A stretch of 64,000 nucleotides of DNA from Bacillota bacterium (GTDB lineage: Bacteria > Bacillota > Clostridia > Peptostreptococcales > Anaerovoracaceae). Below the pieces are notes generated by a model that saw nothing but the letters and a program-made list of their open reading frames with translations, did no database searches and was not told the DNA's origin. A program made the translations under genes and the position numbers. Every line of letters starts with the position of its first letter. Within the stretch, counting starts at the first letter, position 1. The stretch lies in the NCBI GenBank assembly GCA_017941085.1, contig JAGAXF010000038.1, positions 1 through 64,000 on the forward strand, read 5' to 3'. This document shows positions 1-64,000 of this stretch, in pieces.

Positions 1-54
1 AACCTGGTATCTTCTAAATTGTTCTTTACTCATAGTGATATATTCCTTGTTCAT
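1..54 (-). CDS. 5' end of a transposase-like gene (runs off the window)
   Basis: The minus strand has an ATG at 54-52 and an open frame that leaves the window, beginning MNKEYITMSKEQFRRYQV. This short N-terminus resembles those of insertion-sequence transposases of Clostridia that open with a helix-turn-helix. Two copies of a 21-bp repeat lie just upstream (72-120), as expected for an IS terminus. Only 18 codons are visible, so the family (IS21-like or ISNCY/IS1202-like) cannot be decided. Confidence 0.5.
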   Translation of the reverse strand, partial: MNKEYITMSKEQFRRYQV

Positions 55-71
55 ACATAGATTTTATCAGG

Positions 72-120
72 GGTGACATTTTCCCTGAATAATTAACAAG
101 GTGACATTATCACTGAATAA
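72..120. repeat. Two direct copies of a 21-bp repeat, likely IS terminal repeats
   Basis: Bases 72-92 and 100-120 are the same 21-mer (GGTGACATT...CTGAATAA) with two mismatches, spaced 28 bp start to start. A shorter third match (GTGACATTTAC) occurs at 180-190. Repeated short terminal motifs outside a transposase start are typical of some insertion sequences, where they bind transposase. The outer end and any target duplication cannot be fixed without a second copy of the element. Confidence 0.5.
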
Positions 121-143
121 CCACAACAACTTATTTTTTACTC

Positions 144-172
144 TTGAAAAACAGCTTCTACTGTGCGATAAT
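144..172 (+). promoter_or_regulatory. Promoter of the tRNA pair
   Basis: A -35 TTGAAA (144-149), a 17-bp spacer and a -10 GATAAT (167-172) stand 20 bases before tRNA-Leu. Placement and spacing fit a sigma-A promoter. Confidence 0.55.
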
Positions 173-192
173 AGTTTGCGTGACATTTACTA

Positions 193-277
193 GCGGTCTT
201 GGCGGAATTGGCAGACGCGCACGGTTCAGGTCCGTGTGAGGAGACTCATGGGGGTTCGAATCCCTTAGACCGCACCA
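193..277 (+). tRNA. tRNA-Leu (anticodon CAG)
   Basis: The 7-bp acceptor stem GCGGTCT/AGACCGC, a D-arm with GGCGGAATTGGCAGAC, the anticodon stem CACGG/CCGTG with loop TTCAGGT (anticodon CAG), a long class II variable arm and the T-arm GGTTCGAATCC are all visible. The CCA end (275-277) is encoded. The long variable arm together with CAG identifies leucine. Confidence 0.97.
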
Positions 278-284
278 ACAATTA

Positions 285-325
285 AGGGACGGCGATTTAA
301 CCGGATATTATCCTGCGCCGTCCCT
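285..325 (+). other. Perfect hairpin between the two tRNAs
   Basis: AGGGACGGCG (285-294) is perfectly complementary to CGCCGTCCCT (316-325), giving a 10-bp GC-rich stem in the tRNA spacer. No T-run follows, so it is not a standard terminator. It may separate the two tRNAs for processing or cause partial termination. Confidence 0.5.
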
Positions 326-334
326 AATAAATAT

Positions 335-411
335 CGGGATGTGGCTCAGCTTGGTAGAGCGTTGCGTTCGGGACGCAAAGGCCGCAGGTTCAAATCCTGT
401 CATCCCGACCA
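335..411 (+). tRNA. tRNA-Pro (anticodon CGG)
   Basis: Acceptor stem CGGGATG/CATCCCG, anticodon stem TTGCG/CGCAA with loop TTCGGGA (anticodon CGG), T-arm with GGTTCAAATCC, and an encoded CCA (409-411). The gene starts 57 bases after tRNA-Leu and is probably transcribed with it. Confidence 0.97.
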
Positions 412-415
412 TTGA

Positions 416-468
416 AAAACCGCCTAAAACGTTGGCATTTACAACGGTCTGGCGGTTTTGTGTTTTTT
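416..468 (+). terminator. Terminator after the tRNA pair
   Basis: AAAACCGCC (416-424) pairs with GGCGGTTTT (451-459) and a T-rich stretch follows (462-468). The loop is long but the stem and tail fit a rho-independent terminator for the tRNA transcript. Confidence 0.7.
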
Positions 469-493
469 GACTGAATCACTTATCAAAGTTGCA

Positions 494-521
494 TTGACAA
501 TACGTATTTTATGCGTATAAT
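494..521 (+). promoter_or_regulatory. hicAB promoter with overlapping operator palindrome
   Basis: TTGACA (494-499), a 16-bp spacer and TATAAT (516-521). The spacer carries an imperfect palindrome, 500-518, with arms ATACGTAT and ATGCGTAT that differ at one position. HicB-type antitoxins repress their own promoter through a DNA-binding tail, so this is the likely operator. Confidence 0.6.
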
Positions 522-541
522 ATAACTGTGAGGATTGGAGA

Positions 542-715
542 ATGAAGAGAAGAGACTTGATAAAAAAATTAGAAAAGGCAGGCTTTATCTTTGAAGAACA
601 TGGTGGTAACCATGATACATATAGAAGAGGCAACGATGTAGAGCAAATTCCAAGACACAAGGAGATAAGCGAAAACCTAGCAAAGAAAATCCTGAAAAAG
701 TGGGGACTTAAATAA
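542..715 (+). CDS. hicA: HicA-type mRNA interferase toxin
   Basis: A 57-residue protein beginning MKRRDLIKKLEKAGF. It has the HicA double-stranded-RNA-binding-like fold signature: the N-terminal helix, then EEHGGNHDTYRR, where His24 in GGNH is the expected catalytic histidine, and PRHKEISENLAKKILK at the end. HicA cleaves mRNA in the free state. The gene is short but of normal family length. An AGGA at 531-534 provides the ribosome site. The antitoxin gene follows 42 bases later in the same direction, so the pair is an operon under the promoter at 494-521. Confidence 0.9.
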   Translation: MKRRDLIKKLEKAGFIFEEHGGNHDTYRRGNDVEQIPRHKEISENLAKKILKKWGLK

Positions 716-757
716 ACCCTATGCAGGAGTTGTATTTAAAAGGGAGGAATAGAATTT

Positions 758-1180
758 ATGAAGGTTGTATATCCTACATTTATCAAGCAAGATAAAGAGT
801 GGTTCTTGGTATATGTTCCTGATTTAGAACTATATACAGAGGGAAAGGATTTCTATGATGCCATTGAAATGGCAAGAGATATTATTGGGTTAACTTGTTT
901 ATCCTATGAGGATGATAAAGTTGAACTGCCAAAACCGTCTGATAAAGCAAATGCTATAAAGATAGCAAAAGAGGATGCAAAAGATGGATTTGATTTTTCT
1001 GATGGTGTTTTGACATATGTGGATGTTGATACTGTTTCATATAGAAATACCATCAGAAAAAAATCTGTTAAAAAGAACTGCACAATTCCAAATTGGCTAA
1101 ACGAAAAAGCTGAAAAGGAAGGTCTAAACTTCTCAAGGGTTTTACAAAATGCATTAATAGAAATAGTTGGGATGGACTAA
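758..1180 (+). CDS. hicB: HicB-type antitoxin
   Basis: A 140-residue HicB protein. Residues 1-70 form the partial RNase H-like fold that neutralises HicA (VVYPTFIKQDKEWFLVYVPD at the start, then AIEMARDIIG). The C-terminal 40 residues (IPNWLNEKAEKEGLNFSRVL) look like a ribbon-helix-helix or helical DNA-binding tail. A strong GGGAGG lies at 741-746, so the antitoxin should be translated well relative to the toxin. It probably represses the promoter at 494-521. The module sits next to an IS end and two tRNAs, a common place for such cargo. Confidence 0.9.
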   Translation: MKVVYPTFIKQDKEWFLVYVPDLELYTEGKDFYDAIEMARDIIGLTCLSYEDDKVELPKPSDKANAIKIAKEDAKDGFDFSDGVLTYVDVDTVSYRNTIRKKSVKKNCTIPNWLNEKAEKEGLNFSRVLQNALIEIVGMD

Positions 1181-1332
1181 TCTCAGAATAGCCAAACAAA
1201 GTGTGTTGCATTGAGACCCGCCTAATTTGTTGGTATTTGCGATGGCCTTGCTGTACGAGTGATAGATTGAAAACTAGTAGGGTACGAAGAGCTATAGGCT
1301 TTTTCGACTAGAGATAAAGAAAAGATAACGGG

Positions 1333-1360
1333 AGCTATCCGATATGGGTAGCTCTTTTTA
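1333..1360 (+). terminator. Terminator downstream of hicAB
   Basis: GAGCTATCC (1333-1341), loop GATAT and GGGTAGCTC (1347-1355) form a 9-bp stem with one G-U pair, followed by TTTTT. The rest of the hicB-sppA gap (1181-1332) shows no convincing gene. Confidence 0.75.
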
Positions 1361-1373
1361 ATAGTATAGCGAA

Positions 1374-1401
1374 TTGATTCTAATATTTTTTTTGTTATAA
1401 T
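1374..1401 (+). promoter_or_regulatory. sppA promoter
   Basis: TTGATT, a 16-bp spacer and TATAAT (1396-1401) lie about 78 bases before the sppA start codon. Confidence 0.55.
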
Positions 1402-1478
1402 GTTGTGTGGAAGTAAACTAAAGTATGGTATTTTGAGCCATTTAGCAGTTATATTACCTTTCAAAAAGGAGACTATTA

Positions 1479-2600
1479 ATGGATAACATGAACCAGGAAA
1501 ATAACAATCAACCTCAGCAGGATCAGCAGCAGTATCGCTACCAGGCACCTCCCCAGAGGACTCAGCCTAGCGTTCAGTACAATTATTCCCCGAACCCTCA
1601 GCCCCAGAAAAAGGGCGGTATGCCGGGTTGGCTTAAGGCCCTTCTGATAATTGCTGCAGTCCTAATATTTGCAGTGGCTTTAGGAAGCGCATGCACCAGA
1701 AGCATGGAGGGATTTCTAAGCCCCTTTGCTCAAGCACCTACCGAGGATTATGTATACTTTGATGATTACATTGGAATCCTATATTTGGATGGAACCATCA
1801 CTGAAGGCGAAAGCGGGGACGGCTACAACCACGACTGGATGCTAACCAGAATAGAAGAGATGGCAGTGGACTCCTACAATAAAGGCCTGGTGCTTCACAT
1901 AAACACTCCGGGAGGAAGTGCCTACGCTTCGGCGGAGCTATATAAAGACCTTATATACTACAAAGAAATGAGCGGAAATCCTTTGTATATCTACATGGGA
2001 AGTCAAGCCACCTCCGGCGGATACTATGCTGCAGCTGCAGGAGATAGAATATTTGCTAATGAGGAGACCTGGACAGGCTCCATCGGCGTTGTTATTAGCG
2101 GGCTATATGATCTTTCTGCTTTGTTTGAAAAATATGGTATCAAGGCGGAGAATATTGTATCAGGTAAGAATAAGGACATGGGAACCAACATCAAACCCAT
2201 GACCGAAGAGCAGAGACAGATATTCCAAGGCCTTGTGGATGATACATACAACAGATTTGTAGACGTGGTTGCTCGTGGCAGAAATATGACAGTGGACAAG
2301 GCAAGAGAGTTGGCAGATGGCAGAATATACACCGCAACTCAGGCTTTGGAAAATGGGCTGATAGATGAAATCAGCACTTTGGAGGAAGCTGTGGATGCTA
2401 TGCAGAGCAAGTTCGAACTCCAGAATGTAGATATTCATCAAATGAGCTATACGCCACAGCAGGATCTACTTCAGTACCTTGGTCTGAATAGTATTGATAA
2501 GCTGAATAGCACGGAACAGAGCGAAATTGGTATACTAATGAACATGTTGGAAAGAGGCGAAACCTTCAAGCTGATGTGCATTGCTCCGGTGCAGAAATAG
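1479..2600 (+). CDS. sppA: Signal peptide peptidase SppA, single-domain type
   Basis: A 373-residue membrane-anchored serine protease of the SppA/S49 family, which degrades leftover signal peptides. Residues 1-48 are rich in Gln and Pro and probably cytoplasmic. One membrane segment follows (about 52-68, LKALLIIAAVLIFAVALG), then the catalytic domain outside. Ser179 in ATSGGYYAAAAGD is the nucleophile and Lys232 in SGKNKDMG the likely general base, the spacing seen in Bacillus SppA. Length fits the short Gram-positive form. AAAAAGGAG lies 8 bases before the ATG at 1479; a second ATG at 1488 is possible. Single gene between two terminators. Confidence 0.93.
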   Translation: MDNMNQENNNQPQQDQQQYRYQAPPQRTQPSVQYNYSPNPQPQKKGGMPGWLKALLIIAAVLIFAVALGSACTRSMEGFLSPFAQAPTEDYVYFDDYIGILYLDGTITEGESGDGYNHDWMLTRIEEMAVDSYNKGLVLHINTPGGSAYASAELYKDLIYYKEMSGNPLYIYMGSQATSGGYYAAAAGDRIFANEETWTGSIGVVISGLYDLSALFEKYGIKAENIVSGKNKDMGTNIKPMTEEQRQIFQGLVDDTYNRFVDVVARGRNMTVDKARELADGRIYTATQALENGLIDEISTLEEAVDAMQSKFELQNVDIHQMSYTPQQDLLQYLGLNSIDKLNSTEQSEIGILMNMLERGETFKLMCIAPVQK

Positions 2601-2664
2601 CAGTTTAGCTAACGTGGGTTAACCTAGTTAGCAAAAAAGCATGAGGGGATAGAGCATATTGTTA

Positions 2665-2708
2665 AAAACCGCTATACATATTGAAGATTCAATATGTATA
2701 GCGGTTTT
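2665..2708. terminator. Bidirectional terminator between sppA and the acyl-CoA synthetase gene
   Basis: AAAACCGCTATACATATTGAA (split here: 2665-2685) is perfectly complementary to 2688-2708. The A-tract and T-tract at the two ends make it work for both convergent genes. Confidence 0.9.
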
Positions 2709-2731
2709 GTATGTGAGCACTTATTTATTGG

Positions 2732-4462
2732 TTAGTTTGCTTCTGCTCGTTTGGCTGCTTCTTCCTCTTCGAGGACGCGGTAGGCTACTTTGCCGACTAG
2801 GGTTTTGGGAAGTTCCTCTCTGAATTCGATTTCCTTTGGTATGGCGTATTTGGCAATGTGCTCTTTGCAGTAGTTCATGAGGACTTCTTTCATGGCGTCA
2901 GTTGCAGGGACCTTTGGTTTAAGCATAACGAAGGCCTTTACTGCCTGCATCTTGATTTCGTCGGGGATGCCGATAACGCAGCTCATTTGAACGTAATCGT
3001 TGGCATCCAGAATGTTCTCAATCTGACCGGGATAGATGTTGTATCCGGAACTGACAATCATGCGCTTGCTTCTTCCCCGGAAGTAGATAAATCCTTCATC
3101 GTCCATGTACCCCAGGTCTCCGGTGTAAACCCAGGTTAGACCGTCGGCATGGGTGCGTAGAGTCTTGGCAGTTTCTTCGGGCTTGTCCATGTATTCCTTC
3201 ATTACCGTTGGTCCTGCCAAAAGAATTTCGCCTTCTTCTCCGTAGGGAAGTTCCTTATCCGTATCCGGCTCAACTATTTTTATATAGGTGTCAGGGAAGG
3301 GGATACCGATGGAACCTTCCTTTGCTTTTGATGGTGGGGTAAGGCAGCAAGCGGTAACTGTCTCAGTGGTGCCATAGCCTTCGCGAACTTGAATGCTGCC
3401 GTGGTGCTCCTTAAGGAAGGCGTCCAACTTTTTCTTTAGCTCAATGGATAAAGAGTCGCCGCCGGAGAAAACTCCCTTAAGGTGGCTTAAGTCTTTGCCG
3501 TTCATTGATGGAATTCTAAGAAGGGCCTCATAGAGAGTAGGTACACCGGCAATGAAATTGCATTTGTATTTGGTAATGAGCTTGGCGTAGCTTTCCGGTG
3601 TGAAACGCGGAACCAAAATGCACCTTCCTCCGCTCATAAGCATGGTGTGAATGCATACCCCAAGACCAAAGCCGTGGAATAGGGGCATGGCCGCCAGCAT
3701 TTTATCCCCGGGTTCAAACATGGGATTTGCTGCAATGACCTGTTTGCCCAGAGCGTTGAAATTAAGGTTGGTAAGGACGATGCCTTTTGTGGTTCCGGTG
3801 GTTCCTCCGGAATAGAGAATTACCGCCGGATCCTCAGGCTTTCTTGTGACCCTGTAGTTATAGAAGCAGGCTTTGCTCATTTTGATGAAATCATTCCAGC
3901 GGATAACAGGAGCGTCCTTTGGAATCTTCTCCTGCTTTCTTCCTTCCGTCATCATATAGCCTACTTTAACAGGCTTGGATAGTTCGTCCTTTATGCTGGC
4001 AATAATGATATTAACAATTGTTGTCCTTGCTCTTATTTTTTCGAATTTATGATAAAACTGATCCAAGGTAATGGCAGTAATACTCTCGGATTCATTTAGA
4101 TAGAACTCGATTTCCTTTTCTGCAGATAGTGGGTGAATCATGTTGGCAATAGCCCCAATCAAGTTAACTGCGTAGAACATAAATATGGCCTGGGGGCAGT
4201 TAGGCATGGCGATGGTGACTTTGTCGCCTTCGCGAACCCCAAGGGTCTTAAGGGATTTGGCGCAGGCGTGGACCTCGTCCACCAGCCTCTTATATGTTGT
4301 GGATTTCCCCATAAAATCAAAGGCCACCTTGTTAGGGTATTTGGTTGCGATTAATTCCACTGCTTCAAACATGGTGCCCTCAAAGTATTCTAGATGTGTA
4401 GGGATTCCCTCCATATGGTCATACCAGGGAGTCCTTGGTGTAGTGATTGTATTATCTGTCAT
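2732..4462 (-). CDS. AMP-forming acyl-CoA synthetase (long-chain fatty acid type)
   Basis: A 576-residue member of the ANL adenylating enzymes, which activates a carboxylic acid with ATP and loads it on CoA. The phosphate loop is YSGGTTGTTKG (217-227), the A5 motif is GYGTTET, and the C-terminal hinge region reads YTGDLGYMDDEGFIYFRGR followed by SKRMIVSSGYNIYP. The catalytic Lys near the end is in LPKTLVGKVAYR. Length fits the family. The SD CTGGAGG stands 8-9 bases before the ATG. The chain length cannot be read from sequence: fatty acid is likely, but an aryl acid is possible given iorAB in this window. It is a single gene read towards sppA. Confidence 0.88.
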   Translation of the reverse strand: MTDNTITTPRTPWYDHMEGIPTHLEYFEGTMFEAVELIATKYPNKVAFDFMGKSTTYKRLVDEVHACAKSLKTLGVREGDKVTIAMPNCPQAIFMFYAVNLIGAIANMIHPLSAEKEIEFYLNESESITAITLDQFYHKFEKIRARTTIVNIIIASIKDELSKPVKVGYMMTEGRKQEKIPKDAPVIRWNDFIKMSKACFYNYRVTRKPEDPAVILYSGGTTGTTKGIVLTNLNFNALGKQVIAANPMFEPGDKMLAAMPLFHGFGLGVCIHTMLMSGGRCILVPRFTPESYAKLITKYKCNFIAGVPTLYEALLRIPSMNGKDLSHLKGVFSGGDSLSIELKKKLDAFLKEHHGSIQVREGYGTTETVTACCLTPPSKAKEGSIGIPFPDTYIKIVEPDTDKELPYGEEGEILLAGPTVMKEYMDKPEETAKTLRTHADGLTWVYTGDLGYMDDEGFIYFRGRSKRMIVSSGYNIYPGQIENILDANDYVQMSCVIGIPDEIKMQAVKAFVMLKPKVPATDAMKEVLMNYCKEHIAKYAIPKEIEFREELPKTLVGKVAYRVLEEEEAAKRAEAN

Positions 4463-4530
4463 GTTAAAAAACCTCCAGGGAATAATATAACATAAAAATG
4501 CAACATATACTTGATAAAAATGTGTTGATA

Positions 4531-4556
4531 AAAGTTATAAAAGGTTATAAAACTTT
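4531..4556. repeat. Short A/T-rich repeats upstream of the acyl-CoA synthetase gene
   Basis: GTTATAAAA occurs at 4534-4542 and 4544-4552, flanked by AAAGTT and AACTTT. The position, about 70-95 bases before the start codon, would suit a regulator site, but no known consensus is recognised. Confidence 0.25.
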
Positions 4557-4633
4557 CCTAATGAATAAGTGTGCTTTTCCAGAATAAACAACTAACGGAG
4601 CTGTTAATTACCATTTATTTACATTAATACTGA

Positions 4634-4661
4634 TTGACATTTATAGAAAGAGTAATATAAT
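4634..4661 (+). promoter_or_regulatory. Strong promoter of the candidate antitoxin RNA
   Basis: A consensus TTGACA (4634-4639), a 16-bp spacer and a consensus TATAAT (4656-4661). The predicted start is near 4668. No protein gene lies downstream on this strand before the hairpin at 4704-4733, so the promoter should make only a short RNA. Confidence 0.7.
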
Positions 4662-4667
4662 ATCTAT

Positions 4668-4736
4668 GACAGATAAATGTCAACAACGGCATTAAATCAC
4701 AAGAAAACACGCGAGAGGGAGCTCGCGTGTTTTCAA
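4668..4736 (+). ncRNA. Candidate antisense antitoxin RNA (RNA II-like)
   Basis: A transcript from the promoter at 4634-4661 would start near 4668 and end at the hairpin 4704-4733, giving about 65-70 nt. It contains no open frame. Its 5' half carries the repeats that are complementary to the toxin messenger around its start codon, and its 3' half is the terminator shared with the converging toxin transcript. Size, order and repeat placement match RNA II of the pAD1 par locus of Enterococcus. The existence of the RNA is inferred, not shown. Confidence 0.6.
4704..4733. terminator. Bidirectional terminator shared by toxin and antitoxin transcripts
   Basis: AAAACACGCGAG (4704-4715) and CTCGCGTGTTTT (4722-4733) form a perfect 12-bp stem with a 6-base loop. 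It ends with four T on either strand, and lies 16 bases after the toxin stop codon. Confidence 0.8.
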
Positions 4737-4748
4737 TTGGGCTGGTTA

Positions 4749-4838
4749 TCACTTTATTTTACTGTCCAACCACTTGCAAATATAGTAAGCAACTATAGAT
4801 GCCGTGACAGATACCATAAACGCCAACAATAGTGGCAT
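4749..4838 (-). CDS. 29-residue hydrophobic peptide, Fst/Ldr-like type I toxin candidate
   Basis: The peptide begins MPLLLAFMVSVTASIVAYY and ends ICKWLDSKIK: one membrane-spanning helix followed by a short charged tail with a WLD motif. Fst-family toxins of the par loci have this size and plan (hydrophobic helix, then xxWLD or xxVLD, then charged residues), although the Pro common in the Fst helix is absent here. A very good ribosome site, AGGAAGGGGGTGAT, precedes the ATG. A promoter (TTGCCA, 17 bp, TATTCT) lies at 4887-4915 on the same strand. The gene converges on the candidate antisense RNA. I do not recognise a characterised homologue, so the toxin role is inferred from architecture. Confidence 0.7.
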   Translation of the reverse strand: MPLLLAFMVSVTASIVAYYICKWLDSKIK

Positions 4839-4886
4839 TAAATCACCCCCTTCCTGTTGCCAGATTAGGGAAGTGACAACAATAAA

Positions 4887-4915
4887 AGAATAGCATAAAA
4901 ACAGCAAAATGGCAA
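4887..4915 (-). promoter_or_regulatory. Promoter of the small toxin gene
   Basis: On the minus strand: -35 TTGCCA (4915-4910), 17-bp spacer, -10 TATTCT (4892-4887). The start would be near 4880, leaving a 5' leader of about 40 nt and a messenger of about 175 nt to the shared terminator. Confidence 0.5.
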
Positions 4916-4944
4916 TAAATGGAAATAAAGGGATTAATTGTTAG

Positions 4945-4972
4945 TTGCTCCAGCCCTATATAATGCTATAAT
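4945..4972 (+). promoter_or_regulatory. mtaB promoter
   Basis: TTGCTC (4945-4950), 16-bp spacer and TATAAT (4967-4972), about 58 bases before the mtaB start codon. Confidence 0.5.
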
Positions 4973-5029
4973 CTCAAATATACTTTGTTTAGCAGATTTA
5001 GATAAAGAATCTATGCTTTAATCAAAACA

Positions 5030-6424
5030 ATGAACAATCCATTAAGAGTATCGTTTTACACTTTAGGGTGTAAGGTAAATCAATATGAGACGGAGGCCAT
5101 GAGGGAGAAGTTCCAAAAGGCCGGGTATGATGTTGTAGGAGATGACGCACCGGCGGACATCTATATTATCAACACATGCACCGTAACCAATCTGGCAGAC
5201 AGAAAGTCTAGGCAGTTTATTCGTCGTGCTAAAAGGGAAAATCCGGAGGCAATGATTGCAGTTACAGGTTGCTATGCCCAAATAGATCCGGAAAAGGTAG
5301 CGGAGATTCCCGGTGTGGACATAATCGCAGGAACCAACGAGAAGCAGGATATAGTTAAATACGTGGAGAAGGCTCTGGCTGAGAAAGCAGCTTATACCGC
5401 TGCTTCAACAATTCACGTAAAACCCTATAGCGACTTAACAGACTACTGCTCCGATGGCCTGATAACCGCCATGGAGTCCCGTACCCGTGCCTTCGTAAAA
5501 ATCCAGGAGGGCTGTAACAGGTTCTGTTCCTACTGCATAATTCCCTATGCCAGAGGAAAGGTTCGGAGCCGTCTGGAGGAAGAAATACTGGAAGAAGTAG
5601 GCGGCCTTGTATCCAAGGGCTTTAAAGAGGTTGTTCTTACAGGAATAAACACCGCCTTATATGGAGCGGATAGAAAAGGGGGCCTTAGGGAATTACTTAA
5701 GGCAATAGATGAAATCCCGGGGGACTTTAGAGTGCGCTTAAGCTCTCTAGAGCCTACAGTTGTTGGAATTAGTGACGTTGAAAGTATTCTGGACTCAAAG
5801 AAGCTGTGCTCCCATCTCCATCTATCCATCCAAAGCGGCTCCAACAATGTCCTTAAGGCCATGAACAGAAGGTATACCAGAGAGAAGTACCTGGGAATTG
5901 TCAAAATGTTGAGGGAGAGAGACCCCTTCTTCGGGATTACCACGGACATAATAGTGGGATTCCCCGGAGAGACAGAGGAGGACTTTATGGACAGCGTGAA
6001 TCTTGTTAAATCCGCGGAATTCAGCAAAGTTCACGTCTTTAGATACTCCCCCAGAAAAGGGACCAAAGCCGCAGAAATGCCTGGCCAAATCCCGGAACAA
6101 GAAAAAACCAGAAGGGCCAAGGTCCTATCCCAGGCTGCAGAGGAAGCTTCAGCCGCATTCCTTAATAAACAAATTGGCCAGACTGTGAAGGTCCTAATAG
6201 AGGAACAGCAAAAGAGTGGCCTGCTGGTTGGCTATTCGGATAACTATACCAGAGTATTTATTAAGGACGGCGGAGCCCCGACCAACCTCCAGCCTACAAA
6301 CTCCGATAAAAACTCAAATTTAGGCAAAATAGAAGGTAATTCCGCCTTGTTAAATACCCTTATTGATGTTAAACTTACAAATAAGTATAAAGATGGAATG
6401 AAAGGAGAGATTTTAAATGTCTGA
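5030..6424 (+). CDS. mtaB: tRNA t6A37 methylthiotransferase MtaB
   Basis: A 464-residue radical SAM methylthiotransferase that adds a methylthio group to t6A at position 37 of tRNAs reading ANN codons. The N-terminal UPF0004 domain has its three cluster-binding cysteines at Cys14 (TLGCKVNQYE), Cys50 (INTCTVTN) and Cys81 (TGCYAQ). The radical SAM motif CNRFCSYC gives Cys162, Cys166 and Cys169. A C-terminal TRAM-like region (about 385-460) follows. The TLGCKVNQ signature separates MtaB from MiaB. No clear SD precedes the ATG at 5030. The stop overlaps the next gene by 8 bases, so the two are co-translated. Confidence 0.95.
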   Translation: MNNPLRVSFYTLGCKVNQYETEAMREKFQKAGYDVVGDDAPADIYIINTCTVTNLADRKSRQFIRRAKRENPEAMIAVTGCYAQIDPEKVAEIPGVDIIAGTNEKQDIVKYVEKALAEKAAYTAASTIHVKPYSDLTDYCSDGLITAMESRTRAFVKIQEGCNRFCSYCIIPYARGKVRSRLEEEILEEVGGLVSKGFKEVVLTGINTALYGADRKGGLRELLKAIDEIPGDFRVRLSSLEPTVVGISDVESILDSKKLCSHLHLSIQSGSNNVLKAMNRRYTREKYLGIVKMLRERDPFFGITTDIIVGFPGETEEDFMDSVNLVKSAEFSKVHVFRYSPRKGTKAAEMPGQIPEQEKTRRAKVLSQAAEEASAAFLNKQIGQTVKVLIEEQQKSGLLVGYSDNYTRVFIKDGGAPTNLQPTNSDKNSNLGKIEGNSALLNTLIDVKLTNKYKDGMKGEILNV

Positions 6425-6758
6425 TTGTATCTTTTGCAGCATAGGATCTCATGAAATTCCTACAACAGCCGTCTATGAAGACGATGAAATAATAGCATTT
6501 AACGACCTGGACCCCCAGGCTCCTGTTCATGTGCTGGTAATTACCAAGAAACACATCTCATCACTGGATGATGTTTCCGAGGGTGACAAGACACTTATGG
6601 GACACATAATGTTCAAGATTCATGAAATCGCAGCTGATCTTGGCCTGGACAACGGTTACAGGGTTGTAATTAATAATGGCGAAGATGCTTTCCAGACAGT
6701 AAAACATCTTCATTTTCATATTTTAGGAAAGCGCAAAATGACCTGGCCACCAGGCTAA
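6417..6758 (+). CDS. HIT-family nucleotide hydrolase (HinT type)
   Basis: A 113-residue histidine-triad protein. The triad is HLHFH at 97-101; Cys4 and Cys7 (CIFC) may bind zinc with histidines, as in many bacterial HinT proteins. HinT enzymes hydrolyse purine nucleoside phosphoramidates such as acyl-AMP adducts. Length fits the family. An AAAGGAGAG ribosome site lies inside the end of mtaB, and the start overlaps the mtaB stop by 8 bases, so the pair forms one operon. Confidence 0.93.
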   Translation: MSDCIFCSIGSHEIPTTAVYEDDEIIAFNDLDPQAPVHVLVITKKHISSLDDVSEGDKTLMGHIMFKIHEIAADLGLDNGYRVVINNGEDAFQTVKHLHFHILGKRKMTWPPG

Positions 6759-6765
6759 AAAAGAT

Positions 6766-6794
6766 TTGTTTATTTCCACAGTTTGTGGTAGAAT
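6766..6794 (+). promoter_or_regulatory. Promoter of the surface-polysaccharide operon
   Basis: TTGTTT (6766-6771), 17-bp spacer, TAGAAT (6789-6794). It stands about 90 bases before the first gene of the operon and is the only clear promoter in the gap. Confidence 0.55.
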
Positions 6795-6838
6795 AACTCG
6801 ACCTTAAAAGAGGATTCACAATAGGAGTAAGTATACAC

Positions 6839-6878
6839 ATATCAAATTCTTCATCAAATAAAGGGTGGAATTTGATAT
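6839..6878 (+). promoter_or_regulatory. Leader hairpin just upstream of the first polysaccharide gene
   Basis: ATATCAAATTC (6839-6849) is perfectly complementary to GAATTTGATAT (6868-6878). The loop holds AAAGGGTG, an SD-like sequence, and the stem ends 6 bases before the GTG at 6885. There is no T-run, so it is not a terminator; control of translation or an antiterminator target is possible. Confidence 0.4.
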
Positions 6879-6884
6879 GATTTA

Positions 6885-8444
6885 GTGCGTCAAATGGGAA
6901 GAGTAAAGGGATCAAGCAATAAAAGCTCAGGGGAGATTAGGGAACAAAAAAGAAAAGCGCACAGAACGCTTAAATTTGTTTCATGGATCATCCAGCTGGC
7001 AGCTGAGGCTGTGCTGGGGTTTTTGCTTGTAAGACTTGGAATGCTCAGTACTCCGCTGCTTATAGCGGTTATAGTACTGATGGTACTTCTTCTAGTTCTG
7101 ACCTTTTTCTTGTTTGGACTACGTAAGAAGCATCACCACAGCAAATTCGAGACCAAGCACATAGTAGGCATAATAATATCTATAGCGGTAATAGCAATTT
7201 CCGTATTTGGATCCTTTTTTGCCAGCAAGATTATAGGGACGGTGTCCGAAGTAACCAGGCCAATAATGCCCAGCAGCACCGTTGCGGTATACGTCCTTAA
7301 TGAGGATAGTGCCACAGACATAACCCATGCCAGGGACTACGAATTCGGCTTCAGCAAAGCCTACGACAGCGAGCATATTACTTCTACTATAGATGCAATA
7401 AACGAAGAACTTACCAAGGAGATAGCGACCAAGGAATATGAGGATGTATTCTCCATGGTAAATGCCCTTCTGGAGGGTGAACAGCAGGCCATAATATTGA
7501 ATAAGGCCTATGCATCCCTGCTGGACGACTTGGAAGAGTACGAGGGTTTCCTGGAGAATACCAGAATTATATATGAAAAATCTTTTGTAAAGGAAATACC
7601 TGCTGAAGAAGAGGATGAAGAAGAACCTGAGAAAAAGATATCCGACGGAGCCTTCATAATCTACCTAAGCGGATCCGATACCAGGAGTTACTACCTAACC
7701 ACCAGTAGAAGCGACGTTAATATATTGGCGGCAGTAAATCCTGAAACCAAGGAAATACTTCTGGTGAATACGCCAAGAGACTACTACGTGCCCATTTCTG
7801 TAGGGGGAGGAGCCTATGACAAGCTTACCCACTGCGGGATCTATGGAGTAGATTGCTCCAGGGATACCTTGGAAGCCCTCTATGGAGTGGATATAGCATA
7901 TACAGCCCAGATTAACTTTACCGGAGTTGAAAGACTGGTTGACGCCGTTGGTGGGGTTACAGTTAACTCCGATGTGGCGTTTACGACATATAATGGCTAC
8001 TATATAGATTATGGTGAAAACAATCTGAATGGCGAAGCTGCCCTTGGATTCGCCAGAGAAAGATATAAGCTCTCCGGTGGAGATAATGATAGAGGAAGGA
8101 ACCAAATGAAGGTTCTAACGGGAGTTATCAAGAAGCTAACTTCAAGTACAGCCCTTTTGGAAAACTATGCCGGGATATTGGACAGCATAAGCGGCATGTT
8201 TGTAACGGACATGTCATATAACAACATAGCGGACTTAGTAAAGCTGCAGCTTTCCGATGGTGGAGATTGGACAATTAATAATTACGCTGTAGCCGGCAGA
8301 GGTGGCTCCAGCACAAGCACCTATTCGATGCCGGGCTGGAACCTATACGTTATGTACCAGAATGACAATGCTGTAGCAAAGGCCAAGTATTTAATGGAAA
8401 AGGTTTTAATGGGAGAACATTTAACTCCTGAGGATATGATATAG
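6885..8444 (+). CDS. LytR-CpsA-Psr (LCP) family glycan ligase
   Basis: A 519-residue membrane protein of the LCP family, which moves undecaprenyl-linked glycans to peptidoglycan. The N-terminal 120 residues hold three hydrophobic segments (about 32-48, 50-72, 83-108). The LCP domain, about 280-455, shows SDVNILAAVNPETKEILLVN, then TPRDYYVPI, YGVDIAYTAQINFTGVERLV and LGFARERYKLSGGDNDRGRN, with the conserved Arg/Asp residues that hold the lipid phosphate. The start is uncertain: GTG 6885 or ATG 6894, neither with an ideal SD. The next genes are glycan chain-length regulators, which supports a role in wall anchoring. Confidence 0.9.
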   Translation: MRQMGRVKGSSNKSSGEIREQKRKAHRTLKFVSWIIQLAAEAVLGFLLVRLGMLSTPLLIAVIVLMVLLLVLTFFLFGLRKKHHHSKFETKHIVGIIISIAVIAISVFGSFFASKIIGTVSEVTRPIMPSSTVAVYVLNEDSATDITHARDYEFGFSKAYDSEHITSTIDAINEELTKEIATKEYEDVFSMVNALLEGEQQAIILNKAYASLLDDLEEYEGFLENTRIIYEKSFVKEIPAEEEDEEEPEKKISDGAFIIYLSGSDTRSYYLTTSRSDVNILAAVNPETKEILLVNTPRDYYVPISVGGGAYDKLTHCGIYGVDCSRDTLEALYGVDIAYTAQINFTGVERLVDAVGGVTVNSDVAFTTYNGYYIDYGENNLNGEAALGFARERYKLSGGDNDRGRNQMKVLTGVIKKLTSSTALLENYAGILDSISGMFVTDMSYNNIADLVKLQLSDGGDWTINNYAVAGRGGSSTSTYSMPGWNLYVMYQNDNAVAKAKYLMEKVLMGEHLTPEDMI

Positions 8445-8492
8445 GGAATTATTGTTAGTATACGATATCGATTAGAATAAGGAACTGGATTA

Positions 8493-9239
8493 ATGAGTGT
8501 AGTAAAAAGGAACGAAGAAAGAGCAGAAACAGAAATAGATCTTTTAGAAGTTGTACAGCTTCTTTTGGCAAATCTTAAATGGATTATTTTATCCACCTTG
8601 GTGCTGGCAGGAATTGTTTTTGTGGCCACCTATTTCTTGGTGACGCCCTTATATAGAGCCAGTGCCACTTTTTATGTAAACAACTCTACAGCAGGTACTT
8701 CAGATACCAGTTCAGTTACAAATGCGGATTTAACAGCTTCAGCTAGATTGGTTAATACTTATTCGGCCATAATTAAGAGCAATGCAATAATGGACAGAGT
8801 TGTGGCAGAATTAGGGGAGAATGTATCTTCGAGCTATATTAAAAGCCACTTAACTACAAAAGCTGTTAACGACACAGAGGTATTTACTGTATCTGTAGTT
8901 CATGAGAATCCTAGAACTGCTGTAAAGATTGTAAACCTTATTGCAGAGATTGCACAAGACCAGATTAGTGAAATAGTTGAAGGAAGCTCTACAAAGATTA
9001 TAGATTATCCCAAAATGCCTACGGGAATTGATTCTCCGAATTATATCCGTAATGCTGGAATAGGTGGGGCTATAGGATTTATCCTTGCTTGTGCCTACTT
9101 CATAATTAGATCCCTTATGGATAATACCATTAAGAGTGCAGCAGATTTGGAATACTGGGGCATTCCTGTGCTAGGCGTAATACCGGACTTCGCTTCTGCG
9201 GATAAATCGGCAGGCTATGCATATGCCAAGAAGAAATAA
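8493..9239 (+). CDS. Polysaccharide chain-length regulator, Wzz/CpsC/YveK type
   Basis: A 248-residue Wzz-domain protein. The first membrane helix is about 30-52 (WIILSTLVLAGIVFVATYFL) and the second about 190-207 (GIGGAIGFILACAYFII), with an extracellular loop between them, and the Pro/Gly-containing PKMPTGIDSPN just before helix two. In Gram-positives this protein is the membrane adaptor that activates the separate tyrosine kinase encoded next, and together they set polymer length. A 12-base gap to the kinase gene supports co-translation. Confidence 0.9.
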   Translation: MSVVKRNEERAETEIDLLEVVQLLLANLKWIILSTLVLAGIVFVATYFLVTPLYRASATFYVNNSTAGTSDTSSVTNADLTASARLVNTYSAIIKSNAIMDRVVAELGENVSSSYIKSHLTTKAVNDTEVFTVSVVHENPRTAVKIVNLIAEIAQDQISEIVEGSSTKIIDYPKMPTGIDSPNYIRNAGIGGAIGFILACAYFIIRSLMDNTIKSAADLEYWGIPVLGVIPDFASADKSAGYAYAKKK

Positions 9240-9250
9240 GAGGTGTAAGA

Positions 9251-10021
9251 ATGAGATTAGGAAAGAAAAACAAAAAAGCCAAGAGTTCAAAGGCAGCCCA
9301 AAAGGCGTTTATCTTAACTCCTTCCGCACCCTTTGCAATTCAGGAGGCATATAAGACTCTTAGAACAAATATAATATTTTCCACTCCAAATACAGGATGC
9401 AGAACCATCGTTGTTACCAGCAGTATGCAGGGAGAGGCTAAATCCACAACATCAACTAACTTAAGCATAGCTTTTGGCCAGAATGGAGATAAGATTCTCC
9501 TTATAGACTGCGACCTTAGACTTCCTACCGTTGCCAAAAAGCTTCAGGTGAACGAAACTCCAGGACTTACAGATGTAATAGTTGGGGAAGCAGACCTATA
9601 TACAGCCATTAGAAATGTATCAAACGGTTTCGATGTACTTCCTGCAGGAACAATTCCGCCGAATCCAACGGAGCTTTTGGGCTCGGATAAAATGGCTGCT
9701 CTCCTTCAGGAACTACAGAGTAAATATGAATATATAATATTAGATACCCCTCCGGTTTGTACTGTGGCGGACGCTGCAATTCTATCTAAGGATGCATCAG
9801 GGGTAATTCTAGTAGTTAAGCAGGATGTGGCTACTAGAGACGGAATAGAGGATGCTCTTCAGAACCTGGAGCTGGCAGGTGCTAAGATCTTAGGCTTCCT
9901 AATGTCCGGGGTGGCCAATGAAAAGACCAAGGGCTATAAGAAAGGGTATTATGGCTATGGTGGATATAGCTATAGTTACAGTCATGCCAGTAGACAGACA
10001 GAAGCCCAGGGAGATAACTAA
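9251..10021 (+). CDS. Bacterial tyrosine kinase, CpsD/CapB/EpsB type
   Basis: A 256-residue BY-kinase. EAYKTLRTN (32-40) is the family N-terminal motif, followed by Walker A SSMQGEAKSTTS (57-68), Walker A' LLIDCDLR (83-90) and Walker B ILDTPPV. The C-terminus is a tyrosine cluster (GYYGYGGYSYSYSHAS) that is autophosphorylated in this family. It works with the preceding membrane adaptor to regulate polymer length. Its stop codon overlaps the start of the phosphatase gene (TAATG). Confidence 0.94.
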   Translation: MRLGKKNKKAKSSKAAQKAFILTPSAPFAIQEAYKTLRTNIIFSTPNTGCRTIVVTSSMQGEAKSTTSTNLSIAFGQNGDKILLIDCDLRLPTVAKKLQVNETPGLTDVIVGEADLYTAIRNVSNGFDVLPAGTIPPNPTELLGSDKMAALLQELQSKYEYIILDTPPVCTVADAAILSKDASGVILVVKQDVATRDGIEDALQNLELAGAKILGFLMSGVANEKTKGYKKGYYGYGGYSYSYSHASRQTEAQGDN

Positions 10022-10725
10022 TGATATTTGATTTCCATACACATATTTTGCCTGGCATAGATGATGGTAGCAAAAGTGTGGAAATGAGTAGAGAGATGCT
10101 AGAGGAATCTTCTAGACAAGGAATAGATGTTATACTCACCACACCTCATTTCTATGCAGATAGTATGGGGATAGACAGTTTTCTTTCCAATAGAGATGAA
10201 GCTTTTAATAAGGTTTTACCTATAGCGGAGGAATTAGGTATTAAACTGATTCCCGGAGGAGAAGTTGCCTTCTTCGATAATATGAGCAGAGCCTCAGATT
10301 TGGATAAGCTTATGATCGAAGGAACAGACCTTATGCTGCTAGAGATGCCCTTTAGATCATGGCATAGTAGCGATCTATATGAGGTGGATCAGATTATTAG
10401 AAGAGGTATAACTCCAATAATAGCCCATGTAGAAAGGTTCTTCCATTTCCAGAGGGATAAACATATTGTAGAGGACCTGATGGAAAGGGAAGTAATAGTT
10501 CAGGTAAATGCTGAATGTTTAATTGAGAGAAGCACCAGAAGACTAGGCGTTAAGTTATTTAAAAGTGGCTATGCCGAGCTTCTGGGAAGCGATTGCCACA
10601 ATTTAACCAGCAGAAGACAGAACTTGGCAGAAGGGCGAAGGATTCTGGATAAGAAAATAGGACGAGGGATTTTGGGAGATTTAGATCAACTAGGCGAAAA
10701 TGTGCTTTGGAGCTGGTTGCAATAA
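10021..10725 (+). CDS. Tyrosine-protein phosphatase, CpsB/YwqE (PHP) type
   Basis: A 234-residue PHP-domain phosphatase. The metal-binding motifs are DFHTHILPGIDDGS at the N-terminus, an Asp/His-rich TTPHFY, a central GGEVAFF, an IIAHVERF and the final GSDCHNL. Such enzymes use manganese to remove phosphate from the CpsD-type kinase. It overlaps the kinase gene by one base and ends the conserved front part of the glycan operon; the variable part begins after it. Confidence 0.93.
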   Translation: MIFDFHTHILPGIDDGSKSVEMSREMLEESSRQGIDVILTTPHFYADSMGIDSFLSNRDEAFNKVLPIAEELGIKLIPGGEVAFFDNMSRASDLDKLMIEGTDLMLLEMPFRSWHSSDLYEVDQIIRRGITPIIAHVERFFHFQRDKHIVEDLMEREVIVQVNAECLIERSTRRLGVKLFKSGYAELLGSDCHNLTSRRQNLAEGRRILDKKIGRGILGDLDQLGENVLWSWLQ

Positions 10726-10728
10726 ATA

Positions 10729-11071
10729 ATGGAGATGACAATGGGAACTTGCGATTTTCTTTCTGACCCTAGGTTCAAGGGATTAGAACCTTTCAAAAAC
10801 AAAATATGGCTATCTAGTCCCACTATGCATGGCGACGAGGAAAAAATGGGTTGTAGATGCAATTCGAAAAAATTGGGTAAGTATCGTTGGAGATAACATT
10901 GATGAAGTTGAGCAGATGACAGCTGAAACGGTGGGACGTAAATATGCAGTTGGTCTTTCCTCAGGTACTGCTGCATTGCACCTTACAGTGAAACTTCTCG
11001 GTGAAAAAATATATGAACAACCTAAGCCCGGTCACGGAACATTAGAAGGAAAGAAAGTGATAACTGTATAA
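10729..11071 (+). pseudogene. Frameshifted, truncated DegT/DnrJ/EryC1/StrS aminotransferase
   Basis: An ATG at 10729 opens a frame (MGTCDFLSDPRFKGLEPF, then NKIWLSSPTMHGDEE) that is the N-terminus of a sugar aminotransferase. At the A6 run near 10842-10847 one extra A shifts the frame. The correct continuation then reads WVVDAIRKNWVSIVGDN and KYAVGLSSGTAALHL (10848-11071), ending in a stop just where the PLP domain should go on. Only about 113 of roughly 400 residues remain. Both halves belong to the same family, so this is a remnant, probably the first gene of an older glycan cassette. Confidence 0.85.
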
Positions 11072-11415
11072 TAGGGACAACCAAGAAAAAAACCTTGATT
11101 TTTCAAGGGTTTCACGAGTTTAAGCCAAGTCACGAAATTGAAATTTTCTTAGGATTGCAGGTTCATTCGCGAGTACCCAGAGAGGTTGAGATGGCTTCTT
11201 GGATACTCTTGGATTGACCCACAATACAGAGTAGAAAATTCAATAAAAGGAGGGCAGGGCTTAACTCACTCTCTTCCGTCTGGAAGAGGTGGGCTTTTCG
11301 TCGTTACAGAGATAATCCGCGGAACCTCCCGAGTACAATATATCATAAATTTTAAAAATAAACAAGAATAAAATCGTACAATTATAGCAATAGATTAATC
11401 TAGGAGCTTAGCACA
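11072..11415. other. 344-base stretch without a recognisable gene, at the cassette junction
   Basis: Short frames here (for example 11186-11371) show no family resemblance and lack ribosome sites. The stretch holds two hairpins: AACCTTGA/TCAAGGGTT at 11091-11112, and a stronger one at 11267-11291. It becomes A/T-rich towards 11340-11400. It probably contains the recombination joint and possibly a leader for the following cassette, but no good promoter is visible. Confidence 0.5.
11267..11291 (+). other. Hairpin followed by a short T-tract in the cassette leader
   Basis: CAC(T)CTCTTCC (11267-11277) pairs with GGAAGAGGTG (11282-11291) around a GTCT loop, with one bulged T. GGCTTTT follows. It could be a weak terminator or attenuator before the cassette. 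Confidence 0.35.
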
Positions 11416-12741
11416 ATGGAAAAGAAGAACATTCAGTTTAGTCCGCCTGACATTAGTAAAGCAGAAATTGAAGAAGTTGCAAAGGCACTTGAATCCGGTT
11501 GGATAACCACCGGCCCTCGGACAAAACTGTTGGAGAGAAGGATTGCTGCCTATATAGATACAGGCAGAGTCGATATTGACTGTGATCAAGAGGATATGAT
11601 CAGCAGATATAGCAACAGAGTTGTTTGTTTGAATTCAGCTACTGCTGCTGAAGAATTAAATCTTCGTATTCTTGGAGTCACCGAGGGTGATGAGGTGGTA
11701 GTGCCATCATACACGTACACTTCTTCGGCATCTGCAGCAATTCACTGTGGAGCCAAAGCTGTTTTCGTTGATGTTCAGAAGGACGGAGACTCAGTTTCGC
11801 ATATGCCCGAAATGGACTATGAAAAGCTAGAGGCTGCAATTACAGAAAAGACTAAAGCCATAGTGGCCGTTGACCTTTGCGGTATCGTTTGTGATTATGA
11901 GAAAGTTTTTGAGATTGTAGAACGGAAGCGTAGTTTGTTCAAACCGATGGACAGACATGATAATCCGGAAAGTGATCTTTCCTCTCGGATCCAGGCGGCT
12001 ATTGGTCGAGTTGCTGTTATTGCAGACTCTGCACACAGCCTGGGTGCAAGCAGAGTATTTAAGGGCGAAAAGAGATACTGTGGAGATATAGCTGATTTTA
12101 CAAGCTTTAGTTTCCATGCTGTTAAGAACTTTACTACTGCAGAGGGCGGAGCATCTACCTGGAGAGATATTCCGGGAGTCGATAATGAAGAGATCTATCA
12201 TCAGTATCAGCTCTACAGTCTTCATGGGCAGAGTAAAGACGCTTTGGCAAAGAACCAGCTTGGTGCATGGGAGTACGACATTGTAGGACCGTGGTACAAG
12301 TGCAATATGACAGATATCATGGCGGCCATTGGCCTGCGTCAGCTGGATCGTTATCCGGGACTCTTGAAAAGAAGAAAAGAGATTATCGGGAAGTATGATG
12401 TCATGTGCGATGAATTGGGCGTAAAGCATCTGGTGCATTACACAGAAAACAGCACTTCATCCGGACATTTGTATCTGACAAGAATACCGGGAGCTACTGA
12501 TGAAATACGGAGAGAGATCATCATCAAACTGGCAGAGCTTGGAGTGAATACGAATGTTCACTATAAGCCGCTTCCGATGATGACTGCATATAAAGAGATG
12601 GGATGGGATATCAAAGATTTCCCGAATGCCTATGACTACTATGTGAACCTGATCACATTGCCACTTCATACGAAGCTGACGGATGAGGATGTGGATTATG
12701 TGATCAGCAATTTCAGGGAAGTAGTTAGCAAATATATCTAA
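11416..12741 (+). CDS. PLP-dependent nucleotide-sugar aminotransferase (DegT family)
   Basis: A 441-residue DegT/DnrJ/EryC1/StrS enzyme. SPPDISKAEIEEVAKALESG is the typical start, the cofactor-binding Asp204 is in IADSAHSLG and the Schiff-base Lys237 in SFHAVKNFTTAEGG. It is longer than the usual 370-400 residues because of inserts near 52-66 and 168-195. Family members aminate 4-keto sugars. Next to a PglC/WcfS-like initiating transferase and with a membrane 4,6-dehydratase at 26408, a role in making UDP-2-acetamido-4-amino-2,4,6-trideoxyhexose is the best guess. GGAG at 11402-11405 is the ribosome site. First gene of the variable cassette. Confidence 0.88.
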   Translation: MEKKNIQFSPPDISKAEIEEVAKALESGWITTGPRTKLLERRIAAYIDTGRVDIDCDQEDMISRYSNRVVCLNSATAAEELNLRILGVTEGDEVVVPSYTYTSSASAAIHCGAKAVFVDVQKDGDSVSHMPEMDYEKLEAAITEKTKAIVAVDLCGIVCDYEKVFEIVERKRSLFKPMDRHDNPESDLSSRIQAAIGRVAVIADSAHSLGASRVFKGEKRYCGDIADFTSFSFHAVKNFTTAEGGASTWRDIPGVDNEEIYHQYQLYSLHGQSKDALAKNQLGAWEYDIVGPWYKCNMTDIMAAIGLRQLDRYPGLLKRRKEIIGKYDVMCDELGVKHLVHYTENSTSSGHLYLTRIPGATDEIRREIIIKLAELGVNTNVHYKPLPMMTAYKEMGWDIKDFPNAYDYYVNLITLPLHTKLTDEDVDYVISNFREVVSKYI

Positions 12742-12758
12742 GGAAGGATGCCGTAAGA

Positions 12759-13457
12759 ATGAGACTTCGGAAATGGGAAGATTTGCCAGTATTCGTGCAG
12801 TGCGAAGAAGTCAGAGAATACTATGACATCCTTGCAAAGAAAAAATGTGCGCTTGCACTTAAGAGAGCCTTCGATGTTGTTGTTGCTGTAATCATGCTGA
12901 TCGTCCTAGCCATTCCAATGTTAATTATCGCCGTCATGATCAAAATTGATTCACATGGGCCTGTGTTTTATCGGCAGGAGAGGGTAACAACTTATGGCAA
13001 GCGATTCCGTATTCACAAGTTCCGGACGATGGTGAACAACGCAGATAAGATTGGATCTGCGGTAACAGTTGGCGGCGATGTCAGAATCACCAAAGTAGGC
13101 AATCGTCTCCGCAACTTACGGATCGATGAGATACCGCAGCTGATAGATGTTCTGAGTGGAAACATGAGTTTTGTAGGAACCAGGCCCGAGGCGACTAAGT
13201 ATGTCAAGCAGTATTCGAATGAAATGAATGCAACACTTCTTTTACCAGCCGGCATTACTTCGGAGGCCAGCATTAGGTATAAGGATGAGGCAATGCTGCT
13301 CGATAATGCAGACGATGTAGATAGGGTATATGTGGAAGTAGTTCTTCCTGGAAAAATGCAATATAACCTGCAGAGCATCAGACATTTCAGCTTTTTTGGA
13401 GATATAGCAACAATGTTCAGAACGGTTTTTGCTGTTTTAGGGAAGGAATACAAATGA
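12759..13457 (+). CDS. Initiating sugar-phosphate transferase (monotopic PGT, PglC/WcaJ family)
   Basis: A 232-residue polyprenyl-phosphate sugar-1-phosphate transferase, which starts the repeat unit on undecaprenyl phosphate. Features: KRAFDVVVAVIMLIVLAIPM (36-55), the re-entrant membrane helix; PVFYRQERVTTYGKRFRIHK and FRTM (68-91); the catalytic pair Asp123-Glu124 in RIDEIPQL; and GNMSFVGTRPE. It has the small catalytic core without the four-helix N-domain of WcaJ. The substrate is probably the sugar made by the gene before it. It overlaps the next gene by four bases (ATGA). Confidence 0.92.
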   Translation: MRLRKWEDLPVFVQCEEVREYYDILAKKKCALALKRAFDVVVAVIMLIVLAIPMLIIAVMIKIDSHGPVFYRQERVTTYGKRFRIHKFRTMVNNADKIGSAVTVGGDVRITKVGNRLRNLRIDEIPQLIDVLSGNMSFVGTRPEATKYVKQYSNEMNATLLLPAGITSEASIRYKDEAMLLDNADDVDRVYVEVVLPGKMQYNLQSIRHFSFFGDIATMFRTVFAVLGKEYK

Positions 13458-14674
13458 ACATTCTATATATAGATCATTATGCAGGATCGTCTGAAATGGG
13501 AATGGAGTTTCGCCCATACTATCTTTCAAGAGAATGGGTCAAGATGGGGCATTCAGTCACGGTAATCGCTGGTGATTATTCTCATTTGAGAAAAAAGAAT
13601 CCTGAAGTTAAGTCGGATTTTCAGAGAGAAATAATTGATGGAATAGAATATATCTGGTTAATAACGGGAGAGTATGAAGGAAACGGCGTTAAACGTGCAA
13701 TCACAATGGAACGCTTTGTCAGGAAGCTGCTGATTCATGCAAAAAACATTGCAAAAAAATGGAAGCCAGACGTAGTTATTGCATCATCAACTTATCCACT
13801 TGATACATATCCTGCACAGAAAATTGCTAAATATGCGAAAGCAAAATACATTCACGAAGTCCATGACATGTGGCCGGCAACTTTATACGAAGTCGGTGGA
13901 ATGTCTAGAAAACATCCTTTTGTCGTTGCGATGCAAATTGCAGAAAATTCTGCATACAAGCATTGCGATAAATGTGTGGCATTGCTTCCGTATTCTAAGG
14001 ATTACATGATTCAGCACGGATTGGCTCCTGAAAAGTTTATAAATATACAAAATGGAGTGGTTGAGGAAGAATGGGATTCACCTATACCGATTCCTGAAGA
14101 ACATAAAGACTTTTTTTCAAGACATAAAGATCAATTCATTGTTGGGTATTTTGGTGGACATGCTTTATCAAACGCTTTAGGAAAAAGTCTTGATGTAGCA
14201 AAGGAAGTCCTAAAAATAGATAAAAATATAATTTTTGTTTTTGTTGGTGACGGTGTTGAAAAGAAGAAACTAATTGATCGTGCAAAAACGGAAAACATTA
14301 CAAATGCGTTTTTTTTACCGCCTGTTCCTAAAAAAGCCGTTCCAAGTCTATTAAAACATTTTGACTGCTCATATATGACGGGGCTGCCTTCACCATTATA
14401 TAGATTCGGTTTGTGCCTGAACAAGATGTACGATTCGATGATGGCTGGAATTCCGATTATTTGTGCATTTGATGTACCTAGAACCTTGGTAAGTATTTAT
14501 AACTGTGGACGCGAGTGTAACCCGTCAGACACTAAAGAAGTTATTGAGAGCATTCTGGAAATCGCCAATATGGATGAGCAAGAAAGAGCAGAGATTGGCA
14601 AAAATGGATTACAGGCGGTAAAAGAACATTTTACGTATAAACAATTAGCGAAAGAATTTATTGATTGCATTTAA
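13454..14674 (+). CDS. Glycosyltransferase, GT4 family (WbuB-like)
   Basis: A 406-residue GT-B glycosyltransferase. The N-terminal acceptor domain begins MNILYIDHYAGSSEMGMEFR. The donor domain has the FVGDGVEKKKL strand-turn, a YSKDYMIQHGL linker, and the PPVPKKAVPSLL region that precedes the nucleotide site. KMYDSMMAGIPIICAFD replaces the more usual E-x7-E loop. Probably adds the second sugar of the repeat unit. Its codons are more A/T-rich than those of the two genes before it, which suggests a mosaic cassette. Confidence 0.85.
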   Translation: MNILYIDHYAGSSEMGMEFRPYYLSREWVKMGHSVTVIAGDYSHLRKKNPEVKSDFQREIIDGIEYIWLITGEYEGNGVKRAITMERFVRKLLIHAKNIAKKWKPDVVIASSTYPLDTYPAQKIAKYAKAKYIHEVHDMWPATLYEVGGMSRKHPFVVAMQIAENSAYKHCDKCVALLPYSKDYMIQHGLAPEKFINIQNGVVEEEWDSPIPIPEEHKDFFSRHKDQFIVGYFGGHALSNALGKSLDVAKEVLKIDKNIIFVFVGDGVEKKKLIDRAKTENITNAFFLPPVPKKAVPSLLKHFDCSYMTGLPSPLYRFGLCLNKMYDSMMAGIPIICAFDVPRTLVSIYNCGRECNPSDTKEVIESILEIANMDEQERAEIGKNGLQAVKEHFTYKQLAKEFIDCI

Positions 14675-14693
14675 TAAATGGAAGGGAAAAGAT

Positions 14694-15776
14694 ATGAAAT
14701 ATGCACTTATTGGATGTGGACGAATTGCCACCAATCATGTAAAAGCCGTTGTTAACAACGATCTGGAATTTGTAGCATCTTGTGATTTACTGCCAGAGGC
14801 AATAGAGAGTTTGCTTGCAAAACATGATCTTCAACATGATACATCTATTGCCCGCTATACAGATTACAAGCTTATGTTGAAGGAACATCCGGAAATTGAA
14901 CTTGTGGCTATTGCTACGGACAGTGGTGTTCATGCAGAGATTACTCTGTATTGCATTGATCAAGGCGTCAATGTAATTGTTGAAAAGCCAATGACCATGT
15001 CCATGTCAGATGCTGATGAAGTGATTAGAAGAAGTGAAGAAAAAGGGGTTAAGGTTTCAGTTTGTCACCAGAATCGCTTTAATGTAGCTATTCAGGAAAT
15101 GAGACAGGCTTTGGAAGCGGGGCGTTTTGGACGTATCTCTCACGGTTCTATAAATGTTCGATGGAACAGAGGAAAGCAGTACTATGATCAGGCTCCTTGG
15201 CGCGGGAAGTGGGCATCTGATGGTGGTTGCCTGTTCAATCAGTGTATTCATGGAATTGATCTCCTCCGCTGGATGATGGGAGATGAAGTTGAAGAGGTAT
15301 ATGGCGTAACGAAACAGCAGTTCCATGACTATCTTGAATGCGAAGATATTGGTATGGCAGTTGTGAAATTCAAGAATGGAGCAGTTGGAACGATTGAGGG
15401 AACTGTCAATGTGTATCCAAAGAATTTGGAAGAAACATTGTATCTCTTTGGCGAAAACGGCACTGTAAAAATCGGCGGCACCTCAACGAATAATATTGAT
15501 GTCTGGAATTTTGCTGATGAGAGTGAGGCTGATAATAAAAATAAAGGATTGCAGGAAGCGACTAGCAATGTGTATGGCAATGGTCATACGAGTCTTTACG
15601 CTGACGTAATAGAAGCTATAGAAAATGACAGAAAGCCATATATTGATGCAATTGCTGGAAGAAATGCGGTAGAGATGATTCTGGCAATTTATCAATCGGC
15701 AGCTACTGGTGAACCGGTCAAGCTTCCACTTAAAAACGTTGCATCTACAGATTTTACAGGAAGGTTTGGCAAATAA
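14694..15776 (+). CDS. wbpB: Gfo/Idh/MocA dehydrogenase, WbpB/WlbA type
   Basis: A 360-residue NAD-dependent oxidoreductase. The Rossmann motif is GCGRIATNH (8-16), followed by the family EKPMTMS. The start at 14694 has a GGAAGGGA ribosome site; an upstream in-frame start lies inside the previous gene and has none. In the WbpB/WlbA family the enzyme oxidises C3 of UDP-GlcNAcA. The next two genes encode the matching acetyltransferase and aminotransferase, and the matching 6-dehydrogenase is at 17587. That order (B-D-E-A) makes the assignment strong. Confidence 0.87.
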   Translation: MKYALIGCGRIATNHVKAVVNNDLEFVASCDLLPEAIESLLAKHDLQHDTSIARYTDYKLMLKEHPEIELVAIATDSGVHAEITLYCIDQGVNVIVEKPMTMSMSDADEVIRRSEEKGVKVSVCHQNRFNVAIQEMRQALEAGRFGRISHGSINVRWNRGKQYYDQAPWRGKWASDGGCLFNQCIHGIDLLRWMMGDEVEEVYGVTKQQFHDYLECEDIGMAVVKFKNGAVGTIEGTVNVYPKNLEETLYLFGENGTVKIGGTSTNNIDVWNFADESEADNKNKGLQEATSNVYGNGHTSLYADVIEAIENDRKPYIDAIAGRNAVEMILAIYQSAATGEPVKLPLKNVASTDFTGRFGK

Positions 15777-15777
15777 A

Positions 15778-16344
15778 ATGAGTGATTTTTTTGTACATCC
15801 GACAAGCATAATTGATGACGATGTGAAGATAGGAGAAGGAACAAAGATTTGGCATTTTAGCCATATTCAATCCGGTGCAAGGATAGGAAAAAACTGTTCC
15901 TTTGGACAGAACGTTAATGTATCCAACAATGTTATAGTCGGAAACGGCGTTAAAGTTCAGAATAATGTATCTCTCTATGAAGGTGTTGAGCTTGAGGATT
16001 ATGTGTTCTGTGGTCCTTCTTGTGTTTTCACTAATGATCTGACACCGAGAGCAAAGTACCCGAAGGGTCATGCCGGCTATAAGAAAACAATTGTGAAAGA
16101 AGGCGCATCTATTGGAGCAAATGCTACTGTTGTATGTGGTCATACGATTGGGAAATGGGCACTGATTGGTGCTGGTGCCGTTGTTACATCAAATGTTCCA
16201 GATCACGCTCTGATGTTAGGCGTTCCGGCTAAGAGATGCGGATGGGCATGTGAGTGTGGGGATCTTTTGCCGAAAGATTTTATCTGCCCGGAATGCGGAC
16301 GAAGATATAGAGAAACAGACAATGGTCTGGAGGAGGTTAAGTAA
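15778..16344 (+). CDS. wbpD: UDP-sugar 3-N-acetyltransferase, WbpD/WlbB type
   Basis: A 188-residue left-handed beta-helix acetyltransferase with many hexapeptide repeats (for example VKIGEGTKIWHFSHIQSG and ASIGANATVVCGHTIG). The C-terminus holds a small cysteine-rich zinc ribbon, CECGDLLPKDFICPECG. WbpD-type enzymes acetylate the 3-amino group of UDP-GlcNAc(3NH2)A. The start at 15778 follows the wbpB stop at once; frames that begin earlier run into wbpB. The stop overlaps the start of the aminotransferase gene (TAATG). Confidence 0.88.
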   Translation: MSDFFVHPTSIIDDDVKIGEGTKIWHFSHIQSGARIGKNCSFGQNVNVSNNVIVGNGVKVQNNVSLYEGVELEDYVFCGPSCVFTNDLTPRAKYPKGHAGYKKTIVKEGASIGANATVVCGHTIGKWALIGAGAVVTSNVPDHALMLGVPAKRCGWACECGDLLPKDFICPECGRRYRETDNGLEEVK

Positions 16345-17492
16345 TGCAATTCAGAGATTTACCTAAACAGTATGAGAAACTAAAACCTCAGATTGATAAG
16401 GCTATGCTCGAAGTAACCACTTCTGCACGTTTTATTTCAGGTCCTCAGGTGAAAGAACTGGAAAAAGCTTTGGCAGAATATGTTGGAGTAAAACACTGCA
16501 TTTCATGCGGCAATGGAACCGATGCTATCACAATAGCAATGAGAGCATGGGGCGTTGGAAAAGGTGATGCCGTGTTTGTGCCTGACTTTACTTTTTTTTC
16601 ATCAGGTGAGTGTCCAGCAGACGAAGGTGCTACACCGATTTTCGTGGATGTAGATCAGCACACCTATAATTTAGATCCGGCGAAATTAGAGGAGGCAGTT
16701 AAAAGAGTTATAGAAGAAGGAAAGTATAAAGCAAAAGCAGTTGTTGCAGTTGATCTGTTCGGACTTCCGGCTGACTATCCTTCAATCAAGGCAATTTGTG
16801 AGAAGTACAACCTGCTTCTTATGGAAGATGCCGCACAGGGGTTTGGTGGCAGCGTAAATGGGAAGAGGGCTGGTTCCTTTGGAGATATTTCTACAACATC
16901 CTTCTTCCCCGCTAAACCTTTAGGTTGCTACGGAGATGGTGGTGCGATTTTCACTGATAACGATGAATGGGCCGATCTGATTCGTTCTATTTGTGTACAC
17001 GGTAAGGATACCAGCAATCCGAATGATCCAAATGCTAAGTACAACAATATTAGGCTTGGTAAGAATAGCAGACTTGATACTCTTCAGGCCGCAATTCTTT
17101 TGCCAAAGTTTAGGGCTTTTGTTGAATATGAACTTGAATATGTGAACAAGGTGGCTGATTGGTACACTGAGGGGCTAAAAGATTCGAGACTTGTACTTCC
17201 GCTTATTCCTGATGGTTTTTTTAGTTCCTGGGCACAATACACAGTTCAGTTGCCGGGTGATGTGGATCGAAAGGCTCTGCAGGATATCTTGAAGGCAGCA
17301 GAAATCCCAACAATGGTTTACTATCCAAAGCCTATGCATACACATGGGGCTTTCTTAGGCACAGACAGTGCACTCGCAGAAGCTCCAGTTACAGAAGAAC
17401 TGTGTAAGACAGTTCTCAGTCTTCCGTTAGATCCATATAAAACCAAGGATGAAATTGATTTTGTGGTGGCAGAGATTAAGAAAGCTCTTTGA
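16344..17492 (+). CDS. wbpE: UDP-sugar 3-aminotransferase, WbpE/WlbC type
   Basis: A 382-residue DegT-family aminotransferase. The opening MQFRDLPKQYEKLKPQIDKA is characteristic of WbpE, with SCGNGTDAITIA for cofactor phosphate binding, EDAAQGFGG, and the Schiff-base Lys191 in SFFPAKPLGCYGDGG. It transfers an amino group from glutamate to C3 of the 3-keto sugar made by WbpB. It lies between wbpD (one-base overlap) and wbpA. It is clearly distinct from the aminotransferase at 11416, so two amino sugars are made. Confidence 0.9.
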   Translation: MQFRDLPKQYEKLKPQIDKAMLEVTTSARFISGPQVKELEKALAEYVGVKHCISCGNGTDAITIAMRAWGVGKGDAVFVPDFTFFSSGECPADEGATPIFVDVDQHTYNLDPAKLEEAVKRVIEEGKYKAKAVVAVDLFGLPADYPSIKAICEKYNLLLMEDAAQGFGGSVNGKRAGSFGDISTTSFFPAKPLGCYGDGGAIFTDNDEWADLIRSICVHGKDTSNPNDPNAKYNNIRLGKNSRLDTLQAAILLPKFRAFVEYELEYVNKVADWYTEGLKDSRLVLPLIPDGFFSSWAQYTVQLPGDVDRKALQDILKAAEIPTMVYYPKPMHTHGAFLGTDSALAEAPVTEELCKTVLSLPLDPYKTKDEIDFVVAEIKKAL

Positions 17493-17586
17493 TTTAAATG
17501 ATATGCAAAGTCATCTTATGAACGAGCAACAAGCAGGCCGGTATTATTGAGGCCAAATACTAAAAGTATGAAGGAGAATATTAAAA

Positions 17587-18915
17587 ATGGAATTTAACAA
17601 TATCTATCAAGGTCTCATTTCTGGTGAGGAAAAGCTTGCATTAGTTGGTTTGGGATATGTTGGTATGCCTATTGCTGTCGAATTTGCTAAGCATGTAAAT
17701 GTTATTGGATTTGACATCAATGAGAAACGCGTTAATGAATATAGAAATGGCATTGATTCAACAAATGAAGTTGGAGAGGCTATTAAGAATACTACTGTAG
17801 ATTTTACAGCTGATCCAAAAAGACTTAAAGAATCACGCTTTATTATTGTGGCAGTGCCGACGCCTGTTAATGACGACACTACGCCGGATCTACGCCCTAT
17901 TGAAGGTGCTTCCAGAACTGTTGGACAGAACTTGACTCCTGGAACTATTGTTGTTTTTGAATCCACTGTATATCCAGGTGTAACTGAAGACATCTGTATA
18001 CCAATTATAGAGAAGGAATCTGGACTAAAATGTGGGCAGGATTGGAAAATTGGTTATAGTCCTGAACGTATTAACCCGGGAGACCGAGTACATACTTTAA
18101 CAAATATTGTCAAAGTGGTTTCTGGGATGGATGAAGAGTCTGCGAGAGAGATAAAAAAAGTCTATGACATAGTTATTAAGGCTGGCACCTTCCCTGTGTC
18201 TAATATTAAAACAGCCGAAGCTGTGAAGGTTGTAGAAAACAGTCAGAGAGATATAAACATTGCTTTTATGAATGAAATTGCAATGATCTGTGACCGGCTG
18301 CATATCGATACAGACGAAGTTCTTGCCGGTATGAATACAAAATGGAATGCACTAGGCTTTAAGCCAGGCTTAGTGGGAGGTCATTGTATTGGTATTGATC
18401 CCTACTACCTTACAAATTGTGCTGAAAAGATGGGATATCATAGTCAGATTATCCTCAATGGGCGTAAAGTAAATGATAGTGTAGGGGCTTTTGTAGCAGA
18501 TGCTGCAATTAAAGAAATGATTGAGGCAGGTCTAGCTCCAAAGAAGGCCACTGTTGTAATTTTGGGAATCACCTTCAAAGAGAACTGCCCGGACACGAGA
18601 AACAGTAAGGTTGTTGATATCATCAAACGATTAAAAGAATATGATATTGAACCGTTGGTTACTGATGCATGGGCTGATGTAGCAGTGGCAAAGCATGAGT
18701 ATGGAGTTGATCTAATAGCTTGGGAAGATCTTCCGAAAGCTGATTGCGTAATTGTCGCAGTGGGACACAACCAGTTTAGATCTTTGTCTATGATGCAACT
18801 TAAAGAACTCTTTAAGAATGAAATCCCTGATGAGGAGAAGGTTCTTATAGATGTTAAGAGCCTTTATCGTATGGATGAATTGAAAGCATCAGGTATGAGA
18901 TTCTGGAGATTATAA
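17587..18915 (+). CDS. wbpA: UDP-N-acetylglucosamine 6-dehydrogenase, WbpA type
   Basis: A 442-residue nucleotide-sugar dehydrogenase. It has the NAD motif GLGYVGMPIA (21-30), the VPTPVNDDTTPDL signature, the active-site Cys267 in GLVGGHCIGIDPYYL, and a C-terminal domain with ITFKENCPDTRNSK. The enzyme oxidises C6 of UDP-GlcNAc to the uronic acid. The presence of wbpB, D and E beside it favours UDP-GlcNAc over UDP-ManNAc or UDP-GalNAc. AAGGAG at 17570-17575 is the ribosome site; the 94-base gap before it shows nothing else. Confidence 0.9.
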   Translation: MEFNNIYQGLISGEEKLALVGLGYVGMPIAVEFAKHVNVIGFDINEKRVNEYRNGIDSTNEVGEAIKNTTVDFTADPKRLKESRFIIVAVPTPVNDDTTPDLRPIEGASRTVGQNLTPGTIVVFESTVYPGVTEDICIPIIEKESGLKCGQDWKIGYSPERINPGDRVHTLTNIVKVVSGMDEESAREIKKVYDIVIKAGTFPVSNIKTAEAVKVVENSQRDINIAFMNEIAMICDRLHIDTDEVLAGMNTKWNALGFKPGLVGGHCIGIDPYYLTNCAEKMGYHSQIILNGRKVNDSVGAFVADAAIKEMIEAGLAPKKATVVILGITFKENCPDTRNSKVVDIIKRLKEYDIEPLVTDAWADVAVAKHEYGVDLIAWEDLPKADCVIVAVGHNQFRSLSMMQLKELFKNEIPDEEKVLIDVKSLYRMDELKASGMRFWRL

Positions 18916-18949
18916 AGTTACACTATTATGTATTAGGAGATTTTGCAAT

Positions 18950-20032
18950 ATGAATATTCTTTTAATATCATATGGCGATTTAGATTATGACGGGAGGTTA
19001 AGAAGCCTATTGTCATTGTTTAGTAGAATTGGAACTGTTTATTCTTACACAAGAGGAAGCAAAGCGTTATCGGGTAATGGAGTTGTCTGCGATTTGTCTT
19101 ATGGAGCGTTTGTCAGAAGTTCCGTAGAATATGCAAAGAGGCTTCATGATATAGATATACTTGTGCTTGATAATCGTAAGGCAACTATTCCTGGAATGAT
19201 TATTAAGAAAAAGATTAAACCGCATTACACAATTCAAGATAGCAGAGAGCTATACTTAATAAATGAGGTTAAGCATTTTTCTGGGAAGATAGGATGTATT
19301 TTTGAAAAGAAAATGGCGAAAGAAGCTGATATTGTCATTTGCGCAAATGAAGAAAGAGCAAAAATAATGCAGCGCGAGTACAAGCTTTCAAATCTTCCTC
19401 TTACGTATGAGAACTTAAGACAACTTGAGTATTCGTCTGAAGATAATGTTGAAGAGATTGCAGAGAAGTTCAAAAATTATATCAATAATGATGAGGTTCG
19501 CATAATATCTTCTTCTGGATGTAGCATTGCTAGAACAAATGATGTCTTAGTAAGAAATCTAAAGAATGTAGAGAGAAAGTGTAGACTTTTTCTTGTTGGC
19601 TCCAGTGATAGCAAGGAAGAAGCTATTATTCGTGATTTAGCTTCTAAAGATAAAGTAAACAGTGTTACAATTCTCGGACAACTGAACCAGGCAGAACTTA
19701 AATATTTAATCTCACAGTGTCATATAGGAATAGTCAATTATGGGCAATATGATACAAATAATAAATATTGTGCGTCGGGTAAATTATATGAGTTTGTATA
19801 TGAGGGAATACCAGTGGTTACGACAACGAATCCTCCTTTAAAAAGAATGTGTGATCAAGAACAGATAGGTGTTTCTGATGACAACTACTGTGATGGTCTT
19901 AATAAAGTGATTCGAGACTATGATCAATATAAGAATAATGTCAAAGTCTTTGCACAGTTACACACCATTGAACAAAATGACTCAGATATTTGCAATAAAA
20001 TACAGGCAGCTATTAATTCAAGTAATGGTTGA
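18950..20032 (+). CDS. Glycosyltransferase, GT-B fold, GT4-like
   Basis: A 360-residue protein with the shape of a GT4-like transferase: MNILLISYGDLDYDGRLRSL at the start, IRDLASKDKVNSVTILGQLN at the start of the donor site, and SGKLYEFVYEGIPVVTTTNP, the loop that holds the nucleotide diphosphate. Conservation with well-known subfamilies is weak, so the donor cannot be named. It is one of only two transferases in the cassette besides the initiating enzyme, so it probably makes the third linkage. The gene is A/T-rich. Confidence 0.75.
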   Translation: MNILLISYGDLDYDGRLRSLLSLFSRIGTVYSYTRGSKALSGNGVVCDLSYGAFVRSSVEYAKRLHDIDILVLDNRKATIPGMIIKKKIKPHYTIQDSRELYLINEVKHFSGKIGCIFEKKMAKEADIVICANEERAKIMQREYKLSNLPLTYENLRQLEYSSEDNVEEIAEKFKNYINNDEVRIISSSGCSIARTNDVLVRNLKNVERKCRLFLVGSSDSKEEAIIRDLASKDKVNSVTILGQLNQAELKYLISQCHIGIVNYGQYDTNNKYCASGKLYEFVYEGIPVVTTTNPPLKRMCDQEQIGVSDDNYCDGLNKVIRDYDQYKNNVKVFAQLHTIEQNDSDICNKIQAAINSSNG

Positions 20033-20048
20033 TAAGTAGGAAAAACAA

Positions 20049-21392
20049 ATGTATGTTTTAAGTTTTCTTTTTGGAATAATACAATTTTTATTAATTAGCT
20101 TTATTCTTGTACAAGAATTAAAGCGGAAGTCCCCCGCAGTATTTATGTGGGCGGCGTTATTTGTGATGTTTGCGTTCCCGCATCTTCTTACGTGTATTAT
20201 CGAGGATATGAATTATTCTACAAGTATATATTTAGCTGCTTCCGTTTTTGTTTGTGGCTTTTGCGGTATTTATCTACTTGTAAGAACAAAGAAAAACACT
20301 TCATTTGTTACATTGGTAGACAATAAAAAATTCGAAATTGAACCTACGGGAATTGAGGGAACACTTTTTGAGTATATGTGCTTTGGTATTTTTCTTCTGG
20401 CCATTGTAGGATATATGCTTTATATAATTCGAGCAGAAGGAGGCCTTCTGAATACATCGTGGTCAGGGGCACGTGAAATTGAGAGCGGATATGTGAGCTT
20501 ATCTGGTCTTGCCACACGCCTAATATTCATGCTTTCCGGATTATCGTTGTTTTATTTCCTAACAAAAAGAAGAATTAAAGCAGTAGTAGTTTTATTGTTA
20601 TTCATTGCGCTAATTTTAGTTACCAGAAACAGAGTTCAAGTTCTTCCGGTTTTGATTTTCTTTGTTTCGTTGTACTTACTTAAAATTAGAACTATTAAAA
20701 TAAAGCACATTGTTATTGGATTATTACTGGCAGTAATGGTGATATATATCATATATGCTATCAGAGCATTTAGATATTTAGGAACCCTTTCCAATGCAAC
20801 TGCTAATTTTTCATGGAACTATATTAACGCAACAGTGAGAGGCTTCCTTAATGATAGAAATGGGGAGCTGGGGCTTAGGCAATATTTCTACTTCTTTATA
20901 CAGAATAATAACAATTTTGAAGGATTTAATAAGGGATATACGTATATTAGAATGCTTTTAGTTTATATCCCAAGACAATGGTCACTTGGTATTAAGCCAG
21001 AAAGCTTTGACTTATTAATGGGAAAAGCAATAGGTATGATTGCGGGTGGGACAACTCATCCAACCATATTTGCAGATTGTTTTGGAAATATGAGCTGGTT
21101 TGGAATTCTTCTTGGAGGATTTTGGGCAGCTCTGAGCAATGGAATAGATGCACTTATTACACGGCAAAAGGATAATTTCTATAAGATCATGCTATTTTTC
21201 TTGGCAGCCTATTCGTTTGTAGTTATTGGAAGGGGCTCAGTCTACAATGGGTTTGAAGAATTTGCATGGGGTGTTCTGTTTTTGTTCATCTTAAAATTAG
21301 GTGCACCCCAATTATCAAGAGTTAGATTTACACTAAACAAAAGCAGAAAAATGAACGTTGTTGCCCCGCAGTACATGCAAAGAAATAGATAA
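20049..21392 (+). CDS. Oligosaccharide repeat-unit polymerase (Wzy)
   Basis: A 447-residue protein with about ten hydrophobic segments and a central extracellular loop (about 250-340) rich in Arg, Asn and aromatic residues. This is the plan of Wzy polymerases, which join repeat units outside the membrane. Primary sequence is poorly conserved in this family; the call rests on topology and on its place between a glycosyltransferase and the flippase. FGNMSWFGILLGGFWAALS near residue 340 resembles the late conserved region of the O-antigen polymerase group. Confidence 0.75.
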   Translation: MYVLSFLFGIIQFLLISFILVQELKRKSPAVFMWAALFVMFAFPHLLTCIIEDMNYSTSIYLAASVFVCGFCGIYLLVRTKKNTSFVTLVDNKKFEIEPTGIEGTLFEYMCFGIFLLAIVGYMLYIIRAEGGLLNTSWSGAREIESGYVSLSGLATRLIFMLSGLSLFYFLTKRRIKAVVVLLLFIALILVTRNRVQVLPVLIFFVSLYLLKIRTIKIKHIVIGLLLAVMVIYIIYAIRAFRYLGTLSNATANFSWNYINATVRGFLNDRNGELGLRQYFYFFIQNNNNFEGFNKGYTYIRMLLVYIPRQWSLGIKPESFDLLMGKAIGMIAGGTTHPTIFADCFGNMSWFGILLGGFWAALSNGIDALITRQKDNFYKIMLFFLAAYSFVVIGRGSVYNGFEEFAWGVLFLFILKLGAPQLSRVRFTLNKSRKMNVVAPQYMQRNR

Positions 21393-21429
21393 TCTGTAGA
21401 GAAAGGTAAACTGTAATAAGTTCCAAAGT

Positions 21430-22887
21430 ATGACTAGATTAACATCCAAATGTAAATCCATACCAATACAGATTAGAGCAAGCTTTTGGTTCCTTATCTG
21501 TACTGTATTACAGAGATCAATATCAATAATAACTACTCCTATTTTTACGCGTCTGTTGACTACTGAGGAGTATGGACAATATAGTGTATTCCTGTCTTGG
21601 ATGGGCATCCTTACATGCTTTGTAACGATGTACATTTATTCAGGAATATACCCTCAAGCAATCGTTAAATTTGAGGAAGAACGAAGTCAATACTCGTCTG
21701 CAATGCAGGGGCTTACTATTGCTTTGGTAACAGCATGGCTGTGTGTTTATTTCATTTTAATTAATTTCTGGAATAAACTGTTTACGCTGAACACACCTCA
21801 AATGCTAGCAATGTTTGTCATCATGTGGGCAAATGCGATATTCGGCTTCTGGTCAGCAGAGCAAAGAGTAGAGTATCGATACAGAAAACTTGTCATAGTA
21901 ACGTTGATCGAAGCTATACTTCAACCAGTACTTTGTGTGGTTTTAATCCTGCTTTCTAACAATGACAAAGTTACAGGCCTTGTTTGGGGAATCGCCATTG
22001 CCACCTTTCTTAGCTATGTAGCCTTATTAATTAGGCAGTTACTTAAGGGAAAAGTATTCTTTTCTAAGAAAATTTGGAGCTATTCGCTTAAACTAGCGAT
22101 TCCGCTTATACCGCATTATATATCAACAGTTCTATTAAACAGTTCAGATAGGATAATGATCCAGAAACTTGTGGGTGATGGGCAAGCTGGTATTTATAAC
22201 TTAGCATATACGGTCTCTATATGTGGAACATTGATAAGTCAAGCAATGTTACAAACATTACAACCCTGGATTTTTCAAAAGATAAAAGCAGATAAATATG
22301 AAGAAATAAAAAAAGTAGCATATCCTGCGTTAGTAGTAATTGCGGTAGTAAATCTTCTAGTTGTTTTATTTACACCAGAACTTATAAGACTATTTGGCCC
22401 TGAAAGTTATCATGATGCGATATGGGTTATGCCACCGATTGCGATGAGCGTCTTTTTCATGTTTATGTATAATCTGTTTTCGACATTTGAGTTTTACTAT
22501 GAAAAGTCGTCATACGTTTCTGCAGCTACTGTTATAGGGGCAGCATTAAATATTGCTCTTAACTATGTTTTTATTAAACAGTATGGTTATTATGCAGCTG
22601 GATATACAACACTGTTTTGTTATATTGTATTTGCCGTTGCACACTACCTATTTATGAGGAGAATTTGCAGGAAAGAGATCAATAATACTATCGTTTATGA
22701 TGTAAAAATCCTTATACTAATCTCTGTTGCCTTTTTGCTGTGTGGATTTGCATTAATGGTGACATATGATTACCAGCTGTTGAGGTATGGTATTGTAGCT
22801 GCAGTAATCGTTGCGGGTTTTATCCTGAGGAAAAAGTTAGTAAGAGTGTTTAAGATCTTTGTCGGAAGCAGAAAAGCATCCGTATAG
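21430..22887 (+). CDS. Polysaccharide flippase (Wzx, MOP superfamily)
   Basis: A 485-residue protein with 12-14 membrane segments. The N-terminus (residues 13-45, ASFWFLICTVLQRSISIITT then PIFTRLLTTEEYG) is the standard Wzx start, and ALKLAIPLIPHYISTVLLNS-like sequence around 220-240 marks the second half. It moves the undecaprenyl-linked repeat unit to the outer face for the polymerase coded just before it. A 37-base gap separates the two. Confidence 0.9.
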   Translation: MTRLTSKCKSIPIQIRASFWFLICTVLQRSISIITTPIFTRLLTTEEYGQYSVFLSWMGILTCFVTMYIYSGIYPQAIVKFEEERSQYSSAMQGLTIALVTAWLCVYFILINFWNKLFTLNTPQMLAMFVIMWANAIFGFWSAEQRVEYRYRKLVIVTLIEAILQPVLCVVLILLSNNDKVTGLVWGIAIATFLSYVALLIRQLLKGKVFFSKKIWSYSLKLAIPLIPHYISTVLLNSSDRIMIQKLVGDGQAGIYNLAYTVSICGTLISQAMLQTLQPWIFQKIKADKYEEIKKVAYPALVVIAVVNLLVVLFTPELIRLFGPESYHDAIWVMPPIAMSVFFMFMYNLFSTFEFYYEKSSYVSAATVIGAALNIALNYVFIKQYGYYAAGYTTLFCYIVFAVAHYLFMRRICRKEINNTIVYDVKILILISVAFLLCGFALMVTYDYQLLRYGIVAAVIVAGFILRKKLVRVFKIFVGSRKASV

Positions 22888-22909
22888 TTAGCCTAGAGGA
22901 AGGTTATAG

Positions 22910-23773
22910 ATGGCAGAAAACATGAATGATTATAGTAATTATATATATCCAGGGACAAATGTGAGCCTGAGAGATGTTCAAGAAGTCGAATTTGAAATAT
23001 TAGTAGAGTTTGACAGAATATGTAAAGAGGAAAAGATCCCGTATCAACTGTTTGCAGGAACGCTTTTAGGTGCAGTCAGACATCATGATTTTATACCTTG
23101 GGATGACGATATTGACGTATGCATGATGAGAGATGACTTTGAACGGTTTATAAAGGTATGTCCGAAGCATTTAGATAAAAAGTACTTCCTTCAGACGCAT
23201 GGAACAGATCCTAAATCTGTTGTTCAATTTGCAAAGATAAGAAAAAATGGGACTGTGGTTGAGAATAATGTTGATAACCTTCCGGACACAAATACAGGTA
23301 TTTGGATTGATATTTTCCCACTAGACAAAACCAAACACGGAACTATAGCGGAGAAAGTACAGTATTTTGAAGTGACGGTTTTATATGCAATGATTACTTC
23401 TACGGTGAAAAGTAGAGTTTCAGTGAGCCAGAAGCCATGGAAAAAATGCTTAAGAACAGCTTTTTATGGAATAACAAAAGTTGTACCGAAGCATGCACTT
23501 GAGAGTAGGCTATATAAAGTCATGACAAGATATAATAACGCAGATACAGGCTATGTTGGGAATTATGCTAACGGGACTGGCTGGAGTTATACTGCACATG
23601 TGAGAAAAACTGAGGGATTCTATAACATAATAGAAACTGAGTTTCATGGACAGAGATTTCCTATTCCTCAAAATTATGATGAGGTGCTCACGAATTCTTA
23701 TGGCGATTATATGAAATTCCCACCTGAAGAAAAAAGACAACCTACACATGGGATTACAAGGGTGGTAATTTAG
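22910..23773 (+). CDS. LicD-family phosphotransferase
   Basis: A 287-residue LicD protein. AGTLLGAVRHHDFIPWDDDI (about 48-67) is the family signature, with the DDD metal site of the nucleotidyltransferase fold. LicD enzymes move phosphocholine from CDP-choline to teichoic acids or glycans; relatives use other CDP-alcohols. Two donors are possible here: CDP-choline (or CDP-ethanolamine) from the lic operon at 29463-35339, or CDP-glycerol from the cytidylyltransferase gene that follows 14 bases later. Confidence 0.9.
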   Translation: MAENMNDYSNYIYPGTNVSLRDVQEVEFEILVEFDRICKEEKIPYQLFAGTLLGAVRHHDFIPWDDDIDVCMMRDDFERFIKVCPKHLDKKYFLQTHGTDPKSVVQFAKIRKNGTVVENNVDNLPDTNTGIWIDIFPLDKTKHGTIAEKVQYFEVTVLYAMITSTVKSRVSVSQKPWKKCLRTAFYGITKVVPKHALESRLYKVMTRYNNADTGYVGNYANGTGWSYTAHVRKTEGFYNIIETEFHGQRFPIPQNYDEVLTNSYGDYMKFPPEEKRQPTHGITRVVI

Positions 23774-23787
23774 AAAAGGAGTTTTCG

Positions 23788-24243
23788 ATGAAGCGGATTA
23801 TTACTTACGGTACATTTGATTTATTACATTATGGTCATATCAATCTGTTAAAACGGGCAAAAGCATTAGGCGACTATCTTATTGTCGTAATTTCATCTGA
23901 TGAGTTCAATTGGAACGAGAAACATAAAAAGTGTTATTTTACATATGAGCAGAGAAAAGCATTAGTCGAAGCTATTCGATATGTGGATCTTGTCATTCCG
24001 GAGGAAAGCTGGACTCAGAAAAGATCAGACATGCACGAGTATCATATTGACACTTTTGTTATGGGGGATGACTGGAAGGGAAAATTTGACTTCTTAAAGG
24101 AAGAGGGTGTTGAAGTAGTATATCTGCCAAGAACTCCTGAAATCAGCAGTAGTCAGATTAAAAGAGATCTTTATGATGCTAATGCAGTCGACGGAGAGAG
24201 CAAAACCAGCCACGATGATATAAATACAGATCCCGGCAAATAA
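23788..24243 (+). CDS. tagD: Glycerol-3-phosphate cytidylyltransferase (TagD type)
   Basis: A 151-residue nucleotidyltransferase. It has the HxGH motif at His14-His17 (LLHYGH), WNEKHKKCYFTYEQRKALVE for substrate binding, and RTPEISSSQIK in place of the RTxGISTT motif. TagD makes CDP-glycerol from CTP and glycerol 3-phosphate. It is about 20 residues longer than Bacillus TagD because of a polar tail. No teichoic acid polymerase is nearby, so CDP-glycerol more likely serves the LicD protein coded just before it. AAGGAG gives the start. Confidence 0.88.
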   Translation: MKRIITYGTFDLLHYGHINLLKRAKALGDYLIVVISSDEFNWNEKHKKCYFTYEQRKALVEAIRYVDLVIPEESWTQKRSDMHEYHIDTFVMGDDWKGKFDFLKEEGVEVVYLPRTPEISSSQIKRDLYDANAVDGESKTSHDDINTDPGK

Positions 24244-24279
24244 AAATTGGTTCTCTATAATTATTAGGAGTTTTGTTCT

Positions 24280-25398
24280 ATGAAAAAAATTATGCTTGTG
24301 TTTGGTACTAGACCTGAAGCCATAAAAATATGTCCATTGGTACTGGAACTAAAAAAAAGATCTACAATTGAAACTGTTGTCTGTGTCACAGCGCAGCATC
24401 GTCAAATGTTAGACCAAGTGTTGGATACATTTGGGGTAGTGCCTGACTATGATTTGAATATAATGAAGGATAGGCAGACATTATTTGATATTACTACTAA
24501 CATTCTAAACAACATTAAGGAAGTTCTTGAAAAGGAACGTCCAGATGTCGTTTTGGTTCATGGCGATACATCAACCACTTTTGTAACAGCTCTTGCATGC
24601 TTTTATCTACAAATCCCTGTAGGACATGTTGAAGCTGGTTTGCGTACCTATAATATATATAGTCCTTACCCAGAAGAGTTTAATAGAGAAGCGGTATCTA
24701 TAGTTTCTCAGTATAATTTTGCACCTACGCCTCTCAGCCGTGACAATCTTCTTAGAGAAGGGCGTGATCCTAAAAACATTTATGTTACAGGTAATACTGT
24801 TATAGATGCTATGCAGCACACTGTTAAAGAGGATTATCATCATCCTGAGCTTGATTGGGTAGGTGATGATAAACTGATATTTATAACTGCTCACAGACGG
24901 GAAAATCTGGGAGAACCTATGCATCACATGTTCAGAGCGATTAGAAGAGTGCTAGATGAGCACCCTGATTGTAAGGCTGTCTATGCAATCCATATGAATC
25001 CGATAGTGCGTCAGGCCGCTGAAGAAGAACTGGGAGGCTGCGATCAGATACATATAATTGAACCTATAGAGGTTTTTGATTGTCACAATTTTGAGGCACG
25101 TTGTCACCTCTGTCTCACTGATTCAGGTGGAATTCAAGAAGAATGCCCATCCTACGGAAAGCCTGTATTAGTTATGAGAGATACAACTGAAAGACCGGAA
25201 GGTGTGGATGCAGGTACATTGAAGCTCGTAGGAACTGACGAAGAGAATATCTATAATACTTTCAAGCTACTGCTTGAGAATAAGGAAGAGTATGATAAAA
25301 TGTCTCATGCGTGTAATCCATACGGAGACGGAAAAGCATGCAAAAGAATTGCAGATATTCTGGAATTTGGGACATATGAACCGTGGGACCCAAAATAA
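24280..25398 (+). CDS. wecB: Non-hydrolysing UDP-GlcNAc 2-epimerase (WecB/MnaA; possibly WbpI role)
   Basis: A 372-residue epimerase. It has FGTRPEAIKICPLV (8-21), VHGDTSTTFVTALACFY, GHVEAGLRTYNIYSPYPEEF with the catalytic acids, TAHRRENLGE and TDSGGIQEECPSYGKPVLV for UDP binding. The family converts UDP-GlcNAc to UDP-ManNAc. In clusters with WbpA-B-D-E a close relative (WbpI) epimerises UDP-GlcNAc(3NAc)A to the manno form. Sequence alone does not decide, and the overall match is closest to WecB/MnaA. Last gene of the cassette, followed by a terminator. Confidence 0.88.
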   Translation: MKKIMLVFGTRPEAIKICPLVLELKKRSTIETVVCVTAQHRQMLDQVLDTFGVVPDYDLNIMKDRQTLFDITTNILNNIKEVLEKERPDVVLVHGDTSTTFVTALACFYLQIPVGHVEAGLRTYNIYSPYPEEFNREAVSIVSQYNFAPTPLSRDNLLREGRDPKNIYVTGNTVIDAMQHTVKEDYHHPELDWVGDDKLIFITAHRRENLGEPMHHMFRAIRRVLDEHPDCKAVYAIHMNPIVRQAAEEELGGCDQIHIIEPIEVFDCHNFEARCHLCLTDSGGIQEECPSYGKPVLVMRDTTERPEGVDAGTLKLVGTDEENIYNTFKLLLENKEEYDKMSHACNPYGDGKACKRIADILEFGTYEPWDPK

Positions 25399-25400
25399 TC

Positions 25401-25428
25401 GAAAGTCGGGAGAAATCCCGATTTTCTT
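25401..25428 (+). terminator. Terminator at the end of the glycan cassette
   Basis: TCGGGA (25406-25411), GAAA loop, TCCCGA (25416-25421), then TTTTCTT. A stable tetraloop hairpin directly after the epimerase stop codon. Confidence 0.85.
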
Positions 25429-25490
25429 GAATGCATGTATTAATTGACATGTGTTATAGGACATGATACCATTTTGATGAGGTATATAAA

Positions 25491-25994
25491 ATGAGTAGAC
25501 AGGAACCATCAAAAGAATATATAGAATACATTTGTAATCTCTATGGCGATATCTATGATGACCGCATTGAAGACTGCAGACCACCTGCAGCAGGTAATGA
25601 CTTCAGGGATCCGGGTGAAGAGTGGAGACCTGGCCAGGTAGCTGATCACAAAAGCATTGTTGCATTTCAGAGGGAATTGAAGGCGATAGGAATCAATTTA
25701 TCCAGTTCCAAGATCCGGAAGATCCTTATAACCGGTGGATGTTGGACTACAGAACGTAGCAGAGAGATCGCAGATCTGTTTGATCTATATACTTCACCGA
25801 AGGTTGATGGTGGCTATGGACTTTCTGAGGATCTTGCAGCGAAGAAGATTGCTGCAGAACTGGAAGTGAGTCTGGTGACAGTTAATGTGAATCTGCCGTA
25901 CAGGAATGTGGTCTATAATCTGGAGAACCGCAGCAAGAATGCTGTCCGGTGTGCAAGATACAAAGAGCGAAAAAAGAAATCTGAACAAAAGTAG
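25491..25994 (+). CDS. Unknown protein with possible helix-turn-helix
   Basis: A 167-residue protein I do not recognise. The first 60 residues are acidic and Pro-rich (DCRPPAAGNDFRDPGEEWRP). Residues 60-130 resemble a bacterial recombination-module or replication accessory protein: IGINLSSSKIRKILITGGCW could be one DNA-binding helix pair and GLSEDLAAKKIAAELEVSLV a helix-turn-helix. The C-terminus is very basic (RCARYKERKKKSEQK). It faces a ribbon-helix-helix gene across a shared terminator. Its codon use differs from the A/T-rich glycan genes before it, which suggests separate acquisition. Function unknown. Confidence 0.65.
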   Translation: MSRQEPSKEYIEYICNLYGDIYDDRIEDCRPPAAGNDFRDPGEEWRPGQVADHKSIVAFQRELKAIGINLSSSKIRKILITGGCWTTERSREIADLFDLYTSPKVDGGYGLSEDLAAKKIAAELEVSLVTVNVNLPYRNVVYNLENRSKNAVRCARYKERKKKSEQK

Positions 25995-26025
25995 AGCGGG
26001 AGACCATTATTGGTTATCCCGCTCT
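25993..26025. terminator. Bidirectional terminator between the converging genes
   Basis: AGAGCGGGA (25993-26001) and TCCCGCTCT (26017-26025) form a 9-bp stem. The stem overlaps the last bases of the gene on each side. T-rich tails are short. Confidence 0.65.
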
Positions 26026-26219
26026 ATTGCTTCATCAATCGCCCGGTTGATAAAGGCGGATGTACTTTCACCTTGATCCTGGGCGTGTTTTTTTACCATT
26101 TCGTGTCGTTCCGGAGACATGCGTACTTTCACTTCATGGAATTTCGCATTATACTTCTCATTTGCTTTTTTCCGTGCCGGCGTATATCCGTTATAGGTAC
26201 TTTGCTTCTTTTCAGCCAT
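26007..26219 (-). CDS. Ribbon-helix-helix DNA-binding protein (Arc/CopG-like)
   Basis: A 70-residue protein. The N-terminus is polar (MAEKKQSTYNGYTPARKKAN). The ribbon-helix-helix fold is FHEVKVRMSPERHEMVKKHA (beta strand then helix A), followed by GESTSAFINRAIDEAIERD (helix B). Such proteins act as antitoxins or autorepressors. No toxin gene follows on this strand. Its own promoter (26253-26281) overlaps one copy of a repeat that also lies in the opposite promoter (26295-26323), so it may control both. AGAGGTGA serves as the ribosome site. Confidence 0.82.
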   Translation of the reverse strand: MAEKKQSTYNGYTPARKKANEKYNAKFHEVKVRMSPERHEMVKKHAQDQGESTSAFINRAIDEAIERDNQ

Positions 26220-26252
26220 ATTTTCACCTCTTGCTCTCGTTTTCTAATGATT

Positions 26253-26281
26253 AGTATACCATATTGTGGAACATGGGACAA
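26253..26281 (-). promoter_or_regulatory. Promoter of the ribbon-helix-helix gene
   Basis: On the minus strand: -35 TTGTCC (26281-26276), 17-bp spacer, -10 TATACT (26258-26253), about 34 bases before the start codon. Confidence 0.6.
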
Positions 26282-26316
26282 TGTAAAATTCCGATTGACA
26301 TACACGGGACAATGTA
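26275..26316. repeat. Paired 11-bp repeats in divergent promoters, candidate operator
   Basis: GGGACAATGTA occurs at 26275-26285 and at 26306-26316, 31 bp (three helical turns) apart. The first copy covers the -35 of the leftward promoter and the second fills the spacer of the rightward promoter. This suits cooperative binding of the ribbon-helix-helix protein. Confidence 0.6.
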
Positions 26317-26323
26317 CTATAAT
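26295..26323 (+). promoter_or_regulatory. Consensus promoter towards the 4,6-dehydratase gene
   Basis: TTGACA (26295-26300), exactly 17 bp, TATAAT (26318-26323): a perfect sigma-A consensus. It stands 85 bases before the start codon at 26408. A second TATAAT at 26395-26400 is only 7 bases before that ATG. Confidence 0.75.
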
Positions 26324-26407
26324 GAAGCTCCAAACATAATAATGATTTCCAGGAAAGGAGTGCAGATACTATAGTATTAATCCCATATCCGTGTTATAAT
26401 TAAATAC

Positions 26408-28267
26408 ATGTTCTACTTTAAAAACAAACGTATAAGAACAATAATAATGATGATATGCGATGCAGTAATTGCAATACTTGGGGCCTTATTGGCCCTTGCT
26501 TTGCGTTTTGACATCACCCACATAGGAGGCAATTATTTAACAACTACTTTAATAATGTCGCCGGTTTATATTGTCATTACAATTGCTGTATTATGGATTT
26601 CCAAGTTATATAATCGAGTATGGTCCTATGCTTCGACGAAGGAAGTTATTGATATTATAAGGGCTTCATTAATTATAGAAGCCCTTATATTGGCGGCCCA
26701 TGTATTAGCAAGTCAAGAAATGCCAAGGAGTTTTTATCCATTGCAATTCTTAGCATTGACTGGAATGCTTCTGGTTATGCGCTTCTATGCATTAATTGTT
26801 AGGTCGGTAAAAGGAACATTTACCAAAGAAAATGTTGACAGACGTATTATGCTTGTTGGTGCAGGGTCTGCAGCAGATGTTATAATTAAAGAACTCCATA
26901 AACCCAATACTAAGGCTCGTATAGTATGTGCTATCGATGATAATATTAACAAGCAAAACCATTCTATAGACGGAGTACCAATTGTTGGAACGCGAGAAGA
27001 CATTAAGAAGAATGTCGAAACTTATGAAGTTAGTGAAATAATCATTGCGATTCCTTCTGCTCCATCAAACGAGATAAAGGAAATAATCCAGATTTGTCAA
27101 GAAACAAGGGTACCAGTTAGTATCCTTCCTTCTATAGCAAAAACTCTAGCGTCTCCATCATCTATTATGGGAAAGCTTCGTCCGGTAAGCTACGAAGATC
27201 TACTGGGTCGTGATCCAGTCAAAGTTGACCAAAGTGGAATAAGTGATTTCATCTACGGTAAGGTAGTTATGGTTACAGGAGGTGGCGGATCTATCGGTTC
27301 CGAGCTTTGTCGACAAATAATTGAATGTAATCCAAGTAAACTCATTATTTTTGATATATATGAAAACAATGCTTATGCAATTGAGCAAGAACTTAAGTAT
27401 AAGCACCATCATGCGGACATCTCCACATTGATTGGATCAGTTCGTGATTATGACAGGCTTGAATTTGTTTTTGAGAAATATAGGCCAAACATTGTATTCC
27501 ATGCCGCTGCTCACAAACATGTTCCCCTTATGGAGAAATCACCTAATGAGGCAGTAAAGAACAATTGCTTAGGTACATTTAATGTCGCCAAATTGGCGGA
27601 TAAATATGAAGCTGAGAACTTTACTCTGATTTCCACCGACAAGGCCGTACGACCCACAAATATCATGGGAGCAACCAAGCGAATTTGTGAAATGATTGTG
27701 CAGGTCTATGCTCGTAAATCGAAGAACACCAGGTATTCTGCCGTTAGATTTGGTAACGTTCTAGGTAGCAATGGTTCTGTTATTCCGCTATTTAATAAAC
27801 AGATAGATGAAGGTGGGCCGGTTACGGTTACGCATCCTGAGGTACGTCGCTTCTTTATGACGATTCCCGAAGCTGTGTCCTTAGTATTACAGGCCAGTCT
27901 ATATGCTGAGGGTGGTGAGATATTTATCCTTGACATGGGTGAGCCGGTTAGGATATATGACCTTGCCGAAAACCTAATTCGCTCACGAGGGCTAGTTCCT
28001 CATGAAGATATAGAGATAGAAATTGTTGGACTACGCCCTGGTGAAAAACTTTATGAAGAAGTATTAATGTCTGAGGAAGGACTGAATAGCACCGCAAACC
28101 ATAAGATATTTATAGGAAAACCAATAGAAATGGATGATGAGAAGTTCCTCCGTGATTTGGATGACTTAATTGCCGAAGCTGAAAAGAACGGCACCAAGAT
28201 AAAAGAAAAAACAGAAGAGGTTTGTGGAACTTACACCATAACGGATAATGAAGACGGCGGTATCTAG
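26408..28267 (+). CDS. capD: Membrane nucleotide-sugar 4,6-dehydratase (CapD/PglF/FlaA1 type)
   Basis: A 619-residue protein. Four membrane segments fill residues 12-130. A CoA-binding-like Rossmann region follows (about 145-260, MLVGAGSAADVIIKEL). The catalytic SDR domain begins with VTGGGGSIGSEL (about 289-300) and contains VFHAAAHKHVPLMEKSPNEA and LISTDKAVRPTNIMGATKR. In this family the enzyme removes water from UDP-GlcNAc to give a 4-keto-6-deoxy sugar, feeding a 4-aminotransferase such as the one at 11416. No SD precedes the ATG at 26408; a TATAAT seven bases upstream would even allow a leaderless messenger. galE follows without a gap. Confidence 0.92.
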   Translation: MFYFKNKRIRTIIMMICDAVIAILGALLALALRFDITHIGGNYLTTTLIMSPVYIVITIAVLWISKLYNRVWSYASTKEVIDIIRASLIIEALILAAHVLASQEMPRSFYPLQFLALTGMLLVMRFYALIVRSVKGTFTKENVDRRIMLVGAGSAADVIIKELHKPNTKARIVCAIDDNINKQNHSIDGVPIVGTREDIKKNVETYEVSEIIIAIPSAPSNEIKEIIQICQETRVPVSILPSIAKTLASPSSIMGKLRPVSYEDLLGRDPVKVDQSGISDFIYGKVVMVTGGGGSIGSELCRQIIECNPSKLIIFDIYENNAYAIEQELKYKHHHADISTLIGSVRDYDRLEFVFEKYRPNIVFHAAAHKHVPLMEKSPNEAVKNNCLGTFNVAKLADKYEAENFTLISTDKAVRPTNIMGATKRICEMIVQVYARKSKNTRYSAVRFGNVLGSNGSVIPLFNKQIDEGGPVTVTHPEVRRFFMTIPEAVSLVLQASLYAEGGEIFILDMGEPVRIYDLAENLIRSRGLVPHEDIEIEIVGLRPGEKLYEEVLMSEEGLNSTANHKIFIGKPIEMDDEKFLRDLDDLIAEAEKNGTKIKEKTEEVCGTYTITDNEDGGI

Positions 28268-29299
28268 ATGACAAAAGAGAGACTGACCTACCTACTTACC
28301 GGCGGTACTGGATACATTGGTTCCCATACCGCTGTAGAAATGATTAATAATGGATATGAAGTTGTTATCGTAGATAATCTGTATAACAGCTCTGATGTTG
28401 TGGTGGATAGAATTGAAAAGATTACAGGCATAAGACCTAAGTTCTATCCTTATGATGTTAGAGACAAGGATACCCTAAGGAGAGTTTTTGAAGAAAACTC
28501 AATTGAAGGGGTAATTCACTTTGCCGGCCTTAAGTCGGTAGGTGAGTCTGTTGATAGACCCCTTGATTATTACAGAAATAATCTAGATAGCACATTGTCC
28601 CTTCTAGAGATAATGAAAGAATTCAACGTTAACAATTTTGTTTTTAGTTCCTCCGCTACGGTGTATGGAGAAGGAAATCCAAGTCCATATACAGAGGATA
28701 TGCCCAAGGGTAATTGTTCTAATCCGTATGGGTGGACTAAATCAATGATTGAGCAAATTCTGACGGATGCAGCAGTTGCTAATCCAGAGCTATCTGTGGT
28801 ACTCCTTAGATATTTTAATCCTATAGGAGCTCATGAGTCGGGATTAATAGGGGAAGATCCCCAGGGGATACCCAATAATCTTATGCCCTATGTTTCACAG
28901 GTTGCAATTGGTAGAAGGGAAAAACTAACCATTTTTGGCAATGACTACGATACACCCGATGGAACAGGAGAGAGAGATTTCATCCATGTGGTGGATTTGG
29001 CAGAAGGCCACGTCAAGGCGATAGATTACGCCAAGAGCCATAAGGGGATAGAAGTTTTTAATCTGGGAACAGGAAATCCATACAGTGTTTTGGATATAGT
29101 TAACACCTTTATGGAGGTAACTGGTGCTGAAGTTAAGTACGAGTTTGGTCCAAGAAGAGCAGGGGATTTAGCTGCTGTGTGGGCAGATCCTTCCAAGTCT
29201 GAGAAGGTGCTAGGATGGAAAGCTACACGTGATCTACGTAAAATGTGTGAAGACACCTGGAACTGGCAGAAGAATAACCCAAATGGGTATAAGAAATAA
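28268..29299 (+). CDS. galE: UDP-glucose/UDP-GlcNAc 4-epimerase GalE
   Basis: A 343-residue extended SDR enzyme. It has TGGTGYIGSHTAVEM (11-25), FAGLKSVGES, SSATVYG with the catalytic Ser, the YGWTK motif with the catalytic Tyr-Lys, and RYFNPIGAHESG. It swaps the C4 configuration of UDP-hexoses. It may supply UDP-Gal or UDP-GalNAc to the glycan assembly above. The ATG directly follows the stop of the preceding gene, so the two are translated together. Confidence 0.95.
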   Translation: MTKERLTYLLTGGTGYIGSHTAVEMINNGYEVVIVDNLYNSSDVVVDRIEKITGIRPKFYPYDVRDKDTLRRVFEENSIEGVIHFAGLKSVGESVDRPLDYYRNNLDSTLSLLEIMKEFNVNNFVFSSSATVYGEGNPSPYTEDMPKGNCSNPYGWTKSMIEQILTDAAVANPELSVVLLRYFNPIGAHESGLIGEDPQGIPNNLMPYVSQVAIGRREKLTIFGNDYDTPDGTGERDFIHVVDLAEGHVKAIDYAKSHKGIEVFNLGTGNPYSVLDIVNTFMEVTGAEVKYEFGPRRAGDLAAVWADPSKSEKVLGWKATRDLRKMCEDTWNWQKNNPNGYKK

Positions 29300-29333
29300 G
29301 CTCTAAGGTTGATTTTTACATAAACCCACTAAT

Positions 29334-29373
29334 AAAACAAGTAAAAAAATCCCATGTTTTTTTACTTGTTTTT
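29334..29373. terminator. Terminator after galE
   Basis: AAAACAAGTAAAAAAA (29334-29349) is perfectly complementary to 29357-29372, with a 7-base loop and a T-rich end. The A/T-rich stem may also work from the other side. Confidence 0.8.
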
Positions 29374-29462
29374 GATATTATCTACCAACTAAGCAGAAGG
29401 AATTAGCGGAGTTAGGGAGAAAAAACAGCTTTAGTGCGAGTTGATTAGGAGGAACATGTTTT

Positions 29463-31274
29463 ATGCAAGCTATTATTCTTGCCGCTGGCATGGGTCGAAG
29501 ACTAAAGGATTTAACTAAAGAGAATACCAAATGTATGGTTAAGGTGAATGATAAAACCTTGATCCAACGCATGCTGGGCCAAATTGATGCTAAGGGCTTT
29601 AGTCGGGTTGTTATAGTTGTGGGGTATGAAGGAGAGAAACTTAAGGAATATATAAGCTCTCTGGATGTCAGCACACCGATTGTTTTTGTTGAGAATCCGG
29701 TGTACGACAAAACTAATAATATTTACTCCCTGTATTTGGCAAGGGATTATTTGCAGGAAGAAGACACAGTTCTATTTGAATCGGACCTTATATTCGAAGA
29801 CTCGGTTTTGGATTCGCTTCTTGATGATCCCAATAAAAACCTTGTTCTGGTGGATAAGTATGAATCCTGGATGTCCGGTACCTGTGTGAAGTTGTCAGAA
29901 GAAAGTGAGATTCTAAGCTATATATCCGGAACCAATTTCGACTTCCACGAGATTGATAAGTATTACAAAACTGTAAATATATACAAGTTCAATAAGGATT
30001 TTTCCTCCAAGTATTACGTGCCATTTCTTGAGGCGTATCTGGATGCTCTGGGAAACAATGAATACTACGAGCAGGTCCTTAAGGTTATTACCATGCTTGA
30101 TGGCAAAAGCCTGAAAGCAAAGAAGCTAGATAATCAGAAATGGTATGAGATAGATGACATTCAGGATCTAAACATAGCCGAATCCATATTTGCTGAAGAG
30201 CCTCATGAAAGGGTGAATCTTATTAATTCCAGATATGGAGGCTACTGGAGATATCCAAAGCTTTTGGATTTCTGCTATTTGGTTAATCCATACTATCCGC
30301 CTAAGATGTTAAGGGAGGAGCTCCGCGCCAGCTTCGACACTCTATTAACGGAATATCCCAGCGGTATGTATGTTAATTCTCTTCTGGCGGGAAATATCTT
30401 TAGTGTAAAAGAAGAGAATATAGTTGTGGGTAATGGTGCGGCGGAATTAATTAAGTCTTTAATGGAAAGACTTAAGGGTAAGGTGGGATTCATTAGACCT
30501 ACCTTCGAGGAATATCCCAACAGATATGATGCATCCAATTCTGTGAATTATTTCCCGGAGAACCCTGACTATAGCTATACTGCCCAGGATATTATGGAAT
30601 TCTTTAATGGTCAGGATGTGGATTCCTTACTCATAGTCAACCCAGACAATCCCAGCGGTAATTACATACCAAAGCCGGATTTACTTAAACTAATTGCCTG
30701 GTCAAAAGAGAAGAATATAAAGATTATTATTGATGAATCCTTTGTTGACTTTGCAGATGAGGAGGATAGTTCCTTAATAGATCAAGAGTTATTGGATGAG
30801 AATAAACACCTCTATGTTATGAAAAGCATTTCCAAATCCTACGGTGTTCCTGGTTTGCGACTAGGTATTCTTGCTTCCGGGGATAAGGACATGATTCAGT
30901 GGATGAAAAAGGACGTGTCGATTTGGAATATTAACTCCTTTGCTGAGTTCTTTATGCAGATAGAGGAGAAGTACAAGGGGGATTATGAAGCTGGCCTTGT
31001 AAAACTGAGGGAAGAAAGAAAACGTTTTGAAACGGAATTAAATAAATTGGATGATTTTAGAGTTATTCCTTCCCAGGCCAATTATGTGATGGTAGAAGTT
31101 GAAAAGGGTTCATCCGAAGAACTGCAGAAGGAACTTCTCGTTAACTATGATATCTTAATTAAGGACCTTTCACCCAAGTTGGGAGGGTGCTCAAATTACA
31201 TTAGGCTTGCCATAAGAAAACGAGAAGAAAATGATTTGCTGCTGAATGCATTAAAGAAGTTATCATCCAGGTGA
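29463..31274 (+). CDS. Cytidylyltransferase fused to a CobD/HisC-like PLP enzyme
   Basis: A 603-residue two-domain protein. Residues 1-240 are a LicC-like sugar-phosphate/alcohol-phosphate nucleotidyltransferase (LAAGMGRRLKDLTKENTKCM at 6-25; VFESDLIFED for metal). Residues 245-603 are a fold type I PLP enzyme related to HisC and CobD: YPSGMYVNSLLAGNIF, GNGAAELIKSLMERL, INPDNPSGNYIPKPDLL-like motif, and the Schiff-base Lys458 in SISKSYGVPGLRLG. CobD relatives decarboxylate phospho-amino acids, so the fusion might turn a phospho-amino acid into a CDP-amino-alcohol. A fused transaminase, as in PntC, is the alternative. Strong AGGAGGAAC ribosome site. First gene of the lic operon. Confidence 0.8.
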   Translation: MQAIILAAGMGRRLKDLTKENTKCMVKVNDKTLIQRMLGQIDAKGFSRVVIVVGYEGEKLKEYISSLDVSTPIVFVENPVYDKTNNIYSLYLARDYLQEEDTVLFESDLIFEDSVLDSLLDDPNKNLVLVDKYESWMSGTCVKLSEESEILSYISGTNFDFHEIDKYYKTVNIYKFNKDFSSKYYVPFLEAYLDALGNNEYYEQVLKVITMLDGKSLKAKKLDNQKWYEIDDIQDLNIAESIFAEEPHERVNLINSRYGGYWRYPKLLDFCYLVNPYYPPKMLREELRASFDTLLTEYPSGMYVNSLLAGNIFSVKEENIVVGNGAAELIKSLMERLKGKVGFIRPTFEEYPNRYDASNSVNYFPENPDYSYTAQDIMEFFNGQDVDSLLIVNPDNPSGNYIPKPDLLKLIAWSKEKNIKIIIDESFVDFADEEDSSLIDQELLDENKHLYVMKSISKSYGVPGLRLGILASGDKDMIQWMKKDVSIWNINSFAEFFMQIEEKYKGDYEAGLVKLREERKRFETELNKLDDFRVIPSQANYVMVEVEKGSSEELQKELLVNYDILIKDLSPKLGGCSNYIRLAIRKREENDLLLNALKKLSSR

Positions 31275-31295
31275 AATAATAGTTAGGTAAACCAC

Positions 31296-32516
31296 ATGAA
31301 TTATATGGAAGAATACAACCGCTGGCTAGAAAGCGATATAGTTAGTGAAGAGGATAAGGAGATTCTTAGAAATTATTCCGATGCAGAAATCGAAGAGTTT
31401 TTCGATTCTCCTCTTAATTTTGGGACGGCGGGAATAAGAAAGAAAATGTTCTTGGGTTCAGGCGCATTAAATAAATATACTGTTGCGCACATTACTAGAG
31501 GTGTATGTGACTTTGTGCTGTCCCAGGGAAAAGCCAATCCGTCAGTAGTAATCGTCTACGACTCCAGAAACAACAGTAAAGAATTTGCAGAACTGACGTC
31601 CAGGGTGCTTGCAGCAAAGGGCATTCACGTATTCCTTTATGAAGATATTAGACCTACCCCTGAACTATCTTTTGCTGTGAGATATTCGCAATCAGCGGCA
31701 GGAATTAATATTACCGCTAGCCACAATACGAAAGAGTATAATGGCTACAAGGTATATGGACCTGATGGCATACAGCTTTCGCCGGAAGAAGCAGCCAAAG
31801 TTGCCGCTGTTATTGACGGCAATGATGTGCTGAATCCCCCTGAAGAAATGGACTTTGATAAGGCTGTGGAATCAGGCACGATAGAACTAATTAATGGCTA
31901 TTTTGATAATATCTATTTGGCTAGGGTCCTTCAGCAATCTTTGATGTCGGAGGATGTTAGAGAAAAAGCAAAGGATATGAAGGTAGTTTACACAGCCTTC
32001 CATGGCACAGGGTCCGTATTTGTTCCTCGTGTTCTTGAGAGAGATGGCTTTGAGAAGGTAATATGTGAACCAAACCAGATCATTCCTGATGGAGATTTTC
32101 CCACGGTAAAAAGTCCCAATCCTGAAACGAAGGAAAGTTTTAAACTAGCCATCGAGCTGGCGGAAAAAGAAGGGTCAGATTTAGTAATTGGCACTGATCC
32201 CGATGGAGATAGGTGCGGTGTTGCAGTTAGAGGAAGTAACGGCTTTGAAGTTTTAACAGGAAACCAGGTGGGAATACTTCTTTTGGATTACATTATTAAA
32301 TCAAGAGAAGCTAGTGGTGGGATTCCTGAACGCAACGATTATCTAACTGCTATTAACGCAAGAGATAAAGATGCTATTCTGGCTTCCATGCTTGTCGCTG
32401 AGGCGGCCTGCTATCATATGTGCCAAGGGAAAACTTTGCTGGAAGCACTGGTTGATGCAGAAAAAACGGTGTCAGAATTGGAATCAGAAATCAATTCCTG
32501 GGGAATAATTAATTGA
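31296..32516 (+). pseudogene. Phosphohexomutase with internal deletion and lost C-terminus
   Basis: A 406-residue relative of phosphoglucomutase/phosphomannomutase (PgcA type, normally about 570 residues). Present: FGTAGIRKKMFLGSGALNKY, the active-site ITASHNTKEYNGYK, and the metal loop GTDPDGDRCGV. After IPERNDYLTAIN the sequence jumps straight to ARDKDAILASMLVAEAACYH. The intact family has about 75 residues here, including the sugar-binding GxEESxGY loop. The protein then ends at once after LLEALVDAEKT, so the phosphate-binding fourth domain is missing. The frame is open, but mutase activity is very unlikely. It could be a remnant or, less likely, a repurposed fragment. Confidence 0.7.
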
Positions 32517-32544
32517 TGTTCGAGTCAGGTGGAGAGGAACCTAT

Positions 32545-33417
32545 ATGCATGTTGACAACGGTATAATTATGGCGGCAGGGATGTCAAGTAGATTTGCTCC
32601 TCTATCCTATGAGACTCACAAGGGGTTAATAGAGGTAAAGGGCGAGATTTTAATTGAGCGGCAAATTAAGCAGCTAATAGATGCCGGTGTACCAAAGGTA
32701 ATTGTGGTAACTGGCTATATGGCTGACAGATTTGATTATCTTAAGGGCAAATATGGAGTTGAGCTCATCTTTAATGAAGAGTTCAATACCAGAAACAATA
32801 ACGGCTCCATTTGGACAGCAAAGGAATACTTAGGAAATAGCTATGTCTGCTCGGCGGATAATTTTTTTTCAGAGAATCCCTTCGAAAATGATGTGGATGA
32901 CGCATACTATGCCGCCGTCTACGCTGATGGCGAAACTAAAGAATGGTGTATGACGGAGGATGAGAAGGGCTACATTATAGATGTAAAAGTCGGCGGGAGA
33001 GATGCCTGGTATATGCTGGGTCACACCTTCTGGGATGAAGACTTCAGTAATAGTTTTTTGGAAATCCTAGTGGAGGAGTATGAAAACCCGGAGACCCTTG
33101 ATAAGCTTTGGGAAAGCATTTTTATGGAGCACCTGGATTCTCTCAAGATGAAGATAAAGAAGTATCCTGATGGTGTAATCCACGAGTTCGATACTTTGGA
33201 CGAACTAAGGCAGTTTGATGAAAGCTATATCACAGATACCAGGTCCTCCATAATCAAAGGATTGATGAAGGAATTAGGTGGCAAGGAAGAAGAAATCAAA
33301 GAGATTACTGCTATAAAAGGCCAGGGTAATAAAGCGTCAGGGTTCAGCTTTTTATACAGGAATAATAGATTCGAATATGATTACAATACGGCTAAGTTAA
33401 TTGAGTCCGCTAAGTAG
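32545..33417 (+). CDS. licC: Choline-phosphate cytidylyltransferase LicC-like
   Basis: A 290-residue nucleotidyltransferase. The N-terminal NTP motif is IIMAAGMSSRFAPLSYETHK (8-27), with VTGYMADRF, and SADNFFSENPF for metal binding. The first 230 residues match LicC, which makes CDP-choline. The last 60 form a small extra domain (GLMKELGGKEEEIKEITAIK) that looks like a short kinase-leader region or linker. It lies directly before the choline kinase gene, in the usual lic order. It is the second cytidylyltransferase of this operon. Confidence 0.85.
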   Translation: MHVDNGIIMAAGMSSRFAPLSYETHKGLIEVKGEILIERQIKQLIDAGVPKVIVVTGYMADRFDYLKGKYGVELIFNEEFNTRNNNGSIWTAKEYLGNSYVCSADNFFSENPFENDVDDAYYAAVYADGETKEWCMTEDEKGYIIDVKVGGRDAWYMLGHTFWDEDFSNSFLEILVEEYENPETLDKLWESIFMEHLDSLKMKIKKYPDGVIHEFDTLDELRQFDESYITDTRSSIIKGLMKELGGKEEEIKEITAIKGQGNKASGFSFLYRNNRFEYDYNTAKLIESAK

Positions 33418-33443
33418 TAAATTAAGGATAGGAGGTTATTTAC

Positions 33444-34358
33444 ATGGCAGAACTTATTAGAGAAATTGAAGAACAGGACATCCCCAAGTTAAAAGAATTA
33501 CTTAAGACTGTATTTGGCGATGATGAATATATAGACATAGAGCGCCTGGGAGGAATGACCAATCATTCATACAAAATGACCAGACCGGATAATAATGAAT
33601 ACTTGGTTCGAATCCCCGGTGAAGGAACCGAGGAAATGATTAATCGTTCAGACGAAAGGAAGAGCACCCAGCTGGCCTGTGACCTGGGGATCGACTCGGA
33701 ACTTCTTTACTTTGGTGATGACGGAAGGAAGGTAATGAGGTTCATCCCCAATCCTCAGCCCATGAGCGAAGAGGTGATGAGGAGAAAGGAAAATCTTGTG
33801 CAGGCCGCCGATATTTTCCACAGACTTCACACCTGCAACGTGGATACGGGGGTAAGGTTTGAGGTTTTTGAAATGGCAGATCTTTATGAAAAGATAATTC
33901 GTGATGGCGGTGTATCTTTCTATGATGATTATGACCAGGTGAAAAATACGGTGATAGAGATAAAGGCTGCTGTTGACAGCACCGGTGAAGCTCCCAAGGT
34001 TCCCTGCCACAATGATTCCCTAGTGGGCAACTGGGTTATAGATGGCGATGGAAAGCTCTATCTGGTGGATTGGGAATACAGCGGTATGAATGAGGCCATG
34101 TGGGATTTATCCTGCCTATCTATCGAGGCGGACTATACAGAAGAGAATGATGCTGATCTGCTGGAAGCCTATTACGGAAGAAATGCCACGGTAGAGGAGA
34201 AGAAGCGTTTCGTTGCAGCAAAGCTATATGTGGACTATCTATGGACTTTATGGGGATTAACTAGAGTACCCTTTGATGGTCAGTTTATGCAGGACTACGC
34301 AGATGCCAGATATGAGAGGCTTAAGAATAATATTCAGGCCTACAATCAGATTGCTTAG
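33444..34358 (+). CDS. licA: Choline kinase LicA-like
   Basis: A 304-residue aminoglycoside/choline kinase-fold protein. GGMTNHSYKM near residue 36 is the nucleotide loop, and the catalytic motif is HNDSLVGNW (His189, Asp191, Asn196), followed by the metal-binding YLVDWEYSGMNEAMWDLS. LicA phosphorylates choline taken up from outside; ethanolamine kinases are close relatives. A strong AGGAGG precedes the ATG. The gene lies between the cytidylyltransferase and the permease of the same pathway. Confidence 0.88.
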   Translation: MAELIREIEEQDIPKLKELLKTVFGDDEYIDIERLGGMTNHSYKMTRPDNNEYLVRIPGEGTEEMINRSDERKSTQLACDLGIDSELLYFGDDGRKVMRFIPNPQPMSEEVMRRKENLVQAADIFHRLHTCNVDTGVRFEVFEMADLYEKIIRDGGVSFYDDYDQVKNTVIEIKAAVDSTGEAPKVPCHNDSLVGNWVIDGDGKLYLVDWEYSGMNEAMWDLSCLSIEADYTEENDADLLEAYYGRNATVEEKKRFVAAKLYVDYLWTLWGLTRVPFDGQFMQDYADARYERLKNNIQAYNQIA

Positions 34359-34400
34359 TTAGAAAAGATGCAGTTGGAATAGATGTAGGAGGATTAGAGA

Positions 34401-35339
34401 ATGATAGCAGGTATTATTGCAGGTATAACATGGGCCATAGAGACAATTGTATTAGGAGTGGCTCTTGCCATGAGTCCTTTTGTAAGTACGGAGCAGGCTG
34501 TTATGTTGGCTCCCTTTGCGAGTACTTTTTTGCATGACTCCTTTTCAGCCATATGGTCATGTGTGTATAACGGGGCAAGGGGAAACCTGCCTAATGTAAT
34601 CAAAGCCTTAAAAACCCGTAGCGGCAGGTTTGTTGCTTTGGCAGCGGTAATTGGTGGACCTGTTGGAATGACAGGATATGTACTCTCTGTTGCCAATATG
34701 GGGGCGTCAATTGGTGCTGTTGCCAGTGCTATTTTTCCTGCTATTGGTGCGGTACTGGCATACTTTTTCCTAAAGGAAAAGATGCAGTGGTACAGATGGG
34801 TATTCCTTATTATCAGTTTGCTGGGGGTTTATGGATTAAGTTATTCGCCGGAAATCAATATAACGAACTTCTGGCTAGGCTTTGCCGGCACCCTTATGTG
34901 CGCCTTTGGATGGGGAATTGAAGCCGTAATCATTGCCAAAAGTGTGCAAGATGATTCTGTTACGGATGAGATAGCTCTTCAAATTAGACAGACCACATCG
35001 GCCATTGTATATGGTGTTGTTCTACTTCCCATTTTAAAGGGTTGGGGTTTTACCCTATCTTTATTCTCGGGAACAGGTACCCTTATTCCTATTATTGCAG
35101 CTGCTGCACTGTTTGCAACGGTGTCATATCTTTTCTACTACAAGGCCATCTCACAAATAGGAGCATCAAAGGCCATGGCTCTGAATATTACCTATTCCGC
35201 CTGGGCAGTTGTAATTGGAATTATCGTTTTGAGAGATATGTCCTTACTGAACCCCGTTACAATAATCTGTACGGTAGTGGTTCTGGTCTTCGCTATTCTG
35301 GCAGGGGCCGACTATAAGGAACTCATAAAGAAGGAATAG
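34401..35339 (+). CDS. licB: Choline permease LicB-like (DMT/EamA family)
   Basis: A 312-residue transporter with ten hydrophobic helices in two EamA-like halves (about 1-140 and 150-310). GIIAGITWAIETIVLGVALA at the N-terminus and AFGWGIEAVIIAKSVQDD midway mark the two repeats. LicB imports choline in Streptococcus and Haemophilus. Its place directly after LicC and LicA supports the same substrate here. TAGGAGGA ribosome site. Last gene of the operon. Confidence 0.87.
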   Translation: MIAGIIAGITWAIETIVLGVALAMSPFVSTEQAVMLAPFASTFLHDSFSAIWSCVYNGARGNLPNVIKALKTRSGRFVALAAVIGGPVGMTGYVLSVANMGASIGAVASAIFPAIGAVLAYFFLKEKMQWYRWVFLIISLLGVYGLSYSPEINITNFWLGFAGTLMCAFGWGIEAVIIAKSVQDDSVTDEIALQIRQTTSAIVYGVVLLPILKGWGFTLSLFSGTGTLIPIIAAAALFATVSYLFYYKAISQIGASKAMALNITYSAWAVVIGIIVLRDMSLLNPVTIICTVVVLVFAILAGADYKELIKKE

Positions 35340-35361
35340 GGTAGAAATATTAGACTTAATC

Positions 35362-35766
35362 TTAGCTGGCGGAAACCCAGTCCTCCAAATTAAGGCTAGG
35401 GACTCTAGAAAACTCGGAGGTATTGTGGGTTACTATAGAGAATCCTGTAGAAAGGCCTTGAGATGCAATAAGTAAATCATAAGGACCTATGGGCAACCCT
35501 TGGCTTTCAAGGGTTGCTCTTATTTGTCCGGAAATAAGAGCGTCCTTTTCTGTAAAGGGCAGGATGTTAAAGGCGGAGAGAAAAAGAAGCATATTTAGAC
35601 GGTTTTGCTCCTTCCATTTACTCTTGGCTGCGCCGTATTCCAGCTCACCAACGGTAATTGAAGAAATGTAAATATCCCTAGGATTGACTGTCAAAAGCTT
35701 TTTCCTAAGGTTTGGGTAAATATCCTTCATGGCGTAGATGCAAATATTTGTATCAAGGATATACAT
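35362..35766 (-). CDS. vapC: VapC-type PIN-domain ribonuclease toxin
   Basis: A 134-residue PIN-domain protein. The acidic site is Asp5 (YILDTNICIY), Glu41 (VGELEYG) and Asp97 (GPYDLLIA). The usual fourth acidic position reads THNTSEF, with Asn, as in many active VapC proteins. VapC toxins cleave tRNA or rRNA. The start lies 2 bases after the antitoxin stop, the normal operon form. It converges on the licB gene. Confidence 0.93.
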   Translation of the reverse strand: MYILDTNICIYAMKDIYPNLRKKLLTVNPRDIYISSITVGELEYGAAKSKWKEQNRLNMLLFLSAFNILPFTEKDALISGQIRATLESQGLPIGPYDLLIASQGLSTGFSIVTHNTSEFSRVPSLNLEDWVSAS

Positions 35767-35768
35767 GA

Positions 35769-36005
35769 TTAAAGGTCCTCGCGTTTTTCAATGGCCGTCC
35801 AATCGGGCCTCTTAAAATCATCAAAGGCATCATCAGAGAATGAACCTATTGATGCTTTAATTGGATACCAAGGATCATCGGTAGGAAAGAGAATAAGTAC
35901 ATCCCCAAATTTATGGATGTAGAATTCGGATTTGTCCGTTTGAGACTCCTTTGGTATACGTATGGCTTGGCTGTTTCCGCTTTTAAATACTTTAGCCTTT
36001 AGCAT
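35769..36005 (-). CDS. vapB: VapB-type antitoxin (AbrB-like)
   Basis: A 78-residue antitoxin. Residues 1-45 form an AbrB/MazE swapped-hairpin DNA-binding domain (LKAKVFKSGNSQAIRIPKES). The C-terminal part (SFSDDAFDDFKRPDWTAIEK) is the toxin-binding arm. The chosen ATG at 36005 has a proper AAGGAGGG ribosome site; earlier in-frame starts would add 31 unrelated hydrophobic residues. It should repress its own promoter together with VapC. Confidence 0.93.
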   Translation of the reverse strand: MLKAKVFKSGNSQAIRIPKESQTDKSEFYIHKFGDVLILFPTDDPWYPIKASIGSFSDDAFDDFKRPDWTAIEKREDL

Positions 36006-36022
36006 AGAACATCCCTCCTTAT

Positions 36023-36061
36023 GTATATACGTATAGTATATACAAATATAAAAGATGTCAA
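36023..36061 (-). promoter_or_regulatory. vapBC promoter with two palindromic operator sites
   Basis: The 8-bp palindrome GTATATAC occurs at 36023-36030 and 36036-36043. A TTGACA -35 on the minus strand is at 36061-36056. The -10 (TATACT or the overlapping TACTAT) falls within the right-hand palindrome, so binding there would block transcription. Confidence 0.55.
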
Positions 36062-36134
36062 TATGGAAATATTTACCATATTCTATACTGTAGACCAATT
36101 ATTAAGGCTTGTCAATGGCCGCCCCAAAAAATCC

Positions 36135-36163
36135 TTGCGGCTCCGCCAAAAACAAGGTATAAT
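36135..36163 (+). promoter_or_regulatory. rpsU promoter
   Basis: TTGCGG (36135-36140), 17-bp spacer, TATAAT (36158-36163), about 70 bases before rpsU. Confidence 0.65.
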
Positions 36164-36236
36164 AGCCTTTGCTGAAGCTAGTGCTGTTCACTGCTTGTAA
36201 TTTCAATATTTCAAGAAGGCAGGAGGTGAGACGAGA

Positions 36237-36416
36237 ATGGCACAGGTAATTGTAAGAGAAAACGAAAGCTTGGAAAGTGCTCTTAAGAGATTCAAGAGAT
36301 CATGCGCCAGAGACGGCGTTATGGCTGAGGTCAGAAAGAGAGAGCATTACGAAAAGCCCAGTGTAAAGAGAAAGAAAAAATCTGAGGCAGCCAGAAAGAA
36401 AGCCAGAAGGTATTAA
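36237..36416 (+). CDS. rpsU: 30S ribosomal protein S21
   Basis: A 59-residue basic protein, the normal size for S21. It starts [20 protein letters not shown], contains [20 protein letters not shown] and ends in a Lys/Arg-rich tail ([14 protein letters not shown]). S21 binds the 30S platform near the anti-SD end of 16S rRNA. AGGAGGTGAG is an excellent ribosome site. yqeY starts 1 base after the stop, the arrangement seen across Firmicutes. Confidence 0.97.
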
Positions 36417-36417
36417 T

Positions 36418-36864
36418 ATGGGCCTTAAAGAGAAGCTAATGGAGGATTTCAAGCAGTCCATGAAGGACCACGATGAAATCGCCAAAAATACAATAAATCT
36501 TGCTCGTGCAGCCATCAAGCAGTACGAGGTGGATAACCGCGAAGAATTGGATGAAGCCGGAATCATCTCCATTCTGCAGAAGCAGGTTAAGATGAGAACC
36601 GACGCTCTTGCCGATTTTGAAAAAGCAGGAAGAACAGACATGCTGGAGGCATACAAGGCAGAAATAGAAGTGCTTAAAAAGTACCTGCCTGAGCAAATGA
36701 GCCCTGAGAAAATCAAGGAACAGGTTGCTGAAATAGCTTCCCAAATGGGAATATCCGGCGGCAAAGAAAACATGGGTAAGCTCATGGGAGCCGTTATGGG
36801 TAAGCTCAAGGGCCAGGCTGATGGAAATGCAGTTAGACAGGCTGTTACCGAGTTTCTTGGGTAA
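36418..36864 (+). CDS. yqeY: GatB/YqeY domain protein
   Basis: A 148-residue YqeY protein. Family features are a helical N-half (MGLKEKLMEDFKQSMKDHDE) and a C-half with KYLPEQMSPEKIKEQVAEIA and MGKLMGAVMGKLKGQADG, like the tail domain of GatB. The tail domain binds tRNA in GatB; the role of the free protein is not settled. Full length. It follows rpsU directly, its usual partner. Confidence 0.94.
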   Translation: MGLKEKLMEDFKQSMKDHDEIAKNTINLARAAIKQYEVDNREELDEAGIISILQKQVKMRTDALADFEKAGRTDMLEAYKAEIEVLKKYLPEQMSPEKIKEQVAEIASQMGISGGKENMGKLMGAVMGKLKGQADGNAVRQAVTEFLG

Positions 36865-36882
36865 ATAAATCTAAACATAATG

Positions 36883-36909
36883 GGACAGTCTAGATGAGGC
36901 TGTCCTTTT
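36883..36909 (+). terminator. Terminator or attenuator between yqeY and phoH
   Basis: GGACAG (36883-36888) pairs with CTGTCC (36900-36905), followed by TTTTA. It may set rpsU-yqeY levels above those of the following genes. Confidence 0.65.
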
Positions 36910-36927
36910 AATTATTTGGAGGCATAA

Positions 36928-37914
36928 TTGCAAGAAGAATTCAAGAAAATAACAATAGATGACAATATAGACAGAAGGGAACTCTTTGGAAACCTGGACG
37001 CCAACCTGAATCTAATAAGCGAGGCCACGGGAACAGAAATCTTCCAAAGGGACAACGACCTTCTTATTCGACCAAAGTCAGAAGCCGAAAGTGGTTCAAG
37101 TGATGAGGCTGCCAAAATCCTGGGAGAGCTTATGGACATTCTTAAGTCCGGAGAGTCTTTGGATTCTCAAAAGGTAAGCTATGTCATTTCCCTGGCCAGA
37201 GAAGGTAAATCCTATAGAGAAAGCGACATCAGTAAGGACATCATAGGTTTCACTACCAAGGGTAAACCCATTAAGCCCAAAACCATAGGCCAGAGAACCT
37301 ATGTAAAGGCAATTTCAAACAGTGGCATTACCTTTGGTATTGGTCCTGCAGGAACGGGGAAAACCTATCTTGCTGTAGCTATGGCCATTGGCGCCTACAA
37401 GAGGAAGGAAGTTGAAAAGATCATCCTTAGCCGTCCTGCCGTTGAAGCAGGGGAGCGTTTGGGATTTCTTCCGGGGGATCTTCAGGATAAGGTGGATCCT
37501 TACCTTAGACCCCTTTATGATGCTCTCTATGATTTAATTGGTCGGGACAATACCCTTCGTCTTAAGGAGAAGGAAATAATAGAGATCGTTCCTCTGGCAT
37601 ATATGAGGGGTCGGACTCTTAACAATGCCTTTATAATCCTGGATGAAGCTCAGAATACCACCAGGGAACAAATGAAGATGTTCCTAACTCGTATGGGCTT
37701 TGGCTCCAAGGTGGTGGTAACCGGCGACGTTACCCAAATTGACCTTCCCGACGGCAAAAAGAGCGGATTGGTGGAGGCGGAGAAAATCCTAAAGAAGGTA
37801 GAAGGGATCGAGTTCTGCTATCTTAGGGATGTGGACGTTATCCGCCATGAGCTGGTAAAGAAAATAATCAACGCCTATGACAGATATTACGATAGGCATA
37901 ATGATAAAAAATAA
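36928..37914 (+). CDS. phoH: PhoH-family ATPase
   Basis: A 328-residue PhoH/YbeZ protein. The Walker A motif is GPAGTGKTY (139-147) and Walker B IILDEAQNTTREQMKMFL; VVTGDVTQIDLP is the sensor region. The N-terminal 100 residues are the usual YbeZ leader. PhoH proteins are NTPases linked to RNA metabolism and work with YbeY, coded next. The start codon is TTG at 36928, chosen because GGAGG lies 6 bases before it and no ATG is suitably placed. Confidence 0.93.
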   Translation: MQEEFKKITIDDNIDRRELFGNLDANLNLISEATGTEIFQRDNDLLIRPKSEAESGSSDEAAKILGELMDILKSGESLDSQKVSYVISLAREGKSYRESDISKDIIGFTTKGKPIKPKTIGQRTYVKAISNSGITFGIGPAGTGKTYLAVAMAIGAYKRKEVEKIILSRPAVEAGERLGFLPGDLQDKVDPYLRPLYDALYDLIGRDNTLRLKEKEIIEIVPLAYMRGRTLNNAFIILDEAQNTTREQMKMFLTRMGFGSKVVVTGDVTQIDLPDGKKSGLVEAEKILKKVEGIEFCYLRDVDVIRHELVKKIINAYDRYYDRHNDKK

Positions 37915-37977
37915 TGCCCTGGGGCGGCTGCCCCAACCTGGGCAAATGAAAACCTTTGGAAATTAAGAGGAGAAAAA

Positions 37978-38451
37978 ATGACTATATTTTTTGAAGACGG
38001 CTTTGATATGAATAGCAGCATGACCGGCCTTATGGAGCAGGCGGCATCCAAATGTATTGAATTGGAAAACCGCCCGAATCTTGATCCGGAGAGATGCTCA
38101 GTTTCTGTTTCCTTTGCCATGAAGGAGGAGATTCGCCAGCTTAACAAAGCCTACAGAGGAGTGGATAGTCCTACGGATGTTTTGTCATTTCCGCAGTTTA
38201 ACTCCTGGGAAGAGCTTCCTGAGGAAGGGGACATTCTTTTGGGAGACGTGGTGATCTGCGTTGAAATCGCTTTGGAGCAGGCCAGGGAATATGGTCACAG
38301 CCAGGAAAGGGAACTCCTCTATCTATTCACCCACAGCATCCTTCATCTACTGGGATACGACCATATGAAGGATGATGAAAAGAAAATCATGAGAGAAAAG
38401 GAAGAGCAGGTTATGGCGGAGCTGGGGCTTCCGGAACCGGAGAGGAATTAA
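37978..38451 (+). CDS. ybeY: rRNA maturation endoribonuclease YbeY
   Basis: A 157-residue metal-dependent RNase. The zinc motif HSILHLLGYDH has His119, His123 and His129. The RGVDSPTDVLSFP segment is the conserved middle. YbeY matures 16S rRNA and takes part in ribosome quality control with PhoH. AAGAGGAG ribosome site. cdd starts 1 base after the stop. Confidence 0.96.
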   Translation: MTIFFEDGFDMNSSMTGLMEQAASKCIELENRPNLDPERCSVSVSFAMKEEIRQLNKAYRGVDSPTDVLSFPQFNSWEELPEEGDILLGDVVICVEIALEQAREYGHSQERELLYLFTHSILHLLGYDHMKDDEKKIMREKEEQVMAELGLPEPERN

Positions 38452-38452
38452 T

Positions 38453-38857
38453 ATGACCAACAAAGAATTATTTCTAGAAGCAAAGAGAGCTATGGAGAAT
38501 GCTTATACGCCTTTCTCCCATTTTAATGTAGGGGCTGCTTTACTTACGGAGGATGGCAAAGTCTACACGGGATGCAATGTGGAGAATTCAACCCTGGGAG
38601 CAACGGTCTGCGCCGAAAGAACTGCATCTGTAAAGGCAGTTTCCGAGGGAAGCCGCGACTTCAAGAAGATTGCCGTGGTTTGCCATGCCGGTGAGGTTAC
38701 ACCCTGCGGTATTTGCCGTCAATTCCTTTATGAGTTTGGACCCAGCATGACTGTTGTCTTTGGTCCTGATGAGGACAATCTCAAGGAGCTCAATATTAAG
38801 GAACTTCTTCCCCTGGGATTCCGCCTGGAAAATGACAAGCATACTATTGGGGAATAG
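38453..38857 (+). CDS. cdd: Cytidine deaminase
   Basis: A 134-residue homotetrameric-type cytidine deaminase. The catalytic zinc site is formed by CAERTA (Cys and Glu) and PCGICRQ (two Cys); TPFSHFNVGAALLTEDGKVY is the N-terminal fold. It salvages cytidine and deoxycytidine to uridine forms. It normally sits between dgkA and era in Firmicutes; dgkA is absent here. Confidence 0.96.
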   Translation: MTNKELFLEAKRAMENAYTPFSHFNVGAALLTEDGKVYTGCNVENSTLGATVCAERTASVKAVSEGSRDFKKIAVVCHAGEVTPCGICRQFLYEFGPSMTVVFGPDEDNLKELNIKELLPLGFRLENDKHTIGE

Positions 38858-38899
38858 TTTATATGAAAAGTTTTGGATAACAGCTTTGGAGAATAGCCA

Positions 38900-39817
38900 A
38901 TGAAATCCGGATTTGTAGGAATTATCGGCCGACCCAATGTGGGGAAATCCACTCTCCTTAACAATATTCTGGGAGAGAAAATTGCCATTACCACAGACAA
39001 GGCCCAAACCACAAGAAACGTAATAAGAGGAATATATACTGACGTAAGCCCGGCAGCTGAAGAAGGTCAGGATACCGGTGTTCAGATTGTATTTGTTGAC
39101 ACCCCGGGAATCCACAAGGCCAAGAACAAGCTGGGTAGCGTCATGACTGCCAGCGCCATAAACACCTTTAAGGAAGTTGATGTGGTGCTGTTTTTGGTGG
39201 ACGGATCTCCGGACAAGGGTAAGGGGGATCTATTTATAACCGAAATGCTAAAGGACCTGGACACTCCCAAATTCCTCCTCATAAACAAAATCGATGAAAT
39301 GGATCCGAAGGAGTTTAAGAAAACCTATGATGCATACGAGGAAATGGGTATCTTTGATAAGATCTTCGGGGTATCGGCTCTAAAGGGAACCCATGTGGAT
39401 CAGGTGATTTCAGCGGTGGCAGAGGAATTGGAGGAAGGCCCCATGTACTTCCCCTCCGACATGATTACGGACCATCCTGAAAGGTTCATCGTCAGCGAGA
39501 TAATTAGAGAAAAGCTTCTCATGTATCTTCAGGAGGAGGTGCCCCACGGAGTTGCGGTGGAAATAGAGAAGTTTAAAGAGAATGAAAACCTGGTGGAAAT
39601 CGGTGCGGTTATCTATTGCGAAAGAAAGACCCACAAGGGAATAATTATTGGTAAACAGGGTAAGAAATTAAAGGGCATAGGAAAGAGCGCCCGCCTTGAA
39701 ATAGAAGCCCTTCTGGGAACAAAGGTGTTCCTGGAGCTATGGGTCAAAGTTAAGGAAAACTGGAGAGACTCGGATATAGCCATATCCAATTTTGGTTATA
39801 ACGACGGTAGGGAATAG
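38900..39817 (+). CDS. era: GTPase Era
   Basis: A 305-residue GTPase. G1 is GRPNVGKST (10-18), G3 VDTPGIHKAKN, G4 NKID. The C-terminal KH domain has IIIGKQGKKLKGIGKSARLE. Era binds the 3' end of 16S rRNA and acts in 30S assembly, fitting the YbeY and PhoH genes before it. The GTPase domain carries a short insert (AAEEGQDTGVQ) before G3. Confidence 0.97.
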   Translation: MKSGFVGIIGRPNVGKSTLLNNILGEKIAITTDKAQTTRNVIRGIYTDVSPAAEEGQDTGVQIVFVDTPGIHKAKNKLGSVMTASAINTFKEVDVVLFLVDGSPDKGKGDLFITEMLKDLDTPKFLLINKIDEMDPKEFKKTYDAYEEMGIFDKIFGVSALKGTHVDQVISAVAEELEEGPMYFPSDMITDHPERFIVSEIIREKLLMYLQEEVPHGVAVEIEKFKENENLVEIGAVIYCERKTHKGIIIGKQGKKLKGIGKSARLEIEALLGTKVFLELWVKVKENWRDSDIAISNFGYNDGRE

Positions 39818-39877
39818 GCCGGACCCAGCAGACGGACGAGATTCAAACTGGGCCGGCACCAGGGAGAAGGACGTAGA

Positions 39878-40669
39878 ATGCAAACGGAAACTGAATGTAT
39901 AGTATTAAGACATGTAAAGACAGCAGCTGGTAGAACCATGCTGCTTGTTTTCAGTCAGAAATACGGGAAAATTAGCATTGGAACCAGCCTTACAGACAAG
40001 AATTCCAAGTCCAAGTCCTCCCTTGCCATTAGACCCTTTACCTACGGAAGGTACGAGCTGTATAAGGGCAGGGAAATATACAACCTAAATGGTGCCGAAA
40101 CGAAGAAGAGTTTTTATTCCTTTGGTGAGGACATAGATAAATACATTGCTGCCTCTGTGGCCCTGGAGCTAACGGAAAAGGTTATAGGGGAGGAGGTTCC
40201 GGAACCTAGAATTTTTTCCCTCCTTTTGGACTATCTAAATAACCTGGAAAAGAGGACCAAGGCCTTTGATACATTGCTTATTGCCTATGAGGTAAAGCTT
40301 CTTGGACTTTTGGGTCAGGCCCCGGTGCTGGATAGATGCACTGTCTGCGGCAAAGCTATGGAGGAAAAGCCCAAGTATTTCAGCATTAAAGAAGGGGGAG
40401 TTATTTGTGAAAATTGCCACACCGATTTTGAAAGAAATATTTCCGAAAAATTCACAGAAAACATACATTCCCAAAGCCCCTTTGGATTGATTTATGCACC
40501 TAAATTTGATATAGTAGATACGTTAAGATATTTTGCGGAAAAGCCCTTTTCCGCCTTTGAAAAAATCGCTCTAAACACACCTACCTCCATGGAATTAAAA
40601 GAGATTTTGAGAGAGTATTTCTCCTATCACCTGGATGTGGGACCGCTAAAAAGCGAGAGCATGATGTAG
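39878..40669 (+). CDS. recO: DNA repair protein RecO
   Basis: A 263-residue RecO. The N-terminal OB fold (ECIVLRHVKTAAGRTMLLVF) is followed by a helical domain and a zinc knuckle (CTVCG then CENCH, about 150-180). RecO loads RecA at gaps together with RecR. The gene follows era, its usual partner in Firmicutes. Confidence 0.94.
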   Translation: MQTETECIVLRHVKTAAGRTMLLVFSQKYGKISIGTSLTDKNSKSKSSLAIRPFTYGRYELYKGREIYNLNGAETKKSFYSFGEDIDKYIAASVALELTEKVIGEEVPEPRIFSLLLDYLNNLEKRTKAFDTLLIAYEVKLLGLLGQAPVLDRCTVCGKAMEEKPKYFSIKEGGVICENCHTDFERNISEKFTENIHSQSPFGLIYAPKFDIVDTLRYFAEKPFSAFEKIALNTPTSMELKEILREYFSYHLDVGPLKSESMM

Positions 40670-40732
40670 ATTATTTCGAAATGCACATGCTGCAATTCCG
40701 TATATAGACATGTATGAATGGAGGAAGCCAAA

Positions 40733-41698
40733 ATGGAAGTAACATTGGAGAAAATCGAATTAGTTAGAGATCGCACCGGTGTCAGCTACAAAGAAGCCAA
40801 GGATGCCCTTGAGGCAGCAGACGGCAGTGTTGTTGATGCCATTATTGCCATTGAGGAATCAGTGGATGGAACAGTGAATACCGTTGGGGGCGTCACCAGA
40901 GAAGCGGCTGCCAAGAAGGATGAGCTGGTCCAGAAGATGAAGGATGTTGTAAAGAAGGGTGGAGTATCCAAGATCAGAATAACCAGAGATGGAGAAACCA
41001 TACTTAACATTCCTCTTATTGCAGGAATCCTGGGAACAGTAGTTGCTCCGTGGGGTATTATTGCAGGTACAGTAGCTGCCTTTGGATTTAAGTGTAAACT
41101 GGAATTCGTAAAGGAAGACGGATCCGTTGTGGATCTTTCCGAAAAGGCCGGAGATGTATATGAAACAGCCAGAGAAAAGGGCACCGGCATCTACGAAGAG
41201 CTTAAGGAAAAAGCTCCTGCCAATATAGACGAGCTTAGAAACAGAGCCCAGGAAGTTTTCAATGACTTTAAAGAAAACGCTCCCGGAACCCTGGATGAAC
41301 TTAAGAACAGAGCCCAGGACACCTTTAATGACCTTAGAGAAAATGCTCCCGGATCCATTGATGAGCTTAAAACCAGAGCTCAGGATACCATAAATGACAT
41401 TAGAGAGAAGGCACCTGATGCAATGGACAACCTTAAGGAAAAGGCTCCCGGAAACTTTGATGAATTCAAGAATAAGTTCGACCAGCTTTGGGAAAAGGGC
41501 GGCGATGCCATCAGCAAAGCAAAGGAAACCGTATCCAAGCCCATAAACAGCTTCAAGGAAGGTGTTCAGGATGTGGGAGATTTTGATTCTGCCATGGAGG
41601 ATGTGGACAGAGAAATGTCTCAGCTGGAAAAGGATCTAATTGAAATGCAGAAGAAGGCTGCAGAAGGTATTAAGGAATTCGAAGACGAAGGAAAATAA
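40733..41698 (+). CDS. DUF4342-like protein with amphipathic 22-residue repeats
   Basis: A 321-residue protein. Residues 1-45 are a UBA-like fold ([20 protein letters not shown]). Residues 70-125 are the DUF4342-type domain with a hydrophobic hairpin ([20 protein letters not shown]). From about 150 it is amphipathic helix: three near-identical 22-residue units ([20 protein letters not shown]) start at 161, 183 and 205, then decay. The ATG at 40733 is chosen because GGAGG sits 8 bases before it; the ATG at 40718 has none. Function unknown; the repeat helix could bind membrane or coat another surface, like apolipoprotein or LEA helices. Confidence 0.8.
41213..41410 (+). repeat. Three tandem 66-bp units inside the DUF4342-like gene
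   Basis: Units at 41213-41278, 41279-41344 and 41345-41410 each code for AP-x4-DEL-x-x-RAQ-x3-ND-x-x-E. A decayed fourth copy follows ([20 protein letters not shown]). Repeat number could vary between strains. Confidence 0.85.
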
Positions 41699-41703
41699 GA
41701 AGT

Positions 41704-43116
41704 ATGTCAGAAGCTAAAGCTACAATGGAAAAAATAGTTGGATTGGCAAAGAACCGGGGATTTATTTTCCCTGGTTCTGAAATTTATGGAGGACTTGCCA
41801 ATACATGGGACTACGGTCCCCTGGGTGTGGAGTTTAAGAACAACGTTAAAAGAGCCTGGTGGAAGAAGTTTGTCCAGGAATCTCCCTACAACGTTGGACT
41901 GGACGCCGCTATTCTTATGAACCCTAGAACCTGGGAGGCCTCCGGCCATATTGGCAACTTTGCCGATCCTTTAATTGACTGCCGTGAATGTAAGGCCAGA
42001 TTTAGGGCGGACAAGTTAATCGAAGAGTTCCAGCAGGAGAAGGGCATGGAACCGGAGAATGTGGACGGTTGGTCCACAGAGAAACTGGAAGCCTATATCA
42101 AGGACAATGGCGTAACCTGTCCTGAATGCGGCAAATCCAATTTCACCGGCATCAGATATTTTAATTTGATGTTTAAAACCTTCCAGGGAGTTACCGAGGA
42201 TTCGGCGGCGGAGATTTATCTCAGACCGGAAACGGCTCAGGGTATTTTTGTAAACTTTAAAAATGTCCAGAGAACCAGCCGTAAGAAGATTCCCTTTGGA
42301 ATTGCTCAGATAGGTAAGTCCTTTAGAAACGAAATAACCCCCGGTAACTTCACCTTCAGAACCAGAGAGTTTGAGCAGATGGAATTGGAATTCTTCTGCA
42401 AGCCCGGTGAAGATATTGAGTGGTTCAATTACTGGAGGGATTACTGCAGGAATTTCCTGGAGAGCCTGGGCATGAACATGGATCACATTAGACTTCGTGA
42501 CCATGAGCAGGAGGAACTTTCTCACTACAGCAATGCCACCACAGATATTGAATATCTATTCCCCTTTGGTTGGGGCGAACTATGGGGTATTGCTGACAGA
42601 ACCAATTTTGACCTAAGTCAGCACGCGGAGTTTTCCGGTGAAGATATGAACTACTTTGATCAGGAAAGCGGGGAGAGGTTCATTCCTTATGTAATCGAGC
42701 CTTCTCTTGGTGCAGACAGAGTGGCTTTGGCATTTTTAATTGACGCCTACGATGAAGAAGAATTAACCAAGGGAGATGGTTCCAAGGATGTAAGAACCGT
42801 GCTCCATCTTCATCCGGCTTTGGCACCCTTTAAGGCTGCAGTTCTTCCTCTATCAAAGAAGCAGGAACTTATGGATGTGGCTGAGCCCATCTATCAGGAA
42901 CTGGCAAAATACTTCCCGGTGGACTACGACATTACCGGAGCCATCGGTAAGCGCTACAGAAGAGAGGATGAAATTGGAACTCCCTTTTGCATCTGTGTTG
43001 ACTTTGATAGCCTAGAAGACAAGTGCGTAACCATTCGTGACAGAGACACGATGGATCAGGTAAGAATACCAATAGATGAAGTTCGCTCCTATATTGAGGA
43101 GAGAATCCAGTTTTAG
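41704..43116 (+). CDS. glyS: Glycyl-tRNA synthetase (single-chain class II)
   Basis: A 470-residue dimeric glycyl-tRNA synthetase of the archaeal/Gram-positive type. Motif 1 region is [20 protein letters not shown], motif 2 [20 protein letters not shown], motif 3 [11 protein letters not shown] CxxC-type metal knuckle (CRECKA, CPECGK) is inserted near 95-145, as in many Clostridia. The start lies 5 bases after the preceding gene, within the recO-to-ppdK run. Confidence 0.95.
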
Positions 43117-43143
43117 TTATTTTAGGAGAGAGAGGAAAAGTTT

Positions 43144-45768
43144 ATGAGCAAATTTGTTTATTCCTTTAACGAGGGTTCAAAGGACATGAAGTACGTTTTG
43201 GGTGGCAAAGGCGCCAACCTGGCTGAAATGACCACCATCGGCCTTCCTGTTCCTTTTGGATTCACCATCACAACAGATGCCTGCAAGGACTATATTGCCA
43301 AGGGCAACGTTCTTGATGAAGCCATTATCCAGGAGGTTTATGAGCACCTGGCAGAGCTGGAACAGGTTATGGAAAAGAAATTCGGCGATATAGAGAATCC
43401 ACTTTTGGTTTCCGTTCGTTCCGGAGCACCTTTCTCCATGCCGGGTATGATGGATACAATTTTGAACCTGGGTCTTAATGATGATGCAGTTAAGGGTTTG
43501 GCAGCAAAGACAGGTAATGAAAGATTTGCATATGACAGCTACAGACGTTTCATCCAGATGTTCGGCGATGTAGTAATGGAAATTTCCAAATCAAAGTTTG
43601 ATGAAATCTTTGATGGACAGAAGAAAAAATCAGGAGTAACTCTGGACGTGGAACTTACTGCTGAGGACCTTAAGGAAGTTATCGCTGGATACAAGGAACT
43701 CTACAAGAAGGAAATCGGCTCCGACTTCCCACAGGAACCAAAGGAACAGCTTCTGGCTGCTATCCAGGCAGTATTCCGTTCCTGGAACAACGACAGAGCT
43801 ATTCTCTATAGAAAGATGGAAAGAATTCCTGATGACCTGGGAACTGCAGTAAACGTACAGTCCATGGTATTCGGAAACACCGGAGATCAGTCCGGTACAG
43901 GTGTTGCCTTCACCAGAAACCCGGCAACAGGTGAGAACAAGCTCTTTGGTGAGTTCCTGGTAAATGCCCAGGGTGAAGACGTGGTGGCAGGTATCAGAAC
44001 ACCTCAGCCGATTGAGCAGATGAAGGAAACCTTCCCGGAAGTTTATGCAAGATTCGAAGAAGTTGCAGACATTCTGGAGAAGCACTATAAAGACATGCAA
44101 GACATGGAGTTTACTGTTGAGAACAACAAGCTCTTCATGCTCCAGACCAGAAATGGTAAGCGTACAGCAGCCTCCGCAGTAAAGGTTGCCGTTGATTTGG
44201 TAGAGGAAGGCTTAATCGACAAGGAAACAGCAGTAATGAGAGTTGAGCCTGAACAGATTGACCAGCTCCTTCACCCCAGCTTTGATTCTGATGCAGAGAA
44301 GGCAGCCAAGGAACTGGCCAAGGGACTTCCGGCATCTCCGGGAGCTGCAACCGGTGAGATTTATTTCACAGCTGCCGCAGCAGAAGAAGCAGCCAACGCA
44401 GGCAAGAAGGTAATCCTGGTTAGAGAAGAAACTTCTCCGGAGGATCTGGCAGGCATGGTTGCCGCTCAGGGTATCCTTACCGCTCGTGGTGGTATGACAT
44501 CTCACGCTGCAGTAGTTGCCCGTGGTATGGGTAAGTGCTGCGTTGCAGGATGCGCTGCAGTTCTTGTTAACGAAAAAGAAAAGACCATGAAGGTTGGAGA
44601 TACAGTTTACAAGGAAGGAGACTTCATTTCCTTGAACGGTTCCAATGGTGCTGTTTATGAAGGTCAGGTAAAGACAGTTGCTCCTGAACTTTCCGGTGAC
44701 TTTGCTCAGATTATGGAATGGGCAGATGAAATCAGAACCATGAAGGTTAGAACCAATGCTGATACTCCTGCTGATGCAAAGCAGGCAATCGAGTTCGGTG
44801 CCGAGGGTATTGGACTTTGCCGTACTGAGCACATGTTCTTTGAAGAAGAAAGAATTCCGGCCATTCGTCGTATGATCGTTGCCGATTCAGAAGAGGAAAG
44901 ACGTGCAGCTCTTGATGGACTTCTTCCATATCAGAAGGGAGACTTTAAGGGAATCTATGAGGCTATGGAAGATAGACCTGTAACCATCAGACTTCTGGAT
45001 CCACCTCTTCACGAATTCCTACCAAAGACAGAGGCTGACATGAAGGAACTTTCCGACAAATACGGAATTCCTATGGAGAAGTTGGAAAAGGCAAATACAG
45101 AGCTTCATGAATTCAACCCCATGCTGGGTCACCGTGGATGCCGTCTGGCAGTTACCTATCCTGAGATAGCTGAAATGCAGACAAGGGCAATTATGGAAGC
45201 AGCCATTGAGGTTAAGAATGAAAAGGGTTTTGACATCGTTCCTGAAATCATGATTCCTCTTACAGTAATCGATACTGAAATGGAATATGTAAGAAACATA
45301 GTTGTTGAAACTGCAGAGAAGTGCAAGGAAGAAAAGGGTTCCGACATTAAGTACTTGGTAGGTACAATGATCGAAACTCCAAGAGCAGCTCTTACTGCCG
45401 ATGAGATTGCAAAATATGCTGAGTTCTTCTCCTTCGGTACCAATGACCTTACTCAGATGACCTTCGGATTCTCCAGAGATGATACAGGTAAGATTATCAA
45501 GATCTACGAAGAGAAGGGCATCTTCAAGGATGACATCTTTGGTACATTGGATCAGGATGGTGTTGGCCAGCTGGTACAGATGGCTTGCGACAAGGGCAAA
45601 GCCACCAGAAGCAATATCAAGCTTGGTATCTGCGGCGAGCACGGTGGAGATCCTCGTTCCGTAGAATTCTGCTATAGAGCAGGATTAAACTACGTAAGTT
45701 GTTCACCATTCAGAGTACCAATCGCAAGACTGGCTGCAGCGCAAGCCGTCATCCGCGAGAAACAATAA
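43144..45768 (+). CDS. ppdK: Pyruvate, phosphate dikinase
   Basis: A full-length 874-residue PPDK. The ATP-grasp N-domain has GGKGANLAEMTTIGLPVPFG and VSVRSGAPFSMPGMMDTILN. The swivelling phosphohistidine is His454 in GGMTSHAAVVARGMG. The C-terminal TIM barrel ends with GICGEHGGDPRSVEFCYRAG, containing the catalytic Cys near 830. It interconverts pyruvate, ATP and Pi with PEP, AMP and PPi; with pyruvate carboxylase in this window it offers routes around pyruvate kinase. Strong AGGAGAGAGAGG upstream. Codon bias looks strong, as in highly expressed genes. Confidence 0.97.
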   Translation: MSKFVYSFNEGSKDMKYVLGGKGANLAEMTTIGLPVPFGFTITTDACKDYIAKGNVLDEAIIQEVYEHLAELEQVMEKKFGDIENPLLVSVRSGAPFSMPGMMDTILNLGLNDDAVKGLAAKTGNERFAYDSYRRFIQMFGDVVMEISKSKFDEIFDGQKKKSGVTLDVELTAEDLKEVIAGYKELYKKEIGSDFPQEPKEQLLAAIQAVFRSWNNDRAILYRKMERIPDDLGTAVNVQSMVFGNTGDQSGTGVAFTRNPATGENKLFGEFLVNAQGEDVVAGIRTPQPIEQMKETFPEVYARFEEVADILEKHYKDMQDMEFTVENNKLFMLQTRNGKRTAASAVKVAVDLVEEGLIDKETAVMRVEPEQIDQLLHPSFDSDAEKAAKELAKGLPASPGAATGEIYFTAAAAEEAANAGKKVILVREETSPEDLAGMVAAQGILTARGGMTSHAAVVARGMGKCCVAGCAAVLVNEKEKTMKVGDTVYKEGDFISLNGSNGAVYEGQVKTVAPELSGDFAQIMEWADEIRTMKVRTNADTPADAKQAIEFGAEGIGLCRTEHMFFEEERIPAIRRMIVADSEEERRAALDGLLPYQKGDFKGIYEAMEDRPVTIRLLDPPLHEFLPKTEADMKELSDKYGIPMEKLEKANTELHEFNPMLGHRGCRLAVTYPEIAEMQTRAIMEAAIEVKNEKGFDIVPEIMIPLTVIDTEMEYVRNIVVETAEKCKEEKGSDIKYLVGTMIETPRAALTADEIAKYAEFFSFGTNDLTQMTFGFSRDDTGKIIKIYEEKGIFKDDIFGTLDQDGVGQLVQMACDKGKATRSNIKLGICGEHGGDPRSVEFCYRAGLNYVSCSPFRVPIARLAAAQAVIREKQ

Positions 45769-45776
45769 GACGTGAC

Positions 45777-45810
45777 AAGGTGTGGGCTTCGGCTCGCACC
45801 TTCTTCTTTG
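45777..45810 (+). terminator. Terminator after ppdK
   Basis: AAGGTGTGGGC (45777-45787), TTCG tetraloop, GCTCGCACCTT (45792-45802), then TCTTCTTT. Two G-U pairs in an 11-bp stem. Confidence 0.85.
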
Positions 45811-45866
45811 ATGGGCTGCTTGTATGGAGGCTGCAGTCCTCCCTTAAAACAAGGTGAAAAGATATT

Positions 45867-47585
45867 ATGATAAGAACTCTTCTGGGGTATTTTCGCCCCC
45901 ACATGAAAATTTTTATATTGGACATGTGCTGTGCCCTGTTTGTGGCGGCAATTGATTTGTCCTTTCCTTTGGTTTCCAGGTATGCCATGTATGAGCTGAT
46001 TCCCAATGGCCTTTATCAAACCCTGTTTACGGTGATGGCTATTGTTGTGGTGGCTTATCTTCTCAGGTCCCTGGGATACTACATCATGACCTACTGGGGT
46101 CATGCCTTTGGCGTAAGGGTAGAGGCGGATATTAGGGCAGACCTTTTCCATCATTTGCAGGAATTGGATTTTGAATTCTATGACCACAACAGAACCGGTA
46201 CTTTAATGAACCGCCTTACAGGGGACCTTTTTGAAATAACCGAGTTGTCTCATCACGGTCCTGAGGATGTGCTCATTGCCACTCTTACCATTACCGGTGC
46301 ACTAATTTTTATGTATTCCGTTCAGTGGAGACTGGCCCTGATAGTAACTATCCTTATTCCCATCTTCATCATTATAGTTATGCTTACCAGAAAGAATTGG
46401 ACCAAGGCATCGGTAAATGTAAAAGCAAAGATGGCAGAGATTAATTCTGACGCTGAAGCCAGTATTTCAGGTATTAAAACCTCCAAGGCCTTTGCCAATG
46501 AGGATGTGGACAATGAACGCTTTACCACATCCAACAATAGATTTAAGACTGCCAAAAGTGATTATTATAAGGCCATGGGAACCTTTATGGCCTCCCAGGA
46601 ATTCTTCATGTGCATTTTGCCGGTGGTGGTAATTGCCTATGGCAGCAAACTGATAATGGACGGCAAAATGAATTATATCGATCTCATTACCTTCACCTTG
46701 TTTGTTAACTCCTTTGTTACACCCATAAGAAAGCTGGCTAATTTTGCTGAGATATTTACCAGCGGAACTGCAGGTCTTAAAAGGTTTATGGAGATAATGG
46801 ACACAGAACCAAAGGTACAGGACAAGGCGGATGCGGTGCCTCTTCAGGTTCAAAAGGGCGGAATACAGATTTCAGATGTAAGCTTTTCCTATGATGACAG
46901 AAATGAAGTTATCCATAACATGAATCTTAATATAAACCCCGGGGAAACTCTGGCGGTGGTAGGTCACTCCGGAGGAGGGAAAACTACTCTCTGCCAGCTG
47001 GTTCCCAGATTCTACGATGTGGATTCCGGCTCCATCAAAATTGACGGCCAGGATATTCGAGATGTAACAAAGAAATCCATTGCGGCAAATATAGGCATTG
47101 TGCAACAGGATGTTTTTATCTTTGCTGATACGGTGTATAACAATATTTCTTATGGTCGCCCCGATGCCACCTATGATGAGGTGGTGGAGGCTGCCAAGAA
47201 GGCTAAGATTTACGACGATATTATGGCTATGCCTGATGGCTTTGATACCTATGTGGGAGAGCGGGGTACCATGCTTTCCGGTGGCCAGAAACAAAGGATC
47301 TCCATAGCCCGAATTTTCCTTAAGAATCCCAAAATCCTTATTTTGGACGAGGCTACCTCCGCCTTGGATACCATCACTGAGCAGGAGATTCAAAACTCCT
47401 TCGAAGAACTGGCCAAGGGAAGGACCAGCATGGTTATAGCCCACAGGCTGGCTACAGTAAAAAATGCCGACAGGATCGTGCTAATCGATGGCGGAAAAAT
47501 CCTGGAGGAGGGCACCCATGAAGAGCTGATGAAGCAAAACGGTGGCTATGCCAAACTCTATAACACCCAGAAACTTGCAGGTTGA
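45867..47585 (+). CDS. ABC exporter, fused membrane and ATPase domains (MsbA/LmrA-like)
   Basis: A 572-residue half-transporter. Six membrane helices fill residues 1-300, and the ATPase follows: Walker A GHSGGGKTT (366-374), Q-loop IGIVQQDVFIF, signature LSGGQKQRISIARI, Walker B ILILDEATSALD, H-loop HRLATV. It should act as a homodimer, since no partner gene is near. The substrate cannot be read from the sequence; lipids or drugs are typical. It has its own unit between two non-coding gaps. Confidence 0.92.
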   Translation: MIRTLLGYFRPHMKIFILDMCCALFVAAIDLSFPLVSRYAMYELIPNGLYQTLFTVMAIVVVAYLLRSLGYYIMTYWGHAFGVRVEADIRADLFHHLQELDFEFYDHNRTGTLMNRLTGDLFEITELSHHGPEDVLIATLTITGALIFMYSVQWRLALIVTILIPIFIIIVMLTRKNWTKASVNVKAKMAEINSDAEASISGIKTSKAFANEDVDNERFTTSNNRFKTAKSDYYKAMGTFMASQEFFMCILPVVVIAYGSKLIMDGKMNYIDLITFTLFVNSFVTPIRKLANFAEIFTSGTAGLKRFMEIMDTEPKVQDKADAVPLQVQKGGIQISDVSFSYDDRNEVIHNMNLNINPGETLAVVGHSGGGKTTLCQLVPRFYDVDSGSIKIDGQDIRDVTKKSIAANIGIVQQDVFIFADTVYNNISYGRPDATYDEVVEAAKKAKIYDDIMAMPDGFDTYVGERGTMLSGGQKQRISIARIFLKNPKILILDEATSALDTITEQEIQNSFEELAKGRTSMVIAHRLATVKNADRIVLIDGGKILEEGTHEELMKQNGGYAKLYNTQKLAG

Positions 47586-47645
47586 ACCAGAATTGGGTCA
47601 GAGGCTTTTTTTAACTGAAAAATTCACATTTTCATCACATAACTG

Positions 47646-47673
47646 TTGCTATTTTGCGTTAAAGCGATATAAT
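47646..47673 (+). promoter_or_regulatory. Promoter of the YfcC-type carrier gene
   Basis: TTGCTA (47646-47651), 16-bp spacer, TATAAT (47668-47673), about 45 bases before the start codon. Confidence 0.5.
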
Positions 47674-47717
47674 TAATTTATAAATCGTTATTATTTTCAC
47701 ATTTTGGAGGAAAGATT

Positions 47718-49121
47718 ATGGCAGAAGAAAAACAAAAAAAGGGATTTAAAATTCCCCATGTATTTACTTTGCTGATGATTCTAATTCTTATCTGCGGTAT
47801 CCTGTCCTACATTGTTCCTGCCGGAGTTTACGACAGGGTTGAAGACCCAAGCACCGGCAGAATGGTTGTTGACCCGGATTCTTTCCACGCAGTTGAGCAG
47901 ACTCCTGTAAGTCTTATGACTTTGCTGGGAGCACTGTCCGGCGGTATGGCAAGAGCAGCTGACATCATCTTCTTCATCTTTGTAGTAGGTGGTTCACTGG
48001 GAGTGCTTATGAAGACAGGCGTACTAGAAGGCGGAATTATGGCATTGGCCAGAGTACTCAAGGGTAAGGAACTGGTGGTTATTCCAATTATGGTTATCAT
48101 CGTTTCCACCATGTCCATCGTAATTGGTACAACAGAGGAAATGATTCCTTTGGTCCCATTATTCGTATCCCTTTCCTTGGCTGTAGGCTTTGACTCAATT
48201 GTAGGCCTTGCCATGGTAACCTGCTCCACTGCTGCAGGATTTGCTTGCTCCATCCTTAACCCCTTTAACGTAGGTGTTGCCCAGGGTATTGCACAGCTTC
48301 CTGCATATTCCGGATCCGGTTTCCGTATTGTTATGGCAGTGGTATTCATTGGTGTTACAATCGCTTTGATTATGCGCTATGCTGCAAAGGTTAAGAAGGA
48401 CCCGACTATTTCTCCCATGTACGAAGAAGACAAACTGAGAGAAATAAAGGAAGAGTCTGAACACGTTGAATTCAACACCACAAGAAAGCTTTGCCTCTTG
48501 GTATTTGTGGCCACAATCGCAATCATGATTTTTGGCGTAATCAAGTATGAGTGGTATTTCACCGAAATCGGTGGCCTCTTCCTGGGTATGTCCATCGTAG
48601 TTGCAATTATCTCCCGCATGGGATTTGATGCATACGGCAAAGCATTAAGTGACGGTATGGTTGACGTTTGCTCCGGCGCTCTGGTAGTCGGTGTTGCCAC
48701 AGGTATCCTCTGGATTCTTACAGAAGGTAATATCCTGGACGCAATTCTCCACGGTGCAGCCACAGTGCTTACAAGACTTCCATCCCAGGTATCTGCAGTT
48801 GGTATGTACATCTTCCAGTGCCTCATGAACTACCTGATTCCATCCGGTTCAGGTCAGGCCGGTGTAACAATGCCTATACTGGCACCTCTTGCAGACCTTA
48901 CAGGTGTTACACGTCAGACAGCAGTTATTGCATTCCAGCTTGGTGATGGTATCTCCAACGCTATTACTCCAACATCCGGAGCTCTTATGGCTTGCCTGGG
49001 TATGGCAAAGATTCCATGGGCCAAATGGGCAAAATGGTTCCTTCCAATTATGCTGATTCAATATGGTATTGGCTTGATCTTCGTAATCATAGCTCAGACC
49101 ATGCAGCTTGGACCATTCTAA
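47718..49121 (+). CDS. YfcC-family (DcuC-like) carboxylate or amino acid carrier
   Basis: A 467-residue membrane protein with about 12 helices. The N-terminus KIPHVFTLLMILILICGILS then YIVPAGVYDRVED, and the motifs GTTEEMIPLVPLFVSLSLAVG and LNPFNVGVAQGIAQLP, are typical of YfcC proteins of the C4-dicarboxylate anaerobic carrier superfamily. LIPSGSGQAGVTMPILAPLA-like sequence in the second half repeats the first. Members move dicarboxylates, amino acids or peptides, often by exchange. The next gene (minus strand) encodes a C-S lyase. Strong GGAGGAAAG ribosome site. Confidence 0.85.
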   Translation: MAEEKQKKGFKIPHVFTLLMILILICGILSYIVPAGVYDRVEDPSTGRMVVDPDSFHAVEQTPVSLMTLLGALSGGMARAADIIFFIFVVGGSLGVLMKTGVLEGGIMALARVLKGKELVVIPIMVIIVSTMSIVIGTTEEMIPLVPLFVSLSLAVGFDSIVGLAMVTCSTAAGFACSILNPFNVGVAQGIAQLPAYSGSGFRIVMAVVFIGVTIALIMRYAAKVKKDPTISPMYEEDKLREIKEESEHVEFNTTRKLCLLVFVATIAIMIFGVIKYEWYFTEIGGLFLGMSIVVAIISRMGFDAYGKALSDGMVDVCSGALVVGVATGILWILTEGNILDAILHGAATVLTRLPSQVSAVGMYIFQCLMNYLIPSGSGQAGVTMPILAPLADLTGVTRQTAVIAFQLGDGISNAITPTSGALMACLGMAKIPWAKWAKWFLPIMLIQYGIGLIFVIIAQTMQLGPF

Positions 49122-49144
49122 AGAAAGTATTGAAGCATTATTAA

Positions 49145-49167
49145 AGGCGGTTCCCTTGGAACCGCCT
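49145..49167. terminator. Terminator after the carrier gene
   Basis: AGGCGGTTCC (49145-49154) pairs with GGAACCGCCT (49158-49167), followed by ATTTCTTTT. It also stands downstream of the converging patB gene. Confidence 0.85.
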
Positions 49168-49178
49168 ATTTCTTTTGG

Positions 49179-49263
49179 TTAGTTCATGATAGCAGGAGCT
49201 AGCATATTTGTTAGTTCATGATGGCAGGAGCCGGCATATTTGTTAGTTCATGATAGCGGCAGC
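49179..49263. repeat. Tandem copies of the 3' end of patB
   Basis: A 32-bp unit is found at 49179-49210 and 49211-49242 (two differences), and its first 21 bases recur at the true gene end from 49243. On the minus strand each unit ends ATCATGAACTAA, so each carries a copy of the last codons and stop codon of the lyase gene. Confidence 0.85.
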
Positions 49264-50418
49264 CAGTCGCTCCAAGGCTTCCTTTAGGGTTGCCCTTGGA
49301 CAGGCCAGAACGAATCTCTGGAAGTTTTCGCCCCCTTGACCAAATATCCTTCCTTCATCCAGCCAAAGTTTCGCTTTGTTGGTAATTAGATGGTCTACCT
49401 CATCAGGGCTTAATCCCAGAGCGGAAAAGTCCACCCATGCCAAATATGTTCCTTCCAATTCCATAACCTTTAGCTGTGGAATATTTTCTGCAATGAATTC
49501 CTTCATGAATAAGTAGTTTTGATAAATGTATTCCTTGCACTGGTCAAACCATTCTTCTCCTTGGGAATAGGCGGTTTGACAGGCGATGATTCCCATATTG
49601 TTTAGGGAGAAGAATCCCACTTTGGCCAGGTTGTCTCTAAACTTACGTCTAAGTTCTTTATTTGGAATCCAAATATTTGAGGCCTGGAGCCCTGCCAGGT
49701 TAAAGGTTTTGCTGGGGGCGGTGCAGGATATGGTAATATCCTTACAGTCGGGGCAGGCATCCAGGAACATGGTATGCTCGTGACCTTCCCAAACAAAGTC
49801 GCAGTGGATTTCATCTACCAAAATTATTACACCGTGTTTCTTGCAAATTGCTGCAATCTGCTTAAGCTCTTCCTTTGTCCATACTCTGCCCACAGGATTG
49901 TGCGGGCTGCACATTAAGAATAGCTTCACCTGGTTTTCTATGATTTTGTTTTCAAAGTCCGTAAGGTCCATTTCATAGTGACCATCATTAAGAACCAGGG
50001 GACTTTCCACCAATTTTCTTCCGTTGGTATTTATGGCGTTAAAGAAGGGATAGTAAACTGGGGGCTGAAGGATAACTGCTTCACCTGGCTCAGTGTAGGC
50101 TTGAACAGCTATACTGAAGGCGAATACAACGCCCGGAGTGGTTACCAGCCATTCCTTTTCCGGTGTCCAACCAAATCTTCTGGAGAACCAGCCGGAGACG
50201 GCTTTGTAGTAATCCTCCTTTTCCTGAGAGTATCCAAAAATTCCATGGTCACAAGCCTTTCTGATGGCTTCAATAATAGGGTCGGCAACCTTAAAGTCCA
50301 TGTCTGCCACCCACAGGGGAAGGGCATCTTCAGGCTTACCGTTTTCCACCATGAAATCAAACTTGCTGCTGTTGGTATTTCTTCTGTCGATAACTTTATC
50401 AAAATCGTATGTCTTCAT
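49243..50418 (-). CDS. patB: PatB/MalY-type cystathionine beta-lyase (C-S lyase)
   Basis: A 391-residue fold type I PLP enzyme. MKTYDFDKVIDRRNTNSSKF followed by PLWVADMDFKV is the MalY/PatB N-terminus. The Schiff-base Lys237 is in CTAPSKTFNLAGLQASN, with SPHNPVGRVW for the substrate carboxylate and VDEIHCDFVW for the pyridine ring. It cleaves cystathionine or cysteine conjugates to a thiol, ammonia and pyruvate. A G/A-rich AAGGAGCAA precedes the ATG. Two extra copies of its 3' tail follow the stop codon. Confidence 0.92.
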   Translation of the reverse strand: MKTYDFDKVIDRRNTNSSKFDFMVENGKPEDALPLWVADMDFKVADPIIEAIRKACDHGIFGYSQEKEDYYKAVSGWFSRRFGWTPEKEWLVTTPGVVFAFSIAVQAYTEPGEAVILQPPVYYPFFNAINTNGRKLVESPLVLNDGHYEMDLTDFENKIIENQVKLFLMCSPHNPVGRVWTKEELKQIAAICKKHGVIILVDEIHCDFVWEGHEHTMFLDACPDCKDITISCTAPSKTFNLAGLQASNIWIPNKELRRKFRDNLAKVGFFSLNNMGIIACQTAYSQGEEWFDQCKEYIYQNYLFMKEFIAENIPQLKVMELEGTYLAWVDFSALGLSPDEVDHLITNKAKLWLDEGRIFGQGGENFQRFVLACPRATLKEALERLAAAIMN

Positions 50419-50479
50419 ATTTGCTCCTTAAGATAATAATCTTGCTTTTACAATAGGCGGTAGTTCAATATGGAAGGGG

Positions 50480-51565
50480 TTATGAGTCCATGGTTACCTT
50501 GTATCTTCCTCTGGGAAGTGTTTCTTCCTTTTGGAATCCTATGGTAAACTCCGGATATCTTTTGGCAAAGTATTCTCGGTTCACTCCTTCGTGACCGGCT
50601 GCAAGGGACATGCTTTCCGGATGACAGCTAATTACTAGCCTGGCCTTGTGAGGATTACTTGAACCGGAATCAATGCTACCTTCAACCTTAGAATTATCTT
50701 TCTTTCTTGTCAAAAGCATATCTATTTGGCTCTGGATTTCTTCCTTTGCCAGTTCTCCCTCCACCAGCTCCCTAAAGGCCGGGTGGTAGGTGCCCTGGTT
50801 AATTTCTCCTAGATTTTTGCTATTAATTATATCCGTGCTTTTAAGGCCAACTCGCATTATATATATTCCTGCATCCTCCAGAATTCTGTACATTTCCTTG
50901 GTGCGGGAAAGGGCTTCTTCTCGGGACAGGGGAATATAGTCTCCTGTTCTATACATTTCCATAAGTTCAGTCCCCTGAAGAACCAGACAGGGGTAGAGGC
51001 GAGCCAGCTTTGGCATAAGCTTAACAGTTTCATTGGCGGAATAAATGCAGGATTCATAGCTATCCCCCGGAAGCCCAATCATAAGCTGGATTCCCAAATC
51101 AAAGCCTGCATCCTTAATCATTTGGCAGGCTTCCCTTACGGTATCACTATTATGACCTCGCTTGGATTTTTCCAACACCTTATCATCAAAGCTTTGAACT
51201 CCCAGCTCAATGGTTTTTACTCCGTAATCTTTAAGAAGGTCCAGAATTTCCGGGCTTATGCAGTCGGGCCTTGTGGATAGGTGAAGGGAAGATACCAGCC
51301 CCTTGTCCAAGTATTCCTTTGCTATGGAAAGATAGTGCTGCTGCATGGAAAGGGGAATGGCAGTAAAACTACCGCCATAAAAGGCAATTTCCAACTCTTC
51401 CCCGGAGTTAAGCAGGGTGCTTAACCAGGTGTCTATGGTTTTTCGGACCTCCTCTTCAGAAGGCGCCTTTTCCCTGGCGGTTATCTGTTTTTGGTCGCAA
51501 AAAACACAGGATTCCGTGCATCCTATGTGGGGTACAAATATTGGAATAATCGCTTTTTTCTTCAC
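50480..51565 (-). CDS. ELP3-like radical SAM protein without acetyltransferase domain
   Basis: A 361-residue radical SAM protein. The cluster motif is GCTESCVFC (Cys16, Cys20, Cys23); FYGGSFTAIPLSMQQHYLSI, STRPDCISPEILDLL and ELGVQSFDDKVL are the ELP3/YhcC signatures. ELP3 proper modifies wobble uridines and has a GNAT domain, which is missing here: the C-terminal 100 residues are a short unrelated tail. Firmicutes often carry this short form; its substrate is not established. The start overlaps the stop of the next gene by 4 bases. Confidence 0.85.
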   Translation of the reverse strand: MKKKAIIPIFVPHIGCTESCVFCDQKQITAREKAPSEEEVRKTIDTWLSTLLNSGEELEIAFYGGSFTAIPLSMQQHYLSIAKEYLDKGLVSSLHLSTRPDCISPEILDLLKDYGVKTIELGVQSFDDKVLEKSKRGHNSDTVREACQMIKDAGFDLGIQLMIGLPGDSYESCIYSANETVKLMPKLARLYPCLVLQGTELMEMYRTGDYIPLSREEALSRTKEMYRILEDAGIYIMRVGLKSTDIINSKNLGEINQGTYHPAFRELVEGELAKEEIQSQIDMLLTRKKDNSKVEGSIDSGSSNPHKARLVISCHPESMSLAAGHEGVNREYFAKRYPEFTIGFQKEETLPRGRYKVTMDS

Positions 51566-52209
51566 AGTATTGAACCGATGTCCGTCAATTGATATTCAGG
51601 GAACCACTTGGGTGTGAGTCCGTGAGATTCAACAAAGTCCACGATTTGAGCAAAATCGGGATGTTTGGCAAGGTTGCCGTTGAAAATAAATTCGTTTCCT
51701 GCTTTGCCGGAGGCGCCGCCGATGAAGCCTGTATCAAAGCCGTCAAGTCTGATATATCCGGGCTCGATTAGTAGAACCGTAAGTTCCGGATAGTCTTCGC
51801 AGGCGGCTGCAATTCCTCGGTCAGAGGTTATAATGCTGGTTTCATCTATAATGGCCACATTGCATTTGGTATATCCTTGGTTAACGTCTATCAAGGTCAT
51901 ACCCATGTCCTTGGCTGCCTGAAGCAGGGCAGGATCCGTAATGGAAAAGTTGTGTATAAAGAATTTGCCGGTGCAGGCAGCGTTATATGCGCAATCCCGG
52001 GGATATTCAGGCCCCAGATGATTCTCCATGGCATAAAAAACAGGAGCATCTTCGGAAATACCCATTTTACAGAGAAAAATATCCGGGTGATTTGAAAGGG
52101 GCTTGCTTACAATTCCCTCAGTTTCCACCAGTTCCAAATCCCGGCCCATGGTTTCCAAATGTTCCCGCAATCTTCTATTTGCATCTTTAGCTATATACGT
52201 CTTACCCAT
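51562..52209 (-). CDS. Unknown protein, DUF6873-like (possible GME fold)
   Basis: A protein of about 215 residues with no well-known catalytic motif. Repeated turns such as NFSITDPALLQAAKDMGMTL, CNVAIIDETSIITSDRGIAA and EPGYIRLDGFDTGFIGGASG resemble the propeller-like guanidino-modifying enzyme fold, and I associate the sequence with the DUF6873 family; this is from memory. The frame begins at 52215 (MSMGKTY). The -10-like TATAAT at 52221-52216 touches that ATG, so the second ATG at 52209 is the more likely start. It overlaps the radical SAM gene by 4 bases, so the two probably work together. Confidence 0.6.
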   Translation of the reverse strand: MGKTYIAKDANRRLREHLETMGRDLELVETEGIVSKPLSNHPDIFLCKMGISEDAPVFYAMENHLGPEYPRDCAYNAACTGKFFIHNFSITDPALLQAAKDMGMTLIDVNQGYTKCNVAIIDETSIITSDRGIAAACEDYPELTVLLIEPGYIRLDGFDTGFIGGASGKAGNEFIFNGNLAKHPDFAQIVDFVESHGLTPKWFPEYQLTDIGSIL

Positions 52210-52233
52210 GGACATATTATACTATTAAATGTC

Positions 52234-52263
52234 TTGAAATTCCATACCCCTACATATTATAAT
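52234..52263 (+). promoter_or_regulatory. gltX promoter
   Basis: TTGAAA (52234-52239), 18-bp spacer, TATAAT (52258-52263). The predicted start is near 52270, giving a leader of about 70 nt. Confidence 0.5.
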
Positions 52264-52290
52264 AATTTATTAAGGATTTAATGCATTAAA

Positions 52291-52320
52291 GCATCGGCCC
52301 AGGGTCGTATGCAATTTTTT
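52291..52320 (+). terminator. Terminator-like hairpin in the gltX leader
   Basis: GCATCG (52291-52296) pairs with CGTATGC (52306-52312) with one bulge, then AATTTTTT. It lies between the promoter and the start codon, so it may attenuate gltX. No T-box features are visible. Confidence 0.4.
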
Positions 52321-52342
52321 AGTTTTCAAAAATAACTGCAAA

Positions 52343-54043
52343 ATGGAGAGAATGATGCTGACACAAGAAGAAAGAAAGAATCTGGCAAATTTGCTTTTTC
52401 CGGAGCTGAAATATACAGCGGAGGAGCTGGAGGAAAAGTATCCCCCCAGGAATCTTCCTCCCGGAGCAAAGGTTACAAGATTGGGCCCCAGCCCCACCGG
52501 ATTCATTCACCTGGGAAACCTTTATGGAGCCTTTGTGGATGAAAGATTGGCCCATCAATCGGATGGTGTATTTTTCCTGCGAATAGAGGATACCGACGAC
52601 AAGAGATATGTTGAAGGTGCCGTTAAGATAATAATAGACTCCCTTAGATTCTTTGGTATTAACTTTGATGAAGGAGCCGGCCTGGATCCTGTAACCGGAG
52701 AAGACATTAATACAGGAGATTACGGCGACTATACCCAAAGTAAAAGAGGGGAGATTTACGCAGCCTTTGCCAAGAAATTGGTGGAGGAGGGCTTTGCTTA
52801 TCCCTGCTTCCTGACAGAGGATGAGATTTCAGATATTCGAGCAAAGCAGGAAGCCGCCAAGGGGAATCCGGGAATCTACGGAGAATATGCTCCCTATAGA
52901 GAGGTAACCTGTGAGGAAGCAAAGGCTCTAATAGATCATGGGAAAACCTATGTCATCAGATTGAAATCCACCGGCATTCCATCGGGAGGAGAAGAGGCCC
53001 CGGAGAAATTCAAGGTGATGGATGCCATAAGAGGTGAGCTGGAAATGCCTGTAAACTTCCAGGATACGGTTATATTAAAAACCACCGGCATTCCTACTTA
53101 TCACTTTGCTCACGTGGTGGACGACCATTTAATGAGAACCACCCATGTGGTAAGAGGCGAGGAATGGTTGCCATCCCTTCCCATACATGTGGAACTCTTC
53201 GAAAAGCTGGGCTGGGAGCCGCCGATTTATTGCCACACGGCGCAGCTTATGAAGCTGGGAGAGGACGGAAACAAGCGGAAGCTTTCCAAGCGTCACGATC
53301 CGGAATTGTCCTTGGATTATTATCGCCGGCTGGGCTATCATCCGGCGGCAGTAAGGGAATATCTCCTTACCATACTTAATTCCAATTTTGAAGAATGGAG
53401 AATTGAGAATCCGGATGCAGACATAGACCAGTTTATGTTCACCACAGAGAAGATGAGTAATTCCGGAGCCCTCTTTGATCTGGATAAATTAAATGACGTA
53501 AGTAAGGACGTGCTCCTTAAGATACCGGCAAAGGATATTATTGCATTCCTTAAGGCCTGGGCCCAGGAGTTTAAACCGGAGGTAATGGGCATCTTTAAGG
53601 ACGAGGAATATCTGGAAAAGATAATCGACCTGGGAAGAAATGATGCCAAGCCCAGGAAGGATTTGATTTATGCGGAGCAAATTGTTGACTTCATCAGTTA
53701 TTTCTTCCAGGACATGTATAAGCCGGAGGAAGGATTCCCTCAGGATGTACCAAGTGAAGACATACCCTTGATTTTGGAAAAGTATCTGGCTACCTACGAT
53801 CACAGTGATGACCAAAGTCAGTGGTTTGATAAGATTAGAGATATAGCAACGGAACTGGGCTACGCAGCAAAGCCAAAGGATTTTAAAAAGGAACCGGATA
53901 AATATAAAGGACATGTGGGCCATGTAAGCACGGTCATTCGTGTGGCACTTATGGGACGGAGCCAATCCCCGGATGTGCATACCATTCAGCAAATCATGGG
54001 AGAGGCCCTTACAAGAAGCCGTATATCCGGCGCAATGAGTTAG
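52343..54043 (+). CDS. gltX: Glutamyl-tRNA synthetase
   Basis: A 566-residue class I synthetase. The HIGH motif appears in [20 protein letters not shown] and the KMSKS motif as KLSKR (313-317). The protein is longer than the 480-residue standard GltX and starts with a 40-residue leader ([19 protein letters not shown]), a form found in Clostridia. It charges tRNA-Glu; whether it also mischarges tRNA-Gln cannot be told. The start is uncertain among ATGs at 52343, 52352 and 52355: a GGAGAG lies between the first and the others. Confidence 0.93.
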
Positions 54044-54044
54044 T

Positions 54045-54746
54045 ATGGTTAAGCTAAATAATTCATGGGATGAACTTTTGGCCCAGGAATTCCAAAAGGA
54101 ATATTACCTGAAGCTAAGAGAATTCCTAAAAAATGAATATAAAAATCAAACTGTTTACCCGGATATGCATGACATATTCAGCGCCCTTAAGGTTACCGAC
54201 TATAAGGATGTTAGAGTGGTAATTTTGGGACAGGATCCCTACCATGAACCGGGAGAAGCTCACGGCATGGCTTTCTCTGTAAAGCCGGGAGTAAAGGTGC
54301 CCCCATCTCTTATAAATATCTTTAAAGAAATTCGAGATGACCTGGGTATTGAGCTTCCGGAAAAGGGCGTAGGATATTTAATGCCCTGGGCAGAGCAGGG
54401 AGTGCTTCTCCTTAATACCTGCCTTACGGTGAGAGCCCATCAAGCCAATTCTCACAGTGGAAAGGGATGGGAGCAGTTTACTGACAGGGTGATCGAGCTT
54501 CTCACCTTAAGGGAAGAACCTATGGTCTTCATACTTTGGGGTAGAAATGCCAGAAGCAAGATGCCCCTTATTGCGGAATCCAACAAGGATAGAAAAAATA
54601 AGCACCTGATTTTAGAGGGCGCCCATCCAAGTCCTTTTTCGGCCTATAACGGATTCTTTGGTGGAAAATATTTTTCCAAAACCAATGAATATCTAAAGGC
54701 TAAGGGCTTTGACGAAATAGACTGGAACCTGAAAGGAAAAGATTAA
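54045..54746 (+). CDS. ung: Uracil-DNA glycosylase
   Basis: A 233-residue family 1 UDG. The water-activating Asp64 is in [20 protein letters not shown] and the leucine-loop motif is [20 protein letters not shown], with the catalytic His. It removes uracil from DNA. The start is 1 base after the gltX stop, and its stop overlaps the start of typA (TAATG), so the three genes form one transcription unit. Confidence 0.96.
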
Positions 54747-56617
54747 TGGCTGACAGACAGAAGATAATTAATATAGCGGTAATTGCCCACGTTGACGCGG
54801 GGAAATCCACTTTGGTGGATGCCTTCCTTAAGCAAAGTGGGGTGTTTAGAGACAACGAAGAATTGGTGGATTGCGTCATGGACTCTGACGATATAGAAAG
54901 AGAGCGTGGCATAACCATTTACAGCAAGAACTGCTCCATTATGCATGGAGATGTAAAGATTAACATTGTAGACACTCCGGGCCACGCGGATTTTTCCTCA
55001 GAGGTTGAGCGTATTATGAAGACGGTGGATACGGTTATTCTGCTGGTGGATTCCAGCGAAGGACCCATGCCCCAAACCAGATTCGTATTGAGCAAGTCCC
55101 TGGAGCAGGGAATAGATCCCATCCTTTTCATAAACAAAATCGACAAGAAGGATGCCAGAATCGACGAGGTTGTGGACGAGGTATATGAACTTTTCATGGA
55201 CCTAAATGCCAGCGACAGCCAGCTGGATTTCCCCATTCTATATGGTATCGCCCGTCAGGGAATTGCGGTGAAGGATCCATCGGAAGTTCAGGGAATTGAA
55301 GTGGAGCAGGGAAATGTAAAGATGAAGCATACCCCGGAGGGTTACGGCGGATTCGACCTTAAGCCTCTCTTTGATACCATAATTCAGCACTGTGAACCTT
55401 ATCCCGACAGAAGGGAGGAGCCTCTCCAGATGCAGGTATCCACCTTGGCCTATGACGATTACATCGGAAGGCTGGGAATTGGCCGTATTACAAGGGGAAC
55501 CATTAAGGAGGCCCAGCAGGTGGCAGTAACCAAGGCCGACGGTTCCGTGGTGCAGAGAAAAATAAATCAGGTCTTTGTTTACAGGGGCCTTAAGAGAATG
55601 GCGGTTCAGGAAGCCCAGTGCGGTGATATAGTTGTGCTTTCGGGAATTTCAGATATATCCATAGGAGAAACCATCTGCGATCCCAATAACCCGGAGGCCA
55701 TGGAAATGATTCACATTGAGGAGCCTACTCTCTCAATGAACTTCATGGTCAATTCATCTCCCTTTGCCGGCAAAGTGGGGAAATACGTAACCTCGAGGCA
55801 TATAAGGGAGAGATTGAACAAGGAACTGGAGGTAAATGTGGGTCTTACCGTTGAGGATACGGATTCCACAGATTGCTTCAAAGTTTCCGGACGAGGAGAA
55901 TTGCACCTTTCAATTTTGATAGAGAATATGAGACGTGAAGGTTATGAGCTGGCGGTATCAAAACCGGAGGTAATCTATCACAAGGGAGAAAACGGTCAAA
56001 GGCTGGAGCCGGTGGAAGAGGTAATAATCAGCGTTCCCGATGAATATTCCGGAGCTGTTATATCCAAGTTAAATCTCAGAAAGGGGATTATGCTCCAGAT
56101 GACGGGAGAAAATGGCTACCAAAGACTGGAGTACCACGCACCCACCAGAGGACTTTTGGGATACAGATCTGAATTCATCAACGATACCCACGGTGAGGGA
56201 ACCATGGAAAGAAGGTTCTTTGACTTTGAAGAATACAAGGGTGACATTCCCGGGCGAACCAACGGTGTTGCAATAGCCATTGAAGAGGGAGATTGTACCC
56301 CTTATGCTCTTTTTAATATAGGTGAAAGAGTTCAGATGTTTGTGGAACCGGGAACAAGAGTATATGAGGGCATGATAGTAGGCATGAACTCCAGGTCCGA
56401 TGATATGGAGGTAAATCCTTGCAAGGCCAAAAAGGCCAGCAACATGCGTGCTGCAGGCTCCGATGAGAATATTAAGCTCTCCCCGGCCAGACATTTTACC
56501 CTGGAGGAAGCCTTGGAGTTTATTGCGGATGATGAGCTGGTGGAAATTACACCGGAGGACATCCGTCTAAGGAAGAAGCTTCTTCACGAATTGGATAGAC
56601 GTCGGGCGGGAAGGTAG
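54746..56617 (+). CDS. typA: Ribosome-associated GTPase TypA/BipA
   Basis: A 623-residue translational GTPase. G1 is AHVDAGKST (14-22), G3 DTPGHADFSSEVERI, G4 NKID, followed by domain II, an EF-G-like domain III and V, and the specific C-terminal domain (PTRGLLGYRSEFINDTHGEG). BipA helps 50S assembly and translation under stress or cold. Slightly longer than the common 605-615 residues, with the extra length in the first third. Confidence 0.95.
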   Translation: MADRQKIINIAVIAHVDAGKSTLVDAFLKQSGVFRDNEELVDCVMDSDDIERERGITIYSKNCSIMHGDVKINIVDTPGHADFSSEVERIMKTVDTVILLVDSSEGPMPQTRFVLSKSLEQGIDPILFINKIDKKDARIDEVVDEVYELFMDLNASDSQLDFPILYGIARQGIAVKDPSEVQGIEVEQGNVKMKHTPEGYGGFDLKPLFDTIIQHCEPYPDRREEPLQMQVSTLAYDDYIGRLGIGRITRGTIKEAQQVAVTKADGSVVQRKINQVFVYRGLKRMAVQEAQCGDIVVLSGISDISIGETICDPNNPEAMEMIHIEEPTLSMNFMVNSSPFAGKVGKYVTSRHIRERLNKELEVNVGLTVEDTDSTDCFKVSGRGELHLSILIENMRREGYELAVSKPEVIYHKGENGQRLEPVEEVIISVPDEYSGAVISKLNLRKGIMLQMTGENGYQRLEYHAPTRGLLGYRSEFINDTHGEGTMERRFFDFEEYKGDIPGRTNGVAIAIEEGDCTPYALFNIGERVQMFVEPGTRVYEGMIVGMNSRSDDMEVNPCKAKKASNMRAAGSDENIKLSPARHFTLEEALEFIADDELVEITPEDIRLRKKLLHELDRRRAGR

Positions 56618-56674
56618 ATTCTTAATAAATCAGTTATAGTTTTGAAGCGTCATATAGAGAATGAGAGGATAATT

Positions 56675-59600
56675 ATGAACGAAGTGAAAAAGAAGGACAT
56701 GAACAAGAAAGAAAAGAGAAGCGTGAAGCCGGCAGTAAAGAAGTCGGCGGAGAAGAAAGTGTCAAAGCCGGCGGTAAAGAAGTCGGCGGAGAAGAAAGTG
56801 TCAAAGCTGGCAGTAAAGAAACCTGCGGAGAAGAAAGTGTCAAAACCGGCGGTAAAGAAACCCACGGCAAAAAAAGAAATCAAACAGTTTAAACGTGTAA
56901 TGGTGGCGAACCGCGGCGAAATTGCGATCCGTGTCTTTAGAGCCTGCCAGGAACTAGGCATTAGAACTGTAGCCATTTATTCCGAAGAGGATAAGAACAG
57001 TCTCTTTAGATATAAGGCTGATGAATCATATCAAATCGGAAAAGGCAAGACTCCCGTGGCCACATATCTATCCATCGATGAGATTATCGACCTGGCAAAG
57101 GCCAAGGGCGTAGATGCAATTCACCCGGGCTATGGTTTCTTGGCGGAGAATACTCAGTTTGCCATTGCCTGCGAAAATGCAGGAATAGAATTCATTGGAC
57201 CCACTGCGGAGATGATGGATAGGCTTGGAGACAAGATTAAATCCAAGCTTGTTGCTGCTGAGGTGGGAGTTCCAACAATTCCGGGAATTGATTCTGCCAT
57301 AAAGGACGAAAAAGAGGCGAAACTATTTGCAAAGAAGTGCGGCTATCCCGTGATGCTTAAGGCTTCTGCCGGTGGTGGCGGAAGGGGCATGAGAATTGTT
57401 CGCCATGAAAAGGATATTATAAACGAGTTCAGAAGAGCCAAAAGTGAAGCCTTGGCTGCCTTTGGTTCGGAAGAAATCTTTATAGAAAAGTATTTGGAAA
57501 ATCCAAAGCACATTGAGGTGCAGGTTCTGGGAGATAAATATGGAAACCTGGTGCACCTTTATGAAAGAGATTGCTCCATTCAAAGAAGACATCAGAAGGT
57601 GGTGGAGTTTACTCCTGCACTTTGTTTAACAAAGAAGCAGAGAAACGATATCTGTAGAGATGCTCTTAAGATTGCCGGTGCCGTTAACTACAGAAGCGCA
57701 GGTACCGTGGAATTCCTTCTGGATAATGAAGGTAATCATTACTTTATCGAAATGAATCCAAGAATCCAGGTGGAGCATACTGTAACTGAAATGGTTACGG
57801 ATATCGACATTGTTCAGGCCCAGATCTTAATAGCCCAGGGCTATGAACTAAAGGATCCGGGAATTGATATTAAATCCCAGGATTCCATTGAAACAACAGG
57901 ATATGCCATTCAGTGCAGAATAACCACAGAGGACCCGGGCTCCGGATTTGCTCCTGATACGGGAACAATTGAAATGTATAGAAGTGCATCGGGCTACGGT
58001 ATTCGTCTGGACGGAGGAAACGGTTTTACGGGAGCGGTTATTTCGCCTTATTACGACAGCTTGCTGGTAAAGATAACTGCCCACGCAAGAACCTTTGATC
58101 AGGCCAGGAGAAAGGCTATACGTGCCCTTAGAGAAACGGAAATCAAAGGTGTTAAAACCAATGTAGGTTTCATCCTAAACGTACTTAACCATCCTGCCTT
58201 TGAAAAGGGGGAGTGCAATACAGGATTTATTTCCGCCAATCCGGAGCTATTGGATATAAGAACATCTCAGGATAAGGAACTTAAGCTTATTACATTCCTG
58301 GGCAACAAGATTGTAAATGAAACCAAGGGAGCAAAACCCCAGTTTGACGTTCCTGTATTTCCAAGAATTCCGGAAAGCGAAGTAAAGGCACTTTCCGGAA
58401 CCAAACAGCTTTTGGATAAGGAGGGGCCTGAGGCTCTTTCCAAGTGGGTATTTAACCAGCAGAAGCTGCTTATTACGGACACCACCTTTAGAGATGCCCA
58501 ACAGTCCCTTATGGCAACCAGAGTAAGAACTGTGGACATGGAGAAAATCGCTCCTGCCACTGCTCTCTATGGAAAGGATTTCTTCTCATTGGAGATGTGG
58601 GGTGGAGCCACCTTTGATACTGCCTTTAGATTCCTGGGGGAAGACCCTTGGGAAAGACTTACCACCCTTAGGGAGAAGATTCCAAACATTATGTTCCAGA
58701 TGCTCCTAAGAGGAGCCAATGCCGTTGGTTATAAAAACTATCCGGATAACGTAATCAGGGAATTTGTAAAACGAGCGGCAGCAGCGGGAATCGATGTATT
58801 CAGAATCTTTGACTCCCTTAACTGGACAGAGGGTATGAAGATCGCCATGGACGAAGCTCTTAAGCAGGGTAAGGTGGTGGAAGCATGTATGTGCTATACA
58901 GGGGATATTCTGGATATATCCAGAACCAAGTACAATCTCCACTACTACGTATCCCTGGCAAAGCAGTTGGAGGACATGGGGGCACACATCATTACCATTA
59001 AGGATATGTCAGGCCTTCTTAAGCCTATGGCAGCAAGGGAGCTTATTGGCAGCCTTAAGCAGGAACTTAAGATTCCTGTTAACCTCCATACCCACGATAC
59101 CAGCGGTAATGGTATCGCTACAGTTTTAATGGCAGCCCAGGCGGGAGTTGATATTATAGATGCTGCCTTTAACAGTATGGCAGGACTAACATCTCAGCCG
59201 GCCTTAAACTCCATAGTTGCTGCTCTTGAGCACAGTAATCGAGATACGGGAATAGAACTGGACGGAATCCAGAAGATTTCCGAATACTGGAGAGATGTAA
59301 GACCGGTTTATGCTCAGTTTGAATCGGGACTTAAAACGTCCTCTGCTGAAATATATAAATACGAAATGCCGGGAGGACAGTATTCCAATCTAAAGGCCCA
59401 GGTAGATTCCTTTGGTCTTGGACATAAGTTTAACGACGTTAAGGAAATGTATCGAGCGGTAAACATGATGCTGGGAGACATAGTAAAGGTAACTCCCACA
59501 TCAAAGGTAGTTGGAGATACAGCCATCTTTATGGTGCAAAATGAAATGACTCCGGAGAATATCCTTGAAAAGGGTAAGGGAGTAGACTTCCCTGATTCTT

Positions 59601-60313
59601 TGGTCTCCTATATGGAAGGTATGATAGGTCAGCCCCTGGGTGGATTCCCCAAGGAACTTCAAAAGCTGGTTCTTAAGGATAAGAAGCCTATCTCCTGCAG
59701 ACCGGGAGAACTGCTGCCGCCGGAGGACTTTAAGGCGGATAAGAAATATCTGGTGGAAACCCTTGGCCTTGAAGGAACGCCCCAGGAGGTTATAAGCTAC
59801 GCCATCTATCCAAAGGTATTTGAAGACTATATCAGCGGAAAGAGAAGAGACGGTGACTTTAGATATATGGGATCGGATATTTTCTTCCACGGTTTGAGAG
59901 AAGGAGAAACCAGTGAAATTAAACTGGAGGAAGGAAAGATTCTCATCGTCAAGCTCATTGAGGTTCGTGGTGTTGACAGTGAAGGCTTTAGAGAGGTGGT
60001 CTTTGAAGTAAACGGAAACCGCAGAGTGGTCCGTATAAAGGACAACGACATCAAAGATACCCAGGCCGTTGCTGTAACCAGATATGCAGACGATGAAGAT
60101 CCTATGGAAATAGGTGCCAATATTCCGGGAGCCATAGTAAAGATTATGGTTAAAGAAGGTGAGAAGGTTGAAGCAAATCAACCTATTGCTGTAATCGAGG
60201 CCATGAAGATGGAAACAAATATTATTTCCACCACCTCCGGAATCGTGGATAAAATCTTTGTTAAAGAAGGACAGCAGGTAAAGGCTGGAGAAATGATTGC
60301 AGTTTTGAAATAG
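56675..60313 (+). CDS. pyc: Pyruvate carboxylase with lysine-rich N-terminal repeats
   Basis: A 1212-residue biotin enzyme that turns pyruvate into oxaloacetate. Residues 1-70 are an unusual basic tail of 13-residue repeats (KPAVKKSAEKKVS). The normal enzyme follows: biotin carboxylase (RVMVANRGEIAIRVFRACQE; ATP loop GGGGRGMRIV), carboxyltransferase (LLITDTTFRDAQQSLMATRV; FSLEMWGGATFD), and the biotin domain with Lys1178 in EAMKMETNI. Standard Pyc is about 1145 residues. The ATG at 56675 has GAGAGG upstream; an earlier TTG at 56642 is less likely. The next genes oxidise 2-oxo acids. Confidence 0.94.
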   Translation: MNEVKKKDMNKKEKRSVKPAVKKSAEKKVSKPAVKKSAEKKVSKLAVKKPAEKKVSKPAVKKPTAKKEIKQFKRVMVANRGEIAIRVFRACQELGIRTVAIYSEEDKNSLFRYKADESYQIGKGKTPVATYLSIDEIIDLAKAKGVDAIHPGYGFLAENTQFAIACENAGIEFIGPTAEMMDRLGDKIKSKLVAAEVGVPTIPGIDSAIKDEKEAKLFAKKCGYPVMLKASAGGGGRGMRIVRHEKDIINEFRRAKSEALAAFGSEEIFIEKYLENPKHIEVQVLGDKYGNLVHLYERDCSIQRRHQKVVEFTPALCLTKKQRNDICRDALKIAGAVNYRSAGTVEFLLDNEGNHYFIEMNPRIQVEHTVTEMVTDIDIVQAQILIAQGYELKDPGIDIKSQDSIETTGYAIQCRITTEDPGSGFAPDTGTIEMYRSASGYGIRLDGGNGFTGAVISPYYDSLLVKITAHARTFDQARRKAIRALRETEIKGVKTNVGFILNVLNHPAFEKGECNTGFISANPELLDIRTSQDKELKLITFLGNKIVNETKGAKPQFDVPVFPRIPESEVKALSGTKQLLDKEGPEALSKWVFNQQKLLITDTTFRDAQQSLMATRVRTVDMEKIAPATALYGKDFFSLEMWGGATFDTAFRFLGEDPWERLTTLREKIPNIMFQMLLRGANAVGYKNYPDNVIREFVKRAAAAGIDVFRIFDSLNWTEGMKIAMDEALKQGKVVEACMCYTGDILDISRTKYNLHYYVSLAKQLEDMGAHIITIKDMSGLLKPMAARELIGSLKQELKIPVNLHTHDTSGNGIATVLMAAQAGVDIIDAAFNSMAGLTSQPALNSIVAALEHSNRDTGIELDGIQKISEYWRDVRPVYAQFESGLKTSSAEIYKYEMPGGQYSNLKAQVDSFGLGHKFNDVKEMYRAVNMMLGDIVKVTPTSKVVGDTAIFMVQNEMTPENILEKGKGVDFPDSLVSYMEGMIGQPLGGFPKELQKLVLKDKKPISCRPGELLPPEDFKADKKYLVETLGLEGTPQEVISYAIYPKVFEDYISGKRRDGDFRYMGSDIFFHGLREGETSEIKLEEGKILIVKLIEVRGVDSEGFREVVFEVNGNRRVVRIKDNDIKDTQAVAVTRYADDEDPMEIGANIPGAIVKIMVKEGEKVEANQPIAVIEAMKMETNIISTTSGIVDKIFVKEGQQVKAGEMIAVLK
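56726..56881 (+). repeat. 39-bp tandem repeats coding for the basic tail of pyruvate carboxylase
   Basis: Three full 39-bp units (56726-56842) and a diverged fourth code for K-P-A-V-K-K-x-A-E-K-K-V-S. Units are almost identical in DNA, so recent duplication is likely and unit number may vary. Confidence 0.85.
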
Positions 60314-60328
60314 TAAAGGGAGATAAAC

Positions 60329-62167
60329 ATGAAACAACTACTAACCGGTGATGAAGCTATTGCAAGAGGCGCCTGGGAAGCCGGAGTAAAACATGCTTCT
60401 GCCTATCCGGGTACACCTTCTACGGAAATTCTGGAGTGTATGTCCGAATATGATGAAGTGTATGCAGAGTGGGCCCCCAACGAGAAGGTGGCCATGGAAT
60501 CTGCCATAGGGGCATCCATGGCAGGAGTAAGAAGTATGGCTTCCATGAAGCACGTAGGTGTTAACGTGGCTGCGGATCCTCTAATGACTTTTGCCTATAT
60601 GGGTGTTAATGGTGGTGCTGTAATAATTACCGCTGATGAACCCGGCATGTTCAGTTCACAAAACGAGCAGGACAACAGAAACTACGCCAAGATGGGAAAG
60701 ATTCCTATGCTGGAGCCTGCGGATAGTCAGGAATGCCTGGACATGATGAAGGCTGCCTTTGATTTATCGGAAGAACAAAATGTAATCTTCATGATTAGAT
60801 TGGTAACCAGAGTATGCCACAGTAAATCCTTTGTTGAAACGGGAGACAGAGTGGAACCGGCGGTAAAGGAATGGGCTCCGGATCCTCTTAAATATGTTGC
60901 CTTGCCGGCTCATGCAAGAATGCTAAGAGTTGGTATTGAGGACAGACAGAAGAGATTAAGGGAGGCCAGTGAAAACTCTCCCTTTAACTATGTGGAATGG
61001 GGCAAAGAGGGAGCCGGAGAGAAGATCGGCGTAATCGCTTCCGGCCCATCCTATTGGTATGCAAAGGAAGTATTCTCTGACCTCTTAGGTGAGGGTGTAT
61101 CCTATCTTAAGCTGGGATTTACAAATCCACTTCCCAAGGATATGATGAAGGACTTTGCCGGCAAAATGGACAAGGTATATATTGTTGAAGAGGATGACCC
61201 CTATATTCAGGAAGAAGTGGAAAGACTGGGTCTTACAGGAGTTGAGATTCACGGAAAGGACGTATTTCCTTCCTATGGAGAAATGACTCACGACGTACTT
61301 AGAAATTCCCTGACAGGAAAGCCTCTGCCTTTGGTGGACTATGACAAGAGCATGATTATAAGGCGTCCCCCATCTCTATGTGCAGGCTGCCCCCACAGAG
61401 GTCTCTTCTACAGACTGGGAAAGCGTAAGGACATTATGATAAGCGGAGACATTGGCTGCTACACTTTGGCGGCAGGTGCGCCATATAATGCCATGAATAG
61501 CTGTGTTTGCATGGGGGCATCTATTTCCGTTGGTCATGGTGCCCAGAAAGTATTTAACAGAGAAGGAATTAATAGAAAGGTAGTTACTGTTTTAGGTGAC
61601 TCCACCTTCTTCCACACAGGAATTAATTCTTTGATGAATACTGTTTATAACGGAAGTAATACAATTAACGTAATTCTGGATAATAGAATTACGGGAATGA
61701 CCGGCCATCAGCAAAACCCGGGAACGGGATTTACTGTAAAGGGTGAACCCACCAATATGGTGGACATAGAAACTTTGGTTAAGGCAATCGGTATTAAGCA
61801 TGTAAAGGTTATAGATCCAAATGACTTAAGTGCCGTTGATAAGGCCTTTGACGAGTTTATGGATTTGGAGGAACCATCGGTAATAATCACCCGGTGGCCC
61901 TGCGTTCTTAAGAAATTCTCCGATGCGGACCTTAAGGAATTCCCGGGACTTTTCCAGTCCAAGGATGTGGTAAATGAAGAAACCTGCATCGGTTGTAAGA
62001 AATGCCAAAAGACAGGATGCCCGGCTCTCATCTTTGATGAAGAGAAGAAAAAGGTCTTTATTAAAGAGACGGATTGTGTGGGATGCGACGTATGCGCCCA
62101 GGTATGCCCGGTAAGTGCCATACAAAAATCCGACGGAAGTCAGCCCAAGTTCGGCAAGTATGAGTAG
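60329..62167 (+). CDS. iorA: Indolepyruvate ferredoxin oxidoreductase, alpha subunit
   Basis: A 612-residue thiamine-diphosphate subunit. The N-domain begins LLTGDEAIARGAWEAGVKHA, the ThDP site includes GDIGCYTLAAGAPYNAMNSC and GDSTFFHTGINSLMNTVYNG, and the C-terminus holds two 4Fe-4S clusters (CIGCKKCQKTGCPAL; CVGCDVCAQVCPVSA). It oxidises aryl 2-oxo acids (indolepyruvate, phenylpyruvate) to aryl-CoA, passing electrons to ferredoxin. The beta-subunit gene follows and then an aminotransferase gene, which fits fermentation of aromatic amino acids. Confidence 0.96.
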   Translation: MKQLLTGDEAIARGAWEAGVKHASAYPGTPSTEILECMSEYDEVYAEWAPNEKVAMESAIGASMAGVRSMASMKHVGVNVAADPLMTFAYMGVNGGAVIITADEPGMFSSQNEQDNRNYAKMGKIPMLEPADSQECLDMMKAAFDLSEEQNVIFMIRLVTRVCHSKSFVETGDRVEPAVKEWAPDPLKYVALPAHARMLRVGIEDRQKRLREASENSPFNYVEWGKEGAGEKIGVIASGPSYWYAKEVFSDLLGEGVSYLKLGFTNPLPKDMMKDFAGKMDKVYIVEEDDPYIQEEVERLGLTGVEIHGKDVFPSYGEMTHDVLRNSLTGKPLPLVDYDKSMIIRRPPSLCAGCPHRGLFYRLGKRKDIMISGDIGCYTLAAGAPYNAMNSCVCMGASISVGHGAQKVFNREGINRKVVTVLGDSTFFHTGINSLMNTVYNGSNTINVILDNRITGMTGHQQNPGTGFTVKGEPTNMVDIETLVKAIGIKHVKVIDPNDLSAVDKAFDEFMDLEEPSVIITRWPCVLKKFSDADLKEFPGLFQSKDVVNEETCIGCKKCQKTGCPALIFDEEKKKVFIKETDCVGCDVCAQVCPVSAIQKSDGSQPKFGKYE

Positions 62168-62181
62168 AGGAGTTGCAAGAT

Positions 62182-62763
62182 ATGAGTGAAACAAAAAACA
62201 TAGTCCTGGCGGGAGTAGGTGGCCAGGGAACAATTCTGGCAGCAAAGATGCTTACCTTGGGACTTATGGAGGCAGGCTACGATGTGAAGATGTCCGAGAT
62301 TCACGGCATGAGCCAGAGAGGTGGAGACGTTACCTCCCAGGTAAGATATAGTAAAGACAAGGTCTTTTCTCCGGTAATCGAAAAGGGAACCGCGGATATT
62401 CTGGTGGCCTTTGAAGAGATGGAGGCTTTAAGGAATCTTGATTACCTTAAGGAAGGTGGAAGAGTTGTGGTAAACACGGAGAGAATTCCTTCCATGACGG
62501 TTTTAACGGGAGCTGAAAAGTATTCCGAAGATGTTCTTCCTGAGGTTATTAAGGCATCGGAAAATGCAATTACTTTAAATGCCACAGAGATGGCAGGCAG
62601 CCTGGGGAATCCAAAGGCGGCAAATGTAATTCTGTTGGGTGCCCTTATAAAAGCCATGGAGCTTACGGATATCGACTGGGAAAAGATTATAAAGGAAAAT
62701 GTTAAGCCTCAGTTTGTGGAGCTTAATCTTAAGGCTCTCCAGGCGGGACAGGAGGTAATATGA
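62182..62763 (+). CDS. iorB: Indolepyruvate ferredoxin oxidoreductase, beta subunit
   Basis: A 193-residue gamma-type subunit of 2-oxo acid:ferredoxin oxidoreductases. IVLAGVGGQGTILAAKMLTL at the start is the family signature, and SEIHGMSQRGGDVTSQVRYS the middle motif. The ATG at 62182 is chosen since GAGGAG stands 9 bases before it; a TTG at 62173 would leave no space for it. The stop overlaps the next start by 4 bases (ATGA). Confidence 0.95.
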   Translation: MSETKNIVLAGVGGQGTILAAKMLTLGLMEAGYDVKMSEIHGMSQRGGDVTSQVRYSKDKVFSPVIEKGTADILVAFEEMEALRNLDYLKEGGRVVVNTERIPSMTVLTGAEKYSEDVLPEVIKASENAITLNATEMAGSLGNPKAANVILLGALIKAMELTDIDWEKIIKENVKPQFVELNLKALQAGQEVI

Positions 62764-63947
62764 TTAGTAAAAAAATGCAGCCCTTGGTTGCCAACAATTC
62801 AGTAATAAGAGCCATGTTCGAGGAAGGACAGAAGATGGCAAAGGAATTCGGTGCGGAAAATGTCTTTGATTTTTCATTGGGCAACCCCAATGTTCCGGCA
62901 CCAAAGGAAGTTAACCAGGCCATTATAGATATTGTAACCAATGTGGATCCTGTTAAAGTTCACGGCTATATGAGCAATGCAGGATTTCCTGAAACCAGAA
63001 AGGCGGTGGCGGACAATCTTAATAGACGCTTTGGCACCGGCTTTAATGAAAACAATATCATTATGACCGTTGGGGCTGGATCCGCTTTGAATGTTATTCT
63101 TAAAACCATGTTGGATCCGGGAGACGAGGTTATATGCCTTGCCCCTTACTTTGTTGAATATGGTAACTACATTAGAAACTACGACGGAGAACTGGTGGTT
63201 ATTTCCGCCAATCCGGAAGAAGGCTTCATGCCTAAGTTTGGTGAGCTGGAGGAAAAGATAACTTCCAAGACCAAGGCTTTGATTATTAACAACCCCAACA
63301 ATCCCACGGGAGTTGTGTATCCTGAGGAGGTTATAGTCAGATTGGCAGAGCTTCTTGACAAGAAGCAAAAGGAATTCGGCACAGTGATTTATTTAATCAG
63401 CGACGAGCCTTACAGAGAGCTTGCCTACAGAGGTGCACAGGTTCCCTATCTAACAAAGTATTATGCCAACACCATTGTGGGTTATTCCTACAGTAAATCC
63501 CTTTCCCTTCCCGGGGAGAGAATCGGATATATTGTTATTCCGGAGGAATCCGACGGAGCCAGAGAGTTCTTTGATGCAGCGGTAATTGCAAACAGAGTTT
63601 CCGGATCCGTAAATGCACCATCTCTAATGCAGCTGGTTATTGAGAGATGCATAGATGCAAAGTGCGAGGTGGAGTATTATGAGAGAAACGGCAGGAAACT
63701 TTATGACGAATTAACCGCCATGGGCTTTGAATGTGTGGAGCCTGAAGGGGCCTTTTATCTGTGGATGAAATCGCCGGTTTCCGACGAAAAAGAATTTACA
63801 GCAAAGGCTAAAGAGTATAATATATTAATGGTGCCCGGAAGCTCCTTTGCCGGGCCGGGATACGTAAGGATTTCCTATTGTGTATCCTATGAACAAATCG
63901 AAAGATCAATACCAAAGTTTAAGGAATTGGCAAAGAATTATTTCTAG
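62760..63947 (+). CDS. PLP-dependent aminotransferase (class I, aspartate/aromatic type)
   Basis: A 395-residue class I aminotransferase. FSLGNPNVPAPKEVNQAIID and GAGSALNVILKTML mark the N-half, NNPNNPTGVVYPEEV the substrate region, and the Schiff-base Lys is in YSYSKSLSLPGERIGY. Annotated relatives are often called aspartate aminotransferase. Translational coupling to iorB makes an aromatic amino acid, giving the 2-oxo acid for Ior, the likely substrate. The last 50 bases of the window after it hold nothing recognisable. Confidence 0.9.
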   Translation: MISKKMQPLVANNSVIRAMFEEGQKMAKEFGAENVFDFSLGNPNVPAPKEVNQAIIDIVTNVDPVKVHGYMSNAGFPETRKAVADNLNRRFGTGFNENNIIMTVGAGSALNVILKTMLDPGDEVICLAPYFVEYGNYIRNYDGELVVISANPEEGFMPKFGELEEKITSKTKALIINNPNNPTGVVYPEEVIVRLAELLDKKQKEFGTVIYLISDEPYRELAYRGAQVPYLTKYYANTIVGYSYSKSLSLPGERIGYIVIPEESDGAREFFDAAVIANRVSGSVNAPSLMQLVIERCIDAKCEVEYYERNGRKLYDELTAMGFECVEPEGAFYLWMKSPVSDEKEFTAKAKEYNILMVPGSSFAGPGYVRISYCVSYEQIERSIPKFKELAKNYF

Positions 63948-64000
63948 ATAATATTTAAATTGATAGATTATCAATGGTCAAACCGGCAACAGTTTAGTTA

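Follow-up and report, generated by a model that had tools for sequence, protein, structure and literature searches.

The closest described counterpart of the protein analysed here is FrbH, from the biosynthesis of the antimalarial antibiotic FR-900098 in Streptomyces rubellomurinus, a bifunctional enzyme with an N-terminal cytidylyltransferase and a C-terminal PLP decarboxylase, by which 2-amino-4-phosphonobutyrate is cytidylylated and decarboxylated to CMP-3-aminopropylphosphonate; loss of the catalytic lysine of its nucleotidyltransferase (NTase) domain, K38, abolishes activity (PMC8976061, PMC6697681, PMC8007912). The same domain order is found in PntC-AEPT of Treponema denticola (Tde1415; PDB 6pd1 and 6pd2), in which the PLP half is a class V AEP transaminase of a phosphonate pathway. 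Glu104 and Glu196 of PntC lie beside the primary amine of AEP, whereas at those positions LicC has smaller Asp residues, together with an aromatic box for choline (PMC6697681). Decarboxylation of phosphoserine to phosphoethanolamine is also already known: the L-serine phosphate decarboxylase Cj1436 of Campylobacter jejuni provides ethanolamine phosphate for the capsule (PMC12409886), and the L-serine-O-phosphate decarboxylase of Sulfurospirillum (SMUL_1544 family; PDB 6oux) acts in cobamide biosynthesis. Our literature search found no description of a fusion leading from phosphoserine to CDP-ethanolamine; the FrbH design and phosphoserine decarboxylation are known, and no description was found in the literature of such a design in the genomic setting reported below, with its expected substrate and its partner genes.

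We analysed a stretch of 64,000 nucleotides from a Bacillota bacterium (contig JAGAXF010000038.1), here called the window, in which an NTase–PLP fusion gene stands at the head of a short run of genes with a complete licC-licA-licB set. The features considered are the following.

22910..23773, forward strand: LicD-family phosphotransferase, a candidate transferase and the sole LicD found in the genome
23788..24243, forward strand: TagD-like cytidylyltransferase of the glycerol-3-phosphate type, as read from sequence
28268..29299, forward strand: UDP-glucose 4-epimerase-like (galE-like) gene, 163 nt 5' of the fusion
29463..31274, forward strand: NTase–PLP fusion, 603 aa, ATG start (open reading frame and Pfam)
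29463..30197, forward strand: N-terminal cytidylyltransferase domain of the fusion, PntC-like, aa 1-245
30225..31271, forward strand: C-terminal PLP domain of the fusion, Ser-P decarboxylase clade, aa 255-603
31296..32516, forward strand: phosphoglucomutase/phosphomannomutase-like gene, 406 aa, Pfam domains I and II only
32545..33417, forward strand: LicC, CTP:phosphocholine cytidylyltransferase, grouping with S. pneumoniae LicC
33444..34358, forward strand: LicA-like choline/ethanolamine kinase (PF01633, E 3.8e-22)
34401..35339, forward strand: EamA-family permease (PF00892), LicB-like, presumably for choline uptake

The five genes from the fusion through the phosphomutase-like, LicC, LicA-like and EamA/LicB-like genes are separated by gaps of only 21, 28, 26 and 42 nt, so the preliminary description of the region, which placed the fusion in a lic operon together with a second, separate LicC-like enzyme, holds on both points. 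The LicD gene lies ~6 kb upstream of the fusion and adjoins the TagD-like gene; no second LicD was found in the assembly (1.66 Mb, 96% complete), and three Glyphos_transf proteins are encoded elsewhere in the genome. The phosphomutase-like gene, which is in frame in the operon, lacks Pfam domains III and IV and is 36% identical to an open frame of 559 aa at another place in the genome; it is probably a degenerate, decaying paralogue. A sigma-70 scan of the operon gave promoter-like sites no more numerous than in shuffled sequences. Two small genes 3' of the operon (35362-36098, minus strand) face the lic genes and, to judge from a reading of the sequence, may encode a PIN protein of the VapC type together with a VapB-type partner.

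Pfam placed NTP_transf_3/NTP_transferase (MobA-like) at aa 3-122 of the fusion (E ~3e-11) and Aminotran_1_2 at aa 314-597 (E 5.7e-30). When GTDB species genomes were scanned, 391 relatives were confirmed, 80 of which, matching over the full length at 63-69% identity, were kept for alignment and locus counts; a chance join or an assembly join is therefore rejected, and one or two of the 80 are interrupted by a frameshift. The carriers are scattered among Clostridia, Erysipelotrichia (Erysipelotrichaceae), Spirochaetes and others. Of 291 genomes sampled evenly from the class to which the window belongs, 9 had the fusion at E <= 1e-60, the window's own counted, with no other member of its own genus or family among the nine, and a search of 60 nearer relatives gave no full-length fusion among the matches listed. 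Plasmid records added more distant fusions, at 31-35% identity, from Gloeothece, Priestia, Rahnella, Erwinia and Pseudonocardia, and a homologue in Fusobacterium vincentii (50% identity). The last of these records, 'plasmid' pSB055A (L135; NZ_CP084075.1), has a length of 2.1 Mb and a single annotated feature, and looks like a chromosome that was deposited under a plasmid label. We interpret the fusion as a horizontally moving surface-polysaccharide gene, of which such a patchy distribution is expected.

The two halves were compared separately with their relatives. Against solved structures, the NTase domain matched PntC (6pd1) with 59.6 bits over aa 2-239, whereas its alignment with LicC, a member of the same superfamily, was limited to aa 2-115 and so ended within the first 115 residues; the operon's separate LicC, by contrast, matched S. 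pneumoniae LicC (1jyk) with 141.8 bits over its length. The NTase tree set LicC-type domains apart from fusion-type domains, with long branches that leave the placement of PntC unsure. The LicC-like identity first given to the fused domain is thus rejected, as the domain has a partial LicC match, falls outside the LicC branch and is PntC-like. Residues R13, K23, E106, D108 and E229 are invariant in all 80 aligned fusions; K23, the CTP-site lysine, aligns with PntC K25 and FrbH K38, and E106 aligns with PntC E104. Judged from these residues, the NTase would be expected to act on a small phosphate bearing a primary amine rather than on phosphocholine.

For the PLP half, the Schiff-base lysine that had been reported as intact is K458 (SISKSYGVPG), which none of the 80 aligned fusions lacks, and because D424, N396, R466 and R581 are conserved along with it, the PLP site is intact; further features are a DESF motif, WNIN and K567/R581/R585. 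The earlier label of a CobD/HisC-like enzyme was right in so far as the domain is of class I/II and on the CobD/HisC side, but both profiles scored under their curated cut-offs (CobD, TIGR01140, the top NCBIfam profile, 172.5 bits against 290.55; HisC, TIGR01141, 152.2 bits against 276.55), and the best PDB match by sequence was 6oux, titled 'SMUL_1544, a decarboxylase'. In a maximum-likelihood tree the fusions, split proteins from rhizobia and the Sulfurospirillum Ser-O-P decarboxylase formed one branch (support 100/97), with CobD-like and HisC proteins on the opposite side. The rhizobial members of this clade are PEP-mutase-linked, and its one member of described function is known by its annotation ('norcobamide biosynthesis serine-O-phosphate decarboxylase') and its PDB title; the tree does not include Cj1436, Cj1437 and FrbH, and the relative nearness of these three is outside its reach. 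A second CobD-like PLP protein of the window's genome (L002; G000:C36:30661-31788) fell on the CobD side of the tree, below the CobD cut-off.

Motifs and fold were in line with this placement, making the Sulfurospirillum enzyme the nearest PLP-domain relative of described function. The two proteins have in common CYLxNPY, DESF, WNxN and a second C-terminal arginine, the last two being shared by the decarboxylases and absent in E. coli HisC, which has DEAY, PYPLS and RITVG instead; against the placement, the fusions have lysine at the position of CobD R323 (HisC R322), where the Sulfurospirillum enzyme has arginine. An AlphaFold2 model built from 18 sequences (mean pLDDT 77) gave Z scores of 30.8 for 6oux and 30.1 for CobD, which is a tie, and of 25-28 for most HisC chains; in the structure comparison with CobD, HisC and PntC that had been proposed, decarboxylase and CobD folds thus came out level ahead of most HisC chains, and Foldseek ranked PntC-AEPT first over the whole length.

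Likened by published descriptions, the fusion agrees with FrbH in having a PF12804-type NTase followed by a PF00155-type PLP domain in one chain, with the NTase lysine kept; it also has, by sequence, a PLP domain of the decarboxylase type with Schiff-base lysine K458. PntC-AEPT, previously taken as the nearest precedent, shares the domain order and a related NTase, but its class V transaminase differs from the fusion's PF00155 class I/II domain, and FrbH is nearer. The Sulfurospirillum enzyme differs in being a single domain without a cytidylyltransferase, and Cj1436, likened by description, in being a separate protein whose product is amidated to glucuronate, not CDP-activated. FrbH itself belongs to a C–P bond antibiotic pathway, whereas the fusion lies in a surface polysaccharide locus of a genome without PEP mutase, and a phosphate substrate, phosphoserine, is for this reason expected. 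The absence of PEP mutase lowers the fit to an FR-900098-type pathway, not to the FrbH mechanism.

The FrbH substrate 2-amino-4-phosphonobutyrate is the CH2-for-O isostere of L-phosphoserine; the phosphate counterpart of the FrbH reaction is therefore phosphoserine to CDP-ethanolamine. On sequence and on this analogy, we consider it probable that the fusion makes CDP-ethanolamine from phosphoserine, as a bifunctional synthase built like FrbH. The reaction, substrate, order of steps and acceptor that we infer are as follows. The PLP domain would decarboxylate L-phosphoserine, or CDP-serine if cytidylylation precedes as reported for FrbH, and the NTase domain would couple the substrate phosphate to CMP from CTP, giving as the net reaction L-serine-O-phosphate + CTP -> CDP-ethanolamine + CO2 + PPi. 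Given the FrbH precedent, cytidylylation may come first, with a path through CDP-serine. A CDP-alcohol phosphotransferase, LicD at 22910 or one of the three Glyphos_transf proteins, would then put phosphoethanolamine on the surface polysaccharide; LicD is a candidate only, and that the sole LicD of the genome stands beside a TagD-like gene counts against the proposal. In the same operon licC-licA-licB would provide CDP-choline from scavenged choline, while the fusion would make its own aminoalcohol de novo from an intermediate of serine biosynthesis. The route from phosphoserine through phosphoethanolamine to CDP-ethanolamine, already raised in the preliminary description, is the best fit to the PLP tree, the fold comparison, the PntC-like amine pocket and the lack of PEP mutase, all of which are comparative.

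The reading that competes most directly takes the PLP domain as an aminotransferase, which would work either like PntC-AEPT (phosphonoacetaldehyde to AEP) or like Cj1437 (dihydroxyacetone phosphate to serinol phosphate), with the NTase then giving CMP-AEP or CDP-serinol. The PntC-like NTase and the whole-length Foldseek rank of PntC-AEPT speak for it, as does Cj1437, which shows that a capsule PLP enzyme is able to make serinol phosphate (PMC12409886). Its strongest case is L044 (1-3639), where PEP mutase (truncated where the contig stops), phosphonopyruvate decarboxylase (Ppd) and the fusion are contiguous in that order and a TetR-like regulator comes next; its close relative L033 (2-2368) has Ppd and then the fusion, and PhnW was not found above cut-off in either genome. 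This arrangement suits an AEP-forming transaminase and is unexplained by the CDP-ethanolamine proposal, although the conserved active-site residues of these two fusions are the same as in the others. PEP mutase was above cut-off in 11 of 51 fusion genomes and not in the other 40, the window's included, so that AEP is not the general product; PhnW stands on the PEP-mutase contig in 4 of the 11, which for this reason do not need the fusion for AEP. The observation that phosphonate genes are not seen holds genome-wide, with no PEP mutase match (TIGR02320) in the window's 96%-complete assembly, and AEP or a phosphonate as general product is rejected for this genome, though it may apply to the L033/L044 lineage; the chromosome-size Fusobacterium record likewise had no PEP mutase above cut-off. 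As the PLP domain moreover sits in the decarboxylase clade, away from HisC and without DEAY, PYPLS or RITVG, we regard an aminotransferase as unlikely. Members of the enzyme family may also act in phosphonate pathways: rhizobial plasmids (L140 7753-11737; L141 6747-11221) carry PEP mutase beside separate LicC/PntC-like and HisC-like genes, the latter falling in the PLP clade of the fusion, along with either a CDP-alcohol transferase or another aminotransferase; no Ppd is annotated in these stretches, which suggests AEP formation by decarboxylation of phosphonoalanine, the compound to which phosphonopyruvate is transaminated by PnaA (PMC11867202).

A decarboxylase acting in the manner of CobD on phosphothreonine, with CDP-1-amino-2-propanol as the product, was the other version put forward at the outset. 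CobD is indeed the best NCBIfam profile, though below cut-off, and its structures tie with 6oux in Z; CDP-threonine has also been proposed as an intermediate of flagellin decoration (PMC10714395). The tree and the CYLxNPY and DESF motifs nevertheless side with the Ser-P enzyme, not with CobD, and the amine-side pocket residue is as in PntC, whose substrate is an unbranched two-carbon amine; the threonine version is less likely than the serine one, and on its own account a poor prospect. Alternatively, the NTase alone could set the product as a CDP-amino acid (CDP-serine or CDP-threonine), leaving the PLP domain another role such as racemisation, for which there is the precedent of a LicC-like NTase in C. 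difficile proposed to make CDP-threonine (PMC10714395). That the 80 fusions do not vary at any PLP catalytic residue, that the described member of the clade is a decarboxylase and that FrbH links the same two domains through decarboxylation make this highly improbable. CD0242 of C. difficile, described as a nucleotidyltransferase only (PMC10714395), was rejected as an instance of the same fusion.

Genes beside the related fusions point to further steps. An octopine/opine-dehydrogenase-like gene lies within 92 nt of the fusion at 30 of the 80 loci and an ornithine-cyclodeaminase-like (OCD-like) gene at 12, so that one or the other, never both, is found at 42 loci (for example L053 2947-4026 and L034 1687-2646); LicD is close to the fusion at 18. 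The nearest solved relatives of the former are octopine dehydrogenase and N-(1-D-carboxylethyl)-L-norvaline dehydrogenase (PDB 3c7a and 1bg6), and those of the latter are pyrroline/ketimine reductases and cyclodeaminases; enzymes of both families can couple amines with keto acids or reduce the imine. On plasmids, a SAM methyltransferase and LicD accompany the fusion in Gloeothece, and a CDP-alcohol transferase does so in Rahnella. The partner genes plausibly modify the aminoethyl nitrogen or transfer the unit, and one reading that unites them is that the fusion would make CDP-ethanolamine, its neighbours would modify the nitrogen and a CDP-alcohol transferase would hand the unit on, the reductase-type neighbours suggesting N-carboxyalkylated ethanolamine phosphates. 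We tentatively extend this to a widespread, horizontally moving family that would make CDP-ethanolamine de novo from phosphoserine for surface glycans and in which, at about half of the loci, an opine- or ketimine-type reductase would alkylate the amine with a keto acid to give CDP-N-(carboxyalkyl)ethanolamine; taken as a whole, this scheme has rather less than an even chance of being right. The window's operon would be a simpler version without the reductase: neither an opine dehydrogenase nor OCD was found in its genome, a weak absence as the octopine family was unmatched in control genomes too.

A different company was seen on Priestia megaterium QM B1551 plasmid pBM700 (L137 4534-12638; NC_014023.1 143159-151263), where the fusion occurs with two ATP-grasp proteins, a flavin N-oxygenase-like protein (PF13434, weak), an acetyltransferase of the AAC(3) type and an additional DXR gene; the plasmid has no PEP mutase. 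This cluster looks like the FR-900098 gene set minus the C–P bond step and is a candidate for the biosynthesis of fosfoxacin/fosfocytocin, phosphate and nucleotide congeners of fosmidomycin that occur in nature. A Rahnella sikkimica plasmid (L138 7716-17363) carries an N-oxygenase-like protein, 29% identical to that of Priestia, with the fusion, a CDP-alcohol phosphatidyltransferase, HAD/FkbH, MaoC, ATP-grasp and MFS proteins; matches H7 and H10 on Erwinia rhapontici plasmids belong to a related cluster and were grouped with it.

Phosphoethanolamine on bacterial surfaces usually comes from phosphatidylethanolamine by way of Ept-type transferases. If the proposal is true, the fusion would provide a soluble de novo route from phosphoserine to CDP-ethanolamine in one polypeptide, distinct from the Ept supply, and the proposed route would recur across gut Clostridia, Erysipelotrichia, Spirochaetes and Fusobacterium. 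RefSeq labels the plasmid-borne homologues only as 'aminotransferase class I/II-fold', a name so generic that the aminoalcohol content of those polysaccharide loci is currently unreadable. In Priestia, the occurrence of the domain pair with an extra DXR suggests that the route to the antibiotic FR-900098 has a phosphate-based counterpart. The wider scheme with a reductase, if true, would supply the missing biosynthesis of glycan units like N-(2-hydroxyethyl)-D-alanine phosphate, which is found in Proteus mirabilis O14.
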